From Rhynchopus sp. YZ270_cl-10 (lineage: Eukaryota; Euglenozoa; Diplonemea; Diplonemida; Diplonemidae): 64,000 bases of DNA. The DNA lies in NCBI GenBank assembly GCA_964035575.1, contig OZ037836.1:1240001-1304000 (forward strand). Reading direction: 5' to 3'. Positions 1-64,000 of the stretch are shown here, in pieces (the stretch's first letter is position 1; each line of letters starts with the position of its first letter). The position numbers and the translations under genes are program-made. The notes beneath the pieces were generated by a model. It saw only the letters and a list, made by a program, of their open reading frames with translations. It was not told the DNA's origin and searched no databases.

Positions 1-157
1 CTGTACTGTACTGTACTGTACTGTACTGTACTGTACTGTACTGTACTGTACTGTACTGTACTGTACTGTACTGTACTGTACTGTACTGTACTGTACTGTA
101 CTGTACTGTACTGTACTGTACTGTACTGTACTGTACTGTACTGTACTGTACTGTACT
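1..157. repeat. (CTGTA)n satellite, end of an array
   Basis: Perfect 5-bp tandem repeat running from the first base to about 157, so the array continues outside the window. The same unit in the same orientation forms the array at 36141-37013. Both stop at an ACTCCC sequence, but the flanking DNA differs beyond that. Confidence 0.97.
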
Positions 158-751
158 CCCCGAGAAAACCACTTTTTTGGGATAATTCAGCGCATTAGAA
201 AATTTTGCGACCCCGCTCGGTTAGAACCGTGACTCTGTGTGACCCTTACCACCGTGAGAGTAAACACCAAAAAACGGGGAAAATAAAAATAAAAAGGGGT
301 ACCCCCTCCAAATTCCCCGTGGTTCGCCCGTATGTCTCCCGCGGTTGTACCGCGTACAACGGTTCACACCATTTTGGCCATTTTTTCACAAAAAACCAAT
401 TTTTTTTAATCAGGAAAGTATCTGTAGAGGTCGTCAGGTGGTTTAATGGGATATTTGGGTGATCCCCAGGGCGATTTGCGGCCAGGTACGACCTTTTTGG
501 TGGGTTTCTTCACCTAAATTTCAAAAAAATGGGTTTGTGACAGTATTTGTACAGGGATTTAGACACCACTGCGCCCCCTAGAGGGGGGGGAAGCTGAGAA
601 AACCGTATTATTTTGTCTGTTTTGTGCATAGCTGAAAGGGAAAAAGAAAGAAAACTTGAAAGATGTACCGCAACACATCTTCACCACCATCGCATGAGGG
701 AACCAGAAAAAGGCGGACAAAACCCACAAACCAAATTCAACCCACGTTCAT
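158..751. other. 3' flank of the first LRR gene
   Basis: No gene is supported here. From about 600 to 751 the sequence matches the 3' flanks of the other type-A genes (2290-2442 and 18600-18780), so it is the family's shared downstream region. The rest is AT-rich single-copy sequence. Confidence 0.6.
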
Positions 752-1972
752 TCAGCCCTTTTTAACCCTCTTGCCAGGACGCACAACAGCGGTGTCCCTC
801 TTCACTCGTGGCGTCTGTTCCTCCTCACCTTCATCCTCGCTGCACGCAGGCGAACCCTTGCTCTCTGCGAACCCTGCTTCCCTTTCCTCAGAGGGCTCTG
901 TGTCTGCATGAAGACGCTTCCGCCTGCACCCTTCTTTCTGCACGGTTGCGGGGTCGGGCACGTTGTCAGTCTCGCATATCAGACCGTGAATCACATTTGT
1001 CGGCAAACCCACTTCTTTCGCAAGCAACCTCCTCACAACCAGAGCGTCCTTGCTCAACCCTGAGGCATCGATTCTTGTTAACTCTGAGCAGGACTCGAAC
1101 AAATACTCCCCAATACTCCTGACCCCGCTCAACGCAGACAGGCCATCGACGACTTGCAAGCGTAAGCAATGCCCAAAGAAGTACTTCCCGATGGTAACGA
1201 CACTCCTCAGCCCCGAAAGACAAACTCTCTTCAACGACGAGCAGTTGTAAAGAAATCCGTCAACTATTTTGGTGACATTGCTCAACCCCGAAAGGTCCAC
1301 GGACGTCAAATGGCTGCACTTGTTAAGAAAATCCCCCGCAATCACAGTCAGGCAGCGAAACACAGAGAGGTCAACCGTTCGCAATGCAGAAGAACCAAGA
1401 AAGTATTGGTCTATCATAGTGACACTGCCGAACCCCGACAGGTTGATGCTCTCCAATCGTTCGGCGAAGGGGATGAAGCGAACTCCTATCACAGTCACAT
1501 TGCACAACCCTGAAAGGTCAACCTCTGTCAACTGTGGGCAATTGTACAGGAAGTTTGCCCCTATTTCGGTGACAACCGACACAGCACTAAGGTCAAGTCG
1601 CGTTAACGCACTGCGTTCCAAGAAGTGAAAAGGAATCACAGTCGCAACCTCCGCCTCCAAAAGCAAACGCGCAACGTCCGGATTCTTCACAGTCGCCAAC
1701 CTCTGTTTTGTCAGGTCTGTCTCGCCCAATGCGTGAAGTGCTGCAATGGCAGCAGACTTCGTTGTCCTCATGAGCATAATCGTGTCCCCAGCACTCAGCT
1801 CCTTGATGCCCTCCTCGTCACGCAGCACCTCCCCTCTGAAAGTCATCTGAAAGCTGTCTTCCTGCAACCCTGCTGCAGACGCCACCTTCAGACGCAGGTG
1901 TCCAAGTGCATCATCCACACCCACCTCCACCACATGTTCCTTCTCGTCAAAATCCTTGATCGTGATATCCAT
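752..1972 (-). CDS. Ubl-LRR protein, type A copy 1
   Basis: 406-residue intronless protein. Residues 1-70 form a ubiquitin-like fold (MDITIKDF start, acidic-hydrophobic pattern, end near GDTIMLMRTTK) with no terminal GG, so it is not a conjugated modifier. A helical linker (AIAALHALGETD to about residue 115) follows, then about eight 23-residue BspA/LRR_5-type repeats with the pattern FLxxCxxLTxVDLSGLSNVTxI. The tail is acidic then basic and ends KRVKKG, like a nuclear localisation signal. I chose the ATG at 1972, not the upstream one at 2056, because all paralogues align from this Met and an A-rich leader precedes it. No signal peptide or transmembrane segment is seen. Function is unknown; a Ubl plus LRR suggests protein recognition linked to proteasome or ubiquitin machinery (inference). 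Confidence 0.85.
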   Translation of the reverse strand: MDITIKDFDEKEHVVEVGVDDALGHLRLKVASAAGLQEDSFQMTFRGEVLRDEEGIKELSAGDTIMLMRTTKSAAIAALHALGETDLTKQRLATVKNPDVARLLLEAEVATVIPFHFLERSALTRLDLSAVSVVTEIGANFLYNCPQLTEVDLSGLCNVTVIGVRFIPFAERLESINLSGFGSVTMIDQYFLGSSALRTVDLSVFRCLTVIAGDFLNKCSHLTSVDLSGLSNVTKIVDGFLYNCSSLKRVCLSGLRSVVTIGKYFFGHCLRLQVVDGLSALSGVRSIGEYLFESCSELTRIDASGLSKDALVVRRLLAKEVGLPTNVIHGLICETDNVPDPATVQKEGCRRKRLHADTEPSEEREAGFAESKGSPACSEDEGEEEQTPRVKRDTAVVRPGKRVKKG

Positions 1973-2442
1973 TTTTGTGTTTTTGTGTTTTGTGCTGTGT
2001 CTCTGCTGAGGTGTGCTGCTGTTTTGTGTCAGAGTGAGCTGAGTAATGTTTGTCATCAGAGTCGATCAAGCTAACAGGAAACGTTGAAAAGGTTTGTCAT
2101 CACGTCTCGGGGGAAATGGAAGTTGGAAACAGCACAGACAGGTCTCTTGCCAAGGTTGACAGGCAGATGTGAGGGAGTTACCCAAATGACCGCCAGAGGA
2201 CCTTGTCCTCAATCAAATTATACCTTCTTCTTTCAGGTTGGGGAGGGAGGTGGTAAAAACGCTGCATAAACTCTCGAGGGAGGTGGGAATGTCTTGTTTT
2301 GTCTGTTTTGTGTTGCGACTGAAAAACAGGGAAAAAGAAAGAAAACTTGAAAGATGTACCGCAACACGTCTCCACCACCATCGCAAGAGGGAACAAGAAA
2401 AAGGAGGAGAAAACCCGCAAACCCAATTCAATCTACGTCCAT
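1973..2442. other. Type-A intergenic spacer holding an empty insertion site
   Basis: Spacer between two type-A genes. Bases 2003-2222 match 15130-15348, and 2223-2442 match 18530 onward. At 2218-2222 it reads TTATA where the paralogous spacer carries a 3.2-kb element flanked by TGATA. This is the uninterrupted version of that site. Confidence 0.85.
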
Positions 2443-3663
2443 TCAACCCTTTTTAACCCTCTTGCCAGGACGCACAACAGCGGTGTCCCTCTTCACTCGT
2501 GGCGTCTGTTCCTCCTCACCTTCATCCTCGCTGCACGCAGGCGAACCCTTGCTCTCTGCGAACCCTGCTTCCCTTTCCTCAGAGGGCTCTGTGTCTGCAT
2601 GAAGACGCTTCCGCCTGCACCCTTCTTTCTGCACGGTTGCGGGGTCGGGCACGTTGTCAGTCTCGCATATCAGACCGTGAATCGCGTTTGTCGGCAAAGG
2701 TGGTTCTTTCGCAAGCAACCTCCTCACAACCAGAGCGTCCTTGCTCAACCCTGAAGCATCGATTCTTGTTAACTCTGGGCAGGAGGAGAAGAAGTCCTCC
2801 CCAATACTCCTGACACCGCTCAACGCAAACAGGCCATCGACGACTTGCAAGCGTAAGCAATGCCCAAAGAAGCCCTTCCCAACGGTAACGACACTCCTCA
2901 GCCCCGAAAGACAAACTCTCTTCAACGACGAGCAGCGGAAAAGAAAGTTGTCACCTATTTCGGTGACATTGCTCAACCCCGAAAGGTCCACGGACGTCAA
3001 ATGATAGCAGCAGCAAAGAAAAACCTCCTCAATCACAGTCACGCGGCGAAACACAGAGAGGTCAACCGTTCGCCATGCAGAGTAGCCAAGAAAGCTATCA
3101 CCTATTTTAGTGACACTGCCGAACCCCGACAGGTTGATGCTCTCCAATCCCACGGCGAAGGTGATGAAGTTACGTCCTATCACAGTCACATTGCACAACC
3201 CTGAAAGGTCAACCTCTGTCAACTGTGGGCAATTGTTCAGGAAGTCATCCCCTATTTCGGTGACAACCGACACAGCACTAAGGTCAAGTCGCGTTAACGC
3301 ATTGTTGCGGAAGAAGCCATCAGGAATCACAGTCGCAACCTCCGCCTCCAAAAGCAAACGCGCAACGTCCGGATCGTCCACAGTCTCCAACCTCTGTTTT
3401 GTCAGGTCTGTCTCGCCCAATGCGTGAAGTGCTGCAATGGCATCAAACTTCGTTGTCCTCATGAGCATAATCGTGTCCCCAGCACTCAGCTCCTTGATGC
3501 CCTCCTCTTCACGCAGCACCTCCCCTCTGAAAGTCATCTGAAAGCTGTCTTCCTGCAACCCTGCTGCAGACGCCACCTTCAGACGCAGGTGTCCAAGTGC
3601 ATCATCCACACCCACCTCCACCACATGTTCCTTCTCATCAAAATCCTTTATCGTGAGATCCAT
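2443..3663 (-). CDS. Ubl-LRR protein, type A copy 2
   Basis: 406 residues, the same length and architecture as copy 1: Ubl about 1-70, linker, about eight 23-residue LRRs, and an identical acidic-basic C-terminal tail. Differences cluster at the variable positions inside each LRR (for example the two residues before each Cys), while the scaffold residues are fixed. An upstream in-frame ATG at 3753 would add 30 hydrophobic residues resembling a signal peptide. That stretch is absent from copy 1 and lies outside the family homology, so I start at 3663. The two genes form a direct tandem pair. Confidence 0.85.
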   Translation of the reverse strand: MDLTIKDFDEKEHVVEVGVDDALGHLRLKVASAAGLQEDSFQMTFRGEVLREEEGIKELSAGDTIMLMRTTKFDAIAALHALGETDLTKQRLETVDDPDVARLLLEAEVATVIPDGFFRNNALTRLDLSAVSVVTEIGDDFLNNCPQLTEVDLSGLCNVTVIGRNFITFAVGLESINLSGFGSVTKIGDSFLGYSAWRTVDLSVFRRVTVIEEVFLCCCYHLTSVDLSGLSNVTEIGDNFLFRCSSLKRVCLSGLRSVVTVGKGFFGHCLRLQVVDGLFALSGVRSIGEDFFSSCPELTRIDASGLSKDALVVRRLLAKEPPLPTNAIHGLICETDNVPDPATVQKEGCRRKRLHADTEPSEEREAGFAESKGSPACSEDEGEEEQTPRVKRDTAVVRPGKRVKKG

Positions 3664-4155
3664 TTTTGTGTTTTTTGTGTTTTGTGCTGTGGCGTTTATC
3701 GTGGAGAAGGTGTGGACAAGCAAGAAACAAAGAGATAAAAACGGAAGCTGCAATATGCAGACAACCCATTAATGAGCGAACTCAACAGGATGCAGGCACA
3801 ACGTACCCTGCACACAACCAGAAGATGCAGAAAGAAACTGAGGCTTGCCTGCACCACACTGCAATGTGAACCAGACCTGCACATCACCACTCACCACCAC
3901 CAACCCACCTCCCGATGAAGCATCCTGAGCTTGCAGGTAATCCCACCTCCTGCACCACATCGTATTGTGAAGGATCAAGCAAGAAAGAAAGAACTGAGGA
4001 CTCTGAACTTCACAAGGACAACGCAACGAAGAAGAGGGAGAAAAAATCTTCTCTTTTTTTTTGGGTTACAATACTCTAATTGGGGTGTGTGGGGGTATAC
4101 AGGTACACAGGGCCGAACAAAAAAATGATTCTTTTTTTCGCCCGTTTGGTTTTTA
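3664..4155. other. Intergenic, nothing recognised
   Basis: Moderately C- and A-rich sequence between the type-A pair and a MITE. No conserved ORF, RNA gene or repeat was recognised. Confidence 0.5.
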
Positions 4156-4795
4156 CACCATGGACTCGTAATGACATTACGTGACGAGGGACGAGGGAAA
4201 TTACGTGGGAAATTACGCGCGCAATGACGTCGTCACGACGCGGGCACCCCCTCGTAATGACGACGTCATGACGTGGGGTTTCCCTCGTCACGACGACGGC
4301 ATTACGACGTCATGACGAGGGGGTGCTCCCGTGGTCATTGTCTGGCTATTGCCTCCCAGGGAAAGGGACTCTCGAATTTTTTTTTTTTGGCCCCTATATA
4401 GGGCTAATTTCGACGATTTGAGGCCATTAAAAGCAAAATTTGGCACTTTTAAGCATCTGTGGGGGTCTAATGGCCGTATTTTGGCTGAAATTTGACTTGA
4501 CAATTTTTTTCACCATTTGGTCAATCTGAGGTTTTCTTTGGATTTTTTGGGCCACTTTATGACCTACCACGCCCGATTTTTGAAAAAAAAATTTTTTTTT
4601 GTATTGGTCAAAAATCGCCTTGTCGTGGGTGCCCACGTCATGACGACGTCGTGACGTGGTAATTACGAGGGGGTGCCCTCGTAATTACCTCGTCATGACG
4701 AGGGCACCCCCTCGTAATTACGAGGGGGTGCCCTCGTCAAGGCACTCGTAATTACCTCGTCATGACGCGCGTAATGTCATTACGAGTCCATGGTG
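4156..4795. mobile_element. MITE with 26-bp TIRs and TA target duplication
   Basis: A 640-bp element with perfect 26-bp terminal inverted repeats starting CACCATGGACTCG, flanked by TA at 4154-4155 and 4796-4797. A TA duplication is the hallmark of Tc1/mariner-type transposition. Inside each end are dense short palindromes (CGTCATGACG, GTAATTAC, CGAGGGGGTGCCCTCG) that could fold into long hairpins. The centre (about 4370-4620) is AT-rich and non-coding, so the element is non-autonomous. Confidence 0.85.
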
Positions 4796-5212
4796 TATTT
4801 GACAAGAAAATATGGAAAAAAAAAAAAAATTGAATGTATCTCTTGTACACACACATCTGAAATAAAGAAATTTTACGATGTATGGATCTCAAAAGGTGGA
4901 CACAAAAATTGGGTAAGATAGGGCTCTCTCTCTCTCTTTCTATTACGAATCCATACTGTCACATATCTTTTGGAGAAATTGAACAAATTTTCACAAATAA
5001 AAAAGAAGAAAAAATCGGGTCTATTGTTTGTGCGCTCAAAACCGGAAAACAAAGGGGTAAAAAAAATGTGTACTGAAGTTGTTGGCGAATGGAGTACTCA
5101 AAGAACAAGCCAGCTCTGTCTTTTTCAATCCGTTTTGTTTTTGCCCGCAGCGCTTGCCTCCAATCTTTTTTTAGAATTGACAACAAGTTGTTTTATCAAA
5201 AAAGACTAAAAA
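4796..5212. other. Intergenic, nothing recognised
   Basis: AT-rich sequence with short homopolymer runs between the MITE and the stop codon of the NPF-repeat gene. No ORF or RNA gene is supported. Confidence 0.5.
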
Positions 5213-8200
5213 TTACTTTCGGAGCAATGCAGCTGCAGCTTCTATGTCGGCCACTGGAACAGAACGCTGGTAGAACCTGAGGGGGACTGAGGACGTTTTG
5301 GCCTCATGCACTGGGGTGCTTGGCAAATACTTGGGTGTGGCAGAGAGCATCGGTGGTGGCGTCATCGTATGTGCTCGCTCTGTGCCAGACAGCGGCGTGC
5401 TGTAGCTGTTTGCCATCGTCCTGTGGGTTTGCGTTTCGCTTAGCTTTAGGTCCAGCAGCCTGCTCTTGGTTGCCACTTCATTCATCTTCTTCTGCAACTC
5501 CTGCTCCTTAATGAACTGCTCCGTCCTCTGTCTATCCAAATCGCTTCTAGACTTATCCAACTCTAGCTCCTGAATCTGCATTTATTTTTTTCATAATTTT
5601 TTTTTTTTTTGAAATTATTGAAAGCACTTCCGACTGACCCACTTCCGATGACAGCCCCGGATAAAAGAGAAGTACCCTACAGCCAACAGCAAAAGGTATA
5701 AAAAAGAACCCTAATGGCTTGTCCGTAACGAAGGCGGTGCACAACCGCTCGTCAGCTGGCGACCCACCTTCCGCTGAAGAGTTGTGACTTTACGAATACT
5801 CTCATTCGCTTCACCCAACTCTTAGTGAACGATTGTCGAGACAAGAGAGCAAAGGGGGGAATCATAGCATCTCTCTCTTTGCGTCCCATGCTGTACTGAC
5901 AGTGCCTCACCCTTAGGGATTTAAATGGACGTCCTTAGAGCCACCCCGTAACACAAAGGTGTAGCAGAACCGAGGTCCTAGCATTGATATACCCTGTCAG
6001 GGTTTACCTTGCAAACAATAGGCACCCCCGAAACATACCTGCACGACCCTCTCCCTTGCAGCATCGTACTCCTCCCTTCTGCGTGTAGGAGAGGACTGCT
6101 GTGCAACCAACTCTGGGTACACCTCGCCGCCCCAACCCTGTTGTTTTAGTTGTTGTTTTTTTGTGTCGCCAATGACCTGCTAGTGCAGGGTGTACTCAAT
6201 GTCGCCCGAAGGCTAATGTACTTCAAAGATATTGGCGAAAGTCGTCCTTTTATTCGAAACAGCATCGTGGAGGGAAGAGTGGTGGTGCTTAATCTCATAC
6301 CATCCCGCTTCCCGCAAAGCTACGTGGTGAACCACTATTATGATAGGATGGGCTGCTGATATGCCTTTCTTTGCGAAGCGCGGCAGTGTCTTCAAACGCA
6401 CGTACCCTCACGTTTTCTTGCGAGGCTAGAATAGCGAAGATCCGATCCGCAGAATCGGTGACCAACTCACGCTCAGACTCCTCAAGACTTTGCAAGCTTA
6501 GCAACCCATGCAAGATGTGAAACTCATGCATGGTTCGTTTGTTTTGCTTTTTCAATGCACTACGGTTGTCTTCTTCATCTTTGACAAGTCTGGTGATATT
6601 GGAGGAGACTTGATGGTAGAGAATTCCTTGCTGATTACGCAATAGGTCGCACCACTCTAACTCCATCCCATGAAGAAGCTTGGACAGGTTGGTAGGGTAG
6701 AGCTCTGTTTCGAGGTAGATACGATGACGGTGTTCGTCCAGCTGGATTTGATGCATGCCGTGTCGTGAAGCAAGCTCTACGTCCCATCGCCAGCGGTCTT
6801 CCGCCATGATGTATGCTTCCCACTGTGCTTCTTCATCTCGTTTGTATGCTTGGCGTCTGGCGGTTGTGATACGACGCCACTCATGCTCCTCTTCCAGCTC
6901 AATCTGCCCCCTTCTGTAGTCTTCACTCCACTGCCCACCCCCAGAAGCTACCATACCCTGCAGTCTCTCTAATAGCCAGCTCTCGATCCGCGACCGTTCC
7001 AGCTTCTCCCTCCGTGAAATGACCTCATGCCGTTCCCTTAACTCCCACCGCGCCTCCTCAATGAAGCGTACCCGAAACAAATCCGCATTTCCCAACGCGT
7101 ACAACCGTTTCCGCATATCCATCTCCTGAAACACAAGACGCTGCATGGTGCTCTGTGCATCCTGCACCATCTCCTCAAGAAGCCGTCCATAAAAGTCTGT
7201 CAAATAATCCCCCGTTTCCTTATCAAAGCTTGACCGAAAGGAGACATTCACCCGAGAGGTGGCCTGCTCATTAGGCCACAGAGAAGCGCCAGCTGTAGGC
7301 GGATCTGTATAGGAGGGGGTAAAGTCGCTGTGAGGTGCACTGCTATTCCCCTGAAGCGTGCCACGTGGACGGGACACATTGTACTCTGGTGTTGTGAAGG
7401 AGATGTGGTTGTCTGTGCGTACCGAATCGCGTGTTGGGTCCTTCAGCACAGAGGACGGTGAGGTTGCCCCGAAAGGGTTGGATGGGGTGTCCGCTGCTTC
7501 CATGGCAAGTGTCGAGCCAACGTCAACTGCCATCTGGCTGTCAGGTTGTGATATTACCTCTGAAATGGGTGCATCCGGAAGAATCTCTTGTTTCTTAAAA
7601 GGGTTGTTCGAAGCAGAGCTGTCCTGTGTAACCTGGCTGCGGAAGGGGGTAGTCCCTTCTGGGGCCTGGCTGTCTTGCATTTTGAAAGGGTTGTTTGACA
7701 CTCCCTCCGATTTAAACTGGTTTTGAACTGGCGGTGCGTCTGTGTTGGGTTGGCTGTCCTGCTTCTTGAATGGGTTGTTCGATACAGAGCTGTTTTCATT
7801 GCTTTTGAAGGGATTTGGTGGGTTCGGTGTGTCCTGGGAATCCTGCTTTTTGAAAGGGTTGTTCGAAACCGAGACTTCCTGGTCCTGCTTCTTGAAGGGG
7901 TTGCTTGAGAGAGAGCTTTCCGTTTGCCCTCTGAAGGGCGGCGGAGGGGGTTGGCTGTCTTGCTTTCTGAAGCCGCTTGACCCTTCTGATTTGAACTGGT
8001 TTGGTGCGTCTGGAGCGGCCTGGCTGTCTTGCATTTTGAAAGGATTGTTCGACACTCCCTCCGATTTAAACTGGTTTTGAACTGGCGGTGCATCTGTGTT
8101 GGGTTGGCTGTCCTGCTTCTTGAACGGATTGTTCGATACAGCGCTATCTACTGCATTGCTGTTGAAAGGTTGTGATACTGGATTTGAGGGACCCCCACTC

Positions 8201-8373
8201 TGCGAGTTAAACTGCCGCACCGCAGATGGCTGAGGAGGCTCGCTTGTCTGGTTTTGAAGACCGAATTGACTTGCCAAAGCACTCACTCCCGCAGGACCCC
8301 CAGCACCCCCTGTTGCACCACCACTGTGTGTCGAGCCGACCGATTGGCTCTCATATTTTTCCGTGAGTGACAT
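5213..8373 (-). CDS. NPF-repeat coiled-coil protein, three exons
   Basis: Exons 8373-6301, 6176-6039 and 5575-5213 (691 + 46 + 120 residues, 857 in all). The introns (6177-6300, 124 bp; 5576-6038, 463 bp) begin GTATGA and GTATGT, end CAG, and are both phase 0; joining gives one open frame. Residues 1-300 are disordered, with nine NPF tripeptides mostly as NNPFKKQDSQ, including a near-exact duplicated block. Residues about 370-690 are very rich in E, R, Q and W and predicted helical; exons 2 and 3 continue a coiled coil (RREEYDAARERVVQ then IQELELDKSRSDL). NPF motifs are the classic ligands of EH domains in endocytosis, so an endocytic adaptor is a reasonable inference. No catalytic domain is recognised. 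Confidence 0.8.
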
Positions 8374-8435
8374 TATGCCACCCTCTGCAAAAAAATGGGT
8401 TTAAAAAGGTGCAAAAGATAGTATTCGAAGGGAAT

Positions 8436-8560
8436 TGGTGTGGCTGACGACCCCAAAAATAGCACAAAATAGCACCTCCCTTCAGCCGCACCAAAAAAAT
8501 CCAGATGCCCAGAATAGCAGAAAATAGCACGACAATAGCACCCCCCTTTCAGCCACACCA
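8436..8560. mobile_element. 125-bp MITE, TGGTGTGGCTG ends, GGAAT duplication
   Basis: Inverted ends TGGTGTGGCTG and CAGCCACACCA flanked by a perfect 5-bp direct repeat GGAAT (8431-8435 and 8561-8565). A second copy lies at 37914-38037. The interior has repeated AATAGCA words and no ORF. It lies just upstream of the NPF-gene start codon. Confidence 0.8.
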
Positions 8561-9580
8561 GGAATGGATATAGGAAGTTTATATCGCGAACACCATAAGA
8601 TGAACCTAAGCCTCAGCCATGTTTAGCCATCTAAAAAAGCGGGCTAAGGTGGGGGTCATGAAAGGCACAAGGTAATGATATAGGGAAGGGTGTATATTGT
8701 CTAACAAGCCAAGTTTTTTTTTTGAGAATAGGAAAAAGAAAAAAAAAAAAGACAAAAACAAACTTAGAGAGATGTAGGGGAAGGAACCCGAAGCACATCT
8801 GTTCAAGCTTAAAATAGGAGAAGTCGGGAAGGGTGTGGCTAGAGAAAAAAAAATGAAAGAGAGAACGTCTGTGTCCAAAAAACACAGCGCTCGGCAGTGG
8901 GAACCAGCTGTTGTAAGAACAGCATCGGCTCGTTTCCGAACCCGCACGCCCACCCTCCCTTTGGTCCCTTTGTATGTGTTTTATTTTGCTTTTTGTTTGT
9001 TTGTTACTGTTATGGCGACGATCAGTGTCGGTACTCAATATTGCCCGAAAGGCAGAGAGACAGTTAGTTACCGCATATTTTTATTTGCTAGGTTTTGAAG
9101 TGCTGTAGCTGTCCACACACACAATCACGCCTTCTTGCTCTCCATCAACAGCATGAGTTCGCGTTTCTTCTCTTCAACCTTCTGTGCGAGCAATACTTTA
9201 GCGGAGGCTACAACATTTTGTGCGACACCACGTGTGAAAAATCTGTGAGAGAGCGAGAGAGAGATATTCAGTGGATCAACAAGTTACAAATTTACATTAA
9301 ATAATGGTTATGGTTGTTGATGCAGGCATCTCCAACTGACTGTACGATGTCAGCCATCCGGATGCAAGTCCCAGTACCCTGCAGTTAACAGAATGTGTAA
9401 ATAAGACACTGTACACAAAAAAGATCTCTCATGACAACAAGAGATAAATAAACTTTGTCTAAAAAAAGCTATTTACAGATTTCTCTGGATTTGAACGGCA
9501 TTTGGCCTGTTTATCATTTTTGTAGTTTACACAAAAAATTGCTCCCAAAATGTGCTATATATTTTTGTACAGAGACAACT
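8561..9580. other. Intergenic between NPF gene and helicase
   Basis: No gene is supported. Holds one copy of a recurring motif (ATAAGATGAACCTAAGCCTC, 8595-8614) and one copy of a dispersed ~75-bp motif at about 9316-9390. The remainder is low-complexity A- and T-rich sequence. Confidence 0.5.
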
Positions 9581-12500
9581 TTAAAAGAACCTGAGCACAA
9601 CAGGAACACTGCAAACGCGAGGGGGATTTTTTTTTGCATACTTTGCGGCTGGGTTTTCTCGTCCATTTTTGGACCCCCCTTGCTTGACCCTCAAGAAGAG
9701 AGTTTCAGGGTCGGCATTCGCGATTGACTGCACAGTTTTGTAGCCAGCACTGAACAGACAGCGTCCTCGCCCAGCCTGAACACCGGCGATCTCGGCGAGA
9801 TGTGCACAGTCGGCCTTCATTCCACAGCCAAGCCGTTTAACATACGACTGGATGGTCACCTGGAGGGACGTCCACCCGTTGCTCTCTGTGAAGTTCACCA
9901 TCATATTGCAGAAGATCGCTGCGTTGAACTGCAACTTTTGGATTTGGCCCTGTAAGGAAGGAAAGAGGGATTACGCTCCACATCCCACAACGTGTATTTC
10001 AACACGTTAATTGGGTTTTTTTTTTTTTTTTTTTTTTTTTTTGAAAAAAATGGGAGGGAAATACAAAATCTTAAGAAGAACCTCAAAGATGCATGTCTCT
10101 TGACGTCCTTTATGGAGAAAGGAAATAGCAAATATAGATTGTATCGAGGGGGTGATGCCATACCCTTTCACAAGAAAACTTCTTAGAAACCACTGCGACG
10201 GGCATTTCTGAGAGCAGGTCGGAGAGGATCAGCGCACACCAGAAGCGGCGGCACTTGTATTCATCTCTGCAGCCTTTGTTGCGTTGTTTGTCGCTTTGCT
10301 CGCATTTGACGAGGACATAGGGCTCGCTTATGCCGATCATTGTCGCTATCTGTCGTGGTATCGCCTTCATATTTGCTAGCAGATGCGCTAAGGTACGCCA
10401 GTTGATGCTCCACGTCTCTGCATCCTTGATAGGTGTCAGGTAGTACAGCATGTGAAGGTCGTGGCCGAGGATGACACCGTTGTCTTGCATGTGCTTCAAC
10501 TCCTCCTTCAGGAGACGTGCCTCATTAAGGGTAAACCCTGATTTAAAGACCGAAGCACCAAAAGGGGAGATCTGCAGTGGCATTGCTTCAGGGCGGTCTT
10601 CGTGGCTGTCGTCTGCACGGCCAACGATTCTTTCTCCGATCATTGCATAGAGTTTTTGTTGGTGTGCGTCCTTGTATGCGAGGACAGAGTCGTTGTCTTC
10701 GGCCACGTGGTCTTGCTGGGGGTAGAGCATGCGCTCTGCATAGGAGATGAGCTCGGAGTAGCATTTCGCAACACCGGTTGCCATGGCGTCGAGGACCATG
10801 CCCTCAATGGAGGCTGGCGCGTTGCTTTTGCTTGTGAGTGGTTCGATCTCGGACCGCATGAGCTCCTGGGAGCGGTGGAAGTCGTTGTCTCTGCACAGCA
10901 GGTACGCCTCACCATTAGAGTCAAACCCAGCCCGACCTGCACGACCGCACATCTGAAGGTATTTGGATTTGTCAAGGTGGCTGATCCCGACGTACGGATA
11001 CCGTATGATCACCCGCCGTGCAGGAAGGTTGACCCCCGCCGCAAGCGTGCTGGTGCAGCACAGCACGCAGATGACCTTGCGTTTGTACGCTTCTTCAATG
11101 AGGACGCGCTCCTCCCCCAGCATGCCTGCATGATGATACGCAATGCCCGCACGCAGGAAGACCTCAAAGTCGGCATCAAGACTGCCACTCACAACACCCT
11201 TCATCTCCGTCGCCAGCGCTTCGCGTGCATATTCATTGTGGGTGCGCGCCTCTTCAGAGACAAGACCTGCAAGCACCTTACACATCCGCTGGCACTCCTT
11301 CTTGCTCGGACAAAACACAAGACAACACCCAGACGGAACAACCTCGTTCACCAGAAGCGCAACCTTCTTGTCGTCGTGCTTAGTAAGAGGCAACGTCCGA
11401 GCGGTTTCGCCATCACCTTTGAGAACCATAGTACACTCCTTAGTGTCCTTAAGAAGAAAGCACTCAAGGGTAACAGGACGGAAGTCTGACACATAAAGCT
11501 CTGCATCCAGCCACCGTGCCAGCAGCGGAAGGTTTGGTAGGGTTGCACTCATGCCAACAATCTGGCAGGCAGGGATGGTGACGCAGATCTTGGTCAGAAG
11601 CATTTCGAGGATAGGTCCACGGCCAGGCTCGCCTATCATATGCAGCTCGTCTGCCACGACGCAGCCAATCTCCTTAGTGCGGCCCTCTGCAGCCATTTTG
11701 TTTACGAGAGAGTTTGCCTTTTCGATGGTGCAGATGGCGATAAAGCGTTTCCCCGCAATGGGCACCTGGCTCAACTCCCCTGCGCAGGCTGTGAGCTCAA
11801 AGCCCAGCGCCTTTGTGTAGGGTTCGAGGGCTGCCATCTTTTCGTCTACAAGCGCAACAAAAGGCATCACCAAAATCCCCGAGCGCTGTGCGGCCACTGC
11901 ACGAAGGAGAAGCACCTCGGCCACAAGACTCTTCCCGCCACTGGTGGGGAGTGAGAAGACGAGGTTCCCGCCACGGCACACCTTGGGCAGGGCCAGCACC
12001 TCCACCTGCCAGTCGTACATACGTGTGATGCCACGCTTTGCAAAGATCTGCCGCACGGATTCGGGGAACCCTGCCAACGGGTCTGCTGGGTCTGCCCCAG
12101 GCGGCACCACAGGCACTGTTGCCACCTCTGTGGACAGCATTGCGGGTGGTAGTGGTGGTGGTTGTGGTGTTGTGCTGTCGGCAGGTGAGGACGAGGATGA
12201 GGGTGCAGGTGTCACAGGGGTCACAGGGTTGACAAAGAGCTGTGGGACACGCTTTCCAACCACAGGGCGCACCCAGGTGGTGGGTGGGCTCGTCTGTTGT
12301 AGGGCGCTGTCGTCCATGGTGGCAGGGGAGTGGGTCTGGACGTCGCTTGCTGGCGCCTGCGGCTGTTGTGGTTGTGGCTGTGGCGGTTGCTGTGGCTGTA
12401 GTTGGTATGGTTGTGGTTGTGGCTGTGGCTGTGGCACTGCAGCAGGGACAGGGACAACCTTTGTGACAAATGGGACAGGCTTGGCGGAGGGCTTCTTCTT

Positions 12501-13814
12501 TACGTCGCACCGCACGTCGACTGCAGGTGGGAGTACCGGCTGCCGCACGCACGCCTCTGCCTTGGGCGATCGCGATGCACTGCGCGACCCAGCACTGGAG
12601 CTGGGGTTGCGGAAGGGGACAGGCTTGCGTCGTGCTGCAGCACTGGCGCTGGCTGCGGTAGTGGCACTGCCACCACCACTGCTGCAGGCACGCTCCTCCT
12701 TGTCCTGCTCCTTGTCCTCCCTCCTCGGCGGGGGAGCACTTCTATTGACAAAGGGAACAGGCTTCGCACCCTTCGGCCGTGCAGGGTCAGGGCTGGCGCC
12801 GCTCTGCACAAAAGGGACCGGCACCTTGCGGATCTCGGGGGAGGTTCGTGTACGTGGGGGCACACCCACACCTTCGGGGCTGGGGTACGCACCCATGCCC
12901 ATCCCTTCGGGGCTGGTGTGCACACCTGCGCCTGCACCTGCGCATTCGGGGCTGTACGCAGCTGCACCCATACTCCCCACACCTTCAGGGGTAACGTGTG
13001 CTCCCACACCGCCCACACTGCCTACTCGTTCAGAACTGTACGTAGTTGCACCCATGCCGACACCTTCAGGACTGTGGGTAACGTATGTGTTCATACCACC
13101 GACACCTTCAGGACTGTTGTACGCACCCATACCCACACCCATGCCCATACCCATACCCAGATACTCGAGGTGTGCATCTGGGAGCACCACAGCAGTGTTC
13201 ACATCAACAAGCGACATGTCTGCCTCAGGCACATGCTGCTGTGTGAGATACTGACCAGGAGCCGCAGCAAGCAGTGCGTTGCTGTTGGCAAGCTCGTCGG
13301 CAGCACAGGGCATCTCCTGCGAGAGCATCGCGAGGGGCGGCGTCTTGCCTGCCTCCATGTTCTCCTCTTCCTCCACGTCCTCCGCTGCCCATGTGGTGTG
13401 GGCCTTTTGTGGCGACACGCCTTCGTCGAAAATAGCACCGTCGTTGACGGGGACGGCGTACCCATGAGACTCTGCCGGCTCTTCGTAGAAAGGATAGGGC
13501 TGCTGCCTTGGGGGTGACAGGTGTGGCGAGAGAGAGAGAGACTGCTGCAGAGGTTGCTCTATGTGCTGTGGTGCAACACCTGCCAGGCTGTCCATGATGC
13601 CACCACTGCTGTGCACCTTCGTGGCGCCCATGCCCATGGTGCTCACACCTGCAGGCATGCCAGGTGCATTGCGCCCAAACAGAAGCGGCACTGCGGGTGC
13701 ACGCTGGTCTCGCACAGCCTTCACACGCTTTGCAGGCGGTGCTGCGGTGACTGCGCTCCCCGCACGCCGTCTCTTCAAGGTAAAGTCGGACGGCATGCCG
13801 TTCACACATGACAT
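9581..13814 (-). CDS. HELQ: HELQ-family superfamily-2 DNA helicase, two exons
   Basis: Exon 1 is 13814-10164 (1217 codons), exon 2 is 9949-9581 (122 residues); the 214-bp intron starts GTATGG, ends TTACAG and is phase 0, giving 1339 residues. Residues about 1-580 are disordered, with SPEGVG-type repeats, Q/P runs and five copies of a KPVPF-like motif. The helicase core shows a Q motif (GITRMYDWQ), Walker A PTSGGKS (about 623), DELH box (about 721), SATLPN, and motif VI QMCGRAGRAG (about 953). Exon 2 supplies the C-terminal helix-hairpin-helix region (GRGRCLFSAGYKTVQSIANA), matching HELQ rather than POLQ; no polymerase domain follows. HELQ proteins unwind DNA with 3'-5' polarity in replication-fork and crosslink repair. 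The splice join restores the conserved KKFSCER-GQIQ segment. Confidence 0.85.
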
Positions 13815-15129
13815 CTCAACACAACATGAGAATCACAACGTGATGTTATTGCTGCAGGCTCCGACTCACTCACGATGCCAATCCCAATGAAAGAACAAAG
13901 TACGCTCCAGCCAACAGCAGAAGATATGAAAAAGAGAAAAAAAGTCCCGCGGGTTCACCACGACTGTTAGATGGGGGAGGGGAGGGTTGTTCGTTGAGGC
14001 ACACCCAAAATTACGACCACCTTTGCAGCACCCACCCCCCATAAAACCCCAGCACAGAAAGCCCCGCAAACTTCGCCAACTGTATGTTCAGGTCTCCAAT
14101 ACCCCCCACCCCACCACATCACCCCATTTCCCCCCACAGCGCCATTCACGGTGTCAGGGGGAAACCCCGCGAACCCCACGGTGCATTTGATCAGATAGTT
14201 GAACAAAGCACAGAATCTCCGTTTTTTACGGTACAGTGCACAAGAACCCAGGCATCTCTCTTTGCGTTGTAGGTCGGGAAACGTGAGCTGCATTGAGACC
14301 TCCATGAGACAGTACCATCCTGCTCGAAAACCGAGCCCTCTCTCCTCCTCTCGCAATATCGCGAGACCCACTCCCTTCCCCCAACGTCCTTTATGACGCC
14401 TTTATCAAGGATGAACACACCACAAACATGCAATTATTTCCCAACGGCGATCAACCACACTCATCCATAAGCCCTCCACCCCAACCCCTCAACCCACATC
14501 ATGTGGTGTACCACTTTTTTTGCGTGATGATTCGCTCTCCCCCAAGGGAGAGCCCGCAACTGCTTCCGACACAAACCCTGAACCCTCGCTTCCCTCAGTG
14601 CCTGTTCTCAGTTAACTCTCGCGGTCAGAGGAACAGGTGCGTGTTTTCCTTCCCATCCCCCATCCTCTGCTTGACGCAACAACCTTACTCAATTGGAGAG
14701 AGTTCTCCAGGATTCCCACAATGCTGCATACTTCTCGACATTGATAGCAAGAATCTAAGGAAGACAGACGGCACCACCCTTCCCCTCGAACATCAGAGCT
14801 CTTCCATTGAAAGACAATGTGAGCTCACTCTCTGCTCGCACCCCTGCATGAATCTGGCATCTGAAAGGGTTCAGACACCTATGCGGGTTTACCGAATGCA
14901 CCTCTACTTCAACAGAGACAGCGGTGTGAGGACATAAAACACAACCACTAAACTCTTCCCTCCCATCCCCTCCCATTGACGTACCAACCCACAGATGTAT
15001 CTTCGGATTGTAAGATGAAAAGAAGTCCCTCTGTGCTGAATCACCGGGGGGAAAAGGAGCTCTCGCAGATGCTCGGCGTACGTTTGGCCACAAAGAGGAC
15101 CACCGCACTTCCTAGAGTCTGCTCCTCTC
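13815..15129. other. Intergenic, C-rich, no gene supported
   Basis: Bases 13845-13925 hold a copy of the dispersed ~75-bp motif just upstream of the helicase ATG. From 14000 to 15129 the sequence is C-rich; a 169-codon plus-strand frame at 14428-14937 has biased composition and no recognisable domain, and I do not call it. Confidence 0.5.
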
Positions 15130-15348
15130 GTGCTGAGGTGTGCTGCTGTTTTGTGTCAGAGTGAGCTGAGTAATGTTTGTCATCAGAGTCGATCAAGCTA
15201 ACAGGAAACGTTGAAAAGGTTTGTCATCACGTCTCGGGGAAATGGAAGTTGGAAACAGCACAGACAGGTCTCTTGCCAAGGTTGACAGGCAGATGTGAGG
15301 GAGTTACCCAAATGACCGCCAGAGGACCTTGTCCTCAATCAAATGATA
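15130..15348. other. Orphan 5' flank of a lost type-A LRR gene
   Basis: Nearly identical to 2003-2222, the 5' flank of type-A copy 1, starting about 30 bp upstream of where the ATG should be. The gene body expected below 15130 is absent. This indicates a second A-A tandem pair whose first member was deleted. The segment ends at the TGATA target duplication of the next element. Confidence 0.8.
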
Positions 15349-15364
15349 TGGTGCTATCCGGGGG

Positions 15365-15735
15365 GCGGCGTTTCACAAAGTTTCACAAAATTTCAATCAA
15401 AATCACAACTTTTCACAACTTTTCACAACTATTCACAACTTTTCACAACTTTCACAACTTTTCACAATTTTCAATCAAAATCACAACTTTTCACAACTAT
15501 TCACAACTTTTCACAAAATTCCACAAAATTTCAATCAAAATCACAACTTTTCACAACGTTTCACACGTAAAGGCTCAAGAGGGTTGTGAAAACTTGTGAA
15601 AACTTGTGAAGAGTTGTGAAGAGTTGTGAAGAGTTGTGAAGAGTTGTGAAGAGTTGTGAAGAGTTGTGAAGAGTTGTGAAGAGTTGTGAAGAGTTGTGAA
15701 GAGTTGTGAAGAGTTGTGAAGAGTTGTGAAGACAT
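15365..15735. repeat. Left subterminal decamer arrays
   Basis: Many TTTTCACAAC-type units to about 15565, then about fifteen GAGTTGTGAA units (15588-15732) in the opposite sense. The period is close to one helical turn. Subterminal repeats of this kind often serve as transposase binding sites (inference). Confidence 0.85.
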
Positions 15736-16194
15736 GAGGGTTTTTTTAGCTTGCATCTCGGTCTTATGAGCTGTAACGATGGTGCAGAGTGTGTAGCCCG
15801 TCCATCAGCAGCAGGGGAGACAGCAAACGTCTACTAGGACGCCAGGGCAAACGACCCTTCGTCGTCAATGCTTGAACATCAGCTCTGTGCAGGTGCTGTG
15901 CATCTCCTACTTCCAGCGAGTCCGCCGGCTCCATCGCCTCCAGCAGCTTCAGTCTCTGCATCTTCTTCTGGTACATCCAAAAGAACAGTAGGCAGATTCG
16001 CGGACACGAAACCTGTAAGAGGTGGTGGTTGTTTAAAAGATTATCCAAATAATGTAATCAATTGGTGTGCAATTCCCCGTGGTTCTACCGTGTTTCTACC
16101 AGTTGTTGTCACTCCGTAAAGGGGGGGGTAGAGATGCTGGAATTTTAATTCTGCTACTTGAGTTAAATAAATTTGTACACAGTGACCCTACCCG

Positions 16195-16868
16195 TAAACC
16201 CGAAAAACTTCCCAAAAAACTCGCCTACTCGCCCAAAACCAGGGATATTGCTAACTTTCGGGATTTTGGGATTTCGTGGGGCGATGGTCGAAAAAAGGGG
16301 GGGGAGTGCGGACTTTTTTTTCCAGTCGATCCCGGGCGCGCTTCGCGCGCCCGGTCCCCACCTTAGCTCAAGTTGGGGGCCTCCGGCGGAATGTATGAAT
16401 TCCGTGGTTGTCCAACTGCGGAGTTCGGCACTTCAATGATATTTACACCAGGCAGACGGGGCACACGAATTATCAGTAACCTCAGTACATTTACAAAAGA
16501 AACGGCGGTCGTGGTACCCAAAGGTTCCTGGCGAAGCCACGGTACGCAACATTCCTAAAATTTGGCTTAAATTTGCACATTTTTACTGCCAAACTCTGTC
16601 ATGGGAAGGGTGGGTTGCAAGCTTGCGCCGCAGGCGCACGGTACGCTACTTTTTGTCTTTCGCCATGCTGCATGCTTCCTTTTCCTTCGGCGCTTGACCA
16701 ATTGCATAGTACCATAGTACACTAGTTACCGTGGGGCGATGGTGCGATGGTTTATGGAAAGGGGGGGAACCCCAAATTCAGTGGGGCGATGGTCGATGGT
16801 TAGCAATATCCCTGGCCCAAAACTCGCCCATTTTTGGGGGGCGAGTTTTGGCGAGTTTTTTTTTTTTG
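16195..16868. repeat. Inverted repeat inside the 3.2-kb element
   Basis: A left arm at 16195-16256 (AAAAAACTCGCC then CCAGGGATATTGCTAAC) is repeated inverted at 16799-16868. Between the arms are a 23-bp GC hairpin, short GGGGCGATGGTC repeats and one copy of the dispersed GCGCCGCAGGCGCACGG motif. It may be a foldback nested in the larger element. Confidence 0.65.
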
Positions 16869-16965
16869 GTAGGGATTTTACCTTGGGAAAAGTGTACAAA
16901 CAAAACTATGAGGGAAATTTGAGTTTTGAAGAGAGAATTTTTTTCGTTCCGCTTGAACAAGACCT

Positions 16966-17478
16966 CTACAGTTTGCTTTGTAGGCTTCCACAACCCGTAA
17001 ACCCGTCCAGCTGTAGGTTCTGCAGATCCATGAAGCTTGCACAGATGGGTGCGATGTAGTCGTGGGGGAATACCGCCAAGGGGTGGCCTGCAGTGTTGCC
17101 ATTTACCGGCATGGCGAGGGCATTGTTGTATAGCGAGTGTAGCCTCGGTTCATCCATGTCTTCGTCATCCTCCGGATTGTAGCACGTCTTGTCCCCCGGT
17201 ATCTGTATGGCACAGCCACTGTTACATTCCTAGAGATGAAAGAACAAGACAACACTTCTGTACCCACGCATCAAAATTGTGGAAAACTTTGCACCCCAAA
17301 ACACCTCAACAACGCCCGCCAAAAGGCGCCCCTTGTTGCTGGGAGTTGGTTTTCATGTTTGATACCTGCATAGCGGGCATTCCTCTGAGTCCAATGCTGT
17401 TGGCCTGTCTGCGGCGTTGCACCGAAGGTGCAGGAAGACAGGGTCTGTGGTAATTTTTGCGGTGTCGCATTCCCTCAT
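16966..17478 (-). CDS. Possible two-exon cargo gene, unknown function
   Basis: Candidate exons 17478-17366 and 17218-16966 on the minus strand, joined by a 5' splice site GTATCA and a 3' site ending ACAG. The joined frame is open, about 120 residues, and Cys-rich at the junction (CPLC then SGCAIQIPGDKTC), followed by an acidic patch (PEDDEDMDEP) and a hydrophobic tail. Composition looks coding, but there is no family match. The frame may continue into a further exon near 15764-16012. It would be cargo or the remains of the element's own gene. Confidence is low because the splice sites are inferred by eye. Confidence 0.3.
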
Positions 17479-18105
17479 GCGTGGGTCACTCACACTTGAG
17501 GTCATGTGACACTGCGTGGGTCTGGGTACCTGGGTACGTGGGTACATGTGACCACGTGTGACTTGTCACACCTGTGCGCAAAAAATCGCAAAAACCCGAA
17601 ACGCGAATCGCAAAAAATCGCATTGCGAATTTTTCGCATTTTTTTTCCGATTTTTCCTGGTTTGCGAATTTCGTAGCAGAATACAACCCGGATCACCCCA
17701 CTTTCAGGTGATTTCTGCACTTTTGGGGTCAATGCGTGCACAAACTGGCTTCCGGAACCCTAAAACCAAAAATCCCCAAAAAATGCCCACAAAGTAAAAA
17801 TGAAGCCCACCCCATTTTGCGTACTTGTTGCGCAGTTGTTGCGTACTTGGTATTCTTTATTTCTGGGGTACCAATATTAATAAGGCACGGTATAGATTTG
17901 ATGAGGTTGGCGCTTTGATAGCCATTTGAGTTGTTTTGGGGAAGTACATACCATAAATCACACATTGTCGCGGAAGGGCTCAGCCGTGTTCAGTCAAAAT
18001 CGGCGCGTCCTGTGGTTACAATAAGCTCTGTCGTGTTCCCACCGTGACCACTACCCATGCCAACCCCCCTTCAGAAAGCCCCTATAAAAATCAAAAAACG
18101 GGCTC

Positions 18106-18505
18106 ACAAAATTTCAATCAAAATCACAACTTTTCACAACTATTCACAACTTTTCACAACTTTTCACAAAGTTTCGCAAAATTTCAATCAAAATCACAAC
18201 TTTTCACAACTATTCACAACTTTTCACAACTATTCACAACTTTCACAACTTTTCACAATTTTCAAACAAAATCACAACTTTTCACAACTTTTCACAAAAT
18301 TTCAAACAAAATCACAACTTTTCACAACGTTTCACAACTTTTCACAACATACAGTTGTGAAAAGTTGTGAAAAGTTGTGAAAAGTTGTGAAACGTTGTGA
18401 AAAGTTGTGCAAAGTTGTGAAATGTTGCGAAACGTTGTGACACGTTGTGCATAGGATTGAAATTGTGTGATATTTTGTGAAAATTTGTGAAACTTTGTGA
18501 AACGC
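18106..18505. repeat. Right subterminal decamer arrays
   Basis: TTTTCACAAC-type units (18106-18350) face GTTGTGAAAA-type units (18355-18500), mirroring the left end of the element. The outermost part, next to GGATAGCACCA, is degenerate. Confidence 0.85.
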
Positions 18506-18524
18506 CGCCCCCCGGATAGCACCA

Positions 18525-18921
18525 TGATACCTTCTTCTTTCAGGTTGGGGAGGGAGGTGATAAAAACGCTGCATAAACTCTCGAGGGAGGTGGGAATGTC
18601 TTGTTTTGTCTGTTTTGTGTTGCGACTGAAAAACAGGGAAAAGAAAGAAAACTTGAAAGATGTACCGCAACACGTCTTCACCACCATCGCATGAGGGAAC
18701 AAGAAAAAGGCGGACAAAACCCGCAAACCCAATTCAATCCACGTCCATTCAACCCTTTTTAACCCTCTTGCCAGGACGCACAACAGCGGTGTCCCTCTTC
18801 ACTCGTGGCGTCTGTTCCTCCTCACCTTCATCCTCGCTGCACGCAGGCGAACCCTTGCTCTCTGCGAACCCTGCTTCCCTTTCCTCAGAGGGCTCTGTGT
18901 CTGCATGAAGACGCTTCCACC
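18525..18921. other. Shared 3' flank of type-A genes
   Basis: Continues the type-A spacer after the insertion and closely matches 2223-2442 and beyond. On the minus strand it is the 3' untranslated region of the broken copy, and it includes the out-of-frame remains of that copy's basic tail (about 18780-18921). Confidence 0.7.
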
Positions 18922-19832
18922 TCACCCTTCTTTCTGCACGGTTGCGGGGTCGGGCACGTTGTCAGTCTCGCATCTCAGACCGTGAATCGCGTTTGTCGGT
19001 AAACCCACTCCTTTCGCAAGCAACCTCCTCACAACCAGAGCGTCCTTGCTCAACCCTGAGGCATCGATTGTTGTTAACTCGAAGCAGTATAAGAAGAAGT
19101 CCTTCCCAATACTCCTGACCCCGCTCAACGCAGACAGGCCATCGACGACTTGCAAGCACGAGCCATCCCCAAAGAAGCCCTCCCCAACGGTAACGACACT
19201 CCTCAACCCCGAAAGACAAACTCTCTTCAACGACGAGCAGCCGTAAAGAAAGTGGTCACCTATTTCGGTGACATTGCTCAACCCCGAGAGGTCCACGGAC
19301 GTCAAATGCTTGCAGTAGCTAAGAAAATACCCCTCAATCACAGTCACGCGGCGAAACACAGAGAGGTCAACCGTTCGCAATGCAGAGTCGGCAAAAAATC
19401 CTTGGCCTATTTTAGTGACACTGCCGAACCCCGACAGGTTGATGCTCTCCAATCGCCCGACGCTGTTGATGAAGTGATCTCCAATCACAGTCACATTGCA
19501 CAACCCTGAAAGGTCAAGCTCTGTCAACTCCGTGCACCAGTTCAGGAAGCCATTCCCTATTTCGGTGACAACCGACACAGCACTAAGGTCAAGTCGCGTT
19601 AACTCACTGACTTGCAAGAACTCATCAGGAATCTCAGTCGCAACCTCCGCCTCCAAAAGCAAACGCGCAACGTCCGGATTCTTCACAGTCGCCAACCTCT
19701 CTTTTGTCAGGTCTGTCTCGCCCAATGCGTGAAGTGCTGCAATGGCAGCAAACTTCGTTGTCCTCACGAGCATAATCGTGTCCCCAGCACTCAGCTCCTT
19801 GATGCCCTCCTCTTCACGCAGCACCTCCCCTC
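18922..19832 (-). pseudogene. Type-A Ubl-LRR copy 3, decapitated
   Basis: Retains the last part of the Ubl domain (from LREEEGIKELSAGDTIML), the linker and about eight LRRs, closely related to copies 1 and 2. Upstream of about 19832 the type-A sequence stops abruptly inside the Ubl codons and LINE sequence begins. The C-terminal acidic-basic tail is lost because a small deletion near 18915 shifts the frame, ending the protein after PDPATVQKEG. It therefore lacks both its promoter and its tail. It could only be expressed as part of a LINE-driven transcript. Confidence 0.85.
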
Positions 19833-22471
19833 GTCAACCTTGTCTTTGCCCATAGCCGATATACCGCCGACATCACGGAAATTGGTCGGTGGTCGAGTGG
19901 TTGTGGGTCCTCCACCTTGGCGATCATGCTCACGGTCGCGTGGAGGAGAGCTTCTGGCCATATGCCCGTCTCTTCTACTTGGTTGAGGATTGATGCCAGC
20001 CTGTCGAAGATCCCCGTTGGGAGAAGCGCAAGTTCTTCTGGGTGCCAGCCGTCTGTGCTGGGGGCCTTCCCCTTCGGCATGCTCTCGGCCACGGCTTTCA
20101 GCATCCTTCCGGTGAGGGGTTCTACGTGCATCGGCCGTTGAGGTATGTGTGTGCCAAACCTTTCCTCGAACGCTTCCCACGTGGGTGTGTCACTCAGGGT
20201 GTTGTGCTTTTGGAGTATGGGAAGCCATGCCTCACGCAACCACGTGTCCATGTCCTCCACATTCGCGGTCTCTTCCGTCCCGCGCTTCATCGTGTTGCAC
20301 CGCACTTTGGCTCCGTTGAGGCGCTTGTAGATAAGCCCTGGTGTGGTGTGCCATTGCGTGCGTATCATACGATATCTTTGCGTGGCCCTGTCCCTCTCCA
20401 GGTTCTTTCTGGCAGTTTCGAGTCTCTGGTGCAGGCGCTGTATCAGCTCCAGTGTCGTGCTGGCCTGCGGCTCCTCCTCTGGGGTAGCGTCGAGAATGCT
20501 CACCAGCCCTGCCTTCGCTTTGTCCCACGCCTTGCGTGCGCTGGGTGTGAGGGCTCCTTTGGTGCGTAGAGTGTTGCCGACCTCTGTTAGTCTGCGGATC
20601 GTCTTCCGGATGCGCGTCATCTTGAGGGTCTCTCCTGCGTCGCCTTCGCGAGACTGTCTGCTGCACAGCCAGGTGCGTCGAAGTTTGGGTGGTCGGCCTT
20701 TGCGGAAACATGCTGCTGAGTTGTCGTCTCCCTGCCGTGCCCAGAAGTTGGTCGCATCCTCATTCCATGCTTTCCACTTGTCCTCTACCAATGTGCTTGT
20801 GTGCCATTGTGCTTTGGAACCATCGCAGATCTCTTCAGCCTCCTTTTCCAGGTCTGCCTTCGTTTTCTTCCTGCTCAGTTCATCCTGTTGTAGCATAGGG
20901 GCCCTTTCCTGCTTGAGCACACGCTGCCTGAACGTCATATTCTCAAATGTCGCGTCCAGGGGGATGTGTGAAGGTATTCCGGCCGTCCCCGTTTTGCACC
21001 CTGCCAGCGCAAGCACCGCAATCTGGTTGGCCAGGATGATGTCAATTCGTGAGCACACACTTTTGGCTTCAGACTTTGTGCTCTTACCGATGTGGGTGTG
21101 CTCTGGCTCTTGGTTGGCCCAGCCCGCGGCTCGTTCGGCACAGTCCGTCCATCGTTCTGAGCTGATGGCTAGGGATATTGCTTCGCTTGAGCTGGGTTCT
21201 GGGTGGCTGTTGCAATCCCCGAGGATAATCGCTGGTACGTCCCCTATCTCTGCTTCTGCAAATACATCCGATAGGAAGCTCTCGCGCTCTTGCTTTGCTT
21301 GCGGGGAGTTGCCGACTTTCGCGTATATCACGAATAGGTGTAGAAAATGGTTCCCTGCCCCATGTGCCACCTTTGCGTGCAGGTAACGCTTTGAGTCCCA
21401 GAGTCTCTTTGCTCGTTCAGTATCTCTCCTGACCACACTTGCTGGTATGCCTCGTTTCACCATTAGGCCCACCCCCTTGTGTTCTCCGTAGCTCTGTTGT
21501 ATTGCGTTTGGAAGTAACTTTACTGGGCACCCCCAGAGACCTGTCCAGCCTTGTTCATACAGCGTTCGGGAAGCTTGGGCCTGTTTCTTCTGTGTGAGCC
21601 GGGTCTCCTGCAGTGCGACTATGTCGTTGTCCCAACTCCACACCTCCTCCTGGTGAGCATTCATTGAGGTGATGTTGGCAGTACGTATGGACAGGTTTGG
21701 AGTGGCCCGGGCAGCGCGGCGTCGCTTTCTCTCCGTCTTGGTACGTTTCCGTGAGCGAGACACTGCGATATTCGTGTCCAGGTTCTCCAGCGTGACACAG
21801 CGGTTGCCCTCTGCCTGCGTCGTTGCAATCAGCGACAACAGCCCCTCGGTTGCTTTGAGGCGGTCGAAGTGCTCGGGCCTGTACGTGAGCACAACTGGGT
21901 TCGATGTAGGTGGTCCGCCGACGTGGCTAAACCGTTTCGCTCTGGCATCCAGTACCCAGATGGCCCTGTCGAGTATGCTTGCCGCAGTCTGTAGCTCACG
22001 TTCTCCACCGTACGTTCCTTGCATTCTCATTTTGGCTAGGTGTTGCGTGTAGGTGGAAGGTTCGTTTGCCTCAGGAGAGTAGCTGTCAGCATAGAGGTCA
22101 CTGTCGTCGTTTTGCAGTACGTCCACCACCCGTTGTCGCAGTGAGTTCGTTGTCCACCCCTCGCTCTGCTCAGCTATGGCAGAGAATAGGCAGTCCCCGT
22201 CTGGCGCTACTGCTATCCTTGTAGAGTTGATACTGCGGGCTGTTGCGTCCAACCACTCCTTGTGGTCGGTGATGGCCCTCAGTGGGTTCACGGGATTGTC
22301 GTTGTTTTTGGGGTAGGCGCTCCTACCTATCCCCGGTTCTATGTGCGATTCTAAGTACGTATCTAATCTAGTGGGGGGGGTGAGGTGGGGGAGTGGAGGG
22401 GTTGGGTCTAGAATCAAACGAACAGGAGATCGTTGATCTCGTCCGCAATCGCCTTCGACTCCTTCTTCCAC
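19814..22471 (-). CDS. LINE ORF2: OTU protease, APE endonuclease, truncated RT
   Basis: 885 residues. OTU-family cysteine protease at about 70-210, with PDGDCLF (D91, C94), the GGERELQ strand and YRPEH (H201), so the catalytic set looks complete. APE-type endonuclease at about 260-510, with N266, LQET (E289), Y383, GDCN (D419, N421), RID (D477) and SH (H502) all present. Then a Lys/Arg-rich linker and the first RT motifs (PKGKAPSTDGW; HRPISVMSAVYRLW) before the frame ends at the junction with the LRR pseudogene. It starts 58 bp inside ORF1 in another frame, suggesting reinitiation or frameshifting. OTU domains cleave ubiquitin; endonuclease and RT act in target-primed reverse transcription. 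As it stands, this copy cannot encode a complete RT. Confidence 0.85.
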   Translation of the reverse strand: MEEGVEGDCGRDQRSPVRLILDPTPPLPHLTPPTRLDTYLESHIEPGIGRSAYPKNNDNPVNPLRAITDHKEWLDATARSINSTRIAVAPDGDCLFSAIAEQSEGWTTNSLRQRVVDVLQNDDSDLYADSYSPEANEPSTYTQHLAKMRMQGTYGGERELQTAASILDRAIWVLDARAKRFSHVGGPPTSNPVVLTYRPEHFDRLKATEGLLSLIATTQAEGNRCVTLENLDTNIAVSRSRKRTKTERKRRRAARATPNLSIRTANITSMNAHQEEVWSWDNDIVALQETRLTQKKQAQASRTLYEQGWTGLWGCPVKLLPNAIQQSYGEHKGVGLMVKRGIPASVVRRDTERAKRLWDSKRYLHAKVAHGAGNHFLHLFVIYAKVGNSPQAKQERESFLSDVFAEAEIGDVPAIILGDCNSHPEPSSSEAISLAISSERWTDCAERAAGWANQEPEHTHIGKSTKSEAKSVCSRIDIILANQIAVLALAGCKTGTAGIPSHIPLDATFENMTFRQRVLKQERAPMLQQDELSRKKTKADLEKEAEEICDGSKAQWHTSTLVEDKWKAWNEDATNFWARQGDDNSAACFRKGRPPKLRRTWLCSRQSREGDAGETLKMTRIRKTIRRLTEVGNTLRTKGALTPSARKAWDKAKAGLVSILDATPEEEPQASTTLELIQRLHQRLETARKNLERDRATQRYRMIRTQWHTTPGLIYKRLNGAKVRCNTMKRGTEETANVEDMDTWLREAWLPILQKHNTLSDTPTWEAFEERFGTHIPQRPMHVEPLTGRMLKAVAESMPKGKAPSTDGWHPEELALLPTGIFDRLASILNQVEETGIWPEALLHATVSMIAKVEDPQPLDHRPISVMSAVYRLWAKTRLTRGGAA

Positions 22472-24231
22472 CGCTCCATCTCCTCCGTCCCCTCCGTCAC
22501 CTTTCCCGCCCCCTTTCCCATCTTTCCGCCGTCCTTCGACTTGCCCTTTTTGCGCTGGGGGGGGCCCGACCCGAAGATGTCGTCCATTGTGCTTCCCTTT
22601 CCCGCGCCGGACGACTTTGACCCCTTTTGCTTGTTGGGGGTGGTTGGTGGCGACAGTGTCTCGGTCGCGGTTTTCGGCTTTACCGTCTCGTTGGCCTTCA
22701 CATCACAGTCCTTCGTGTCCTCCGTGGTGCTTTGTTGTTGTTGGAGCGGAGAGGGTGGGTGAGCCGGTTCCGCGTTGGTGGTAGGCTGGAGTAGCCTGAG
22801 GAGGTGGGCCAGGTGCGCGTCCGTCGCCTCCTGTCGTGCCTCCGCTGCACACTGCCGAGCCACCACCGTCGCCAGCGCCGCGTTCATCTCCTCCTGAGCT
22901 TTGTTGTTACTGATAACTGCAGAGAGGATTTGCTCCCGCTGAGCTTCCGCGTTTGTCGCCAGTTCTTCCGCTCTGGTGGCGTGGCTGTCCATCTTGGACA
23001 GTTGGAGCACTTGACGCTCTAGGAGCGCTTCAATGCCCTTGCCCATTTGTAGAAGAGGGGTGGTGATAGAGGTGAGGTCGGCCGGTGTTGCGTTGTGGTT
23101 CTGATGCTGTTGGGGAAGTTGGTGCTGAACTACGCGCTGCATCCATGCCAGCTCCAGCTTCTGTCCCTGTTCGAACAGCTTTTTGCCTCTGTCCGCGCCG
23201 TACTCTGCTACAAATTCTTGGCTGGTGTATTTTACCTTCCTGTTTCTCTCTGTGGGGTCAGGTACCCGTGTAGGAAGCTGTTGGTGGGTGTCTGCTGTGG
23301 TGGTGACGGTGCTGGTATCTCTTGCTACTGCAGGGAGGATTGACACCACTAGGCTCTGCCACTTGACGCTGCTGTGCGGTGGCTGCGTCTCTGCGCGCAC
23401 CACGAGGGTCTTTTCCCCCGTTCTGCCCTTGCTGAGCAGCGTCACCACCCGCGCCCCCTCCCACTTCATCGCCTTCAGTGCCGCGATGCAGTCCTGCTTC
23501 GTTGCGGGGGGAGGAACCGGCCTGAGGTCGAAGAGCTGGGTGGTGGTGTGCGTTGTGGTGCTGTCGGGTATCTCGAACGTGAATGTGGGGGCGTCATCCA
23601 TCGCCTCCGGGGCACCACCGCTGCTACCTCCCCTTAGCCTACCCAGCTCCCACACGTTGCAGTGCGTCCTGCACATCCGGAGCGACTCCTTGTCGCTCAT
23701 GTCCCTCCCGTTGATGGTAAGGCGGTGCACGTCCCTGCGTCCACCTGTCTTCGCGCGCACTGCCGCCTTCAGGTCAGCCACCGAGTCCGTGTCGCTGACG
23801 TCCACTGTCACTGTCTTTCCAGTCAGCGTTCGCACAAAAATCTGCCTTTTTACCTCTTCATTTTCTTCTTCTTTTTGTTCCGAGTCTTTGCCGCAGTCCT
23901 CTGCGTTGCCCGGGGTCACCTCGTGGAGGTGCTCGGTAAAAACCCCACTCTCCAACTTCTCGGCTGTGATGTCTGTCACACCCAACGCATGAAGCTCTGC
24001 AATGGCTTCGTACTTCTGCGACTTCTTCGTGAGGATGATTGTGTCACCAGCACTCAGCTGCGTCATGTCCGCTCCTTCTCCCATCGGTTCGCCTCCGAAA
24101 CTCATGCAAAAGCCGTCTTCAGGCAACCCCATTGCAGTCGCCACCTTCCGCCGCATCACCGCAAGTGTATCATCCTCACCCAGCTCGACCGTATGCTTCA
24201 CTCCGTTCAACCCCTTGATAGTCAAATCCAT
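19833..24231 (-). mobile_element. LINE 5' half with ubiquitin-fold ORF1 and OTU-APE ORF2
   Basis: Two overlapping minus-strand ORFs of a non-LTR retrotransposon, cut off in the reverse transcriptase where type-A LRR sequence begins (about 19832). ORF1 opens with a Ubl domain nearly identical to that of type-B LRR genes, followed by a ubiquitin and a gag-like region. ORF2 has OTU, APE endonuclease and the start of RT. No target duplication can be seen because the 3' end is missing. A separate 3' half of a LINE lies at 61795-64000. Confidence 0.8.
22414..24231 (-). CDS. LINE ORF1: Ubl plus ubiquitin plus gag-like protein
   Basis: 605 residues from the ATG shared with the LRR genes. Residues 1-95 are the host-type Ubl and linker (MDLTIKGL to ITAEKLES). 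Residues 130-202 are a second, ubiquitin-like domain (QIFVRTLTGKT to GRLRGG) that keeps the C-terminal LRGG cleavage signature. From 203 the protein is unlike any LRR protein: a possible RNA-binding region (about 215-305), Q/H-rich linker, coiled coil (about 385-480) and Lys/Gly-rich basic tail. There is no Met between the first Ubl and the ubiquitin, so the Ubl appears to be the real start of this ORF. Cleavage after LRGG by a deubiquitinase would free the gag-like part (inference). Confidence 0.75.
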   Translation of the reverse strand: MDLTIKGLNGVKHTVELGEDDTLAVMRRKVATAMGLPEDGFCMSFGGEPMGEGADMTQLSAGDTIILTKKSQKYEAIAELHALGVTDITAEKLESGVFTEHLHEVTPGNAEDCGKDSEQKEEENEEVKRQIFVRTLTGKTVTVDVSDTDSVADLKAAVRAKTGGRRDVHRLTINGRDMSDKESLRMCRTHCNVWELGRLRGGSSGGAPEAMDDAPTFTFEIPDSTTTHTTTQLFDLRPVPPPATKQDCIAALKAMKWEGARVVTLLSKGRTGEKTLVVRAETQPPHSSVKWQSLVVSILPAVARDTSTVTTTADTHQQLPTRVPDPTERNRKVKYTSQEFVAEYGADRGKKLFEQGQKLELAWMQRVVQHQLPQQHQNHNATPADLTSITTPLLQMGKGIEALLERQVLQLSKMDSHATRAEELATNAEAQREQILSAVISNNKAQEEMNAALATVVARQCAAEARQEATDAHLAHLLRLLQPTTNAEPAHPPSPLQQQQSTTEDTKDCDVKANETVKPKTATETLSPPTTPNKQKGSKSSGAGKGSTMDDIFGSGPPQRKKGKSKDGGKMGKGAGKVTEGTEEMERWKKESKAIADEINDLLFV

Positions 24232-24950
24232 ATTTGTGTCGCTCTGTATCATAGGTAACGGAGGGTGATGGTGATGTGGAGAAGGTGAGGAGGTGTGGGG
24301 GAAATAAACAAGAGTTTCTTTTTTTTTAGGCCTCGAGCATGGTCATGCACGGATTCGGGTGTTTGCACGATGGCGAAGCAATGGGAGGTACATGTAACTA
24401 TAGCTACATATAGCATTACATGTCTTGATGGGATTATCCGGAAAGACGGGACATAGTTACATTTTCATTTTTCATTAGGAATTCATGTACTTTTTGCAGA
24501 GTATAAATATTCCCCTACGCCGTCTGCTTTAATCGTATGCAACGAAATAAAGGTGGGCAAGAGAGAGGAGCCTAGGGGGAAGTGTTCCACTCTTGAGTAT
24601 CAGGTGTGTCGGCAGAAGGTCTGATTCAAAGAAGACTTGGTGAAGCAGGGTGGGGAACAATTCTGCAATTCGTTGTTGAGAACTGCGAGTCGAAATAACA
24701 TTGTTCTCGGGGTGTAGTGGTGGGGGTCATAACTAAACAGCACCAAACTTCAGGCACAATTTGGTGCTAGTGCATGTAACATTATGCTAATATTACATGC
24801 TACATGTAACATTACAAGGTCTGACTGGTGTGGGTAGGGGCTTTGGTGGGTTACGGTCAAGATTATCCGAACCAGAGGACGCAAGCAGACATACTGCCAG
24901 AGACCCTCCACCTCGGGGAGGTGCTGCCCTGCCACCAACACACCACGTCG
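24232..24950. other. Intergenic, ACATGTAACATTA clusters
   Basis: The leader of the LINE ORF1 differs from all LRR-gene leaders. Bases 24385-24440 and 24770-24825 carry clustered, partly palindromic ACATGTAA and TAGCATTACATG words. From about 24875 the sequence is the shared 3' flank of type-B genes. No gene is seen. Confidence 0.5.
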
Positions 24951-25790
24951 TCATTGTGCGTGTCTCCGTCGCTTCTGGCTTTGCTCGGGGGATTCGTCTC
25001 TGCTTCGTTTCGGAAGTGCTTCAACCACAAGCTTACTCAGCTTCTTGTCGTTCCTCACTTCGTTGGACACCACACTGCTGCAGCCGGAAAGGTAAATGCT
25101 CGTCAACGAAGTGCAGTTCGCAGCAAAGTTCGTAGTATTATTGCAAGTCAAACCAATCGACGTCACATTGCTGAGTGGTGATAAATCCAGGGTGGTTAAG
25201 CTGCTGGACTTCGCAAGGAACCACGCGCCAACCTGTGTAACGTTGCTGAGTGGTGACACATCCAGCGTCGTTAAGCTGCTGCAGTTGTAAAGGAAGCCCG
25301 CACCGACCCGCGTCACATTGATCAACCCAGAGAGGTCGATACTTGTCAACGAGGTGCAGTGGTGTAGGAAGCAACCTGCAATGCGAGTCACAATGGACTC
25401 AGCACTGAGATCAAGTCTCGTCAACGAAGTGCGTGACAAGAAGTAACTCGGAATGACAGTCGCAACCTCCGCCTGTAGAAGCAAACACGCCACCTCAGGA
25501 TCTCTCACACTCTTCAACTTCTCGGCTGTGATGTCGGTCACACCCAACGCATGAAGCTCTGCAATGGCTTCTTGCTTCTGCGTCTTCGTGAGGATGATTG
25601 TGTCACCAGCACTCAGCTGCGTCATGTCCGCTCCTTCTCCCATCGGTTCGTCTCCGAAACTCATGCAAAAGCTGTCTTCAGGCAACCCCATTGCAGTCGC
25701 CACCTTCCGCCGCAAGCCCTCCACTGTGTCATCTTCACCCACCTCGACTGTGTGCTGATTCGCTCTGAAATCCTCGAAGTGCACGTCCAT
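24951..25790 (-). CDS. Ubl-LRR protein, type B copy 1
   Basis: 279 residues: Ubl 1-70 (MDVHFEDF variant), helical linker AIAELHALGVTD, five 23-residue LRRs and the type-B tail KRSRDESPEQSQKRRRHAQ, a basic nuclear-localisation-like end. The first nine Ubl residues differ from the rest of the family. The upstream in-frame ATG at 26009 is rejected because the family aligns from 25790, after the leader ACAACAAACAG. This copy is isolated from the main B array by about 15 kb of mobile elements. Confidence 0.85.
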   Translation of the reverse strand: MDVHFEDFRANQHTVEVGEDDTVEGLRRKVATAMGLPEDSFCMSFGDEPMGEGADMTQLSAGDTIILTKTQKQEAIAELHALGVTDITAEKLKSVRDPEVACLLLQAEVATVIPSYFLSRTSLTRLDLSAESIVTRIAGCFLHHCTSLTSIDLSGLINVTRVGAGFLYNCSSLTTLDVSPLSNVTQVGAWFLAKSSSLTTLDLSPLSNVTSIGLTCNNTTNFAANCTSLTSIYLSGCSSVVSNEVRNDKKLSKLVVEALPKRSRDESPEQSQKRRRHAQ

Positions 25791-26040
25791 CTGTTTGTTG
25801 TGGTTTTGTGTTCTGATCTCTGTGTGTGGTGGTGGGGTGTGGAGGACAACAAGCCTGCAGTCATTTTCAATGAAGGGTTGAAGGGCAGGGGTTCTTTGAG
25901 TACAATCGTACCATCGTGGGTTGGGCACATATACCCAGGTACCGACGTGCGGTTTTGTTAAATTGTTGAGTAGTGTAGTTGCCTCGGTTGTGTTGCCACA
26001 GTTGTGCAATCTCCACTTTGTATCTCTCTGTTTTGTGCAG
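25791..26040 (-). promoter_or_regulatory. Type-B 5' flank with empty TA insertion site
   Basis: Begins with the leader shared by type-B genes. Bases 25955-26025 are paralogous to the flanks of the 5-kb TIR element: the TA at 25976-25977, in GTAGTGTAGTTGCCTCGG, is the uninterrupted form of the site at 32684 and 37738. Confidence 0.75.
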
Positions 26041-26454
26041 GTGTTTTCAATTGGGGGTGAGAGTACGCAAGAGACAACAAACAGTCATAAGGGGAGAGGT
26101 CTTTTGGTATGCTACTTTTGTCCGAATATTTGTGAGAACAGTATTTAGAAGTGGTTGGTGATAACTTACTCGGATTTTCCGTTTGAGAGGAAGATAACCG
26201 GAGCCACGGCACTCTTCGTGTGCTGTGCCACGTTCTCCCCCACATTCCTTCCTCCCAGCCTGGCAGCGAAACAGCCGCACTGACACTAGAGCATCATATA
26301 AGCTGGCCTGACTGCAAAACAAATGAAAGAAGCAATGCACAAAACCCTAACATATGGCGTGCTAATAAAGAAGGGCGACCACCTTGTGTGTTGCGCTTCC
26401 TGTCCCCATGCACCATCCCCGAATATGCTTTCAAATGACATAGGTTCGTGATAC

Positions 26455-26650
26455 TGGATAAACAACAGCGCACGTCAGTTGTCTCACGTACAGTGTATAC
26501 ACCCTGAAAACGTAACCCCTTCCCTCTGGCACAGACCCCACCTTGGGCAGATGGTCTGCCCTACTGCCTCTTCTGCACCGTAGCTGAGTGCCACGGTGAC
26601 AGCTTGTACCCACCTGCGAAAGAATGTTCGCAAGGTCCCTTCTTCTACTA
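26455..26650 (-). repeat. Solitary copy of the 203-bp exon-like repeat
   Basis: A single diverged unit of the array at 47150-48500, sharing the TGTACGTGAGACAACTG stretch and the GGTCTGCCCTACTGCCTC block. On the minus strand it encodes a peptide similar to the array's conserved TVRETTVD segment. Confidence 0.75.
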
Positions 26651-26909
26651 AGGGAAAACAAACTTTTCGTCTGCGTGCGCGTCGGGACGTCCCCCAGAAA
26701 AACCCAGGCAGGCATGCAAAAAAAAGTTTGTTTTAATGGTGTGATTTTCCTAAAAATTAGGTGTAAATTGGGTACTTCTTGGGTCCTTCTTGGGTATAGT
26801 GATTTTCCTTAGGGCACTTCCTTAAGGAAAACGTGATCTTTTTCCCGAGCTTTCCCTGTGGTTAGTAGCCTTGTTTTCGCAAAAATTTTCTCAAAATCCG
26901 GGATTGGCA

Positions 26910-27604
26910 CCCAGTACCCAGTACCCAGTACCCAGTACCCAGTACCCAGTACCCAGTACCCAGTACCCAGTACCCAGTACCCAGTACCCAGTACCCAGTA
27001 CCCAGTACCCAGTACCCAGTACCCAGTACCCAGTACCCAGTACCCAGTACCCAGTACCCAGTACCCAGTACCCAGTACCCAGTACCCAGTACCCAGTACC
27101 CAGTACCCAGTACCCAGTACCCAGTACCCAGTACCCAGTACCCAGTACCCAGTACCCAGTACCCAGTACCCAGTACCCAGTACCCAGTACCCAGTACCCA
27201 GTACCCAGTACCCAGTACCCAGTACCCAGTACCCAGTACCCAGTACCCAGTACCCAGTACCCAGTACCCAGTACCCAGTACCCAGTACCCAGTACCCAGT
27301 ACCCAGTACCCAGTACCCAGTACCCAGTACCCAGTACCCAGTACCCAGTACCCAGTACCCAGTACCCAGTACCCAGTACCCAGTACCCAGTACCCAGTAC
27401 CCAGTACCCAGTACCCAGTACCCAGTACCCAGTACCCAGTACCCAGTACCCAGTACCCAGTACCCAGTACCCAGTACCCAGTACCCAGTACCCAGTACCC
27501 AGTACCCAGTACCCAGTACCCAGTACCCAGTACCCAGTACCCAGTACCCAGTACCCAGTACCCAGTACCCAGTACCCAGTACCCAGTACCCAGTACCCAG
27601 TACC
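26910..27604. repeat. (CCCAGTA)n satellite, about 99 copies
   Basis: Perfect 7-bp tandem array of 695 bp. It yields long artefactual open frames on both strands, which I do not call genes. One copy of the dispersed GCGCCGCAGGCGCACGG motif lies 74 bp to the right. Confidence 0.97.
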
Positions 27605-29243
27605 AAAGGGCCGATGGAGGGTTCCGAGACGGCGATAGCCTGCGACACTATGTCATGGGAAGGTGGGATACTAGCTTGCGCCGCAGGCGCACGGTACGCT
27701 ACTTTTATTGTTTCGGCGTATCCTTTTTTCTCACTCTTCGTTGGGTTCCACGAGCTCCGCCCGTCAAATGATGGGGTGTAAAATTCGCATCTACGCAAAC
27801 TGCCCCACGTTCATTTTGTACTTTTCCTTCAGAAGTCAAGTACTGACCATATTTTGCACACAGAACCTGAAAATGGCCTGTAAAAACTGACACATGCATT
27901 TTAGGTCAAAAATACTCATTTCTGAGCGCAAAGTGACCCCATCACAGCACGTACAGGCTCCGGTGCACCGAAATCAAAAAATTTTTTTTTTGATTTTTTG
28001 TGGGGAAAAATTTCTGGGGAAATTTTCTGGCCACAAAAAACCACCAAAAAGATGTACACAAAATAATTTTAGCACCCCCAAAAAAAAAAGGTGTAAAAAA
28101 GGTCCTTCTAAGGTCCTTCTAAGGTATACCACTACCCTTGTATAGGTCACACCAAAATTAGATATTTTATTATCGCGCAATTATGGTCGAGTACAAAAAT
28201 CCGGCGGGTTCCAAGAAGGTAATCAGAACCTGGAGTGAGGGTGGTATGGTGTTAAGTGTGAGTGTGAGTGACAAGTAAAGAGAAAATGTGCAGATGGGCT
28301 CTTCACAATCATTAGCCATGTGCTCGGCAGTCTTGTTCGAACTACGGCTACTTGGAAGACGTCCGTCGTCTATTGTGTGTATTTGTATGGATCTTTGTGA
28401 TTTTTTGTTGATTTTTTTTCAAAAAAAAAATTTTTTTTTGTGTCCAAAAAATGTGTTCCCCATGTCGTGGCAGGCCGAAAAAAAATTTTTTTTTCGCGTG
28501 TAATTATTTCCTTAATTTTACTGTCAAAAATTTTACGGCTATTTTATACACAATCCTTAATCCCACTAGTGGGATTAAGGATCTTAAAAATACTTTTTTG
28601 GTCAGGATTTTTGTACGAGACCTTAATTGCGCGTTAATAAAGTGAAATAAAATCCTTTTATTTTCACGCACTGTTTCCGCTCAGAATACACCACTATTTC
28701 AGGCCATTTTTGGCTTAAAAAAGTCCAAAAATGAATTATTTTGTGTCAATACAGTGAATACAGCGCGTCTGTGACACACAACGCGGATAAGTCGACCTGT
28801 GTGGGCACATGTGCGGCGTGACTGTGTCGGCATACAAGGCAACATGTGTCTGCGACACACTACCACCAGTGGAGTGGGATTGGGTCACTTGCGCTGAGAA
28901 ATGCATATTTTTGACCGGAATGATTTGTGAGTGTATTGATGTGTTTGTTCACAGGTGCCAGCCAGTTTTAAAACAGGGTCGTGAGTGCACGCTACAGCGT
29001 GCCGCGAACTGCGTGTGTGAGTGAAGCTGCCCAGCACGCACACTCCATTTGTCACCAAAAAAGTGAGATACTATGTGCATAAAAACCACGATTCTGCCTC
29101 AGGACTTTTCCAACTTGCTTTTTGGGCCGTCACAAACACCACCGTAGACAAAACACGTATATTTTTTCATAACACCTACCCTATTTGACTGCCCCCCTGT
29201 AGAAATTGTACTTTGACCTCCTCAAACGCTGAATAAAATATTG
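27605..29243. other. AT-rich intergenic repeats, no gene
   Basis: Contains a 30-bp perfect palindrome (28553-28582) and an imperfect inverted pair, GGTCAAAAATACTCATTTCT near 27903 and its complement near 28883-28917. The same sequence recurs near 38749-38785. The rest is poly-A/T runs and short repeats. Confidence 0.55.
28553..28582. repeat. Perfect 30-bp palindrome
   Basis: ATCCTTAATCCCACT is followed directly by its exact complement with no spacer, so the site could extrude as a cruciform. Confidence 0.9.
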
Positions 29244-29392
29244 TATTCATGTGAAATAAGATTCATATTTCACGCTCCCTGGCCTGGAGACACGCGTTTC
29301 ATAATTTTCACTCGCTACGCTCGTGAAAATTAACCCACTTGTGACTCCAGTCCGGGAGCGTGAAATAAAGGGAATCTTATTTCACGTGAATA
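29244..29392. mobile_element. 149-bp foldback element
   Basis: Inverted ends TATTCATGTGAAATAAGATT and near-complement TGAATA at 29392. The arms pair again over TTTCACGCTCCC, and a small hairpin (TTTTCACTCGCTACG) sits at the centre. No clear target duplication; probably a small foldback-type MITE. Confidence 0.65.
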
Positions 29393-30146
29393 AATAGTTA
29401 TTATTTTTTTTTTTCTTTTTTTCTTTCTTGCTTTCAATTACTGCTTTTTGTACACACAAAAGGCCTGTTTTCAGCCACACCGATACAGGATACCTTTCAT
29501 TTTGTAAATAACTTTGCTGCACTAGCGTCGACACCCGAAGATGAACTTCACTATTTTATTCTGCTAATGAACATACACGCTAACCCATTCCTTGACGCTA
29601 TGTCGCCTATTGCGTAACACGGTGTTTTCTACGTGCTCCTCTGGAAAGGGGACACACAGAGGTAGATCCCATGCGGGCAGAGTCTGCTGCTGCGCGAATA
29701 TCCAAACAAAAAAGGGGGGTAGAGGAAAAAAGGAAGAAAAAAGAGGGAGTAGTAAAAAGTCAAAGTGTGTACACAAAGAGAGGGGTATGTTTGTGACAGC
29801 TTTTTTTTTTTTGATATCCCAGTAGAAATCCCTGCCCTCCACCGTACTGTGCTGTTTGTATGCCACAATCTGCAGTTTGCTGGGTGGGGAGAAAGTACGA
29901 GGCAAAAATGCAAAGAATAAAAATTAAAAAAAAAAACGAGTCGGGGAGAAGACAAGGAAAGGGGAACAAACAAAGAAGAAGAAAAAAAAACACACACAAA
30001 TTCATATCTGGGATGGTTGAAAAAGGGGGTGATTCGCACTTCTTGCATACGGTGCGCACCATCCTACTCAGCCACACCAACGTGCTTCCTATTAAAGGGT
30101 GTAACAGCTATCCCCCTCCTTTAAAAAAGAAAAAAGATAAACTGTA
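29393..30146. other. Intergenic, nothing recognised
   Basis: Polypurine and polypyrimidine rich. One copy of the GTAGACACCCGAGGATG-type motif (CGTCGACACCCGAAGATG) lies at 29525-29550. Frames here are low-complexity Phe/Ser/Leu runs and are not credible genes. Confidence 0.5.
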
Positions 30147-31721
30147 AACCCCCCTCCCAACTATTGTTTACATCCAGGTATTGTTTACATGGCAGCGTCC
30201 GCGAAAGACCCCCCCCTAAAGCTAACATCCATGCTTATTGGTATTTCACTAATTAAAATTTTGGTATTTTATAAGATTTTTTTTTACAATGAACTCAGAG
30301 TTAAGTTTCTGAGCTCATTAAAAAAAAAATCGGTGAAAAATTCCGAGTAGGTATTAATTTAGATAGGAAAAGCTATGTCAACAGCTATGTGTCCCCTTAT
30401 TTTACCTGTAAATACTAAGGATATACAAGGAAATCCTCACAAACACCCATATAACCACCCATAGAACAACACAACAGGGGGAAATGTAATCAGCAGCCAA
30501 AGCATTCGCTCAGGAGCTGAAAACCCGGCCTTTCCGAGGCCTAAAAAACTTCGCCGAGCTGCAGGTGTATGCAGGGGTCCACTGGCAGGGGGGCAAAGGG
30601 TGGGGCGCGAGGAGCTGGATGCGCGAGGTGTGTAGCTCGAAGCATATGTCCCTCCATATGCAGAAGACAACCACCAGGAGAAAAGGGGTGTCCGCCGTTT
30701 ACTACTCCTGTAGTTGCATCAGCGACACCCTCAGGACAGTGACAGCGAGACGGAGGAGGAAGAGGAGGAACAGGCGGACAATTGTCTGTAACTCTTGGAG
30801 AGACTCATCACGGAGGTCAATAGGGTCACTCAAAAAAGGGGGTTTTCTGCGAGAAAGTCGACGTCGCCGCAGACGACCCGGAGCGTGAAGCTCTTTCGCG
30901 CTCTATTTAGAGTGTTCGGAGGGGGCGACAAGCCTCCACCCCCCTTTCCTCCCCCCCCTTTTTGATAATGGGTTTAGAGACAGATATTAGTGAATTCCTT
31001 CCTATATCCTTAGTATTTACAGGTAAAATAAGGGGACACATAGCTGCTGACATAGCTTTTCCTATCTAAATTAATACCTACTCGGAATTTTTCACCGATT
31101 TTTTTTTTAATGAGCTCAGAAACTTAACTCTGAGTTCATTGTAAAAAAAAATCTTATAAAATACCAAAATTTTAATTAGTGAAATACCAATAAGCATGGA
31201 TGTTAGCTTTAGGGGGGGGTCTTTCGCGGACGCTCCCACATATAATTATTCACAGCTATTATTTACATCCAATTACTATTTACATTCGAATTATTTATTT
31301 ACACCCCCTTTTTTTTTGCCGGTTTTTGGTGACGGGGTGCGGATTCGTGACCAAAAACACAATTTTTTGGAATTTCCGGAATCTGTCCAGAAAATGGTGG
31401 GGTCGATGTTGAAAATTGGACAATTTTTTGACCACTTAAATTTTGGAAAATATGAGCCCGGTCACTAGGTGGGGCCCATTTTCGGCCAAAAATTTTCACA
31501 AAATCCGAGTTTGTAAAATTGACCCTACACCCACATCAATTTCAATACTATACCTCACTTCACCTTCGGTTACCCTACAGGGGAGGTGTGGAAAATGTAA
31601 ACAATACATGAGTGATAATTATTTACATGTACTATTTACATTTAAATTATTTACATGTATTATTTACATGCACGAATACTATTTACATAAAAATATGTAA
31701 ACAATAGCTGTGAGGGGGGTT
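30147..31721. mobile_element. TA-flanked element with subterminal TATTTACAT repeats
   Basis: Imperfect TIRs beginning AACCCCCCTC and running to CTATTGTTTACAT, flanked by TA at 30145-30146 and 31722-31723. Both ends carry several TATTTACAT or TATTGTTTACAT words. Inside lies a much longer, nearly perfect inverted repeat. No transposase frame is convincing, so this is non-autonomous, either one complex foldback or one element nested in another. Confidence 0.7.
30194..31234. repeat. Long inverted repeat, arms about 240 bp
   Basis: Arms at about 30194-30436 and 30998-31234 are near-identical inverted copies starting AGCGTCCGCGAAAGACCCCC. The roughly 560-bp centre is GC-richer, with purine-rich coding-like stretches on the plus strand (30565-30888), but nothing recognisable. 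No target duplication was found at the arm ends. Confidence 0.8.
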
Positions 31722-32685
31722 TAGTTGTTGATGCAGGCACCTCCGACTGACCCACGTACGATGCCAGCCATCCGGATGAAAGCACAAAAAAAAAAAAAAA
31801 AAAAAATGGGTAAATTGCGATAACACACACGTATACTTTTTTGTGTGCGTGTTATCGCAATTTACTAAAGAAATAATAACAGGGGGAAGAAACTCTCGTG
31901 CACACACATAAAAAAGTTGAAAGACGAGAAAAAAAAAATTAACTGGATGCACAAAAAGGGGGGGAGAACTGTTGGAGGGAGGGGATGGGAAAGAGAAGAA
32001 GAACTTATAAGATGACCCTAAGCCTCTCTGTGCTGAAGTCACCTTTGGACACAATCGTTATTGCACAGCATCAGCCTGACTGTGTAAAGCATTGCTGAGG
32101 CAGACGTCTCAGACTGACCCCGGACACCATCCCCAGACGATAGCACAACACAGAATACTCTGATAGGCAAGTAAAAGGGGGGGAAAAATTGGAATTTTTT
32201 TTTTTCCGTTGATTGCTCAATTACCCCTGTTGGAGGGGTGGTGATTGGCGATCGCATTGGGGGAACCATTTCTCCTTTAAGCCAAACGTTGTTTGTGAGA
32301 TCCAAACTATTTCATATACCGTAATCGTACTAATGTTCGTAAAAAAAAAAGGTCGAACTTCCAGAAAAATCTGAAAAGGTCAACAAACATATTTACGGTC
32401 GATATTTTTTTACGATTACGGTACTTCTTATACAACACCGCTGGTGATCAAGGATGCATCTAAGACTCGACAGGCAACCTCTGTCCCCTCTAACTGCTGT
32501 TGAACAGTCAGGACTTTAATATACATAAAAACATATCTTCAAGGACGTCCCCGTGCTCTGTAAACACACACACACACACACACCCTTTTTGAAATGTGGT
32601 TGTATTAGTGTAGACACCCGAGGATGCGCTCCAATATGTAAATCTGGGGCTTTTTTTTTTTTTGATAAATTTTTGGAGTAGTGTA
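31722..32685. other. Intergenic with dispersed motifs
   Basis: Holds copies of the ~75-bp dispersed motif at 31727-31780 and 32075-32160, the ATAAGATGACCCTAAGCCTC motif at 32007-32026, and the TAGACACCCGAGGATG motif at 32606-32632. No ORF is supported. Confidence 0.55.
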
Positions 32686-33328
32686 CACGGTGGAGTCTAC
32701 CCGGGGGGGAGTTACTCTTTGGGGGGGACTTAAAGGGGGACTCAAAGAGTCCCCCTAGGGGGACTATGTAGTCCACCTAGGGGGACTATAGTCCCCCTAG
32801 GTGGACTCTTTTGGTGGGTTCTTGTGGGTTGTGGGGGCTGGTGCTGGCAGGTATGTACACACCAGGGGGGTGGTGAGGGTCCCAGATGGGGCCCGGGGAG
32901 GTAAAAGGTCATGTTGTGCATATCATTGCACAGTTTATACAGTGCAAACTGTTGTTTGCCATTAGATGCGATACAATGACAGAGTCTTGTTGCTTATTTC
33001 CTTTCAGTCCTCAGTTGTTAACGCCTGATGTGGTTTGCATGTTTGAAATGTATAGCTATGAGAGCAGCTGCGCACGGGAGACGTGCCGAGAGAAGGAGCC
33101 GTCGCCATACTGGATAAGGCGACGGCCTACAACCATCCAGACCCACCCCAACTCCAGGGATAGACCCTCGGTCGCTGTCGTGATGATGGAGTCCCTCTAC
33201 GGCAGCAGCCCCTCCTGGGCCTCCCCCCACCAGCACCTTCATCATGTGCGCCAGGCAGGCACCTACATCGCCATATATACAGTCGCTCTCCGCACTCCAC
33301 TCCAACATACTCAGGTCGATGCACCTGG

Positions 33329-33865
33329 GTGGCTACACCACAGATGATGCGAGCGGTGTTAAAGGACGCTAGCGACCACCCCGCCTGGCAGAAGACCCCC
33401 GAGAAGACCGCACGCAAATGGCTTGCGAAAGCACATCGTGGATACCTCCGTGACTGCAGCACGCGATTGCAAGAACACCCGCCTGCTGATGCGACTGCTC
33501 GTGGAGGTGCACCCCGACACCGACCTCCGTCGCGTATCGGGCTTCGACGGCGTGCTGAGGATGAGGCCGCAGACAGCCTCACGCGAGAGGGTGGTGTGGC
33601 TGAGCCGGAGCACAGCCTCAAGGCTCGTGAAGCAGCATTGCTGCATCACGGGAGGGTGATGATCGCCTCACCCAAATATTTTGGGCTTGTCGTACGCCCC
33701 GTCCAGGAACGCAGCGCATGCGCCGCCAGAAGTCGCTCCTCATGCGGGCCCAAAGACCACCCAACCGCGGACTTTGTCGCCGCACTTAACAACAGCGGCC
33801 TCGCGTGCGCAACGCAGACCGTGCCGAGCACTGGGAAGACCTGGTGCGTTAAGTTAACATCATGA
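33329..33865 (+). other. Coding-like frame inside the composite element, unassigned
   Basis: A 178-codon open frame (MATPQMMRAV start) with balanced composition, upstream of the LINE remains and in the same orientation. It has no recognised domain. It may be the decayed ORF1 of that LINE or internal gene matter of the TIR element. Low confidence as a gene. Confidence 0.3.
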
Positions 33866-34299
33866 CACCCGTCCCCAAAGACGCATGTGTCATCAAGGGA
33901 AGCCGGTGATGGCTTGCCAGGCCCAGCCTGGTCACCGATTCAGAAGCAGGAAGAGGGCGGGCCCGGCCACACCCGACAGCGCCAAGCCTGAGGCGAAACG
34001 GCAATGCAAGCCGGAAAAAAGGGGGCAAAAGAAATAGTAGGATCGGTAGGTAAGTAAAGTTGCTTCGTTCATTGCACAAACAAAATAGCAGCAACAGGAC
34101 CACTGCAGCCGAGGGAGAGGAGTCGAGGGAGGAGCTGCAGAGGCAGAACCTCGACCTTCTGCGACAGCTGGTGGAACTGAAGCAGCAGATAGCGTGACGG
34201 CACAGCTCACCGTCACCACCAACCAAGACACTGTGATGACAGCAAAGACCCCTTCTCAAGAGGTCTCTGCCACCTCCACAACTGGGATACACTCCACGC

Positions 34300-35600
34300 T
34301 CCCTAACCCCGGACCCAAACCCCTCAAGTGTCTCTCCGACAACATCAACGGATTGACACAAACGACACGAGCAGAAGCTGACGTGCCGTCTGCAGGACAC
34401 GGCGTTTGATGCAGGGGTGCAGGTTGTGCTTGCCCGCCCTCGCTTGGCCGACATCAAGTGTCCTGCTCAGTACAGTGTAACGCATACGGGAGACAACGGG
34501 TTACTGTCGCGTTGTGGAACGCTCTGCATCTATAGTAGCAGGCGTGGGCATGTTGGCGGCTTCGACACAGAAACCTACGAGCCTGTCTTCTCATTTGATT
34601 GATGCGGACAATTATGTGTACGGTGCGCCTGCCATCTCTCAGTGCAAGACACGCTGCTACCTGCCTTGTGGGGATTGCCTTCTCAAGGTTGCACTTCCGG
34701 GTGGGGAGGTGGTCCGCAAAGTCGACTGCGCTTCGTGGACCTTGTTCTCCTGTGGCAGTGTTGTTGTCTCGTATGGCAAAGACGGCGTCTCTGTGTATGA
34801 CGAAGACCTGACGTTGCTCTGCTCTCTCTCGCACGAAGAGTGTGTTACTCTACTGCTCGCCCAAAAAGAGTACGACGTTGTCTGCCTTAAGGAACTCAAA
34901 GCGAGCCAGACAGGCGACATTGGCTTCGACGTTTACATTATGTATGATACAAACGCATGCGTATCCAAAAGCGTGCGAAGGGGGCGACGGCATCGGGAGG
35001 CGGCATCCACGTCTGCACCACACGCACATACAAACACATCTTCACTTCTCCAGAGAGCAGCGTGACGGAGACTCGCCTTCGAAGTGGAAGGTGTGCGATT
35101 CTGCAATATGCACAGGCCAAGTGCGGCAGGCCTGCACAAAAATGACACACTACGTGCCGACGGCAACGTTTCAGAACTGCCCACACACAAGGGAAGGTGG
35201 TGGTTGCGGGGACGTGAACGCGCACCACCGATCCTGGGCACACTGCACTACACGACGCTATGCCACTGCACAAAAAAGGGAAAGACATGACTGACCCTCG
35301 TCGTACCGCCCGATCTCCCTTACCGGCAGTGTGTCGAAGGTGATGGAGAAACTGGTGGGGCGACGCATGCACCAACTGATGAGCCAGCCAGACTCTTCAG
35401 TGAACAACCTCCACTCAGCTTAGGACGAGCCACCCTCTTGCTCCACCGGAAGGCAGCAAAGGTGATCACCGGTGCGACTACATGTCGCACGGTCAGGACG
35501 TGTTGTGGGAGGCACCGCAGATCACAGCGTACCACCAACGACTACGAGAAGTTTGTAGGACTGCCCGGCTCGCTTGGGCATGCTGTGTTTAACAAACTAA
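34300..35600 (+). mobile_element. Decayed LINE: APE endonuclease and RT fragments
   Basis: Plus-strand fragments in shifting frames. LKCLSDNINGLTQ (34320-34360) and LADIKCPAQYSVTHTG resemble the start of an APE endonuclease. GGGIHVCTTRTY and GDVNAHHRSW (35210-35240) match later APE motifs. SYRPISLTGSVSKVMEKL (about 35302-35355) is the RT YRPISL motif. Frames are broken by stops and shifts, so it is a pseudo-element. Its RT motif (YRPISLTG) differs from that of the OTU-bearing LINE (HRPISVMS), so it belongs to another LINE group. Between about 34490 and 34960 the sequence does not look like LINE. Confidence 0.7.
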
Positions 35601-36140
35601 ACCAGGCATTTTCATAGTTCATGAAATGCTGGAGACATACATCTTAGGTACGTACGTAATACGCGGCAAATAGGTAGCAAAAATAATAAAATACATAGTG
35701 AACTGAGGACTGAAAGGAAATAAGCAACAAGACTCTGTCATTGTATCGCATCTAATGACAAACAACAGTTTGCACTGTATAAACTGTGCAATGATATGCA
35801 TACCATGACCTTTTACCTCCCCGGGCCCCATCTGGGACCCTCACCACCCCCCTGGTGTGTACATACCTGTCAGCACCAGCCCCCACAACCCACAAGAACC
35901 CACCAAAAGAGTCCACCTAGGCATACATGGTAAGCGAACAAAAAATTCGCTTTATTCGCTTTTGGTTCGCTTTTTTATTCGCTTTATTCGCCGGCGAATA
36001 AAGCGAATAAAGCGAACCAAAAGCGAACGAAAAAGCGAACAAAAAGCGAATAAAAAGCAACGTATTTTTTGTCAAGTCTAGTGTGTCGAGTCTAGTCCCC
36101 CGAGATCCCCCAATACCCGCAACGACGCCAAAATAAGGCT

Positions 36141-37013
36141 ACTGTACTGTACTGTACTGTACTGTACTGTACTGTACTGTACTGTACTGTACTGTACTGT
36201 ACTGTACTGTACTGTACTGTACTGTACTGTACTGTACTGTACTGTGCTGTACTGTACTGTACTGTACTGTACTGTACTGTACTGTACTGTACTGTACTGT
36301 ACTGTACTGTACTGTACTGTACTGTACTGTACTGTACTGTACTGTACTGTACTGTACTGTACTGTACTGTACTGTACTGTACTGTACTGTACTGTACTGT
36401 ACTGTACTGTACTGTACTGTACTGTACTGTACTGTACTGTACTGTACTGTACTGTACTGTACTGTACTGTACTGTACTGTACTGTACTGTACTGTACTGT
36501 ACTGTACTGTACTGTACTGTACTGTACTGTACTGTACTGTACTGTACTGTACTGTACTGTACTGTACTGTACTGTACTGTACTGTACTGTACTGTACTGT
36601 ACTGTACTGTACTGTACTGTACTGTACTGTACTGTACTGTACTGTACTGTACTGTACTGTACTGTACTGTACTGTACTGTACTGTACTGTACTGTACTGT
36701 ACTGTACTGTACTGTACTGTACTGTACTGTACTGTACTGTACTGTACTGTACTGTACTGTACTGTACTGTACTGTACTGTACTGTACTGTACTGTACTGT
36801 ACTGTACTGTACTGTACTGTACTGTACTGTACTGTACTGTACTGTACTGTACTGTACTGTACTGTACTGTACTGTACTGTACTGTACTGTACTGTACTGT
36901 ACTGTACTGTACTGTACTGTACTGTACTGTACTGTACTGTACTGTACTGTACTGTACTGTACTGTACTGTACTGTACTGTACTGTACTGTACTGTACTGT
37001 ACTGTACTGTACT
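36141..37013. repeat. (CTGTA)n satellite, about 174 copies
   Basis: An 873-bp array with a single substitution near 36246. Same unit and strand as the array at the start of the window. It gives spurious 300-400-codon frames on both strands, which are rejected. Confidence 0.97.
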
Positions 37014-37022
37014 CCCAATCCC

Positions 37023-37356
37023 CTGTGTATACTGTGTATACTGTGTATACTGTGTATACTGTGTATACTGTGTATACTGTGTATACTGTGTATACTGTGT
37101 ATACTGTGTATACTGTGTATACTGTGTATACTGTGTATACTGTGTATACTGTGTATACTGTGTATACTGTGTATACTGTGTATACTGTGTATACTGTGTA
37201 TACTGTGTATACTGTGTATACTGTGTATACTGTGTATACTGTGTATACTGTGTATACTGTGTATACTGTGTATACTGTGTATACTGTGTATACTGTGTAT
37301 ACTGTGTATACTGTGTATACTGTGTATACTGTGTATACTGTGTATACTGTGTATAC
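37023..37356. repeat. (CTGTGTATA)n satellite, about 37 copies
   Basis: A 9-bp tandem repeat adjoining the CTGTA array across a 9-bp gap. Its unit may derive from the neighbouring ACTGTA repeat (both contain TACTGT). Confidence 0.95.
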
Positions 37357-37913
37357 TCAGTACTCAGCACCCACTAGCTCTCAGTAAGCTCTCACAGCCT
37401 GTTACGTGTCCCACGGAGACGATCATAGATCACCCAAAGGCGAATAAAAGGCGAATAAAGCGAATAAAAAAGCGAACCAAAAGCGAATAAAGCGAATAAA
37501 GCGAATAAAAAAGCGAACCAAAAGCGAATAAAGCGAACTTTTTATTCGCTTTTTTGGAAAAGCGAATAAAGCGAATTTTTTGTTCGCTTACCATGTATGC
37601 CTAGGGGGACTATAGTCCCCCTAGGTGGACTACATAGTCCCCCTAGGGGGACTCTATAGTCCCCCTAGGGGGACTATGGAGTCCCCCTAATCCGACACCC
37701 CAAAAGAGTAACTCCCCCCCGGGTAGACTCCACCGTGTAGTTGCCTCGGTTGTGTTGCCACAGGTGTGCAATCTCCACTGTTTTTTTCTGTTCCTACAAA
37801 ATGGACACTGGAAATCACTTTGTTGTGCAAAGTCTGGTTCCAACTTTTTCCTTTATTAAAAAGTACCAGTTCTTTGACAAGCCGCGAACCTCTACAAAAA
37901 AGCCCTGGAAAGC

Positions 37914-38037
37914 TGGTGTGGCTGGCGACCCCAAAATAGCAGAAAGTAGCACAAAATAGCACCTCCCTTCAGCCGCACCAAAAAATCCAGAATAGCAGAA
38001 AATGGCACAAAAATAGCACGCCCTTTCAGCCACACCA
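37914..38037. mobile_element. 124-bp MITE, second copy of the TGGTGTGGCTG family
   Basis: Same ends and interior as 8436-8560, about 85-90% similar by eye. The flanks (AAAGC and GAAAC) do not form an exact duplication, so the target repeat has decayed or the copy arrived another way. Confidence 0.75.
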
Positions 38038-38505
38038 GAAACGGGGAAATAAGAAAAATATTGCAAACGACTCACCTAACGGCGGACACAGGTACTAAAA
38101 AAAAAGGGGGGAAAGAGGGAACTGGGTAAGATAACCGTAAAGCACTTTCGTGCTTCGTCACTGGGGGGAAACACATTGAAATAGTGTATGGTCCTTTTTG
38201 CTTCTCCTTGTGATTTGCCTAATTAAAAATAGCAAATTATCTGAGGGAAGCAGGAAGGAGATGGGTGTTTGAAGGAAAGTTATTGTTTTTGTTTTGTGCT
38301 CTTTTTCTTGTTTTGGTGGTATTTAAAAAAGGGGGAGGGGAGGGGGGGGGGGGGAAAGGGGGAATGTGAAGCCGACAGTGCAAAAGACATCAGGACAAGA
38401 GGCACCGACACTTTGTGGATTAAAAAAAAAAAAATACCCAACTATCTTCTCACGTCACCTTGACTACAAAAAAGGTTGAAACAGGGGGGAGTAAGGAAAC
38501 AAATA
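38038..38505. other. Intergenic, nothing recognised
   Basis: Low-complexity sequence with a G-run at 38338-38354 and a diverged copy of the TAAGAT-ACC-TAA motif (38126-38145). No gene is seen. Confidence 0.5.
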
Positions 38506-39466
38506 AGGGCTAACAAACTTTCGTTTTGTGTAAGCGTCCCAAGCCTCTCCAGAAAAACCTAGGCAGGCAGGCAAAAAAAAGTTTGTTTCAAAAAAAAAAA
38601 AATATCCGCTCCCAAAACTGGTCGGGTCCCTGAATACTGCAGTGTAATGAGGGGGTGGGCCCGAAGAAAAAGTTTTTCACACAAAAAATCGAAAAAAAAA
38701 ATTTCTTTTTTCGATTCTCCCGGTCTGTGTGTGCTGTGATGCGGTCAATTTGCGCTCAGAAATGAGTATTTTTGACCTAAAATACATGTATGGGTTTTCA
38801 GGCCAAAAATCGTAAAAAAATTGCCACGATTCGCAGTTTTGCCAACGTGCTTTTGTCTTTATGAAGACAGCAAGAGCGCCGCAGGCGCACGGTACGCTAC
38901 TTTTGCCCTATTTTCTTTGGCTTGTGAAGGTGGTGGAGGCTGAACGGCTTGCGAAGGAAGCTGAGACGGTGATGGTGTTTGTTGGGTAGGTGCAGACAAT
39001 TTGAAGAGTCGCGCAAAACCTTGGGACTCCATTTGATTGTGTGCACTGGTGAGAAACAATTCAGCGCCGCAGGCGCACGGTACGCTACGTCCTTTTTTTT
39101 CTCCTCCTTTTTCTGTCTTCTTTGGACTAATCGAACCGATTGCTGCTCACGATGGGGTCACAGGTGCATATGAAATCGTGCGTCGCACCGTACTACCCAG
39201 TGTGCCTCATGCTGCATTTTTTTCTTTTTTTTGCGATTCCCAAAATTTGGTCCCCCCGGGCGGGGGGACCAAAATCCTACGCGGAAACCCTGAAATTTTT
39301 TGTGTGTAAAAATTGGTGGGAAATTTGTTTTTTTTTCGGGCCTTCCCCTTATAAGACCGTGTATACAGGGGGAAAAAACTTTTTTCAAAAAAAACTTTTT
39401 TTTTTGGATTCTCAAAAAAACCTAGGCAGGCATGACGCTTACACAGAAGAAAAGTTTGTTAGCCCT
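38506..39466. mobile_element. Probable TIR element, AGGGCTAACAAAC ends
   Basis: The left end AGGGCTAACAAACTT, continuing to TGTGTAAGCG, is mirrored at 39435-39466 (CGCTTACACA then AGTTTGTTAGCCCT). The 961-bp interior is AT-rich with two copies of the GCGCCGCAGGCGCACGG motif (38876, 39064). A related left-end sequence occurs near 26648-26720. No clear target duplication. Confidence 0.6.
38876..39088. repeat. Paired copies of a 25-bp dispersed motif
   Basis: The motif starting GCGCCGCAGGCGCACGG and ending GTACGCTAC occurs at 38876-38900 and 39064-39088, and also at 16625-16649 and 27678-27702. All four copies are identical over 25 bp in otherwise different contexts. The first 13 bases are palindromic. 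Confidence 0.85.
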
Positions 39467-39497
39467 AAAGTGTAAATGTCTCGCCGCTGTTAGGCGA

Positions 39498-39629
39498 GAC
39501 ACGACGCCGTGGTCTCTTGTCAGACAAGTGAAATAACATGTCAAAAAATGACATGCAAAATGACAACCACTAGTCTTCTATTTCGCTTGTCACGTGACAT
39601 GTCATGACAAGAGATTATGGTGTCGTGTC
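39498..39629. mobile_element. 132-bp imperfect foldback
   Basis: The arm GACACGACGCCGTGGTCTCT is mirrored by the sequence ending GGTGTCGTGTC at 39629, with inner arms pairing through TGACATGTCA. Probably a small foldback MITE; no clear target duplication. Confidence 0.55.
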
Positions 39630-40254
39630 CGCAGGCACTGCGGGGAGGGGAGGGGGGGGTTAGGGTCGCATGACGGTGAAGCAACTACAGTAACACAACA
39701 ACCACCGAGCAGGGTAAAAAAAAACCCCCCCCCCCCCCCCCCCTTCCTTAGAGTTTTGAAAGTCCTAACACCTGACTTAGTTTTTTTTTTACCCCACCTA
39801 TGTTTATTGTATTACTGCATGTTGACATGTGGTGCTACTTTTGTATTTGCATATCGTCGAAATACGACTGTAAAACCACAAGTCAAGTCATTTACGTCAC
39901 CATTGTAGACCTCTCCTGGCGTGAAATTGTAAAAACCATCTACTAAAAAAAGTAGGATCAAAAACAGCCATTGTGAAATTATTACGCGTCCACTCGACGT
40001 TTGGATAAAGAAAACTAGAGATGAAAAAGGGGGTTTGGGGGAAGAGTTTAATTCTTGAACGCATCCCCACACTCAGTCATACATGTCTTATAAACATTTT
40101 TTGCAAGGATAGGGGCTGGAGACAGTCTTGAGATAACAACTTTTATTTCTTCCCTTTTTTTCCTTTTTTTGAAAACTGTGTTTTGTTGTGTAGACACCCA
40201 AGGATGAGTTCCACTTAACCCTTTTTTTTCTCTCTTTTTCGTTTCTTATAATCA
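39630..40254. other. 3' flank of the receptor gene
   Basis: Includes a C-run (39725-39742) and a copy of the GTAGACACCCAAGGATG motif at 40187-40214, about 45 bp beyond the receptor stop. No gene is seen. Confidence 0.5.
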
Positions 40255-42558
40255 CTAATGCAGAACGGCAGTGTGGTAATTTACACCAAATTTCACTGGC
40301 TGGCAGCCGTTTTGCAGGATATTGCCTAAGTGCTCAATCGTGCTGGCCACCTTCGTTGTGTCCATTTCCTGGAGCTTCGCCATGCCCTTCTCAGCGTCGT
40401 GCACCTTCCCATTCTTCATATCCAGGCACAGCTCGTTTAGCTTCCCCTCTACCGTCTCGCCATCGTCAATCTCGTACATCCACTCCTTTTCGTCGTCCTG
40501 CTTTTTACCACAGTAACTGTACACTACGTCTGTGCTTTTTGCGTTTGCAAATCTCACCAAATCGCAGGCCCTCCACAGGAATAGGGAACGGGTCTGCTCA
40601 CTAATCTTTTTGGTGCATAAATAAGGCGAGTCGTGGTAGCAGGCCAGAGCAGCGAGGAGGTTGGCCTGCACCCTGGCGTCGGTTAGCGTCGCGACAGTGC
40701 GAATGGCATCACCTCCTGCCGATCCTGTTACGCCTTGGCCGACGGCGCAACCTACTGTCACACTACCAGTGAAAGCCATACTCTTTACAAGGCCGACTGC
40801 TTCTGCGACGTTGTTGAGGTTCACAAACCCGTCGCGGCCCCACACTATGTTAAACGTTTCGCTGGAAATCTGGTCAAGGACGCCTTTCAACGAGAGCGTC
40901 GCTGCTGAGAGCCGCTCCATAAACTCGCAGTGCAAAGGGTGGATTTTGTCGCATTCTTTGTCAGAGTGGCGGTGGGCGACTTTGACACTCATTACTGCAA
41001 GGTGCTTTTTGAAGTCAAATGTGCGGACCCCCATATTCTGACGGACCACCACAGAGCGTACGGTGCTGTCAAGGGTGTGGGTAGTGCCCTGGGAGTTGAT
41101 TCGGGTTGACTGGGCCGATTCCGAGTCCGGTTCTTCTTCGTCATCGTCGGCGAATAAGGCTTGAGGCATGTACGATTTGATGACTTTCATTTGCTTGAGA
41201 AGTGTAATGAAAGTAAGTTGTAAGGTTCGGATCTCGCTCCAGCCGGACATGATAACAGAGGATTCGTCCATTTTGAATTCCGATAGGAGGTCGAGCTCGA
41301 TGGCGAGTCTGCGGAGCGGGGCAATGAAGAAGTAGATGACGATTGCGGAGAGAAACGCCTTCACCACCAGCACCGAGATGTACATCACCAGCAGCCACCG
41401 CCCGGTGTTGTTGATATCCTCCAGGAAGATCTCCTCTGGGAGCAGGATCACCACACACCAACGCAGATTTTTCCTTTGAATCGTGCTGATCGACAGGAAA
41501 TGCTTCGTTCCTTCCACCGAAAGCTGGTCAGAAACACCGGTCACACCCTCCCACGACCCAAAATTCTCCACCACAAAAAAATGCGTTCTTTTAATGTACG
41601 ACACCTGAGTAGTGTTGACCGGAACAAACTCGATGGTACCTGGCGCAACACATTCGTCACCAAGCATGGGTACCGACACCAACGCTGAGGTCCGACAATA
41701 CAGCAACGGGGTGTTGTCCGAGGTGCCAATAATCGCCTGCACACCCCCTTGACGAAGCACATCCTTGACATCCACGACGAACGCTTTGTACCCCAACGGC
41801 AGCTGCACGTTGCGGAGCAACTCCCCTGCGAACCCTAGCGCCATATCAATCGTGGTCACTCCCATCAACCCTGACTTCGTGTAGGACACTGTCGACTCCG
41901 ACAACATGGTGACCGGGGTTTGCGATCCCATCGTGTAGATAGACGTCCATGCTTTGTCATTAGGTATCGCAGCATTGCACACTGTGTACCATTCCTGCTC
42001 CGAACTATTATAGTCCGGCTCCATATAGAGCAGCCGTGCAGCAGGGAGGCTGCCCTCATGCAGCAGAGGCAGGGTGGTGTTGAAGTCGTACAGCTGGACC
42101 TTCCCGGCAGCGCTGGTGTTGCTGGACCAATAGCCTTTGTGGATTCCGACTGAATCCGTGTAGACCCCGTGGAGATGGCCCATTTTTGTTGTCATGGAAA
42201 CTGTCGTAATCGATTTACGATAGGCGTCGAGCTGCATTTTGAATATCCCCATAAAGTGTGTAACGTTGTGCTCTGAGAGGGAGCCGTCCGTGAACAACCC
42301 TGCATTCATCAGTGTAACGGTTTCGGCTACCTCAAGGTGGTGCTGCATGCTGTCTTTGATGTGGCTGCGAATCTCCGTCATGAGTTTGTCGGACAGATCG
42401 TTAATCGCGTCTGTCGCGGAGTCGGAGGACACCTTCCACGTGACCAGGCCCGAAGCGTACATAAAAAGCATCAACGCAGACAGCACAAAGCGCAGCGAGA
42501 ACACAGTCCGTACCACAACGTTCCGTGTGTCCACCACGCGTTCGACTTCGTCCTGCAT
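40255..42558 (-). CDS. dCache receptor with degenerate cyclase-like domain
   Basis: 767 residues, intronless. First membrane segment about 17-40 (VFSLRFVLSALMLFMYASGL), then a large extracellular region with a dCache-type sensor fold (about 45-385; SSEQEWYTV and GLMGVTTIDMAL are typical). Second membrane segment about 395-425, a HAMP-like helix, the IKSYMPQALF motif, and a C-terminal region (about 530-690) resembling the class III cyclase fold (SSETFNIVWG; SVTVGCAVGQGVTGSAGGDAIRTVATLTDARVQANLL). The usual metal-binding Asp pattern and the substrate-specifying residues are not evident, so it may be a pseudoenzyme. Such dCache-cyclase receptors are common in Euglenozoa. Likely a plasma-membrane sensor; its ligand is unknown. 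Confidence 0.75.
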   Translation of the reverse strand: MQDEVERVVDTRNVVVRTVFSLRFVLSALMLFMYASGLVTWKVSSDSATDAINDLSDKLMTEIRSHIKDSMQHHLEVAETVTLMNAGLFTDGSLSEHNVTHFMGIFKMQLDAYRKSITTVSMTTKMGHLHGVYTDSVGIHKGYWSSNTSAAGKVQLYDFNTTLPLLHEGSLPAARLLYMEPDYNSSEQEWYTVCNAAIPNDKAWTSIYTMGSQTPVTMLSESTVSYTKSGLMGVTTIDMALGFAGELLRNVQLPLGYKAFVVDVKDVLRQGGVQAIIGTSDNTPLLYCRTSALVSVPMLGDECVAPGTIEFVPVNTTQVSYIKRTHFFVVENFGSWEGVTGVSDQLSVEGTKHFLSISTIQRKNLRWCVVILLPEEIFLEDINNTGRWLLVMYISVLVVKAFLSAIVIYFFIAPLRRLAIELDLLSEFKMDESSVIMSGWSEIRTLQLTFITLLKQMKVIKSYMPQALFADDDEEEPDSESAQSTRINSQGTTHTLDSTVRSVVVRQNMGVRTFDFKKHLAVMSVKVAHRHSDKECDKIHPLHCEFMERLSAATLSLKGVLDQISSETFNIVWGRDGFVNLNNVAEAVGLVKSMAFTGSVTVGCAVGQGVTGSAGGDAIRTVATLTDARVQANLLAALACYHDSPYLCTKKISEQTRSLFLWRACDLVRFANAKSTDVVYSYCGKKQDDEKEWMYEIDDGETVEGKLNELCLDMKNGKVHDAEKGMAKLQEMDTTKVASTIEHLGNILQNGCQPVKFGVNYHTAVLH

Positions 42559-43084
42559 AGTATAAAGAGAGAGAGTGTAATATGTGTAGCTTTGCTGGGA
42601 ACATGGTAGGGAAAGGAATATAAAATGACTCTAAGCCTTGGTCACCTTAAACAAAAGGTAGTGTTGAAATACAAAGCCCTCTCGTGAAACAGTGTACCTT
42701 GGTATGACCAGGCTGTACCGGGGATGGACACCCAACCCATGCAGTCCTACATCCATTTCGTGGTTTACATCTGATTTGTGCTACTCCTGCTTCCACTCAA
42801 GCCAGATGAACGGGGAGCATTGCAAACACGGGGATGCTGTATGCTGTCTTTAATTTGGCTACGAATCTCTGTCATAGTTTTGTCGGACAGATCGTGTCCC
42901 TTCTTGCAACTCTATGAAGGTTTAGGGTGGGACGGCTTCCCGTACGTCATGGGAAGTGGTATGACAAAGGTCGCAGTGGAAGCGGTTGGGTGTCACCGTA
43001 ATGGATCAAAAGACACTTACACGAGTAAGTCACTCTTCGAAGGTAGGTCCAGGTCAGGACACCTAGCCACACAGAGGAGGGGAA
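42559..43084. other. Receptor 5' flank with a copied receptor fragment
   Basis: Contains the ATAAAATGACTCTAAGCCTT motif (42620-42639), about 60 bp upstream of the ATG, and a ~60-bp fragment of the receptor coding sequence at 42836-42898. Confidence 0.6.
42836..42898 (-). pseudogene. Fragment of a receptor paralogue
   Basis: Matches 42345-42405 of the receptor coding region (encoding around SDKLMTEIRSHIKDSMQHH) with several substitutions. It is too short to function and marks the remains of a second receptor copy or a local duplication. Confidence 0.75.
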
Positions 43085-43640
43085 AAGTTGGGAGCAGCTT
43101 TTCGCCTTCAGACCCCCGACTTCAGATCTCTCACCTCTCCACCCCCTCTCCCTGAACCAGCGCCCTTCACAGACGTTCCCTCCTCACGAAAGCAAACCCA
43201 CCTTCCCCTGCCCCTCTCACGCACCGTTACCTGCCCCGTTCTGCACAAGAAACCCGCACAGCCTCCACGCTGTCTCCACCCACCCCACGCAAGGAAGAAC
43301 GCCAAAGGTGTTCTCGTGCTGCAACCACAGACAAGCTGAGGTGCCAGACAAATGCACGAAAGCACCCCACCGCCAGACACAGCTTCCCTCCCATCATCAC
43401 CACAAAACGATCGAGGGAAGCGCCACACCCAAACCCCCCACACTCACAACTCCACCCCCCACAAGGACAGCCGTTCAACATCAAAGCGCCTCAAAACAAA
43501 GCGCATCCTCCCCCCTGAGTCCCCCCAGTCACATCATCAAGTGAAAGCACGCCAGCAGTGCATCAGAGCACACAACGGAAGCCACTCGCCTCCGTCATCA
43601 CACCTCACACCTCTTCGTGCAAGCTACCAAGAAGACAGTG
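43085..43640. repeat. Shared C-rich spacer of the type-B array
   Basis: A ~560-bp C-rich block repeated at 49690-50265, 60045-60560 and, split by an insertion, about 57320-58545. It separates one type-B gene's 3' flank from the next gene's 5' flank. Its open frames are Pro/His/Thr-rich or Gly-rich and differ between copies by small indels, so I treat it as non-coding. Confidence 0.75.
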
Positions 43641-43965
43641 AAAGACCATGTGGTGTCGACTTCAGTAGTATTTAATTACAGCAAAAAGGGGGGTTGGGCG
43701 GGGAGGTACGTTGTAATGAATAAGACATGGGTTTTTGTGGGTATTCTTTTGCAGCACAGAGTAAAATAACACAATGTGTGGAACGTCTTGCTCAGCACAG
43801 CTCTCCTCTCGCACCAAGTAGTAGTCTGTGCCACGGTGAGCAAGACTGTGCCCCTCTTCTTCTCCGAACCAGAGGACGCAAGCAGACATACTGCCAGAGA
43901 CCCTCCACCTCGGGGAGGTGCTGCCCTCCCACCAACACACCACGTCGTCATTGTGCGTGTCTCCG

Positions 43966-44817
43966 TCACTTCTGGCTTTGCTCGGGGGATTCGTCTCTGC
44001 TTCGTTTCGGACGTGCTTCAACCACAAGCTTACTCAGCTTCATGTCGACAACAAGATGCCTCAGCTCGCTGTTCATCACTTCGTCGGACACAACACTGCT
44101 GCAGCCGGAAAGGTAAATGCTCGTCAACGAAGTGCAGAACGCGGCAAATTGCGTAGTGTTACCAGTAAAAGGTTCCACACCAACCTGCGTCAGGTTGCTG
44201 AGTGGTGATAAATCTAGGGTGGTTAAGCTAGTGCACCTGTAAAGAAAGGTGCCACCCACCTGCCTCACATTGCTGAATGGTGACAAATCCAGGGTGGCTA
44301 AGCTCCCGCAGTACGCAAGGAAGGCCCTACCAACCTGCGTCACATTGCTCAACCCAGAGAGGTCGATACTTGTCAACGAGGTGCACTCTGCCAGGAAGCT
44401 GTCTCCAATGTGAGTCACAATGGACTCAGCACTGAGATCAAGTCTCGTCAACGAAGTGCGTCCCAAGAAGTATTTCGGAATGACAGTCGCAACCTCCGCC
44501 TGCAGAAGCAAACACGCCACCTCAGGATCCTCCACACTCTCCAACTTCTCGGCTGTGATGTCGGTAACACCCAACGCATGAAGCTCTGCAATGGCTTCTT
44601 GCTTCTGCGTCTTCGTGAGGATGATTGTGTCACCAGCACTCAGCTGCGTCATGTCCGCTCCTTCTCCCATCGCTTCGTCTCCGAAACTCATGCAAAAGCC
44701 GTCTTCAGGCAACCCCATTGCAGACGCCACCTTCCGCCGCAAGCCTTCCACTGTGTCATCCTCACCCACCTCGACTGTGTGCTGATTCGTGTCGAAACCC
44801 TTGATGTTCAGGTCCAT
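43966..44817 (-). CDS. Ubl-LRR protein, type B copy 2
   Basis: 283 residues with Ubl 1-70, linker and five LRRs. The tail stops at SPEQSQK: a CGA-to-TGA change (CAGAAGTGACGG) removes the last basic residues RRRHAQ present in most copies. The 5' flank belongs to the group shared with copy 4. The start is placed at the family Met after AACAAAGAC. Confidence 0.85.
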   Translation of the reverse strand: MDLNIKGFDTNQHTVEVGEDDTVEGLRRKVASAMGLPEDGFCMSFGDEAMGEGADMTQLSAGDTIILTKTQKQEAIAELHALGVTDITAEKLESVEDPEVACLLLQAEVATVIPKYFLGRTSLTRLDLSAESIVTHIGDSFLAECTSLTSIDLSGLSNVTQVGRAFLAYCGSLATLDLSPFSNVRQVGGTFLYRCTSLTTLDLSPLSNLTQVGVEPFTGNTTQFAAFCTSLTSIYLSGCSSVVSDEVMNSELRHLVVDMKLSKLVVEARPKRSRDESPEQSQK

Positions 44818-45300
44818 GTCTTTGTTGTGGTTTTGTGTTCTGATCTCTGTGTGTGGCGGGGTGCTTGGGGGTAATGAGGTGTGAAAACAATGAAGTAAGT
44901 GCATAATTATCGGGGCTCATCGGAGCCACTGTGCAATGAGGCCTATTCGATTTGGGTTGTGTTCCGGCTGGGCACCTCCTCCTGTTTCCCTGTGGAGGTA
45001 AATGACTCGTAAACAATAGTGCTGGCAATGCGGCTGGGCTGCTCATTCTGTTCTCTGTCTTTGCTGCTGTGCGTTGTGGGGTCATCTGCACAGATCGAGA
45101 ATACGTGAAGAACACACGGGCAGAAGGAGACAAGAAGAAGGCAGACATGTTGCCACTGAGACGATAGAGGTGCAAGACAAAGGGGACACCTCTGTGTGCA
45201 GAACTGTATGCTGCAAGGCTGTGATGGGATGGGAGGGATGTCTCTCTCTGTGGGGGTGGAAAAATGGCAAATCAAAGGGACTGAAATTCGCAAAAACAAT
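44818..45300 (-). promoter_or_regulatory. Type-B 5' flank, variant P3
   Basis: About 480 bp nearly identical to 51631-52095 upstream of copy 4, and unlike the flanks of other copies beyond the first 40 bp. Probably carries the promoter or RNA-processing signals of these two genes. Confidence 0.7.
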
Positions 45301-45764
45301 TTCGTTTTTCATCTTTTCTTGGGGAGGAGGCACAATGTAAAACCAAACGGTCTTTGTTACTAAGGTAATGAGCATCTTGCCTCACGAAACATGCTCGTGT
45401 CTCACGTGCACACATTCGTGCCCAATACCATGCTTGCCCCGTCTATGACGTTACGGCTGTTCACAGAGGTAGCCCACCCTACCTAGACACCTATGAACGG
45501 ATCACAGAGGCCCAACAACCTTCGTATCTTCAAAACATCGTGGGCAGGTGGAAGTGTGCCAGCAGATATGAGGTTTGAGCTTCTTGGAACTGAAAAACAA
45601 AGTTGAAAATACCCCCCAAAGCTGCACCTCTACCCCACGAGGCCTAGTTGTCGTTATGCCTCGTGGTATTCTGGGGTGCTTGGCGTGCTTGGGGTGCTTG
45701 GGGTGCTTCGTCTGTACTAAGATATTTTTTAAGAAAATTTTGTTCGTCATTGTGCGTGTTTCCG
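45301..45764. other. Intergenic, nothing recognised
   Basis: Contains a short GGGGTGCTTG tandem repeat (45673-45710) and a 9-bp hairpin (CCACGAGGC with its complement). Shared type-B 3' flank is cut off at about 45745, just downstream of the copy 3 stop. Confidence 0.5.
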
Positions 45765-46461
45765 TCACTTCTGGCTTTGCTCGGGGGATTCGTCTCTGCT
45801 TCGTTTCGGACGTGCTTCAACCACAAGCTTACTCAGCTTCTTGTCCTTCCTCACTTCGTTGGACACAACACTGCTGCAGCCGGAAAGGTAAATGCTCGTC
45901 AACGAAGTGCAGTTCGCAGCAAAACGCGTCCCTGGTAAACTGCTATGAATCTGCGTCACATTGCTGAGTGGTGACAAACCCAGAGATGTTAAACTGCTGC
46001 AGTTCGCGAGGAAATATGCACCCACCTGCGTCACGTTGTTGAGTGGTGATAAATCGATGTTGGTTAAGCTGCTGCACTCGAAAAGAAAGCACGCACCAAC
46101 CTGCGTCACATTGCGGAGTGCAGATAAATCGACGTTGGTTAAGCTCGTGCAGGTAGAAAGAAAGCTGTTACCAACCTGCGTCACATTGCTCAACCCAGAG
46201 AGCTTGATGCTTGTCAACGAAGTGCAGTTGCACAGGAACCTGTCTCCAATGCGAGTCACAATGGACTCAGCACTGAGATCAAGTCTCGTCAACGAAGTGC
46301 CTGACAAGAAGTAATTCGGAATGACAGTCGCAACCTCCGCCTGCAGAAGCAAACACGCCACCTCAGGATCCTCCACACTCTCCAACTTCTCGGCTGTGAT
46401 GTCGGTCACACCCAACGCATGAAGCTCTGCAATGGCTTCGTACTTCTTCGTCTTCGTGAGG
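45765..46461 (-). pseudogene. Type-B copy 3, 3' part (split gene)
   Basis: Linker, six LRRs and a tail ending SQK, like copy 2. The N-terminal Ubl half lies at 49125-49340, separated by a 2.66-kb insertion. The break falls in the codons for LTKTKK, just after the Ubl. The two halves overlap by the 19-bp target duplication CTTCTTCGTCTTCGTGAGG. Unless the insertion is spliced out, no full Ubl-LRR protein is made. Confidence 0.85.
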
Positions 46462-47149
46462 TAGGGGTCCGTTTTAGGTCTCTGGCAGGCCGGGCCTTCT
46501 TTCTGTGGCCTTCCCAACCAAAAGACCCCCAAAAAACACAGGTACCTGCTGCGTTTAATGGCACTTTACCCCAGTCCCTGGAACAGATCGGCAAGCCGAC
46601 CAGCCCAGGTATGCATGCCAACACTACTGGGGGTGCACTGTTCGATAGCATAAAAGAAAAGTCAAAAAGTCAAAAAGACAAGAAGGTCAAACAAAATAGG
46701 TACTTCGAACAGGGCTGACAGGAGGGGATTCTCACCCGAGGTTCGGTGCCTGTCAGGCTGCGATTAGTGGTTCTGGGTGATTCCCTTCTTCCTAGCCACC
46801 GTTACCGCGGTGCCCGCACCGTAAGAGAGTGGGGACGGTTCACGACCGTTCGTACGCGTCAGCAAAAGTAGGGGTCGGAGTCCAGGCCCGAACCGGAAAC
46901 ATTAACCTCCGTTTTTCGAAACATTAAAAAGTAAAAATGAAAAAGAAAAATCAACAGCAAGAGCAGTGTTGCTGTAAAAGAAACAGCAGCACCGTCAGCT
47001 AACATGTCCACACAATATGGCAGACGGCCACACAAAATTCCCCTGATTTGTACAGAGAAAGTTGTAACTTCTTCCTTACAAGTAAGGGAGTGCCGGCAGG
47101 GAAGGAGTTACAACAAACAGTGAACAAACTCAAGTACCAGCCTTTCCGC

Positions 47150-48500
47150 GTAGCACAGACCCTACATTTGGTAGTTGGTCTGCCCTACTGCCTCATCTGC
47201 ACCGTAGCTGGACGCCACGGCGACAACTCCTTCATCTTCAACGTACCAAAGCACGTGAAAATAGAACAAAAACAAACAGATTGGAAAAACAACAGAGCAT
47301 GTACCTGCAGATCCACAGTTGTTTCACGTACAGTGCATACACCCTGAAAGTTTAACCTCTTCCTTCTAGCACAGACGTTGGTCTGCCCTACTGCCTCATC
47401 TGCACCGTAGCTGGACGCCACGGCGACAACTCCTTCATCTCCAACGTACCAAAGCACGTGAAAATAGAACAAAAATAAACACAATGGAAAAACAGCAGAG
47501 CATGTACCTGCAGATCCACAGTTGTTTCACGTACAATGCATACACCCTGAAAGCTTAACCTCTTCCTTCTAGCACAGACGTTGGTCTGCCCTACTGCCTC
47601 ATCTGCACCGTAGCTGGACGCCACGGCGACAACTCCTTCATCTCCAACGTACCAAAGCACGTGAAAATAGAACAAAAATAAACACAATGGAAAAACAGCA
47701 GAGCATGTACCTGCAGATCCACAGTTGTTTCACGTACAGTGCATACACCCTGAAAGTTTAACCTCTTCCTTCTAGCACAGACGTTGGTCTGCCCTACTGC
47801 CTCATCTGCACCGTAGCTGGACGCCACGGCGACAACTCCTTCATCTCCAACGTACCAAAGCACGTGAAAATAGAACAAAAATAAACACAATGGAAAAACA
47901 GCAGAGCATGTACCTGCAGATCCACAGTTGTTTCACGTACAGTGCATACACCCTGAAAGCTTAACCTCTTCCTTCTAGCACAGACGTTGGTCTGCCCTAC
48001 TGCCTCTTCTGCACCGTAGCTGAGCCACGGCGACAACTCCTTCATCTATCAACGTACCAAAGCACGTGAAAATAGAACAAAAATAAACACATTGGAAAAA
48101 CAGCAGAGCATGTACCTGCAGATCCACAGTTGTTTCACGTACAGTGCATACACCCTGAAAGCTTAACCTCTTCCTTCTAGCACAGACGTTGGTCTGCCCT
48201 ACTGCCTCTTCTGCACCGTAGCTGAGCCACGGCGACAACTCCTTCATCTATCAACGTACCAAAGCACGTGAAAATAGAACAAAAATAAACACATTGGAAA
48301 AACAGCAGAGCATGTACCTGCAGATCCACAGTTGTTTCACGTACAATGCATACACCCTGAAAGTTTAACCTCTTCCTTCTAGCACAGACGTTGGTCTGCC
48401 CTACTACTTCTTCTGCACCGTAGCTGAATGCCACGGCGACAACTTGTACCCACCTGCGAATGAATGTTCGCAGATCCCTTCTTCTACTAACTTATAAAAA
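47150..48500 (-). repeat. 203-bp exon-like tandem repeat array
   Basis: About six and a half units with periods of 203, 203, 203, 202 and 202 bp, then degenerate units to about 48720. Each minus-strand unit has a short open segment encoding a peptide like CTVRETTVDLQ followed by GTACATG, which looks like a 5' splice site, and upstream a GCTAG that could be a 3' splice site. Because 203 is not divisible by 3, unspliced frames break in every unit. Confidence 0.85.
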
Positions 48501-48844
48501 CGTAAAAACAGACCAAAAACTACAACATGCCACACTGAATTAACGACAGAGCACGCACCTGCAGATCCACAGATGTTTCACTACGGTGTACACAGCCTGA
48601 GGTTAAACACATAACACAAGAATTCTACTACGGCAAAAAGATGAAAACTGAACTGAACTGAACAAAACTACAACACACCACACTGAATACACAAGAGCAC
48701 GTACCTGCTGATCCACAGTTGTTTCACATACAGTGTACGCACCAACAAAGCAACAAAACGTTCCCATGCGGTCAAACGACAACACAGGAACAGCAACAAT
48801 ATTCCGTCACCAGTAGAGACACCGGCAACGCTTCCTTCTTGTAC

Positions 48845-48994
48845 CTGGGATCCCCTCATCGGCATCAACACACTCCCAGTCACCGCACAGGTAACAGATC
48901 CTTGAAACCCCTCGAAGGGGTTTGCGTAGCCTACATAAGCTGGTGATCTGCCCGAAATTGACTGTGATGTTGTGTTAATAACCAGGGTTCCCAC
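48845..48994 (-). CDS. Possible exon upstream of the repeat array
   Basis: A 50-codon open segment of balanced composition (TTSQSISGRSPAYVGYANPF) ending at a GTACAAG splice-like site in phase 0. It lies 5' of the degenerate repeat at 48709 that also encodes a TVCETTVDQQ peptide. It may be the first visible exon of a gene carried by the insertion. No homologue is recognised and the start is uncertain. Confidence 0.3.
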
Positions 48995-49124
48995 GTCGGC
49001 TTGTTCCTCCTCCGGTCCCGAGCGAATCCATCATTGGAGAGGCGGCCGCCCACGCTGACTCAGTACCATGCGAACACGGCGTCCAGGGGCCCCACTTGGC
49101 GGTTGGTCAGACGTTAATTGCCCC

Positions 49125-49340
49125 CTTCTTCGTCTTCGTGAGGATGATTGTGTCACCAGCACTCAGCTGCGTCATGTCCGCTCCTTCTCCCATCGCTTCG
49201 TCTCCGAAACTCATGCAAAAGCTGTCTTCAGGCAACCCCATTGCAGTCGCCACCTTCCGCCGCAAGCCCTCCACTGTGTCATCTGCACCCACCTCGACTG
49301 TGTGCTGATTCGTGTCGAAACCCTTGATGTTCACGTCCAT
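49125..49340 (-). pseudogene. Type-B copy 3, Ubl half
   Basis: Intact Ubl domain from the family Met to LTKTKK, followed immediately by insertion sequence that ends the frame after GAINV. Without the LRRs it could still yield a ~78-residue free Ubl protein. Its 5' flank matches that of copy 7. Confidence 0.85.
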
Positions 49341-49680
49341 GTCTTTGTTGTGGTTTTGTGTTGTGATCTCTGTGTGTGGTGGTGGGGTGTGGAGGACAAC
49401 AAACCTGGGGTCGTTTTCAAGAACCTTGCCCACCAACACTGTGGGGAGAAGGGGTTCGAAAGGGCAAGAACACGACCGTTTTGGTCCTAGAAATTTAGGG
49501 GGAAAGGAATTATTGTGCTCGGTTGTGTGCACATGCGTATCGAACGTATGGCTCCAGGTGTGTCGGTTGGTTAGGGGTAACCGCACATATCATCCTCACA
49601 AATAAGGCAACAACGGAACACCGAAATGACAACTTCGCAAACGTTGTCTCAGCACACATCCAAGGATATGCAACACAACG
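49341..49680 (-). promoter_or_regulatory. Type-B 5' flank, variant P2
   Basis: Nearly identical to 59684-60040 upstream of copy 7, covering a stretch with GGTCCTAGAAATTTAGGGGG and AACATCGTATGT-like words. It marks a segmental duplication that included both promoter and gene. Confidence 0.7.
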
Positions 49681-49689
49681 ATGCCCACT

Positions 49690-50265
49690 GTCCCTCTCCC
49701 CGACCCACAACCCCCGACTTCAGATCTCTCACCTCTCCACCCCCTCTCCCTGAACCAGCGCCCTTCACAGACGTTCCCTCCTCACGAAAGCAAACCCACC
49801 TTCCCCTGCCCCATGCACCTTTACCTGCCCCGTTCTGCACAAGAAACCCGCACAGCCTCCACGCTGTCTCCACCCACCCCACGCAAGGAAGAACGCCAAA
49901 GGTGTTCTCGTGCTGCAACCACAGACAAGCTGAGGTGCCAGACAAATGCACGAAAGCACCCCACCGCCAGACACAGCTTCCCCTCCCACCATCACCACAA
50001 AGGATCGAGGGAAGCGCCACACCCAAACCCCCCAAACTCACAACACTGTCCACCTCCACCTCCCACAAAGACAGCCGTTCACCCCAAGCACAGCAAAGCG
50101 CCTCAAAACAAAGCGCATCCTCCCCCCTGAGTCCCCCCAGTCACACCATCAAGTGAAAGCACGCCATCAGTGCATCGGAGCACACAACGGAAGCCACTCG
50201 CCTCCGTCATCACACCTCACACCTCTTCGTGCAAAGCTACCAAGAAGACAGTGAAAGACCACGTG
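49690..50265. repeat. Shared C-rich spacer, copy 2
   Basis: Same block as 43085-43640 with small indels. It is followed by the conserved G-run and type-B 3' flank leading to the copy 4 stop codon. Confidence 0.75.
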
Positions 50266-50565
50266 GTGTCAACGAGTTCAGAGTGATGAATTGCAGAAAA
50301 AAAAAGGGGGGTTGGGAGGGGAAGTACGTTGTAATGAATAAGACATGGGTTTTTGTGGGGATTCTTTTGCAGCACAGAGTAAAAGAACACAATGTGTGGA
50401 ACGTCTTGCTCAGCACAGCTCTCCTCTCGCACCAAGTAGTAGTCTGTGCCACGGTGAGCAAGACTGTGCCCCTCTTCTTCTCCGAACCAGAGGACGCAAG
50501 CAGACATACTGCCAGAGACCCTCCACCTCGGGGAGGTGCTGCCCTCCCACCAACACACCACGCCG

Positions 50566-51630
50566 TCATTGTGCGTGTCTCCGTCGCTTCTGGCTTTGCT
50601 CGGGGGATTCGTCTCTGCTTCGTTTCGGACGTGCTTCAACCACAAGCTTACTCAGCTCGCCGTTCCTCACTTCGTTGGACACAATACTGCTGCAGCCGGA
50701 AAGGTGAATGCTCGTCAACGAAGTGCAACCGACAGCTAGTTCCGTTGTACCAGACCAAGGATTCAAATCAATCGACGTCACCTTGCTGAGTGGTGACAGA
50801 TCCAGGGTCGTTAAGCCGCTGCAGTTCTGAAGGAACTCTGCGCCAACCTGTGTAACGTTGCTGAGCGGTGATAAATCTAGGGTTGTTAAGCTGCTGCAGC
50901 TTTCAAGAAAGTCGCACTCAATTTCCGTCACGTTGCTGAGTGCTGACAAATCGACGGAGGTTAAACTGACGCAGTCGTACAGGAAGTGCTCGCCAACATG
51001 CGTCACATTCCTGAGCGGAGGAAAATAGACGATGGTTAAGCTCGTGCATCCCTCGAGAAAAGCGCACTCAATGTTTGCCATGTTCCTGAGTGCTGACAAA
51101 TCCAGGGTCGTTAAACTCCTGCAGTTCATAAGAAACTCTGAACCGACCTGCGTCACATTGCTCAACCCAGAGAGGTCGATACTTGTCAACGAGGTGCAGT
51201 CTGCCAGGAAGCCGTCTCCAATGTGAGTCACAATGGACTCAGCACTGAGATCAAGTCTCGTCAACGAAGTGCGTGCCAAGAAGTCATTCGGAATGACAGT
51301 CGCAACCTCCGCCTGCAGAAGCAAACACGCCACCTCAGGATCCTCCACACTCTCCAACTTCTCGGCTGTGATGTCGGTCACACCCAACGCATGAAGCTCT
51401 GCAATGGCTTCTTGCTTCTTCGTCTTCGTGAGGATGATTGTGTCACCAGCACTCAGCTGCGTCATGTCCGCTCCTTCTCCCATCGCTTCGTCTCCGAAAC
51501 TCATGCAAAAGCTGTCTTCAGGCAACCCCATTGCAGACGCCACCTTCCGCCGCAAGCCCTCCACTGTGTCATCTTCACCCACCTCGACTGTGTGCTGATT
51601 CGTGTCGAAACCCTTGATGTTCAGGTCCAT
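50566..51630 (-). CDS. Ubl-LRR protein, type B copy 4
   Basis: 354 residues: Ubl, linker, eight LRRs and the full basic tail ending KRRRHAQ. Three inner LRRs (around NMANIECAFLEGCTSL, HVGEHFLYDC and EIECDFLESC) have no counterpart in the five-repeat copies, while the first and last repeats are closely conserved. This is the pattern expected if inner 69-bp units are gained and lost. Confidence 0.87.
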   Translation of the reverse strand: MDLNIKGFDTNQHTVEVGEDDTVEGLRRKVASAMGLPEDSFCMSFGDEAMGEGADMTQLSAGDTIILTKTKKQEAIAELHALGVTDITAEKLESVEDPEVACLLLQAEVATVIPNDFLARTSLTRLDLSAESIVTHIGDGFLADCTSLTSIDLSGLSNVTQVGSEFLMNCRSLTTLDLSALRNMANIECAFLEGCTSLTIVYFPPLRNVTHVGEHFLYDCVSLTSVDLSALSNVTEIECDFLESCSSLTTLDLSPLSNVTQVGAEFLQNCSGLTTLDLSPLSKVTSIDLNPWSGTTELAVGCTSLTSIHLSGCSSIVSNEVRNGELSKLVVEARPKRSRDESPEQSQKRRRHAQ

Positions 51631-52095
51631 TTGTTTGTTGTGGTTTTGTGTTCTGATCTCTGTGTGTGGCGGGGTGCTTGGGGGTAATGAGGTGTGAAAA
51701 CAATAAAGTAAGTGCATAATTATCGGGGATCATTGGAGCCACTGTGCAATGAGGCCTATTCGATTTGGGTTGTGTTCCGGCTGGGCTCCTCCTCCTGTTT
51801 CCCTGTGTAGGTAAATGACTCGTAAACAATAGTGCTGGCAATGCGGCTGGGCTGCTCATTCTGCTCTCTGTCTTTGCTGCTGTGCGTTGTGGGGTCGTCT
51901 GCACAGATCGAGAATACGTGAAGAACACACGGGCAGAAGGAGACAAGAAGAAGGCAGACATGTTGCCACTGAAACAATAGAGGTGCAAGACAAAGGGGAC
52001 ACCTCTGTGTGCAGAACTGTATGCTGCAAGGCTGTCCTGGGATGGGAAGGATGAAAAATGGCTCAAAAGTGCTAAAATTCGCAAAAACAGTTTCT
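51631..52095 (-). promoter_or_regulatory. Type-B 5' flank, variant P3, copy 2
   Basis: Near-identical to 44818-45300, with a few substitutions and one deletion near 52045. Beyond 52095 the two loci are unrelated. Confidence 0.7.
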
Positions 52096-53097
52096 TTTTC
52101 CATCTTTAGAGCAGGCACAATGTTTTCTTCACAGGATCCTTAAAACAGAGCAAATAGAAGGAGTACGCTTTGCAGGAGGTGTCAGAATGCTTTTCTTTCC
52201 TATTTTGAAAACTTGGTTGTATTAGTGTAGCCACACTGCTACAGTATGTTGTTTTGTTTTGGCGGAATTATTTGCATTTGCACCTTTGCACAAACATGTC
52301 TGCAGTCAACTCATTTAGAGTCACCCACGTGAACGTCCTTTAGCAGACCCTGCAGAAGCTCTCGTGTTGACCTTCGGGACAAAAGAGTAAACAACTTCAT
52401 GCATATTGGAGTGGCCAATCCTCCTGTAGCATGCAAAAAGGCAAGATCTTAACGAACACACTCTGTTGATTCTAAAAACGGGGGTGGGGAAAAAATCGCG
52501 AATAGAAAAATGGGGGGAGACATTAAAAAGTTAGAACGCTTCCTCACCCCCACATCACACTAAAATACAAAGGTTTGGGTTTGAATAGTTATTGAAAAAG
52601 TAACATAACTCCTCTCGAAATAGTTCAACATTGAACTGAGAGAAATAAGAGGAAAACCCGAAACCCTCCCAGACCAAACGGTCTAACCTGTTGTATTGAT
52701 ATAGTGTGGGGAGAATGAGGAGCACGAGAATCGTCTTCGCGTATACTAAAAGATTTCCTACGATATGTCACAAGTGTCATGTCCCCGAAAAATAGAAATA
52801 GAGTCATTGAGTGAGAAAACATCAAGTATTTTCATCATATAAACATCAATAAAAAGGGAAATCCTAACAGGCAGAGGAGTGAAAAGAAAGCTTCACAATG
52901 GGGACACGGCGTAACATAACACAATGTGTGGAACGTCTTGCTCAGCACAGCTCTCCTCTCGCACCAAGTAATAGTCTGTGCCACGGTGAGCAAGACTGTG
53001 CCCCTCTTCTTCTCCGAACCAGAGGACGCAAGCAGACATACTGCCAGAGACCCTCCACCTCGGGGAGGTGCTGCCCTGCCACCAACACACCACGTCG
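52096..53097. other. Intergenic; 3' flank of copy 5
   Basis: No gene is seen in 52096-52900 apart from one TATTAGTGTAGCCACAC motif near 52218. From about 52918 the conserved type-B 3' flank begins. Confidence 0.5.
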
Positions 53098-54309
53098 TCA
53101 TTGTGCGTGTCTCCGTCGCTTCTGGCTTTGCTCGGGGGATTCGTCTCTGCTTCGTTTCGCACGTGCTTCAACCACAAGCTTCCTCAGCTTCTTGTCGTTC
53201 CTCACTTCGTTGGACACAACACTGCTGCAGCCGGAAAGGTAAATGCTCGTCAACGAAGTGCAGTTCGCAGCAATGTTTGGAGGACCAAATGCCAAAAGAA
53301 ATGTCCTCACGTTGCTGAGTGGGGATAAATCAAGAGTCGTTAAGCTCCTGCAGCCGTCAAGAAAGCTGCTACCCATGTGCGTCACGTTGTTGAGTGGTGA
53401 GACATCGACAGAGGTTAAGCTGCGGCATTTGTAAAGGAAGCAATAGTCAACGTGCGTCACGTTGCTGAACGGAGATAAATCAAGTTTCGTTAAGCTCTTG
53501 CAGCTGCACATAAAACCGCCAGCAATGTGCGTCACATTGCTGAGTGCTGATAAATCGATGCTGGTTAAGCTCTCGCAGCCGGAAAGAAATATGCTCTCGA
53601 TCCGCGTCACATTACTGAATGCAGATAAATCGAGGGTCGTTAAGCTGATGCAGTCGTCAAGAAAGCTGCCAGACACCTGCGTCACGTTGCTGAGTGGAGA
53701 AAAATCGACAGTTGTTAAGCTCCTGCAGCCGGAAAGAAAGCAGCGAGGAATATGCGTAACATTGCTGAGTGGCGAAAAATCCAGGGTCGTTAAACTGCTG
53801 CAGCTGGAAAGAAAGCGCGCACCAATCACCGTGACATTGCTCAACCCAGAGAGGTCGATACTTCTCAACGAGTAGCAGCCTGCCAGGAAGCCGTCTCCAA
53901 TGCGAGTCACAATGGACTCAGCACTGAGATCAAGTCTCGTCAACGAAGTTTCTCCCAAGAAGTAATTCGGAATGACAGTCGCAACCTCCGCCTGCAGAAG
54001 CAAACACGCCACCTCAGGATCCTCCACACTCTGCAACTTCTCGGCTGTGATGTCTGTCTCACCCAACGCATGAAGCTCTGCAATGGCTTCTTGCTTCTGC
54101 GTCTTCGTGAGGATGATTGTGTCACCAGCACTCAGCTGCGTTATGTCCGCTCCTTCTCCCATCGCTTCGCCTCCGAAACTCATAGAAAAGCTGTCTTCAG
54201 GCAACCCCATTGCAGTCGCCACCTTCCGCCGCAAGTCCTCCACTGTGTCATCTTCACCCAGCTCGACTGTGTGCTGATTCGTGTCGAAACCCTTGATGTT
54301 CACGTCCAT
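53098..54309 (-). CDS. Ubl-LRR protein, type B copy 5 (longest)
   Basis: 403 residues and ten 23-residue LRRs, the largest member. Architecture: Ubl 1-70 (MDVNIKGFDTNQHTVELG), linker to about 112, LRRs about 113-370 with the pattern FLxxCxSLTTLDLSPLSNVTxx, a variable last repeat with SSVVSNEV, and basic tail KRSRDESPEQSQKRRRHAQ. In each LRR the two residues before the Cys and the four after NVT vary strongly, while the rest is nearly fixed, which suggests variation of the binding face. The 5' flank contains a tyrosine-recombinase fragment in the opposite orientation. Confidence 0.88.
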   Translation of the reverse strand: MDVNIKGFDTNQHTVELGEDDTVEDLRRKVATAMGLPEDSFSMSFGGEAMGEGADITQLSAGDTIILTKTQKQEAIAELHALGETDITAEKLQSVEDPEVACLLLQAEVATVIPNYFLGETSLTRLDLSAESIVTRIGDGFLAGCYSLRSIDLSGLSNVTVIGARFLSSCSSLTTLDFSPLSNVTHIPRCFLSGCRSLTTVDFSPLSNVTQVSGSFLDDCISLTTLDLSAFSNVTRIESIFLSGCESLTSIDLSALSNVTHIAGGFMCSCKSLTKLDLSPFSNVTHVDYCFLYKCRSLTSVDVSPLNNVTHMGSSFLDGCRSLTTLDLSPLSNVRTFLLAFGPPNIAANCTSLTSIYLSGCSSVVSNEVRNDKKLRKLVVEARAKRSRDESPEQSQKRRRHAQ

Positions 54310-54362
54310 TTGTTTGTTGTGGTTTTGTGTTGTGATCTCTGTGTGTGGTGGGGTGTGGAGGA

Positions 54363-54800
54363 CAACAAGTACCAGTTGGCACAGTGTACCACAAGGCGCT
54401 GGAAGGATACACTGCTGTGCGTTTAGCCTTGGCGGACGATGTGGACAGGAACAGAATGTTCCTGACGTGTCGTGCAAATTGCATCACAAGAACACCATTC
54501 GCCTCCACACGGTGCACCAGTGCACAAAGGAGATGGCCCGTTGGCTCAACCTCGACCATTCAAATCAATACACCAGTCACAGCCTTAGAAGGTCTGCTGC
54601 AACCACCGCTGCTGACTCCGGGTCCACCGAGGTGAGTATGATGCGCCACTTTGGGTGGCGAAGTGCACAAATGGCGAACCACTCTGTGAGAGAGTCTGCA
54701 TTGGGAAGGGCAGAAATGGCAGGTGCCATCATGCATGAGCCAGGATCAGCGCCAGAGGAAACACCCCCGCAGGAACCCCCAGTACTGTCTACTGGGGTGG
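54363..54800 (+). mobile_element. Tyrosine-recombinase fragment (Crypton/DIRS-type), copy 1
   Basis: Plus-strand frame with the C-terminal YR signature HSLRRSAATTAADSG followed by MRHFGWRSAQMAN, preceded by KEMARWLNLDHSNQYT. This matches the catalytic end of Crypton- or DIRS-like recombinases; which of the two cannot be told. It is a short, degenerate piece lacking the N-terminal half, joined directly to the shared type-B leader. Confidence 0.75.
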
Positions 54801-55111
54801 GTCATTTCGAGTGGTGTCAACGAGTTCAGTAGTGATTTTTTCAGAAAAAAAGGGGGGTTGGGCGGGGAGGTACGTTGTAATGAATAAGACATGGGTTTTT
54901 GTGGGTATTCTTTTGCAGCACAGAGTAAAATCACACAATGTGTGGAACGTCTTGCTCAGCACAGCTCTCCTCTCGCACCAAGTAGTAGTCTGTGCCACGG
55001 TGAGCAAGACTGTGCCCCTCTTCTTCTCCGAACCAGAGGACGCAAGCAGACATACTGCCAGAGACCCTCCACCTCGGGGAGGTGCTGCCCTGCCACCAAC
55101 ACACCACGTCG

Positions 55112-56023
55112 TCATTGTGCGTGTCTCCGTCGCTTCTGGCTTTGCTCGGGGGATTCGTCTCTGCTTCGTTTCGGACGTGCTTCAACCACAAGCTTACTCA
55201 GCTCGCCCTTCCTCACTGCGTCGGACACAACACTGCTGCAGCCGGAAAGGTAAATGCTCGTCAACGAAGTGCAGTGCGCAGCAAAGTGCGTACCTCCAGC
55301 ACGGCTGCCGATATGCGTAACGTTCCTGAGTGGCGACAAATACAGGGTCGTTAAGCTGGTGCAGTGCTGTAGGAACCACGCACCAACCTTCGTTACGTTG
55401 CTGAGTGGTGACAAATCCAGGGATGTTAAGCTGCTGCAGTTGTAAAGGAAGCCCGCACCAACCTGCGTCACATTGCTGAGTGCTGATAAATCGACGTTGG
55501 TTAAGTTGCTGCAGCCGTAAAGAAAGTGCTCACCAACCCGCGTCACGTTGCTCAACCCAGAGATGTCAAGACTTGTCAACGAGGTGCAGTGGGCCAGGAA
55601 CCTGTCTCCAATGCGAGTCACAATGGACTCAGCACTGAGATCAAGTCTCGTCAACCAAGTGTCGAACAAGAACCAATTCGGAATGACAGTCGTAACCTCC
55701 GCCTGCAGAAGCAAACACGCCACCTCAGGATCCCTCACACTCTCCAACTTCTCGGCTGTGATGTCGGTCACACCCAACGCATGAAGCTCTGCAATGGCTT
55801 CTTGCTTCTGCGACGCCTTCGTGAGGATGATTGTGTCACCAGCACTCAGCTGCGTCATGTCCGCTCCTTCTCCCATCACTTCGCCTCCGAAACTCATGCA
55901 AAAGCCGTCTTCAGGCAACCCCATTGCAGTCGCCACCTTCCGCCGCAAGCCCTCCACTGTGTCATCTTCACCCACCTCGACTGTGTGCTGATTCGTGTCG
56001 AAACCCTTGATGTTCAGGTCCAT
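55112..56023 (-). CDS. Ubl-LRR protein, type B copy 6
   Basis: 303 residues: Ubl, linker (with the KASQK variant also found in the LINE ORF1), six LRRs and the full tail. The KASQK insertion makes this copy the closest visible relative of the Ubl in the LINE. Its 5' flank is the recombinase-bearing type, nearly identical to that of copy 5. Confidence 0.87.
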   Translation of the reverse strand: MDLNIKGFDTNQHTVEVGEDDTVEGLRRKVATAMGLPEDGFCMSFGGEVMGEGADMTQLSAGDTIILTKASQKQEAIAELHALGVTDITAEKLESVRDPEVACLLLQAEVTTVIPNWFLFDTWLTRLDLSAESIVTRIGDRFLAHCTSLTSLDISGLSNVTRVGEHFLYGCSNLTNVDLSALSNVTQVGAGFLYNCSSLTSLDLSPLSNVTKVGAWFLQHCTSLTTLYLSPLRNVTHIGSRAGGTHFAAHCTSLTSIYLSGCSSVVSDAVRKGELSKLVVEARPKRSRDESPEQSQKRRRHAQ

Positions 56024-56075
56024 GTCTTTGTTGTGGTTTTGTGTTCTGATCTCTGTGTGTGGTGGGGTGTGGAGG

Positions 56076-56515
56076 ACAACAAGTACCAGTTGGCACAGTG
56101 TACCACAAGGCGCTGGAAGGATACACTGCTGTGCGTTTAGCCTTGGCGGACGATGTGGACAGGAACAGAATGTTCCTGACGTGTCGTGCAAATTGTATCA
56201 CAAGAACACCATTCGCCTCCACACGGTGCACCAGTGCACAAAGGAGATGGCCCGTTGGCTCAACCTCGACCATTCAAATCAATACACCAGTCACAGCCTT
56301 AGTCTGCTGCAACCACCGCTGCTGACTCCGGGTCCACCTCGGTGAGTATGATGCGCCACTTTGGGTGGCGAAGTGCACAAATGGCGAACCACTCTGTGAG
56401 AGAGTCTGCATTGGGAAGGGCAGAAATGGCAGGTGCCATCATGAGCCAGGATCAGCGCCAGAGGAAACACCCCCGCAGGAACCCCCAGTGCTGTCTACTG
56501 GGGTGGGTCATTTCG
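56076..56515 (+). mobile_element. Tyrosine-recombinase fragment, copy 2
   Basis: Near-identical to 54363-54800 and equally placed upstream of a type-B gene, so it was duplicated together with the gene. It is a broken, partial copy. Confidence 0.75.
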
Positions 56516-57385
56516 AGAAAATGGACAGGTTCTTGATTGATACAAATTTTGGTCACTACCACTAGTGAGTTGCTCACAACGCTAAATGAGTGTCAGAACT
56601 GTGATTCTGGGCCCACTTTAACCGCCCTTTGGTCTAGTTGCATTTTTGGCTGCAAAATGCAAAGGGATCCCCAAATACGTTGGGAATATTATTTGGATGG
56701 GGCAGTGATTTTGTACCTGCATACACCCTCCCTCTGTGGCAACCGTGTGCATGCCAATGAAGTGCTCTCTGGGGTTCGATAACCCGCGTGGAACCAGTGC
56801 TCAAAGATCGTAGTGCAATTTGGGGGAGGGGGGGTTTTACGCATCGACCCATATCATACTACAAATAAGAGTCCCCAACCCCACCCTGCCCTTGTTTGAT
56901 TCTACCCCACCTCTCCCACCCAGTCAGTGTCAGTGGCAGCAGCAGCAGTGGAAGCAGCAGTGTCAAAAACCGAGTGTTTTGTCATCGTCCACCATCAAGA
57001 TCGGAATGTGTGTTTGTGTTGCGTGCAGATTTATGCTGAAACCCACCTGGAATACACCTGGAATCACCTGGAATACCTGGAAAACCCCTGGAATTTCACG
57101 AAAAATCTGAGAAACCTGGAATCACCTGGAACTGGATCCAGATACTGCCCATGTCTAATCGAATCAATAGTTATTTTCTACCCCCAAAACGTCCAGAAAT
57201 GGATGTCAAAAGGGGGGAAACCCTTAGCCTGAAGTACAAGAAATGAGGTACGTGCACAATAGAAGGGAGGGGGATACACAAAAAGTCTCAAGACGTTTGA
57301 ATCATTTCCCACAAAGTATTTGTCCTCACAAAAGCAAACCCACCTTTCCCCTGCCCCTCTCACGCACCGTTACCTGCCCCGTTCT
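56516..57385. other. Intergenic with CCTGGAATCA repeats
   Basis: A short array of CCTGGAATcAc-type decamers lies at 57040-57130. From about 57320 the shared C-rich spacer starts. No credible gene. Confidence 0.5.
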
Positions 57386-58086
57386 CAGTCTTTCCGCACT
57401 GAAGCATCTGAAGGGCCCCAGCCCACCTCTTTCATGTTGCTCCCAGCCCCCTCGCCCGAGCCACCGACCGACTATTTCCTTCCGTTGCACGCAACATAGC
57501 AGATGAAAACAAGGAGTGGGGAGAAGCTCCTGGTGGATCCGGCGAAGCCGGGGGCAAGAAGGAGTACGGAATAATGTGAGCAGTCGCGACGAGGCTGACG
57601 AAGTGCGTGCAGAGGCTCTACACATAGCATACTCTGTTCGAGTAGGCGTACACCCGAAAAGGATGAGGATGCACACTGCACACCTTTTTGCTTTTGTGCG
57701 ACCCGCCTTCTGCCTCCCCGATTCGTCTTGGTAAGAGGAGCGGGCATTTTCGTGGTTGAAGTTGGTGAAGACACGTCTCCGCTCACGACTTCTCGACGAA
57801 CCCCTTTCTGCACTTTTGCATGCCAAGAACCACCCCGTGAGTACCTCAGTGAGGAGTTGTCCGCAGAGGTTCTGCATCTCTTTGAATATCATAAATATCC
57901 ACCCCACCCACCACCGTGAGAAAGCTCAGACCCTTCTAGGACAGGAATTCTAGTTTCTCCGCCAGAGGTCCAGCAATTCCTGCACGTATCGCGCCGAGCT
58001 TGCGGCGAATTTACCTTTTATGCGCAAATTGTCAATATCACCATTCTTCATCAATAAGCGAACCCAATGAAAGAGCGGAAACACTG
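57386..58086. mobile_element. hAT-like non-autonomous element, 701 bp
   Basis: Inserted in the shared C-rich spacer and flanked by exact 8-bp repeats CCCGTTCT (57378-57385, 58087-58094). Inverted ends CAGTCTTTCCGC and GCGGAAACACTG (imperfect). An 8-bp duplication and a CAGT-type end fit the hAT superfamily. Other spacer copies show the site uninterrupted. The interior has coding-like stretches, but no recognisable transposase. Confidence 0.8.
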
Positions 58087-58840
58087 CCCGTTCTGCAAGA
58101 AACCCGCACAGCCTCCACGCTGTCTCCACCCACCCCACGCAAGGAAGAACGCCAAAGGTGCTCTCGTGCTGCAACCACAGACAAGCTGAGGTGCCAGACA
58201 AATGCACGAAAGCACCCCACCGCCAGACACAGCTTCCCCTCCCATCATCACCACAAAACGCTCGAGGGAAGCGCCACACCCAAACCCCCCCACACTCACA
58301 ACACTGTGCACCTCCACCTCCCACACCCCTTCCTCCAGCACAGCACAAGAGTTCACTCCACACCGCAAGCACCCCAAGCACAGCAAAGCGCGTCTTCCCC
58401 CCTGAGTCCCCCCCAGTCACACCATCAAGTGAAAGCACGCCATCAGTGCATCAGAGCACACAACGGAAGCACTCGCCTCCGTCATCACACCTCACACCTC
58501 TTCGTGCAAGCTACCAAGAAGACAGTGAAAGACCACGTGGTGTCAACGAGTTCAGAGTGATGAATTACAAAACAAAAAAAGGGGGGTTGGGAAGGGAGGT
58601 ACGTTGTAATGAATAAGACATGGGTTTTTGTGGGGATTCTTTTGCAGCACAACGTAAAATAACACAATATGTGTAACGTCTTGCTCAGCACAGCTCTCCT
58701 CTCGCACCAAGTAGTAGTCTGTGCCACGGTGAGCAAGACTGTGCCCCTCTTCTTCTCCGAACCAGAGGACGCAAGCAGACATACTGCCAGAGACCCTCCA
58801 CCTCGGGGAGGTGCTGCCCTGCCACCAACACACCACGTCG

Positions 58841-59683
58841 TCATTGTGCGTGTCTCCGTCGCTTCTGGCTTTGCTCGGGGGATTCATCTCTGCTTCGTTT
58901 CGGACGTGCTTCAACCACAAGCTTACTCAGCTTCTCGTCGTTCCTCACTTCGTTGGACACAACACTGCTGCAGCCGGAAAGGTAAATGCTCGTCAACGAT
59001 CTGCACTGCATAGCAAATAGCGTAGTAGAAGTATAGGGATTCAAACCAATCGACGTCACATTGCTGAGTGGTGATAAATCTAGGGTGGTTAAGCTCGTGC
59101 AGCCGGAAAGAAAGCCGCCACCCGCCTGCGTCACATTGCTGAGTCGTGACAAATCTAGGGTCGTTAAGCTGCCGCAGTACGCAAGGAAGCCCCTACCAAC
59201 CTGCGTCACATTGCTCAACCCAGAGAGGTCGATACTTGTCAACGAGGTGCACTCTGCCAGGAACCTGTCTCCAATGCGAGTCACAATGGACTCAGCACTG
59301 AGATCAAGTCTCGTCAACGAAGTGCGTGCCAAGAAGTCATTCGGAATGACAGTCGCAACCTCCGCCTGCAGAAGCAAACACGCCACCTCAGGATCCCTCA
59401 CACTCTTCAACTTCTCGGCTGTGATGTCGGTCACACCCAACGCATGAAGCTCTGCAATGGCTTCGTACTTCTTCGTCTTCGTGAGGATGATTGTGTCACC
59501 AGCACTCAGCTGCGTCACGCCCGCTCCTTCTCCCATCGCTTCGCCTCCGAAACTCATGCAAAAGCTGTCTTCAGGCAACCCCATTGCAGTCGCCACCTTC
59601 CGCCGCAAGCCCTCCACTGTGTCATCTGCACCCACCTCGACTGTGTGCTGATTCGTGTCGAAACCCTTGATGTTCACGTCCAT
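58841..59683 (-). CDS. Ubl-LRR protein, type B copy 7
   Basis: 280 residues: Ubl, linker, five LRRs and the full basic tail. The Ubl has a GAGVTQLS variant where others read GADMTQLS. Its 5' flank (59684-60040) is variant P2, shared with split copy 3, and the spacer beyond is also shared, so the two loci are segmental duplicates. Confidence 0.87.
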   Translation of the reverse strand: MDVNIKGFDTNQHTVEVGADDTVEGLRRKVATAMGLPEDSFCMSFGGEAMGEGAGVTQLSAGDTIILTKTKKYEAIAELHALGVTDITAEKLKSVRDPEVACLLLQAEVATVIPNDFLARTSLTRLDLSAESIVTRIGDRFLAECTSLTSIDLSGLSNVTQVGRGFLAYCGSLTTLDLSRLSNVTQAGGGFLSGCTSLTTLDLSPLSNVTSIGLNPYTSTTLFAMQCRSLTSIYLSGCSSVVSNEVRNDEKLSKLVVEARPKRSRDESPEQSQKRRRHAQ

Positions 59684-60560
59684 GTCTTTGTTGTGGTTTT
59701 GTGTTGTGATCTCTGTGTGTGGTGGTGGGGTGTGGAGGACAACAAACCTGGGGTCGTTTTCAAGAACCTTGCCCACCAACACTGTGGGGAGAAGGGGTTC
59801 GAAAGGGCAAGACCACGACCGTTTTGGTCCTAGAAATTTAGGGGGAAAGGAATTATTGTGCTCGGTTGTGTGCACATGCGTATCGAACGTATGACGCCAG
59901 GTGTGTCGGTTGGTTAGGGGTAACCGCACATATCATCCTCACAAATAAGGCAACAACGGAACACCGAAATGACAACTTCGCAAACGTTGTCTCAGCACAC
60001 ATCCAAGGATATGCAACACAACGATGCCCACTGTCCCTCTCCCCAACCCACAACCCCCGACTTCAGATCTCTCACCTCTCCACCCCCTCTCCCTGAACCA
60101 GCGCCCTTCACAGACGTTCCCTCCTCACGAAAGCAAACCCACCTTCCCCTGCCCCTCTCACGCACCGTTACCTGCCCCGTTCTGCACAAGAAACCCGCAC
60201 AGCCTCCACGCTGTCTCCACCCACCCCACGCAAGGAAGAACGCCAAAGGTGCTCTCGTGCTGCAACCACAGACAAGCTGAGGTGCCAGACAAATGCACGA
60301 AAGCACCCCACCGCCAGACACAGCTTCCCCTCCCACCATCACCACAAAGGATCGAGGGAAGCGCCACACCCAAACCCCCCACACTCACAACACTGTGCAC
60401 CTCCACCTCCCACAAGGACATGCGTTCACCCCAAGCACAGCAAAGCGCCTTAAAACAGAGCGCGTCCTCCCCCTGAGTCTGCCCAGTCACACTATCAAGT
60501 GAAAGCACGCCATCAGTGCATCAGAGCACACAACGGAAGCCACTCGCCTCCGTCATCACA
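59684..60560 (-). promoter_or_regulatory. Type-B flank P2 plus C-rich spacer
   Basis: 59684-60040 matches 49341-49680, and 60045-60560 is the C-rich spacer. Together these give the full repeat unit of the array: gene, 5' flank, spacer, 3' flank of the next gene. Confidence 0.7.
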
Positions 60561-60908
60561 CCTCACACCTCTTCGTGCAAGCTACCAAGAAGACAGTGAA
60601 AGACCACGTGGTGTCAACGAGTTCAGAGTGATGAATTGCAGAAAAAAAGGGGGGTTGGGCGGGGAGGTACGTTGTAATGAATAAGACATGGGTTTTTGTG
60701 GGGATTCTTTTGCAGCACAGAGTAACATAACGCAATGTGTGGAACGTCTTGCTCAGCACAGCTCTCCTCTCGCACCAAGTAGTAGTCTGTGCCACGGTGA
60801 GCAAGACTGTGCCCCTCTTCTTCTCCGAACCAGAGGACGCAAGCAGACATACTGCCAGAGACCCTCCACCTCGGGGAGGTGCTGCCCTGCCACCAACACA
60901 CCACGTCG

Positions 60909-61751
60909 TCATTGTGCGTGTCTCCGTCGCTTCTGGCTTTGCTCGGGGGATTCGTCTCTGCTTCGTTTCGGACGTGCTTCAACCACAAGCTTACTCAGCT
61001 TCTTGTCGTTCCTCACTTCGTTGGACACAACACTGCTGCAGCCGGAAAGGTAAATGCTCGTCAACGAAGTGCACTTCATAGCAAATAGCGTAGCAGAAGT
61101 ATAGGGATTCAAATCAACCTGCGTCACATTGCTGAGTGGTGATAAATCTAGGGTGGTTAAGCTCGTGCAGCCGGAAAGAAAGCTGCTACCCACCTGCCTC
61201 ACATTGCTGAGTGCTGACAAATCCAGGGTCGTTAAGCTCTCGCAGTACGCAAGGAAGTGCCTACCAACCTGCGTCACATTGCTCAACCCAGAGAGGTCGA
61301 TACTTGTCAACGAGGTGCAGTCTGCCAGGAAGCTGTCTCCAATGCGAGTCACAATGGACTCAGCACTGAGATCAAATCTCGTCAACGAAGTGTGTGACAA
61401 GAAGTCTTTCGGAATGAAAGTCGCAACCTCTGCCTGCAGAAGCAAACACGCCACCTCAGGATCCTCCACACTCTCCAACTTCTCGGCTGTGATGTCTGTC
61501 TCACCCAACGCATGAAGCTCTGCAATGGCTTCTTGCTTCTTCGTCTTCGTGAGGATGATTGTGTCACCAGCACTCAGCTGCGTCATGTCCGCTCCTTCTC
61601 CCATCGCTTCGCCTCCGAAACTCATGCAAAAGCCGTCTTCAGGCAACCCCATTGCAGTCGCCACCTTCCGCCGCAAGCCCTCCACTGTGTCATCTTCACC
61701 CACCTCGACTGTGTGCTGATTCGTGTCGAAACCCTTGATGTTCAGGTCCAT
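60909..61751 (-). CDS. Ubl-LRR protein, type B copy 8
   Basis: 280 residues with Ubl, linker, five LRRs and the full tail. It is the most upstream member in its direction of transcription. The shared leader is present for about 45 bp upstream of the ATG and then stops at a LINE 3' end, so its original promoter has been displaced or lies beyond the LINE. Confidence 0.87.
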   Translation of the reverse strand: MDLNIKGFDTNQHTVEVGEDDTVEGLRRKVATAMGLPEDGFCMSFGGEAMGEGADMTQLSAGDTIILTKTKKQEAIAELHALGETDITAEKLESVEDPEVACLLLQAEVATFIPKDFLSHTSLTRFDLSAESIVTRIGDSFLADCTSLTSIDLSGLSNVTQVGRHFLAYCESLTTLDLSALSNVRQVGSSFLSGCTSLTTLDLSPLSNVTQVDLNPYTSATLFAMKCTSLTSIYLSGCSSVVSNEVRNDKKLSKLVVEARPKRSRDESPEQSQKRRRHAQ

Positions 61752-61794
61752 GTCTTTGTTGTGGTTTTGTGTTCTGATCTCTGTGTGTGGTGGT

Positions 61795-64000
61795 TTAATG
61801 CCTAGTGAGGGTAATTCTTGCGCAGAATATGGCCCTTAGGTGTGGGGGGGGCTACGTCACCTGCGAAGACCCCGCGGGGTGTTGCCTGTGATGTAGGGGG
61901 AGTGTGCCTCGTGTTGACGTGCTGTTATTGATGTGGCGTGTGTGGCACGTTCCGCAGCACTGGGCCAATGATTTCTTGTCTAGCAAGCATGCCCCACATC
62001 TCGTGAGTCTATGTTTCGTGCAGAAGTCCATCACAATGGCGCGGCCATCGCCTTCTGTGTGGTGTAGGCTGCAGCAGGTTTCTGGAGCGGCTCGCAGCGT
62101 CTTGCACGAGTTACATCGCACTTTGCCGTGGGTCAGACAAGACAAGGTTTTGGCGCACTTTCTGGCGTCTGGAGGGGCCGTGCGAGGTGGGCGGGCCCGT
62201 CCTGCAGCTCTGGCTTCAGTCGCTCTGCCTCGCCATCCTGCGGAGGCTTCAGTCCAGTCATCAGCGTAATGCTCTTGCGGCCGGAACTGGGCTGCCCAAG
62301 CCTGGGTCTCCTCGTACAAGAGGGAGCGGCGGTTCCCTGCAAAGGCTGCTATGTGCGACTGTAGGTGGCGCAGTACCTCCTCAGTTTTGCTGTTGAGAAC
62401 TGCTCGTTTGCTCACACCACTGGTCACCGAACCTCCGATGGCAGTAAGGCTAGTGACGTTGGTGTAGTGGCCGTACATCCAGGACTGTGGTTTGTACACC
62501 TTCGCAAAGGTCTGCATCAGCTCGCCCAGTGAGAGTGACTTGGCCAACGCGCTTTGCAGGAAGGTGTCGCGTTCCGAGGAGGCAGCGGCAAGTTCTGCTT
62601 GCTTCTGGTTCTCCACCTCATCCATTGCCTGGTTGCTGACAGCGTCAGCGTCCTTGTTTCGCTCTCGCGCGATGTGGCGGAACCCCAGGGTGAAACGGGG
62701 TTGAACCTCTCTGATCAGTTCTTTAGCCACGAGGAACAGCGGTTTGAGGAAATCGTTGCAGTCAGCTACCCCCCGGAGCTGGTCCACAATCAGCTTGGAG
62801 TCTCCGCTGATGGTGACCGGGCCTTGCAGCTCAGAGGGGAGTTCGTTGAGGAGGCGGAGGCCACTGATGACTCCTTCGTACTCCGCCACGTTGTTGCTTC
62901 TGGCTGAGGGAAGTGGGGTGGCCACCGATGCGCTCTTGACACCATCCACATATACCACCGCTCCTGCCCCAGCCCTCGCGAAGACAGTTTTGTTCTGTCT
63001 TGCTCCGCCGTCAAAGAACATTTCCACCCCGCTGTGGTCCGCGATATGGTCCCTAACCGTGCACGACGAGGTAGAGGCTTTGAACTGCGGATAGCGGCGG
63101 CTGCCAACGTCTGGGAGCGGCATTCCTGTGGTGAGCTCAAAGTCCACTGCCAGCTCGATGAGGCTGATTGAGTGTTCGGACCCGACGTGGGCCCACTGAA
63201 GTCCTCGCACCCAGGAGTTTAGTGCATGCCAAAGGTCTTCGTTGTGTTTCCACTGTTGACGGACGCTCTCGTAGCTGTAGACTGGGAGATGTACCTGTCT
63301 GGGCTGGGGTGAGGACCAGCCCCACGGAAAGCTCTGCAGCCGGTGGTGTCTGGCAGATTCTTCGGGGCGGTCGGCACGGATCTGTCGCTCTTTTACCACC
63401 TCCACAAAGAAGCGTTGGAGACTCCTGACGATGAAGCATCTGTCGTCCGAGTTTTGCGGTAGCGCATTGTCCCCTTGTCGGAAGGCTGGGGCCACCCCAC
63501 ATATCGACAGGCAATTTGGCCAATTGGTTCGATCCTGCGATGTGATGCTGTGCCTGGCTCGCACCGACGACCACGCCTGGCAGTCCCACCAAAGATGCTC
63601 AACCGTCTCTCGTTCGCCAGACACGCAATAGGGGCAAGATGTTGTGCTGAGGCCTGAGCGGCCCGTGGTGTTCACCGCACCCGCGATGACTGATCTGAGA
63701 ATGCCTTTCTGGTAGCCGGTTAACTCGTTAGCAGAGTCCTCTAACAGGTGCCTGGTTGTGTGGCCATCGACACCATGCTGCAGGCCTTCGAAGTCGGGGC
63801 GCCTGTTAGCCATTTTTGAGAGTATCTCCGTACGGAGGAAGTGGCGGGCTTCTGCCTCCATTCCTGCCACTTGCTTGTCTGTGAGCGTACTCAGCTCCAA
63901 GGTAGCAGCGTCACCTGCCTCGTTCACAAAGCTAATCGACGTTGGAGACTGCCATGTCCAGCCGAGTGCTCGCAGGGTGAGCGAGATGAGATGGAATGGG
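61795..64000 (-). mobile_element. LINE 3' half
   Basis: Runs off the window. The 3' end is short: about 57 bp of untranslated sequence after the stop at 61852, ending near AGGCATTAAA against the type-B leader, with no poly(A) tail. Probably the same family as the OTU-bearing LINE, but the parts present do not overlap, so this cannot be shown here. Confidence 0.75.
61852..64000 (-). CDS. LINE ORF2 C-terminal region: zinc knuckle, RNase H, Cys/His tail
   Basis: Open from the window edge for at least 715 codons. Counting from the GTG at 63927: a zf-RVT-like knuckle CPYC-ETVEHLWWDC (98-116); RNase H about 300-435 with FFDGGAR (D306), NNVAEYEG (E349), ISGDSK (D376) and RNKDADAV (D428), so the catalytic set looks complete; a helical linker; and a C-terminal Cys/His cluster (RCNSCK, CCSLHH, CTKHRLTRCGAC, CCGTCHTRH) that may bind zinc and nucleic acid. 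The RT itself lies outside the window. RNase H removes RNA from the cDNA hybrid. Confidence 0.8.
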   Translation of the reverse strand, partial: PFHLISLTLRALGWTWQSPTSISFVNEAGDAATLELSTLTDKQVAGMEAEARHFLRTEILSKMANRRPDFEGLQHGVDGHTTRHLLEDSANELTGYQKGILRSVIAGAVNTTGRSGLSTTSCPYCVSGERETVEHLWWDCQAWSSVRARHSITSQDRTNWPNCLSICGVAPAFRQGDNALPQNSDDRCFIVRSLQRFFVEVVKERQIRADRPEESARHHRLQSFPWGWSSPQPRQVHLPVYSYESVRQQWKHNEDLWHALNSWVRGLQWAHVGSEHSISLIELAVDFELTTGMPLPDVGSRRYPQFKASTSSCTVRDHIADHSGVEMFFDGGARQNKTVFARAGAGAVVYVDGVKSASVATPLPSARSNNVAEYEGVISGLRLLNELPSELQGPVTISGDSKLIVDQLRGVADCNDFLKPLFLVAKELIREVQPRFTLGFRHIARERNKDADAVSNQAMDEVENQKQAELAAASSERDTFLQSALAKSLSLGELMQTFAKVYKPQSWMYGHYTNVTSLTAIGGSVTSGVSKRAVLNSKTEEVLRHLQSHIAAFAGNRRSLLYEETQAWAAQFRPQEHYADDWTEASAGWRGRATEARAAGRARPPRTAPPDARKCAKTLSCLTHGKVRCNSCKTLRAAPETCCSLHHTEGDGRAIVMDFCTKHRLTRCGACLLDKKSLAQCCGTCHTRHINNSTSTRGTLPLHHRQHPAGSSQVT

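Follow-up and report, generated by a model that had tools for sequence, protein, structure and literature searches.

A site-directed LINE of Rhynchopus with a ubiquitin domain in ORF1, an OTU protease in ORF2 and a predicted HDV-like ribozyme at its 5' end

Introduction

The described systems closest to the element analysed here are the L1Tc/ingi elements and R2. In L1Tc, a 2A sequence follows the Pr77 ribozyme, and R2 elements carry a restriction-like endonuclease. OTU domains occur in some LINEs elsewhere. In ubiquitin-ribosomal protein fusions and in pestivirus polyproteins with cellular ubiquitin, the downstream protein is released after the GG; we know of no such ubiquitin processing fusion in a LINE. 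According to the available parts of two reports, R2 is co-transcribed with its target and an HDV-like ribozyme frees its exact 5' end, with no element promoter detected (PMC3774820, PMC12203849). A limited, mostly open-access literature, judged by titles and the opening lines of abstracts, yielded no precedent for a LINE with an encoded ubiquitin; in the accessible portion of one candidate paper, ubiquitin is merely a control gene (PMC4628103).

Results

The window (the whole 64,000-nt stretch of DNA that was analysed) contains a minus-strand LINE that had initially been annotated at 19814..24231, with the order Ubl, ubiquitin and gag in ORF1 and OTU and APE in ORF2. The LINE, the ubiquitin with its LRGG end and the OTU-APE ORF2 are all genuine, and a single element does carry ubiquitin ahead of gag and OTU ahead of APE. 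Its limits had to be redrawn: similarity to a host gene family stops at 23943-23946, at most 3 nt from the element start, and at the other end the RT is cut at 19832/19833, so that the original coordinates include host DNA on both sides of a 3'-truncated LINE. The element proper runs from 23946 to 19833, is broken mid-RT and is then fused to a second host gene (Table 1). In the ORF list of the window, ORF1 (24252..22414) and ORF2 (22471..19814) overlap, with ORF2 in the -1 frame relative to ORF1 as derived by hand from the coordinates; the ORF2 frame is open for approximately 77 codons farther upstream and measures 962 aa from stop to stop. The window copy is 100% identical to C4:1222917-1225556 (880 aa; 1700/1700 nt on the 5' side), the two being a local duplication. 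No Pfam domain above cut-off is present in ORF1 after the ubiquitin, an Rfam scan of the window at the gathering cut-off gave 0 matches, and a phage tblastn search likewise gave 0. As to the host, a spliced-leader motif of Euglenozoa has 673 matches with at most 1 mismatch, and 0 in the control, while a PF00034 search meant to place the host returned 0.

Table 1. Features of the LINE and of the host gene parts that flank it
Feature	Position	Strand	Basis
Host, subfamily-B Ubl-LRR 5' part (start codon, Ubl, linker ..TAEKLES), preceding the insertion	23947..24231	-	86-92% DNA identity
5'-side target-site copy (AGCCGAGAAGTTGGAGAGTG)	23946..23965	-	same 20 nt 3' of near-identical copy L002 (L045)
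LINE body, 5'-complete, truncated 3' within RT	19833..23946	-	5' end common to 26 places
HDV-like self-cleaving ribozyme (predicted)	23878..23946	-	RF02682, 37.2 bits, sub-gathering
Ubiquitin domain of ORF1 (RQIFVRTL..RLRGG, 74 aa)	23626..23847	-	PF00240, fold match
Remainder of ORF1 (SSGGAPEAMDD..), gag position	22414..23625	-	ORF list, Pfam search
ORF2 from first alternative start (GTG), RT cut	19833..22471	-	ORF list
OTU protease domain, D91-C94-H201	21827..22276	-	limits by hand; Pfam stretch residues 90-177
APE-type endonuclease (EEP)	21017..21631	-	PF03372 7.6e-7, residues 281-485
Host, subfamily-A Ubl-LRR 3' part (Ubl end + LRR_5), fused to broken RT	18922..19832	-	identity, PF13306

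The "first Ubl" assigned to ORF1 (residues ~7-102) turned out to be the N-terminus of a host Ubl-LRR gene, a family with 11 ORFs in the window. It matches the subfamily-B copies at the DNA level as given in Table 1 (matches >200 bp) and at 76-84% in protein (matches >60 aa), and a host-family search of the genome recovers this 5' host part at C4:1263947-1264231. The 3' host part is 90-91% identical to the window copies at 903-1836 and 2594-3527 and contains an LRR_5 domain (PF13306, 7.9e-17). We therefore reject Ubl-ubiquitin-gag as the element's own order, as the Ubl belongs to the host target gene. Judged by sequence matches (151 Ubl-LRR matches from 150 scored among 1662 first-look candidates), the pool of target genes is very large.

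Insertion occurs at a single codon site that separates the Ubl part of the host gene from its LRR part. Reading all 26 5' junctions places 22 of them at this site, including all eight of the OTU family and 3 located at a target copy that follows another element; of the 3' ends, 20 were sampled and 18 lie there too. A strict target motif matched 11 of the 26 5' ends and was dropped as too narrow in favour of reading the junctions. Copies of the target flank the element on both sides in all six OTU-family copies examined; they share 20, 20-21, 20 and 20 nt in four of these pairs, and 14 and 13 nt, with mismatches, in the remaining two. The family has the target-site duplications and fixed 3' tail of a LINE, and independent copies at the same target, as a site-directed LINE should. 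Read from these junctions, insertion is site-directed, with duplications of approximately 20 bp and a fixed 5' end.

Ubiquitin is present in every copy (8/8) that has both the element 5' end and the OTU-APE ORF2, a count that excludes four family fragments (L009-L012) ending short of the ubiquitin region. A one-off chimera at the window locus is thereby rejected, and of the proposed co-occurrence of Ubl-ubiquitin-gag with OTU, the ubiquitin and OTU part stands while the Ubl drops out as host sequence. Genome copies of the ubiquitin-bearing ORF1 were located via a ubiquitin-domain search. They number nine in all, eight of them within two near-identical lineages; the remaining 17 5' ends with the same predicted ribozyme have no ubiquitin after it. 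A search with ORF1 gave 26 matches, two of which (P0001 and P0002) are this LINE; among the other 24, the 5 inspected are ubiquitin repeats and 19 were judged by Pfam labels and coverage. When relatives of ORF1 without ubiquitin were sought (8000 candidates scored), the only match was to the same family.

In ORF2, the OTU domain was recovered by PF02338 (5.1e-8), with D91, C94 and H201 exactly as previously numbered, so that profile match and catalytic triad are both present. The triad is invariant in 4/4 aligned OTU stretches (the window copy, fragment L012 and two copies of a second family, family Z), and OTUD3 is matched among PDB sequences (1.1e-4). The APE endonuclease is also as annotated, belonging to the EEP/APE family PF03372. 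ORF2 of the window copy is missing the RNase H and the greater part of the RT; other copies have both, with PF00078 (8.4e-23) and PF13456 (1e-4) found in two pieces of L010 that contain parts of neighbouring C20 copies. The LINE combination of APE and RT (with RNase H) is thus seen in ORF2 by way of these other copies. Similarity to an RT of Diplonema papillatum was 44% over 16% of the query.

The OTU could be a dedicated cutter of ubiquitin-gag and/or a remover of host ubiquitin from the particle. Ubiquitin and OTU occurring together in all eight full-reach copies, the intact D, C and H, and a single 2452-aa open frame in L005 that holds both domains would fit such a role. However, in family Z of this genome an OTU accompanies an ORF1 that starts with its own ATG and has no ubiquitin (two copies inspected by eye, of 12 listed), so the OTU is not tied to ubiquitin and would not have arisen for this role; moreover, ORF2 has no ATG ahead of its OTU cysteine. 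We consider a dedicated function of this kind rather unlikely.

The ubiquitin of ORF1, also called correctly at the outset, matches PF00240 (2.5e-16, best stretch residues 138-194) and ends in RLRGG|S. Its structure model has low confidence (mean pLDDT 65) and a TM score of 0.71 to ubiquitin, giving a beta-grasp fold, as far as such a model goes, followed by the C-terminal LRGG. The domain sits directly after the 5' ~70 nt of the element, in the position that 2A would occupy; by eye, the ORF1 translation of the window copy shows no NPGP (2A) motif. Over 75 codons, the two ORF1 lineages differ by 6 synonymous versus 2 non-synonymous changes (pS 0.108, pN 0.012), and comparison with L063, whose linker is 24 nt (a multiple of 3) shorter, gives 4 versus 1 and 5 versus 3. 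One-sided Fisher tests yield p = 0.003 between the lineages and 0.013 and 0.023 against L063. At the codon level this shows purifying selection on the ubiquitin, with few differences underlying it.

Relative to host ubiquitin, the element's domain is approximately 38% identical and 2 residues shorter; by hand alignment, I44 is replaced by T, K48 by R, and K63 is lost. K48R and the loss of K63 make it improbable that the domain acts as a chain-building tag for degradation. The low identity, the two missing residues and I44T make recognition by deubiquitinases uncertain. The ubiquitin might instead stay uncut on ORF1p and serve in receptor binding, in resisting degradation or as a folding aid, and a surface that has diverged in this way yet bears signs of purifying selection would be in keeping with that. 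We nonetheless find this explanation rather doubtful: RLRGG, the sequence read by hydrolases, is exact in all nine copies, although it should matter for nothing but cleavage or conjugation.

The first base of the element coincides exactly with position 1 of the RF02682 model, which matches over positions 1-74 (37.2 bits; E 1.4e-5 in 311 bases). The same match is found in L034, L046, L062 and L063; the RF02682 scores are 34.9-37.8, all under the gathering score of 44, so no match lies above the family cut-off. In the same search a mir-H11 match that is surely due to chance had an E-value (1.4e-4) better than those of RF02682 (0.00094 and worse), so that sub-threshold scores alone prove nothing, and the weight of the ribozyme call comes from the exact coincidence with the element end. 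All helices can be placed manually, namely P1, P3, P4 and the pseudoknot P2 (CCGAG/CTCGG), and the core lines up with the RF02682 model. The plain minimum-energy fold, a method that cannot draw pseudoknots, is ordinary (z -1.25, 26/200 shuffles equal or better), and no covariation was obtainable from copies this similar. A whole-genome search with RF02682 at E <= 1e-3, in which 61 of 15036 candidates were scored, gave 0 matches, and as no control gave a signal either, this search is uninformative. The first ~69 nt are thus predicted to fold as an HDV-like ribozyme that cleaves exactly at the first base of the element.

No in-frame ATG lies between the element start and the ubiquitin in any of the nine copies. 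In all of them, the ORF1 frame is open from element base 1 and an in-frame GTG lies inside the predicted ribozyme. The missing start codon could reflect reliance on in-frame host fusion, with the host supplying promoter, spliced leader, ATG and Ubl, and the ubiquitin removing the host part. The frame does run into the host Ubl in the window copy, its duplicate L031, L034 and fragment L063, and in L037 it continues into a 64-aa stretch containing Met; a fixed target codon would also favour frame retention. However, half of the OTU-family copies (4/8) are not fused, as L032 and L036 are one G shorter and L033 and L035 lie behind another insert without Met. With the host ATG out of frame or another insert in between in these four, host-supplied translation is not general, and we reject host-ATG fusion as the general start; a 5' ribozyme would in addition take off the host part. 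Reliance on host fusion is accordingly unlikely. That the ubiquitin is a neutral chance passenger and the site preference reflects copying inside gene arrays is highly improbable, since the synonymous excess over ubiquitin, the spread of the OTU-family copies over 7 contigs and the two-sided target copies (6/6) stand against it, even with nine copies, eight in two near-identical lineages and one pair a local duplication, offering few differences for measuring selection.

Discussion

We put the probability at roughly 60% that this is a site-directed, ribozyme-processed euglenozoan non-LTR retrotransposon in which cutting of the ubiquitin after RLRGG gives a uniform ORF1p. The element would be co-transcribed with the host Ubl-LRR gene, and the predicted HDV-like ribozyme would free its RNA at the first base, in the manner of R2 and L1Tc/ingi. 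Translation may then begin without AUG at the ribozyme end, where the in-frame GTG is available, or at the host ATG where the frame permits, so that ORF1p would be born with variable extra sequence at its N-terminus. A ubiquitin hydrolase would cut RLRGG|S, leaving a single uniform N-terminus, with the ubiquitin standing in for the 2A of L1Tc. Host enzymes would be enough for this cutting, and the element's OTU may assist. More tentatively, the start codon and 2A of a LINE may have been replaced by a ribozyme-plus-ubiquitin module, with its own OTU able to cut; if so, we know of no earlier retrotransposon in which ubiquitin serves as a tag for protein processing.

If correct, RNA release by a ribozyme and protein release by ubiquitin, two rare strategies, would be united in one element. 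The Ubl-LRR genes would join trypanosome RHS as a further euglenozoan gene family that serves as a LINE landing site, and the element would be an exact-site LINE with a protein-coding gene family instead of rDNA as its target. Initiation of ORF1 in AUG-less LINEs would also become open to testing.

A deubiquitinase-type domain on a transposable element is shared with Ginger1 and Helitrons; those are DNA transposons, for which the accessible text mentions no encoded ubiquitin (PMC2836005). Going by the available parts of the R2 reports, single-site insertion in a multicopy gene is common to both elements (PMC3774820, PMC12203849), whereas R2 targets 28S rDNA with one ORF (PMC12203849) and the present element has an APE endonuclease, ~20-bp duplications and protein genes as targets. 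The likeness to L1Tc/ingi of trypanosomatids is one of features: as far as the accessible portions of the source papers describe them, these too are euglenozoan LINEs with a 5' HDV-like ribozyme (PMC4035085), which in the present element is predicted, as well as a shorter partner element and insertion at a hot spot within the coding sequence of genes from a large family, downstream of the part that encodes the N-terminus (PMC7563717), and L1Tc has an N-terminal cutting module, there 2A (PMC4981915). The element described here differs from them in targeting Ubl-LRR instead of RHS genes and in carrying ubiquitin in place of 2A; its ORF1 is separate, and its ORF2 includes an OTU.

Borders of the LINE

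Pfam searches bear out the ubiquitin in ORF1 (2.5e-16) and the OTU (5.1e-8) and APE-type endonuclease (7.6e-7) in ORF2 that the initial annotation had proposed, and its numbering of the OTU residues D91, C94 and H201 stands. That annotation also gave the element a first Ubl domain and a span of 19814..24231. The LINE does lie inside this span, but both ends are sequence of a host family (Ubl, then BspA-type LRRs; Ubl-LRR) with 11 ORFs in the window. In a self-comparison of the window, ORF1 residues ~7-102 match subfamily-B copies of this family at 86-92% DNA identity over >200 bp, so the first Ubl belongs to the host, and positions 18900-19832 match two subfamily-A genes at 90-91%.

Features of the LINE and of the rest of the window
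Feature	Position	Strand	Remarks
LINE proper	23946..19833	-	between two host stretches; 5'-complete, RT cut
ORF1	24252..22414	-	long open frame, overlaps ORF2
ORF2	22471..19814	-	long open frame, overlaps ORF1
Microsatellite (ACCCAGT)99	26909-27604		long, nearly perfect
Microsatellite (TACTG)175	36140-37013		long, nearly perfect
Microsatellite (CTGTGTATA)37	37023-37357		long, nearly perfect
3' part of another LINE, putative	61852-63927	-	by eye: RNase H-like stretch, Cys/His motifs

Insertion into Ubl-LRR genes

The 5' end of the LINE occurs 26 times in the genome (<=3 mismatches; control 0), and we read every junction. Twenty-two of the 26 fall between Ubl and LRR at the same host codons, ..(E/A/Q/K)(R/K)(L/F)xx, comprising 8/8 ends of the LINE's own near-identical copies (the OTU family) and 14/18 others; at three of the 22 (L033, L035, L056) the target copy lies directly behind another element. 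The off-site ends are L049, L058 and L059, which lie elsewhere, and L063, within the Ubl of a related gene. Five of six 3' flanks fetched run straight into the target and then the LRR part of the gene, while the sixth (L040) passes through the target, a short element and the target again before the LRR part; L004 runs into the target and then a 5'-truncated LINE (L010). Target copies common to both flanks measure 20, 20-21, 20 and 20 nt in four of the six pairs, and the other two pairs share imperfect copies of 14 and 13 nt. The genome has 112 occurrences of the 3' tail; when every fifth among the 100 listed of these was sampled (n = 20), 18 entered the target and 2 did not. Sixteen of the 18 carry a Ubl-LRR frame, L075 is recognised by DNA similarity only, and L078 enters a LINE behind the target. 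The target family is very large, with at least 151 matches (150 scored among 1662 first-look candidates). At the level of sequence, these junctions demonstrate exact-site insertion with a fixed 5' end.

Short elements (units of about 600 bp; L033, L035, L040) carry the LINE's 3' tail with a different 5' end, use the same target and adjoin LINEs in tandem; they are likely the LINE's SINE. Some Ubl-LRR genes (45765-46532, L037, L050) have a different sequence in place of the Ubl start, reading ..GVFWLGR.QKEGPACQRPKTDPY.. at 45765 and L037 and similarly at L050.

Co-occurrence of ubiquitin and OTU

Searching the genome (152.4 Mb, 126 contigs) with ORF2 gave at least 51 matches, a lower bound because only 51 of 283 first-look candidates were scored. 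These 51 comprise 8 near-identical copies (98.8-100%), 3 same-family fragments (L009-L011), an OTU-bearing fragment inside another gene (L012; 87%) and two more distant LINE families, Y (27 copies, about 33%, similarity from APE onward) and Z (12 copies, about 30%, similarity including OTU). The pairing of ubiquitin with OTU in one element recurs in 8/8 copies long enough for both; the fragments L009-L012 end short of the ubiquitin region. At L012 (C14:1433637-1437401, protein P0027), a 623-aa host-like ORF rich in Arg and Asp precedes the LINE ORF1 tail and OTU, which are joined to it.

The window copy and C4:1222917-1225556 agree at 100% over 880 aa and at 1700/1700 nt upstream, and on this identity are a local duplication. 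The eight copies form two lineages of four. ORF1 shows 61% identity over residues 130-488, ubiquitin within, in L005-L007 and 52% over residues 130-564 in L008, whereas ORF2 is ~99% identical across both lineages, from which we infer that ORF1 and ORF2 recombined. In L005 (C3:1034397-1039946), differing from the other copies seen, ORF1 and ORF2 form a single 2452-aa frame, host Ubl included. A ninth LINE-type ubiquitin, on contig C29 (L063/L068), belongs to an ORF1 piece, the ubiquitin-gag start, that is fused to a Ubl-LRR gene bearing a stretch that is B-box-like by eye (C29:704041 region); the fusion is open over 937 aa (protein P0002) and is possibly a domestication or a chimeric gene model.

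The OTU catalytic residues are invariant among the window copy, L012 and two family Z copies; the OTU structure model is weak (mean pLDDT 63). Two of the 12 family Z copies were read upstream: ORF1 has its own ATG, and no ubiquitin was seen by eye. No OTU precedes APE in the 3 of 27 family Y copies read. On these readings, the OTU is older or more widespread than the ubiquitin. In the window copy, ORF2 lies in the -1 frame of ORF1, with no ATG ahead of the OTU cysteine. The one RT relative that carries a species name comes from Diplonema papillatum.

Signs of selection on the ubiquitin

The LINE ubiquitin has ~38% identity to host (poly)ubiquitin and is 2 residues shorter than ubiquitin; compared by hand, it retains L8 and RLRGG, has T for I44 and R for K48, and has lost K63. 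Its structure model (mean pLDDT 65) has ubiquitin as best match (TM 0.71). Over 75 ubiquitin codons, the two ORF1 lineages differ by 6 synonymous and 2 non-synonymous changes (pS 0.108, pN 0.012), and from L063 by 4 versus 1 and 5 versus 3 (Fisher one-sided p 0.003, 0.013 and 0.023, on few differences). This synonymous excess, small as the numbers are, points to selection as a protein and hence to translation.

The ubiquitin starts 99 nt from the LINE's first base (75 nt in L063). In 9/9 copies the frame is open from base 1, with no in-frame ATG ahead of the ubiquitin and an in-frame GTG within the putative ribozyme described below. Upstream, the frame runs into the host Ubl frame in the window copy, its duplicate L031 and L034, and into a 64-aa stretch containing Met in L037; it is one base off the host frame in L032 and L036 and enters a short insert without Met in L033 and L035.

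A predicted ribozyme at the 5' end

The first 69 nt of the LINE score 37.2 bits against the HDV-like ribozyme model RF02682, with E 1.4e-5 for a search of 311 bases. This is under the gathering score of 44, as are the 34.9-37.8 bits of four other copies. In the search that scored those four copies, a surely chance mir-H11 match (41 bits; its own gathering score is 70) outranked the ribozyme matches by E-value, so the score alone is not decisive, and the predicted assignment puts its weight mostly on coincidence with the LINE's end: model position 1 is the LINE's first base. Over the whole genome, RF02682 gave no match at E <= 1e-3, and the controls were silent as well. The classic helix order can be drawn by hand (P1 GGGGUU/GACCCC, P3 ACC/GGU, P4 CGCAG/CUGCG, J4/2 GCAAAGA), with a pseudoknot P2 (CCGAG/CUCGG) that the pairing displayed with the Rfam model does not include; similarity among the copies is too high for covariation. 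The same ~70 nt open 17 further elements (L046-L062), all without ubiquitin, which makes them a module common to several elements, like the Pr77 of trypanosomatids (PMC4035085). In 15/17 the reading frame ends at 38 aa (..QHLKCLMEYEDR); the 17 elements are either non-autonomous or a separate family.

Proposed mechanism and known systems

The observed parts of the mechanism are exact-site insertion, a fixed 5' end, ubiquitin with OTU in the 8/8 copies reaching both, the synonymous excess and the missing ATG ahead of ubiquitin. The ribozyme is predicted to release the LINE RNA. ORF1 translation would start at a non-AUG codon or a host ATG, and a ubiquitin hydrolase would cut after LRGG, yielding one ORF1p whatever start was used. 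A euglenozoan spliced-leader 3'-end motif has 673 genome matches (<=1 mismatch; control 0); those listed are clustered, each one base off the motif. Spliced-leader trans-splicing is stated to be common to all Euglenozoa (PMC10161547).

A limited look at literature on ubiquitin and retrotransposons found no LINE with encoded ubiquitin. In L1Tc, a ribozyme is followed by 2A, the same order as ribozyme then ubiquitin here. Ribozymes of L1Tc/ingi are reported in PMC4035085, and the L1Tc 2A sequence in a reference title in PMC4981915. In R2, the ribozyme probably serves both release and the start of translation (PMC12203849). Within Euglenozoa, RHS genes are already known as a landing site of this kind (PMC7563717). 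We file the element with the site-directed, ribozyme-bearing LINEs, its likeness to L1Tc/ingi being one of features.
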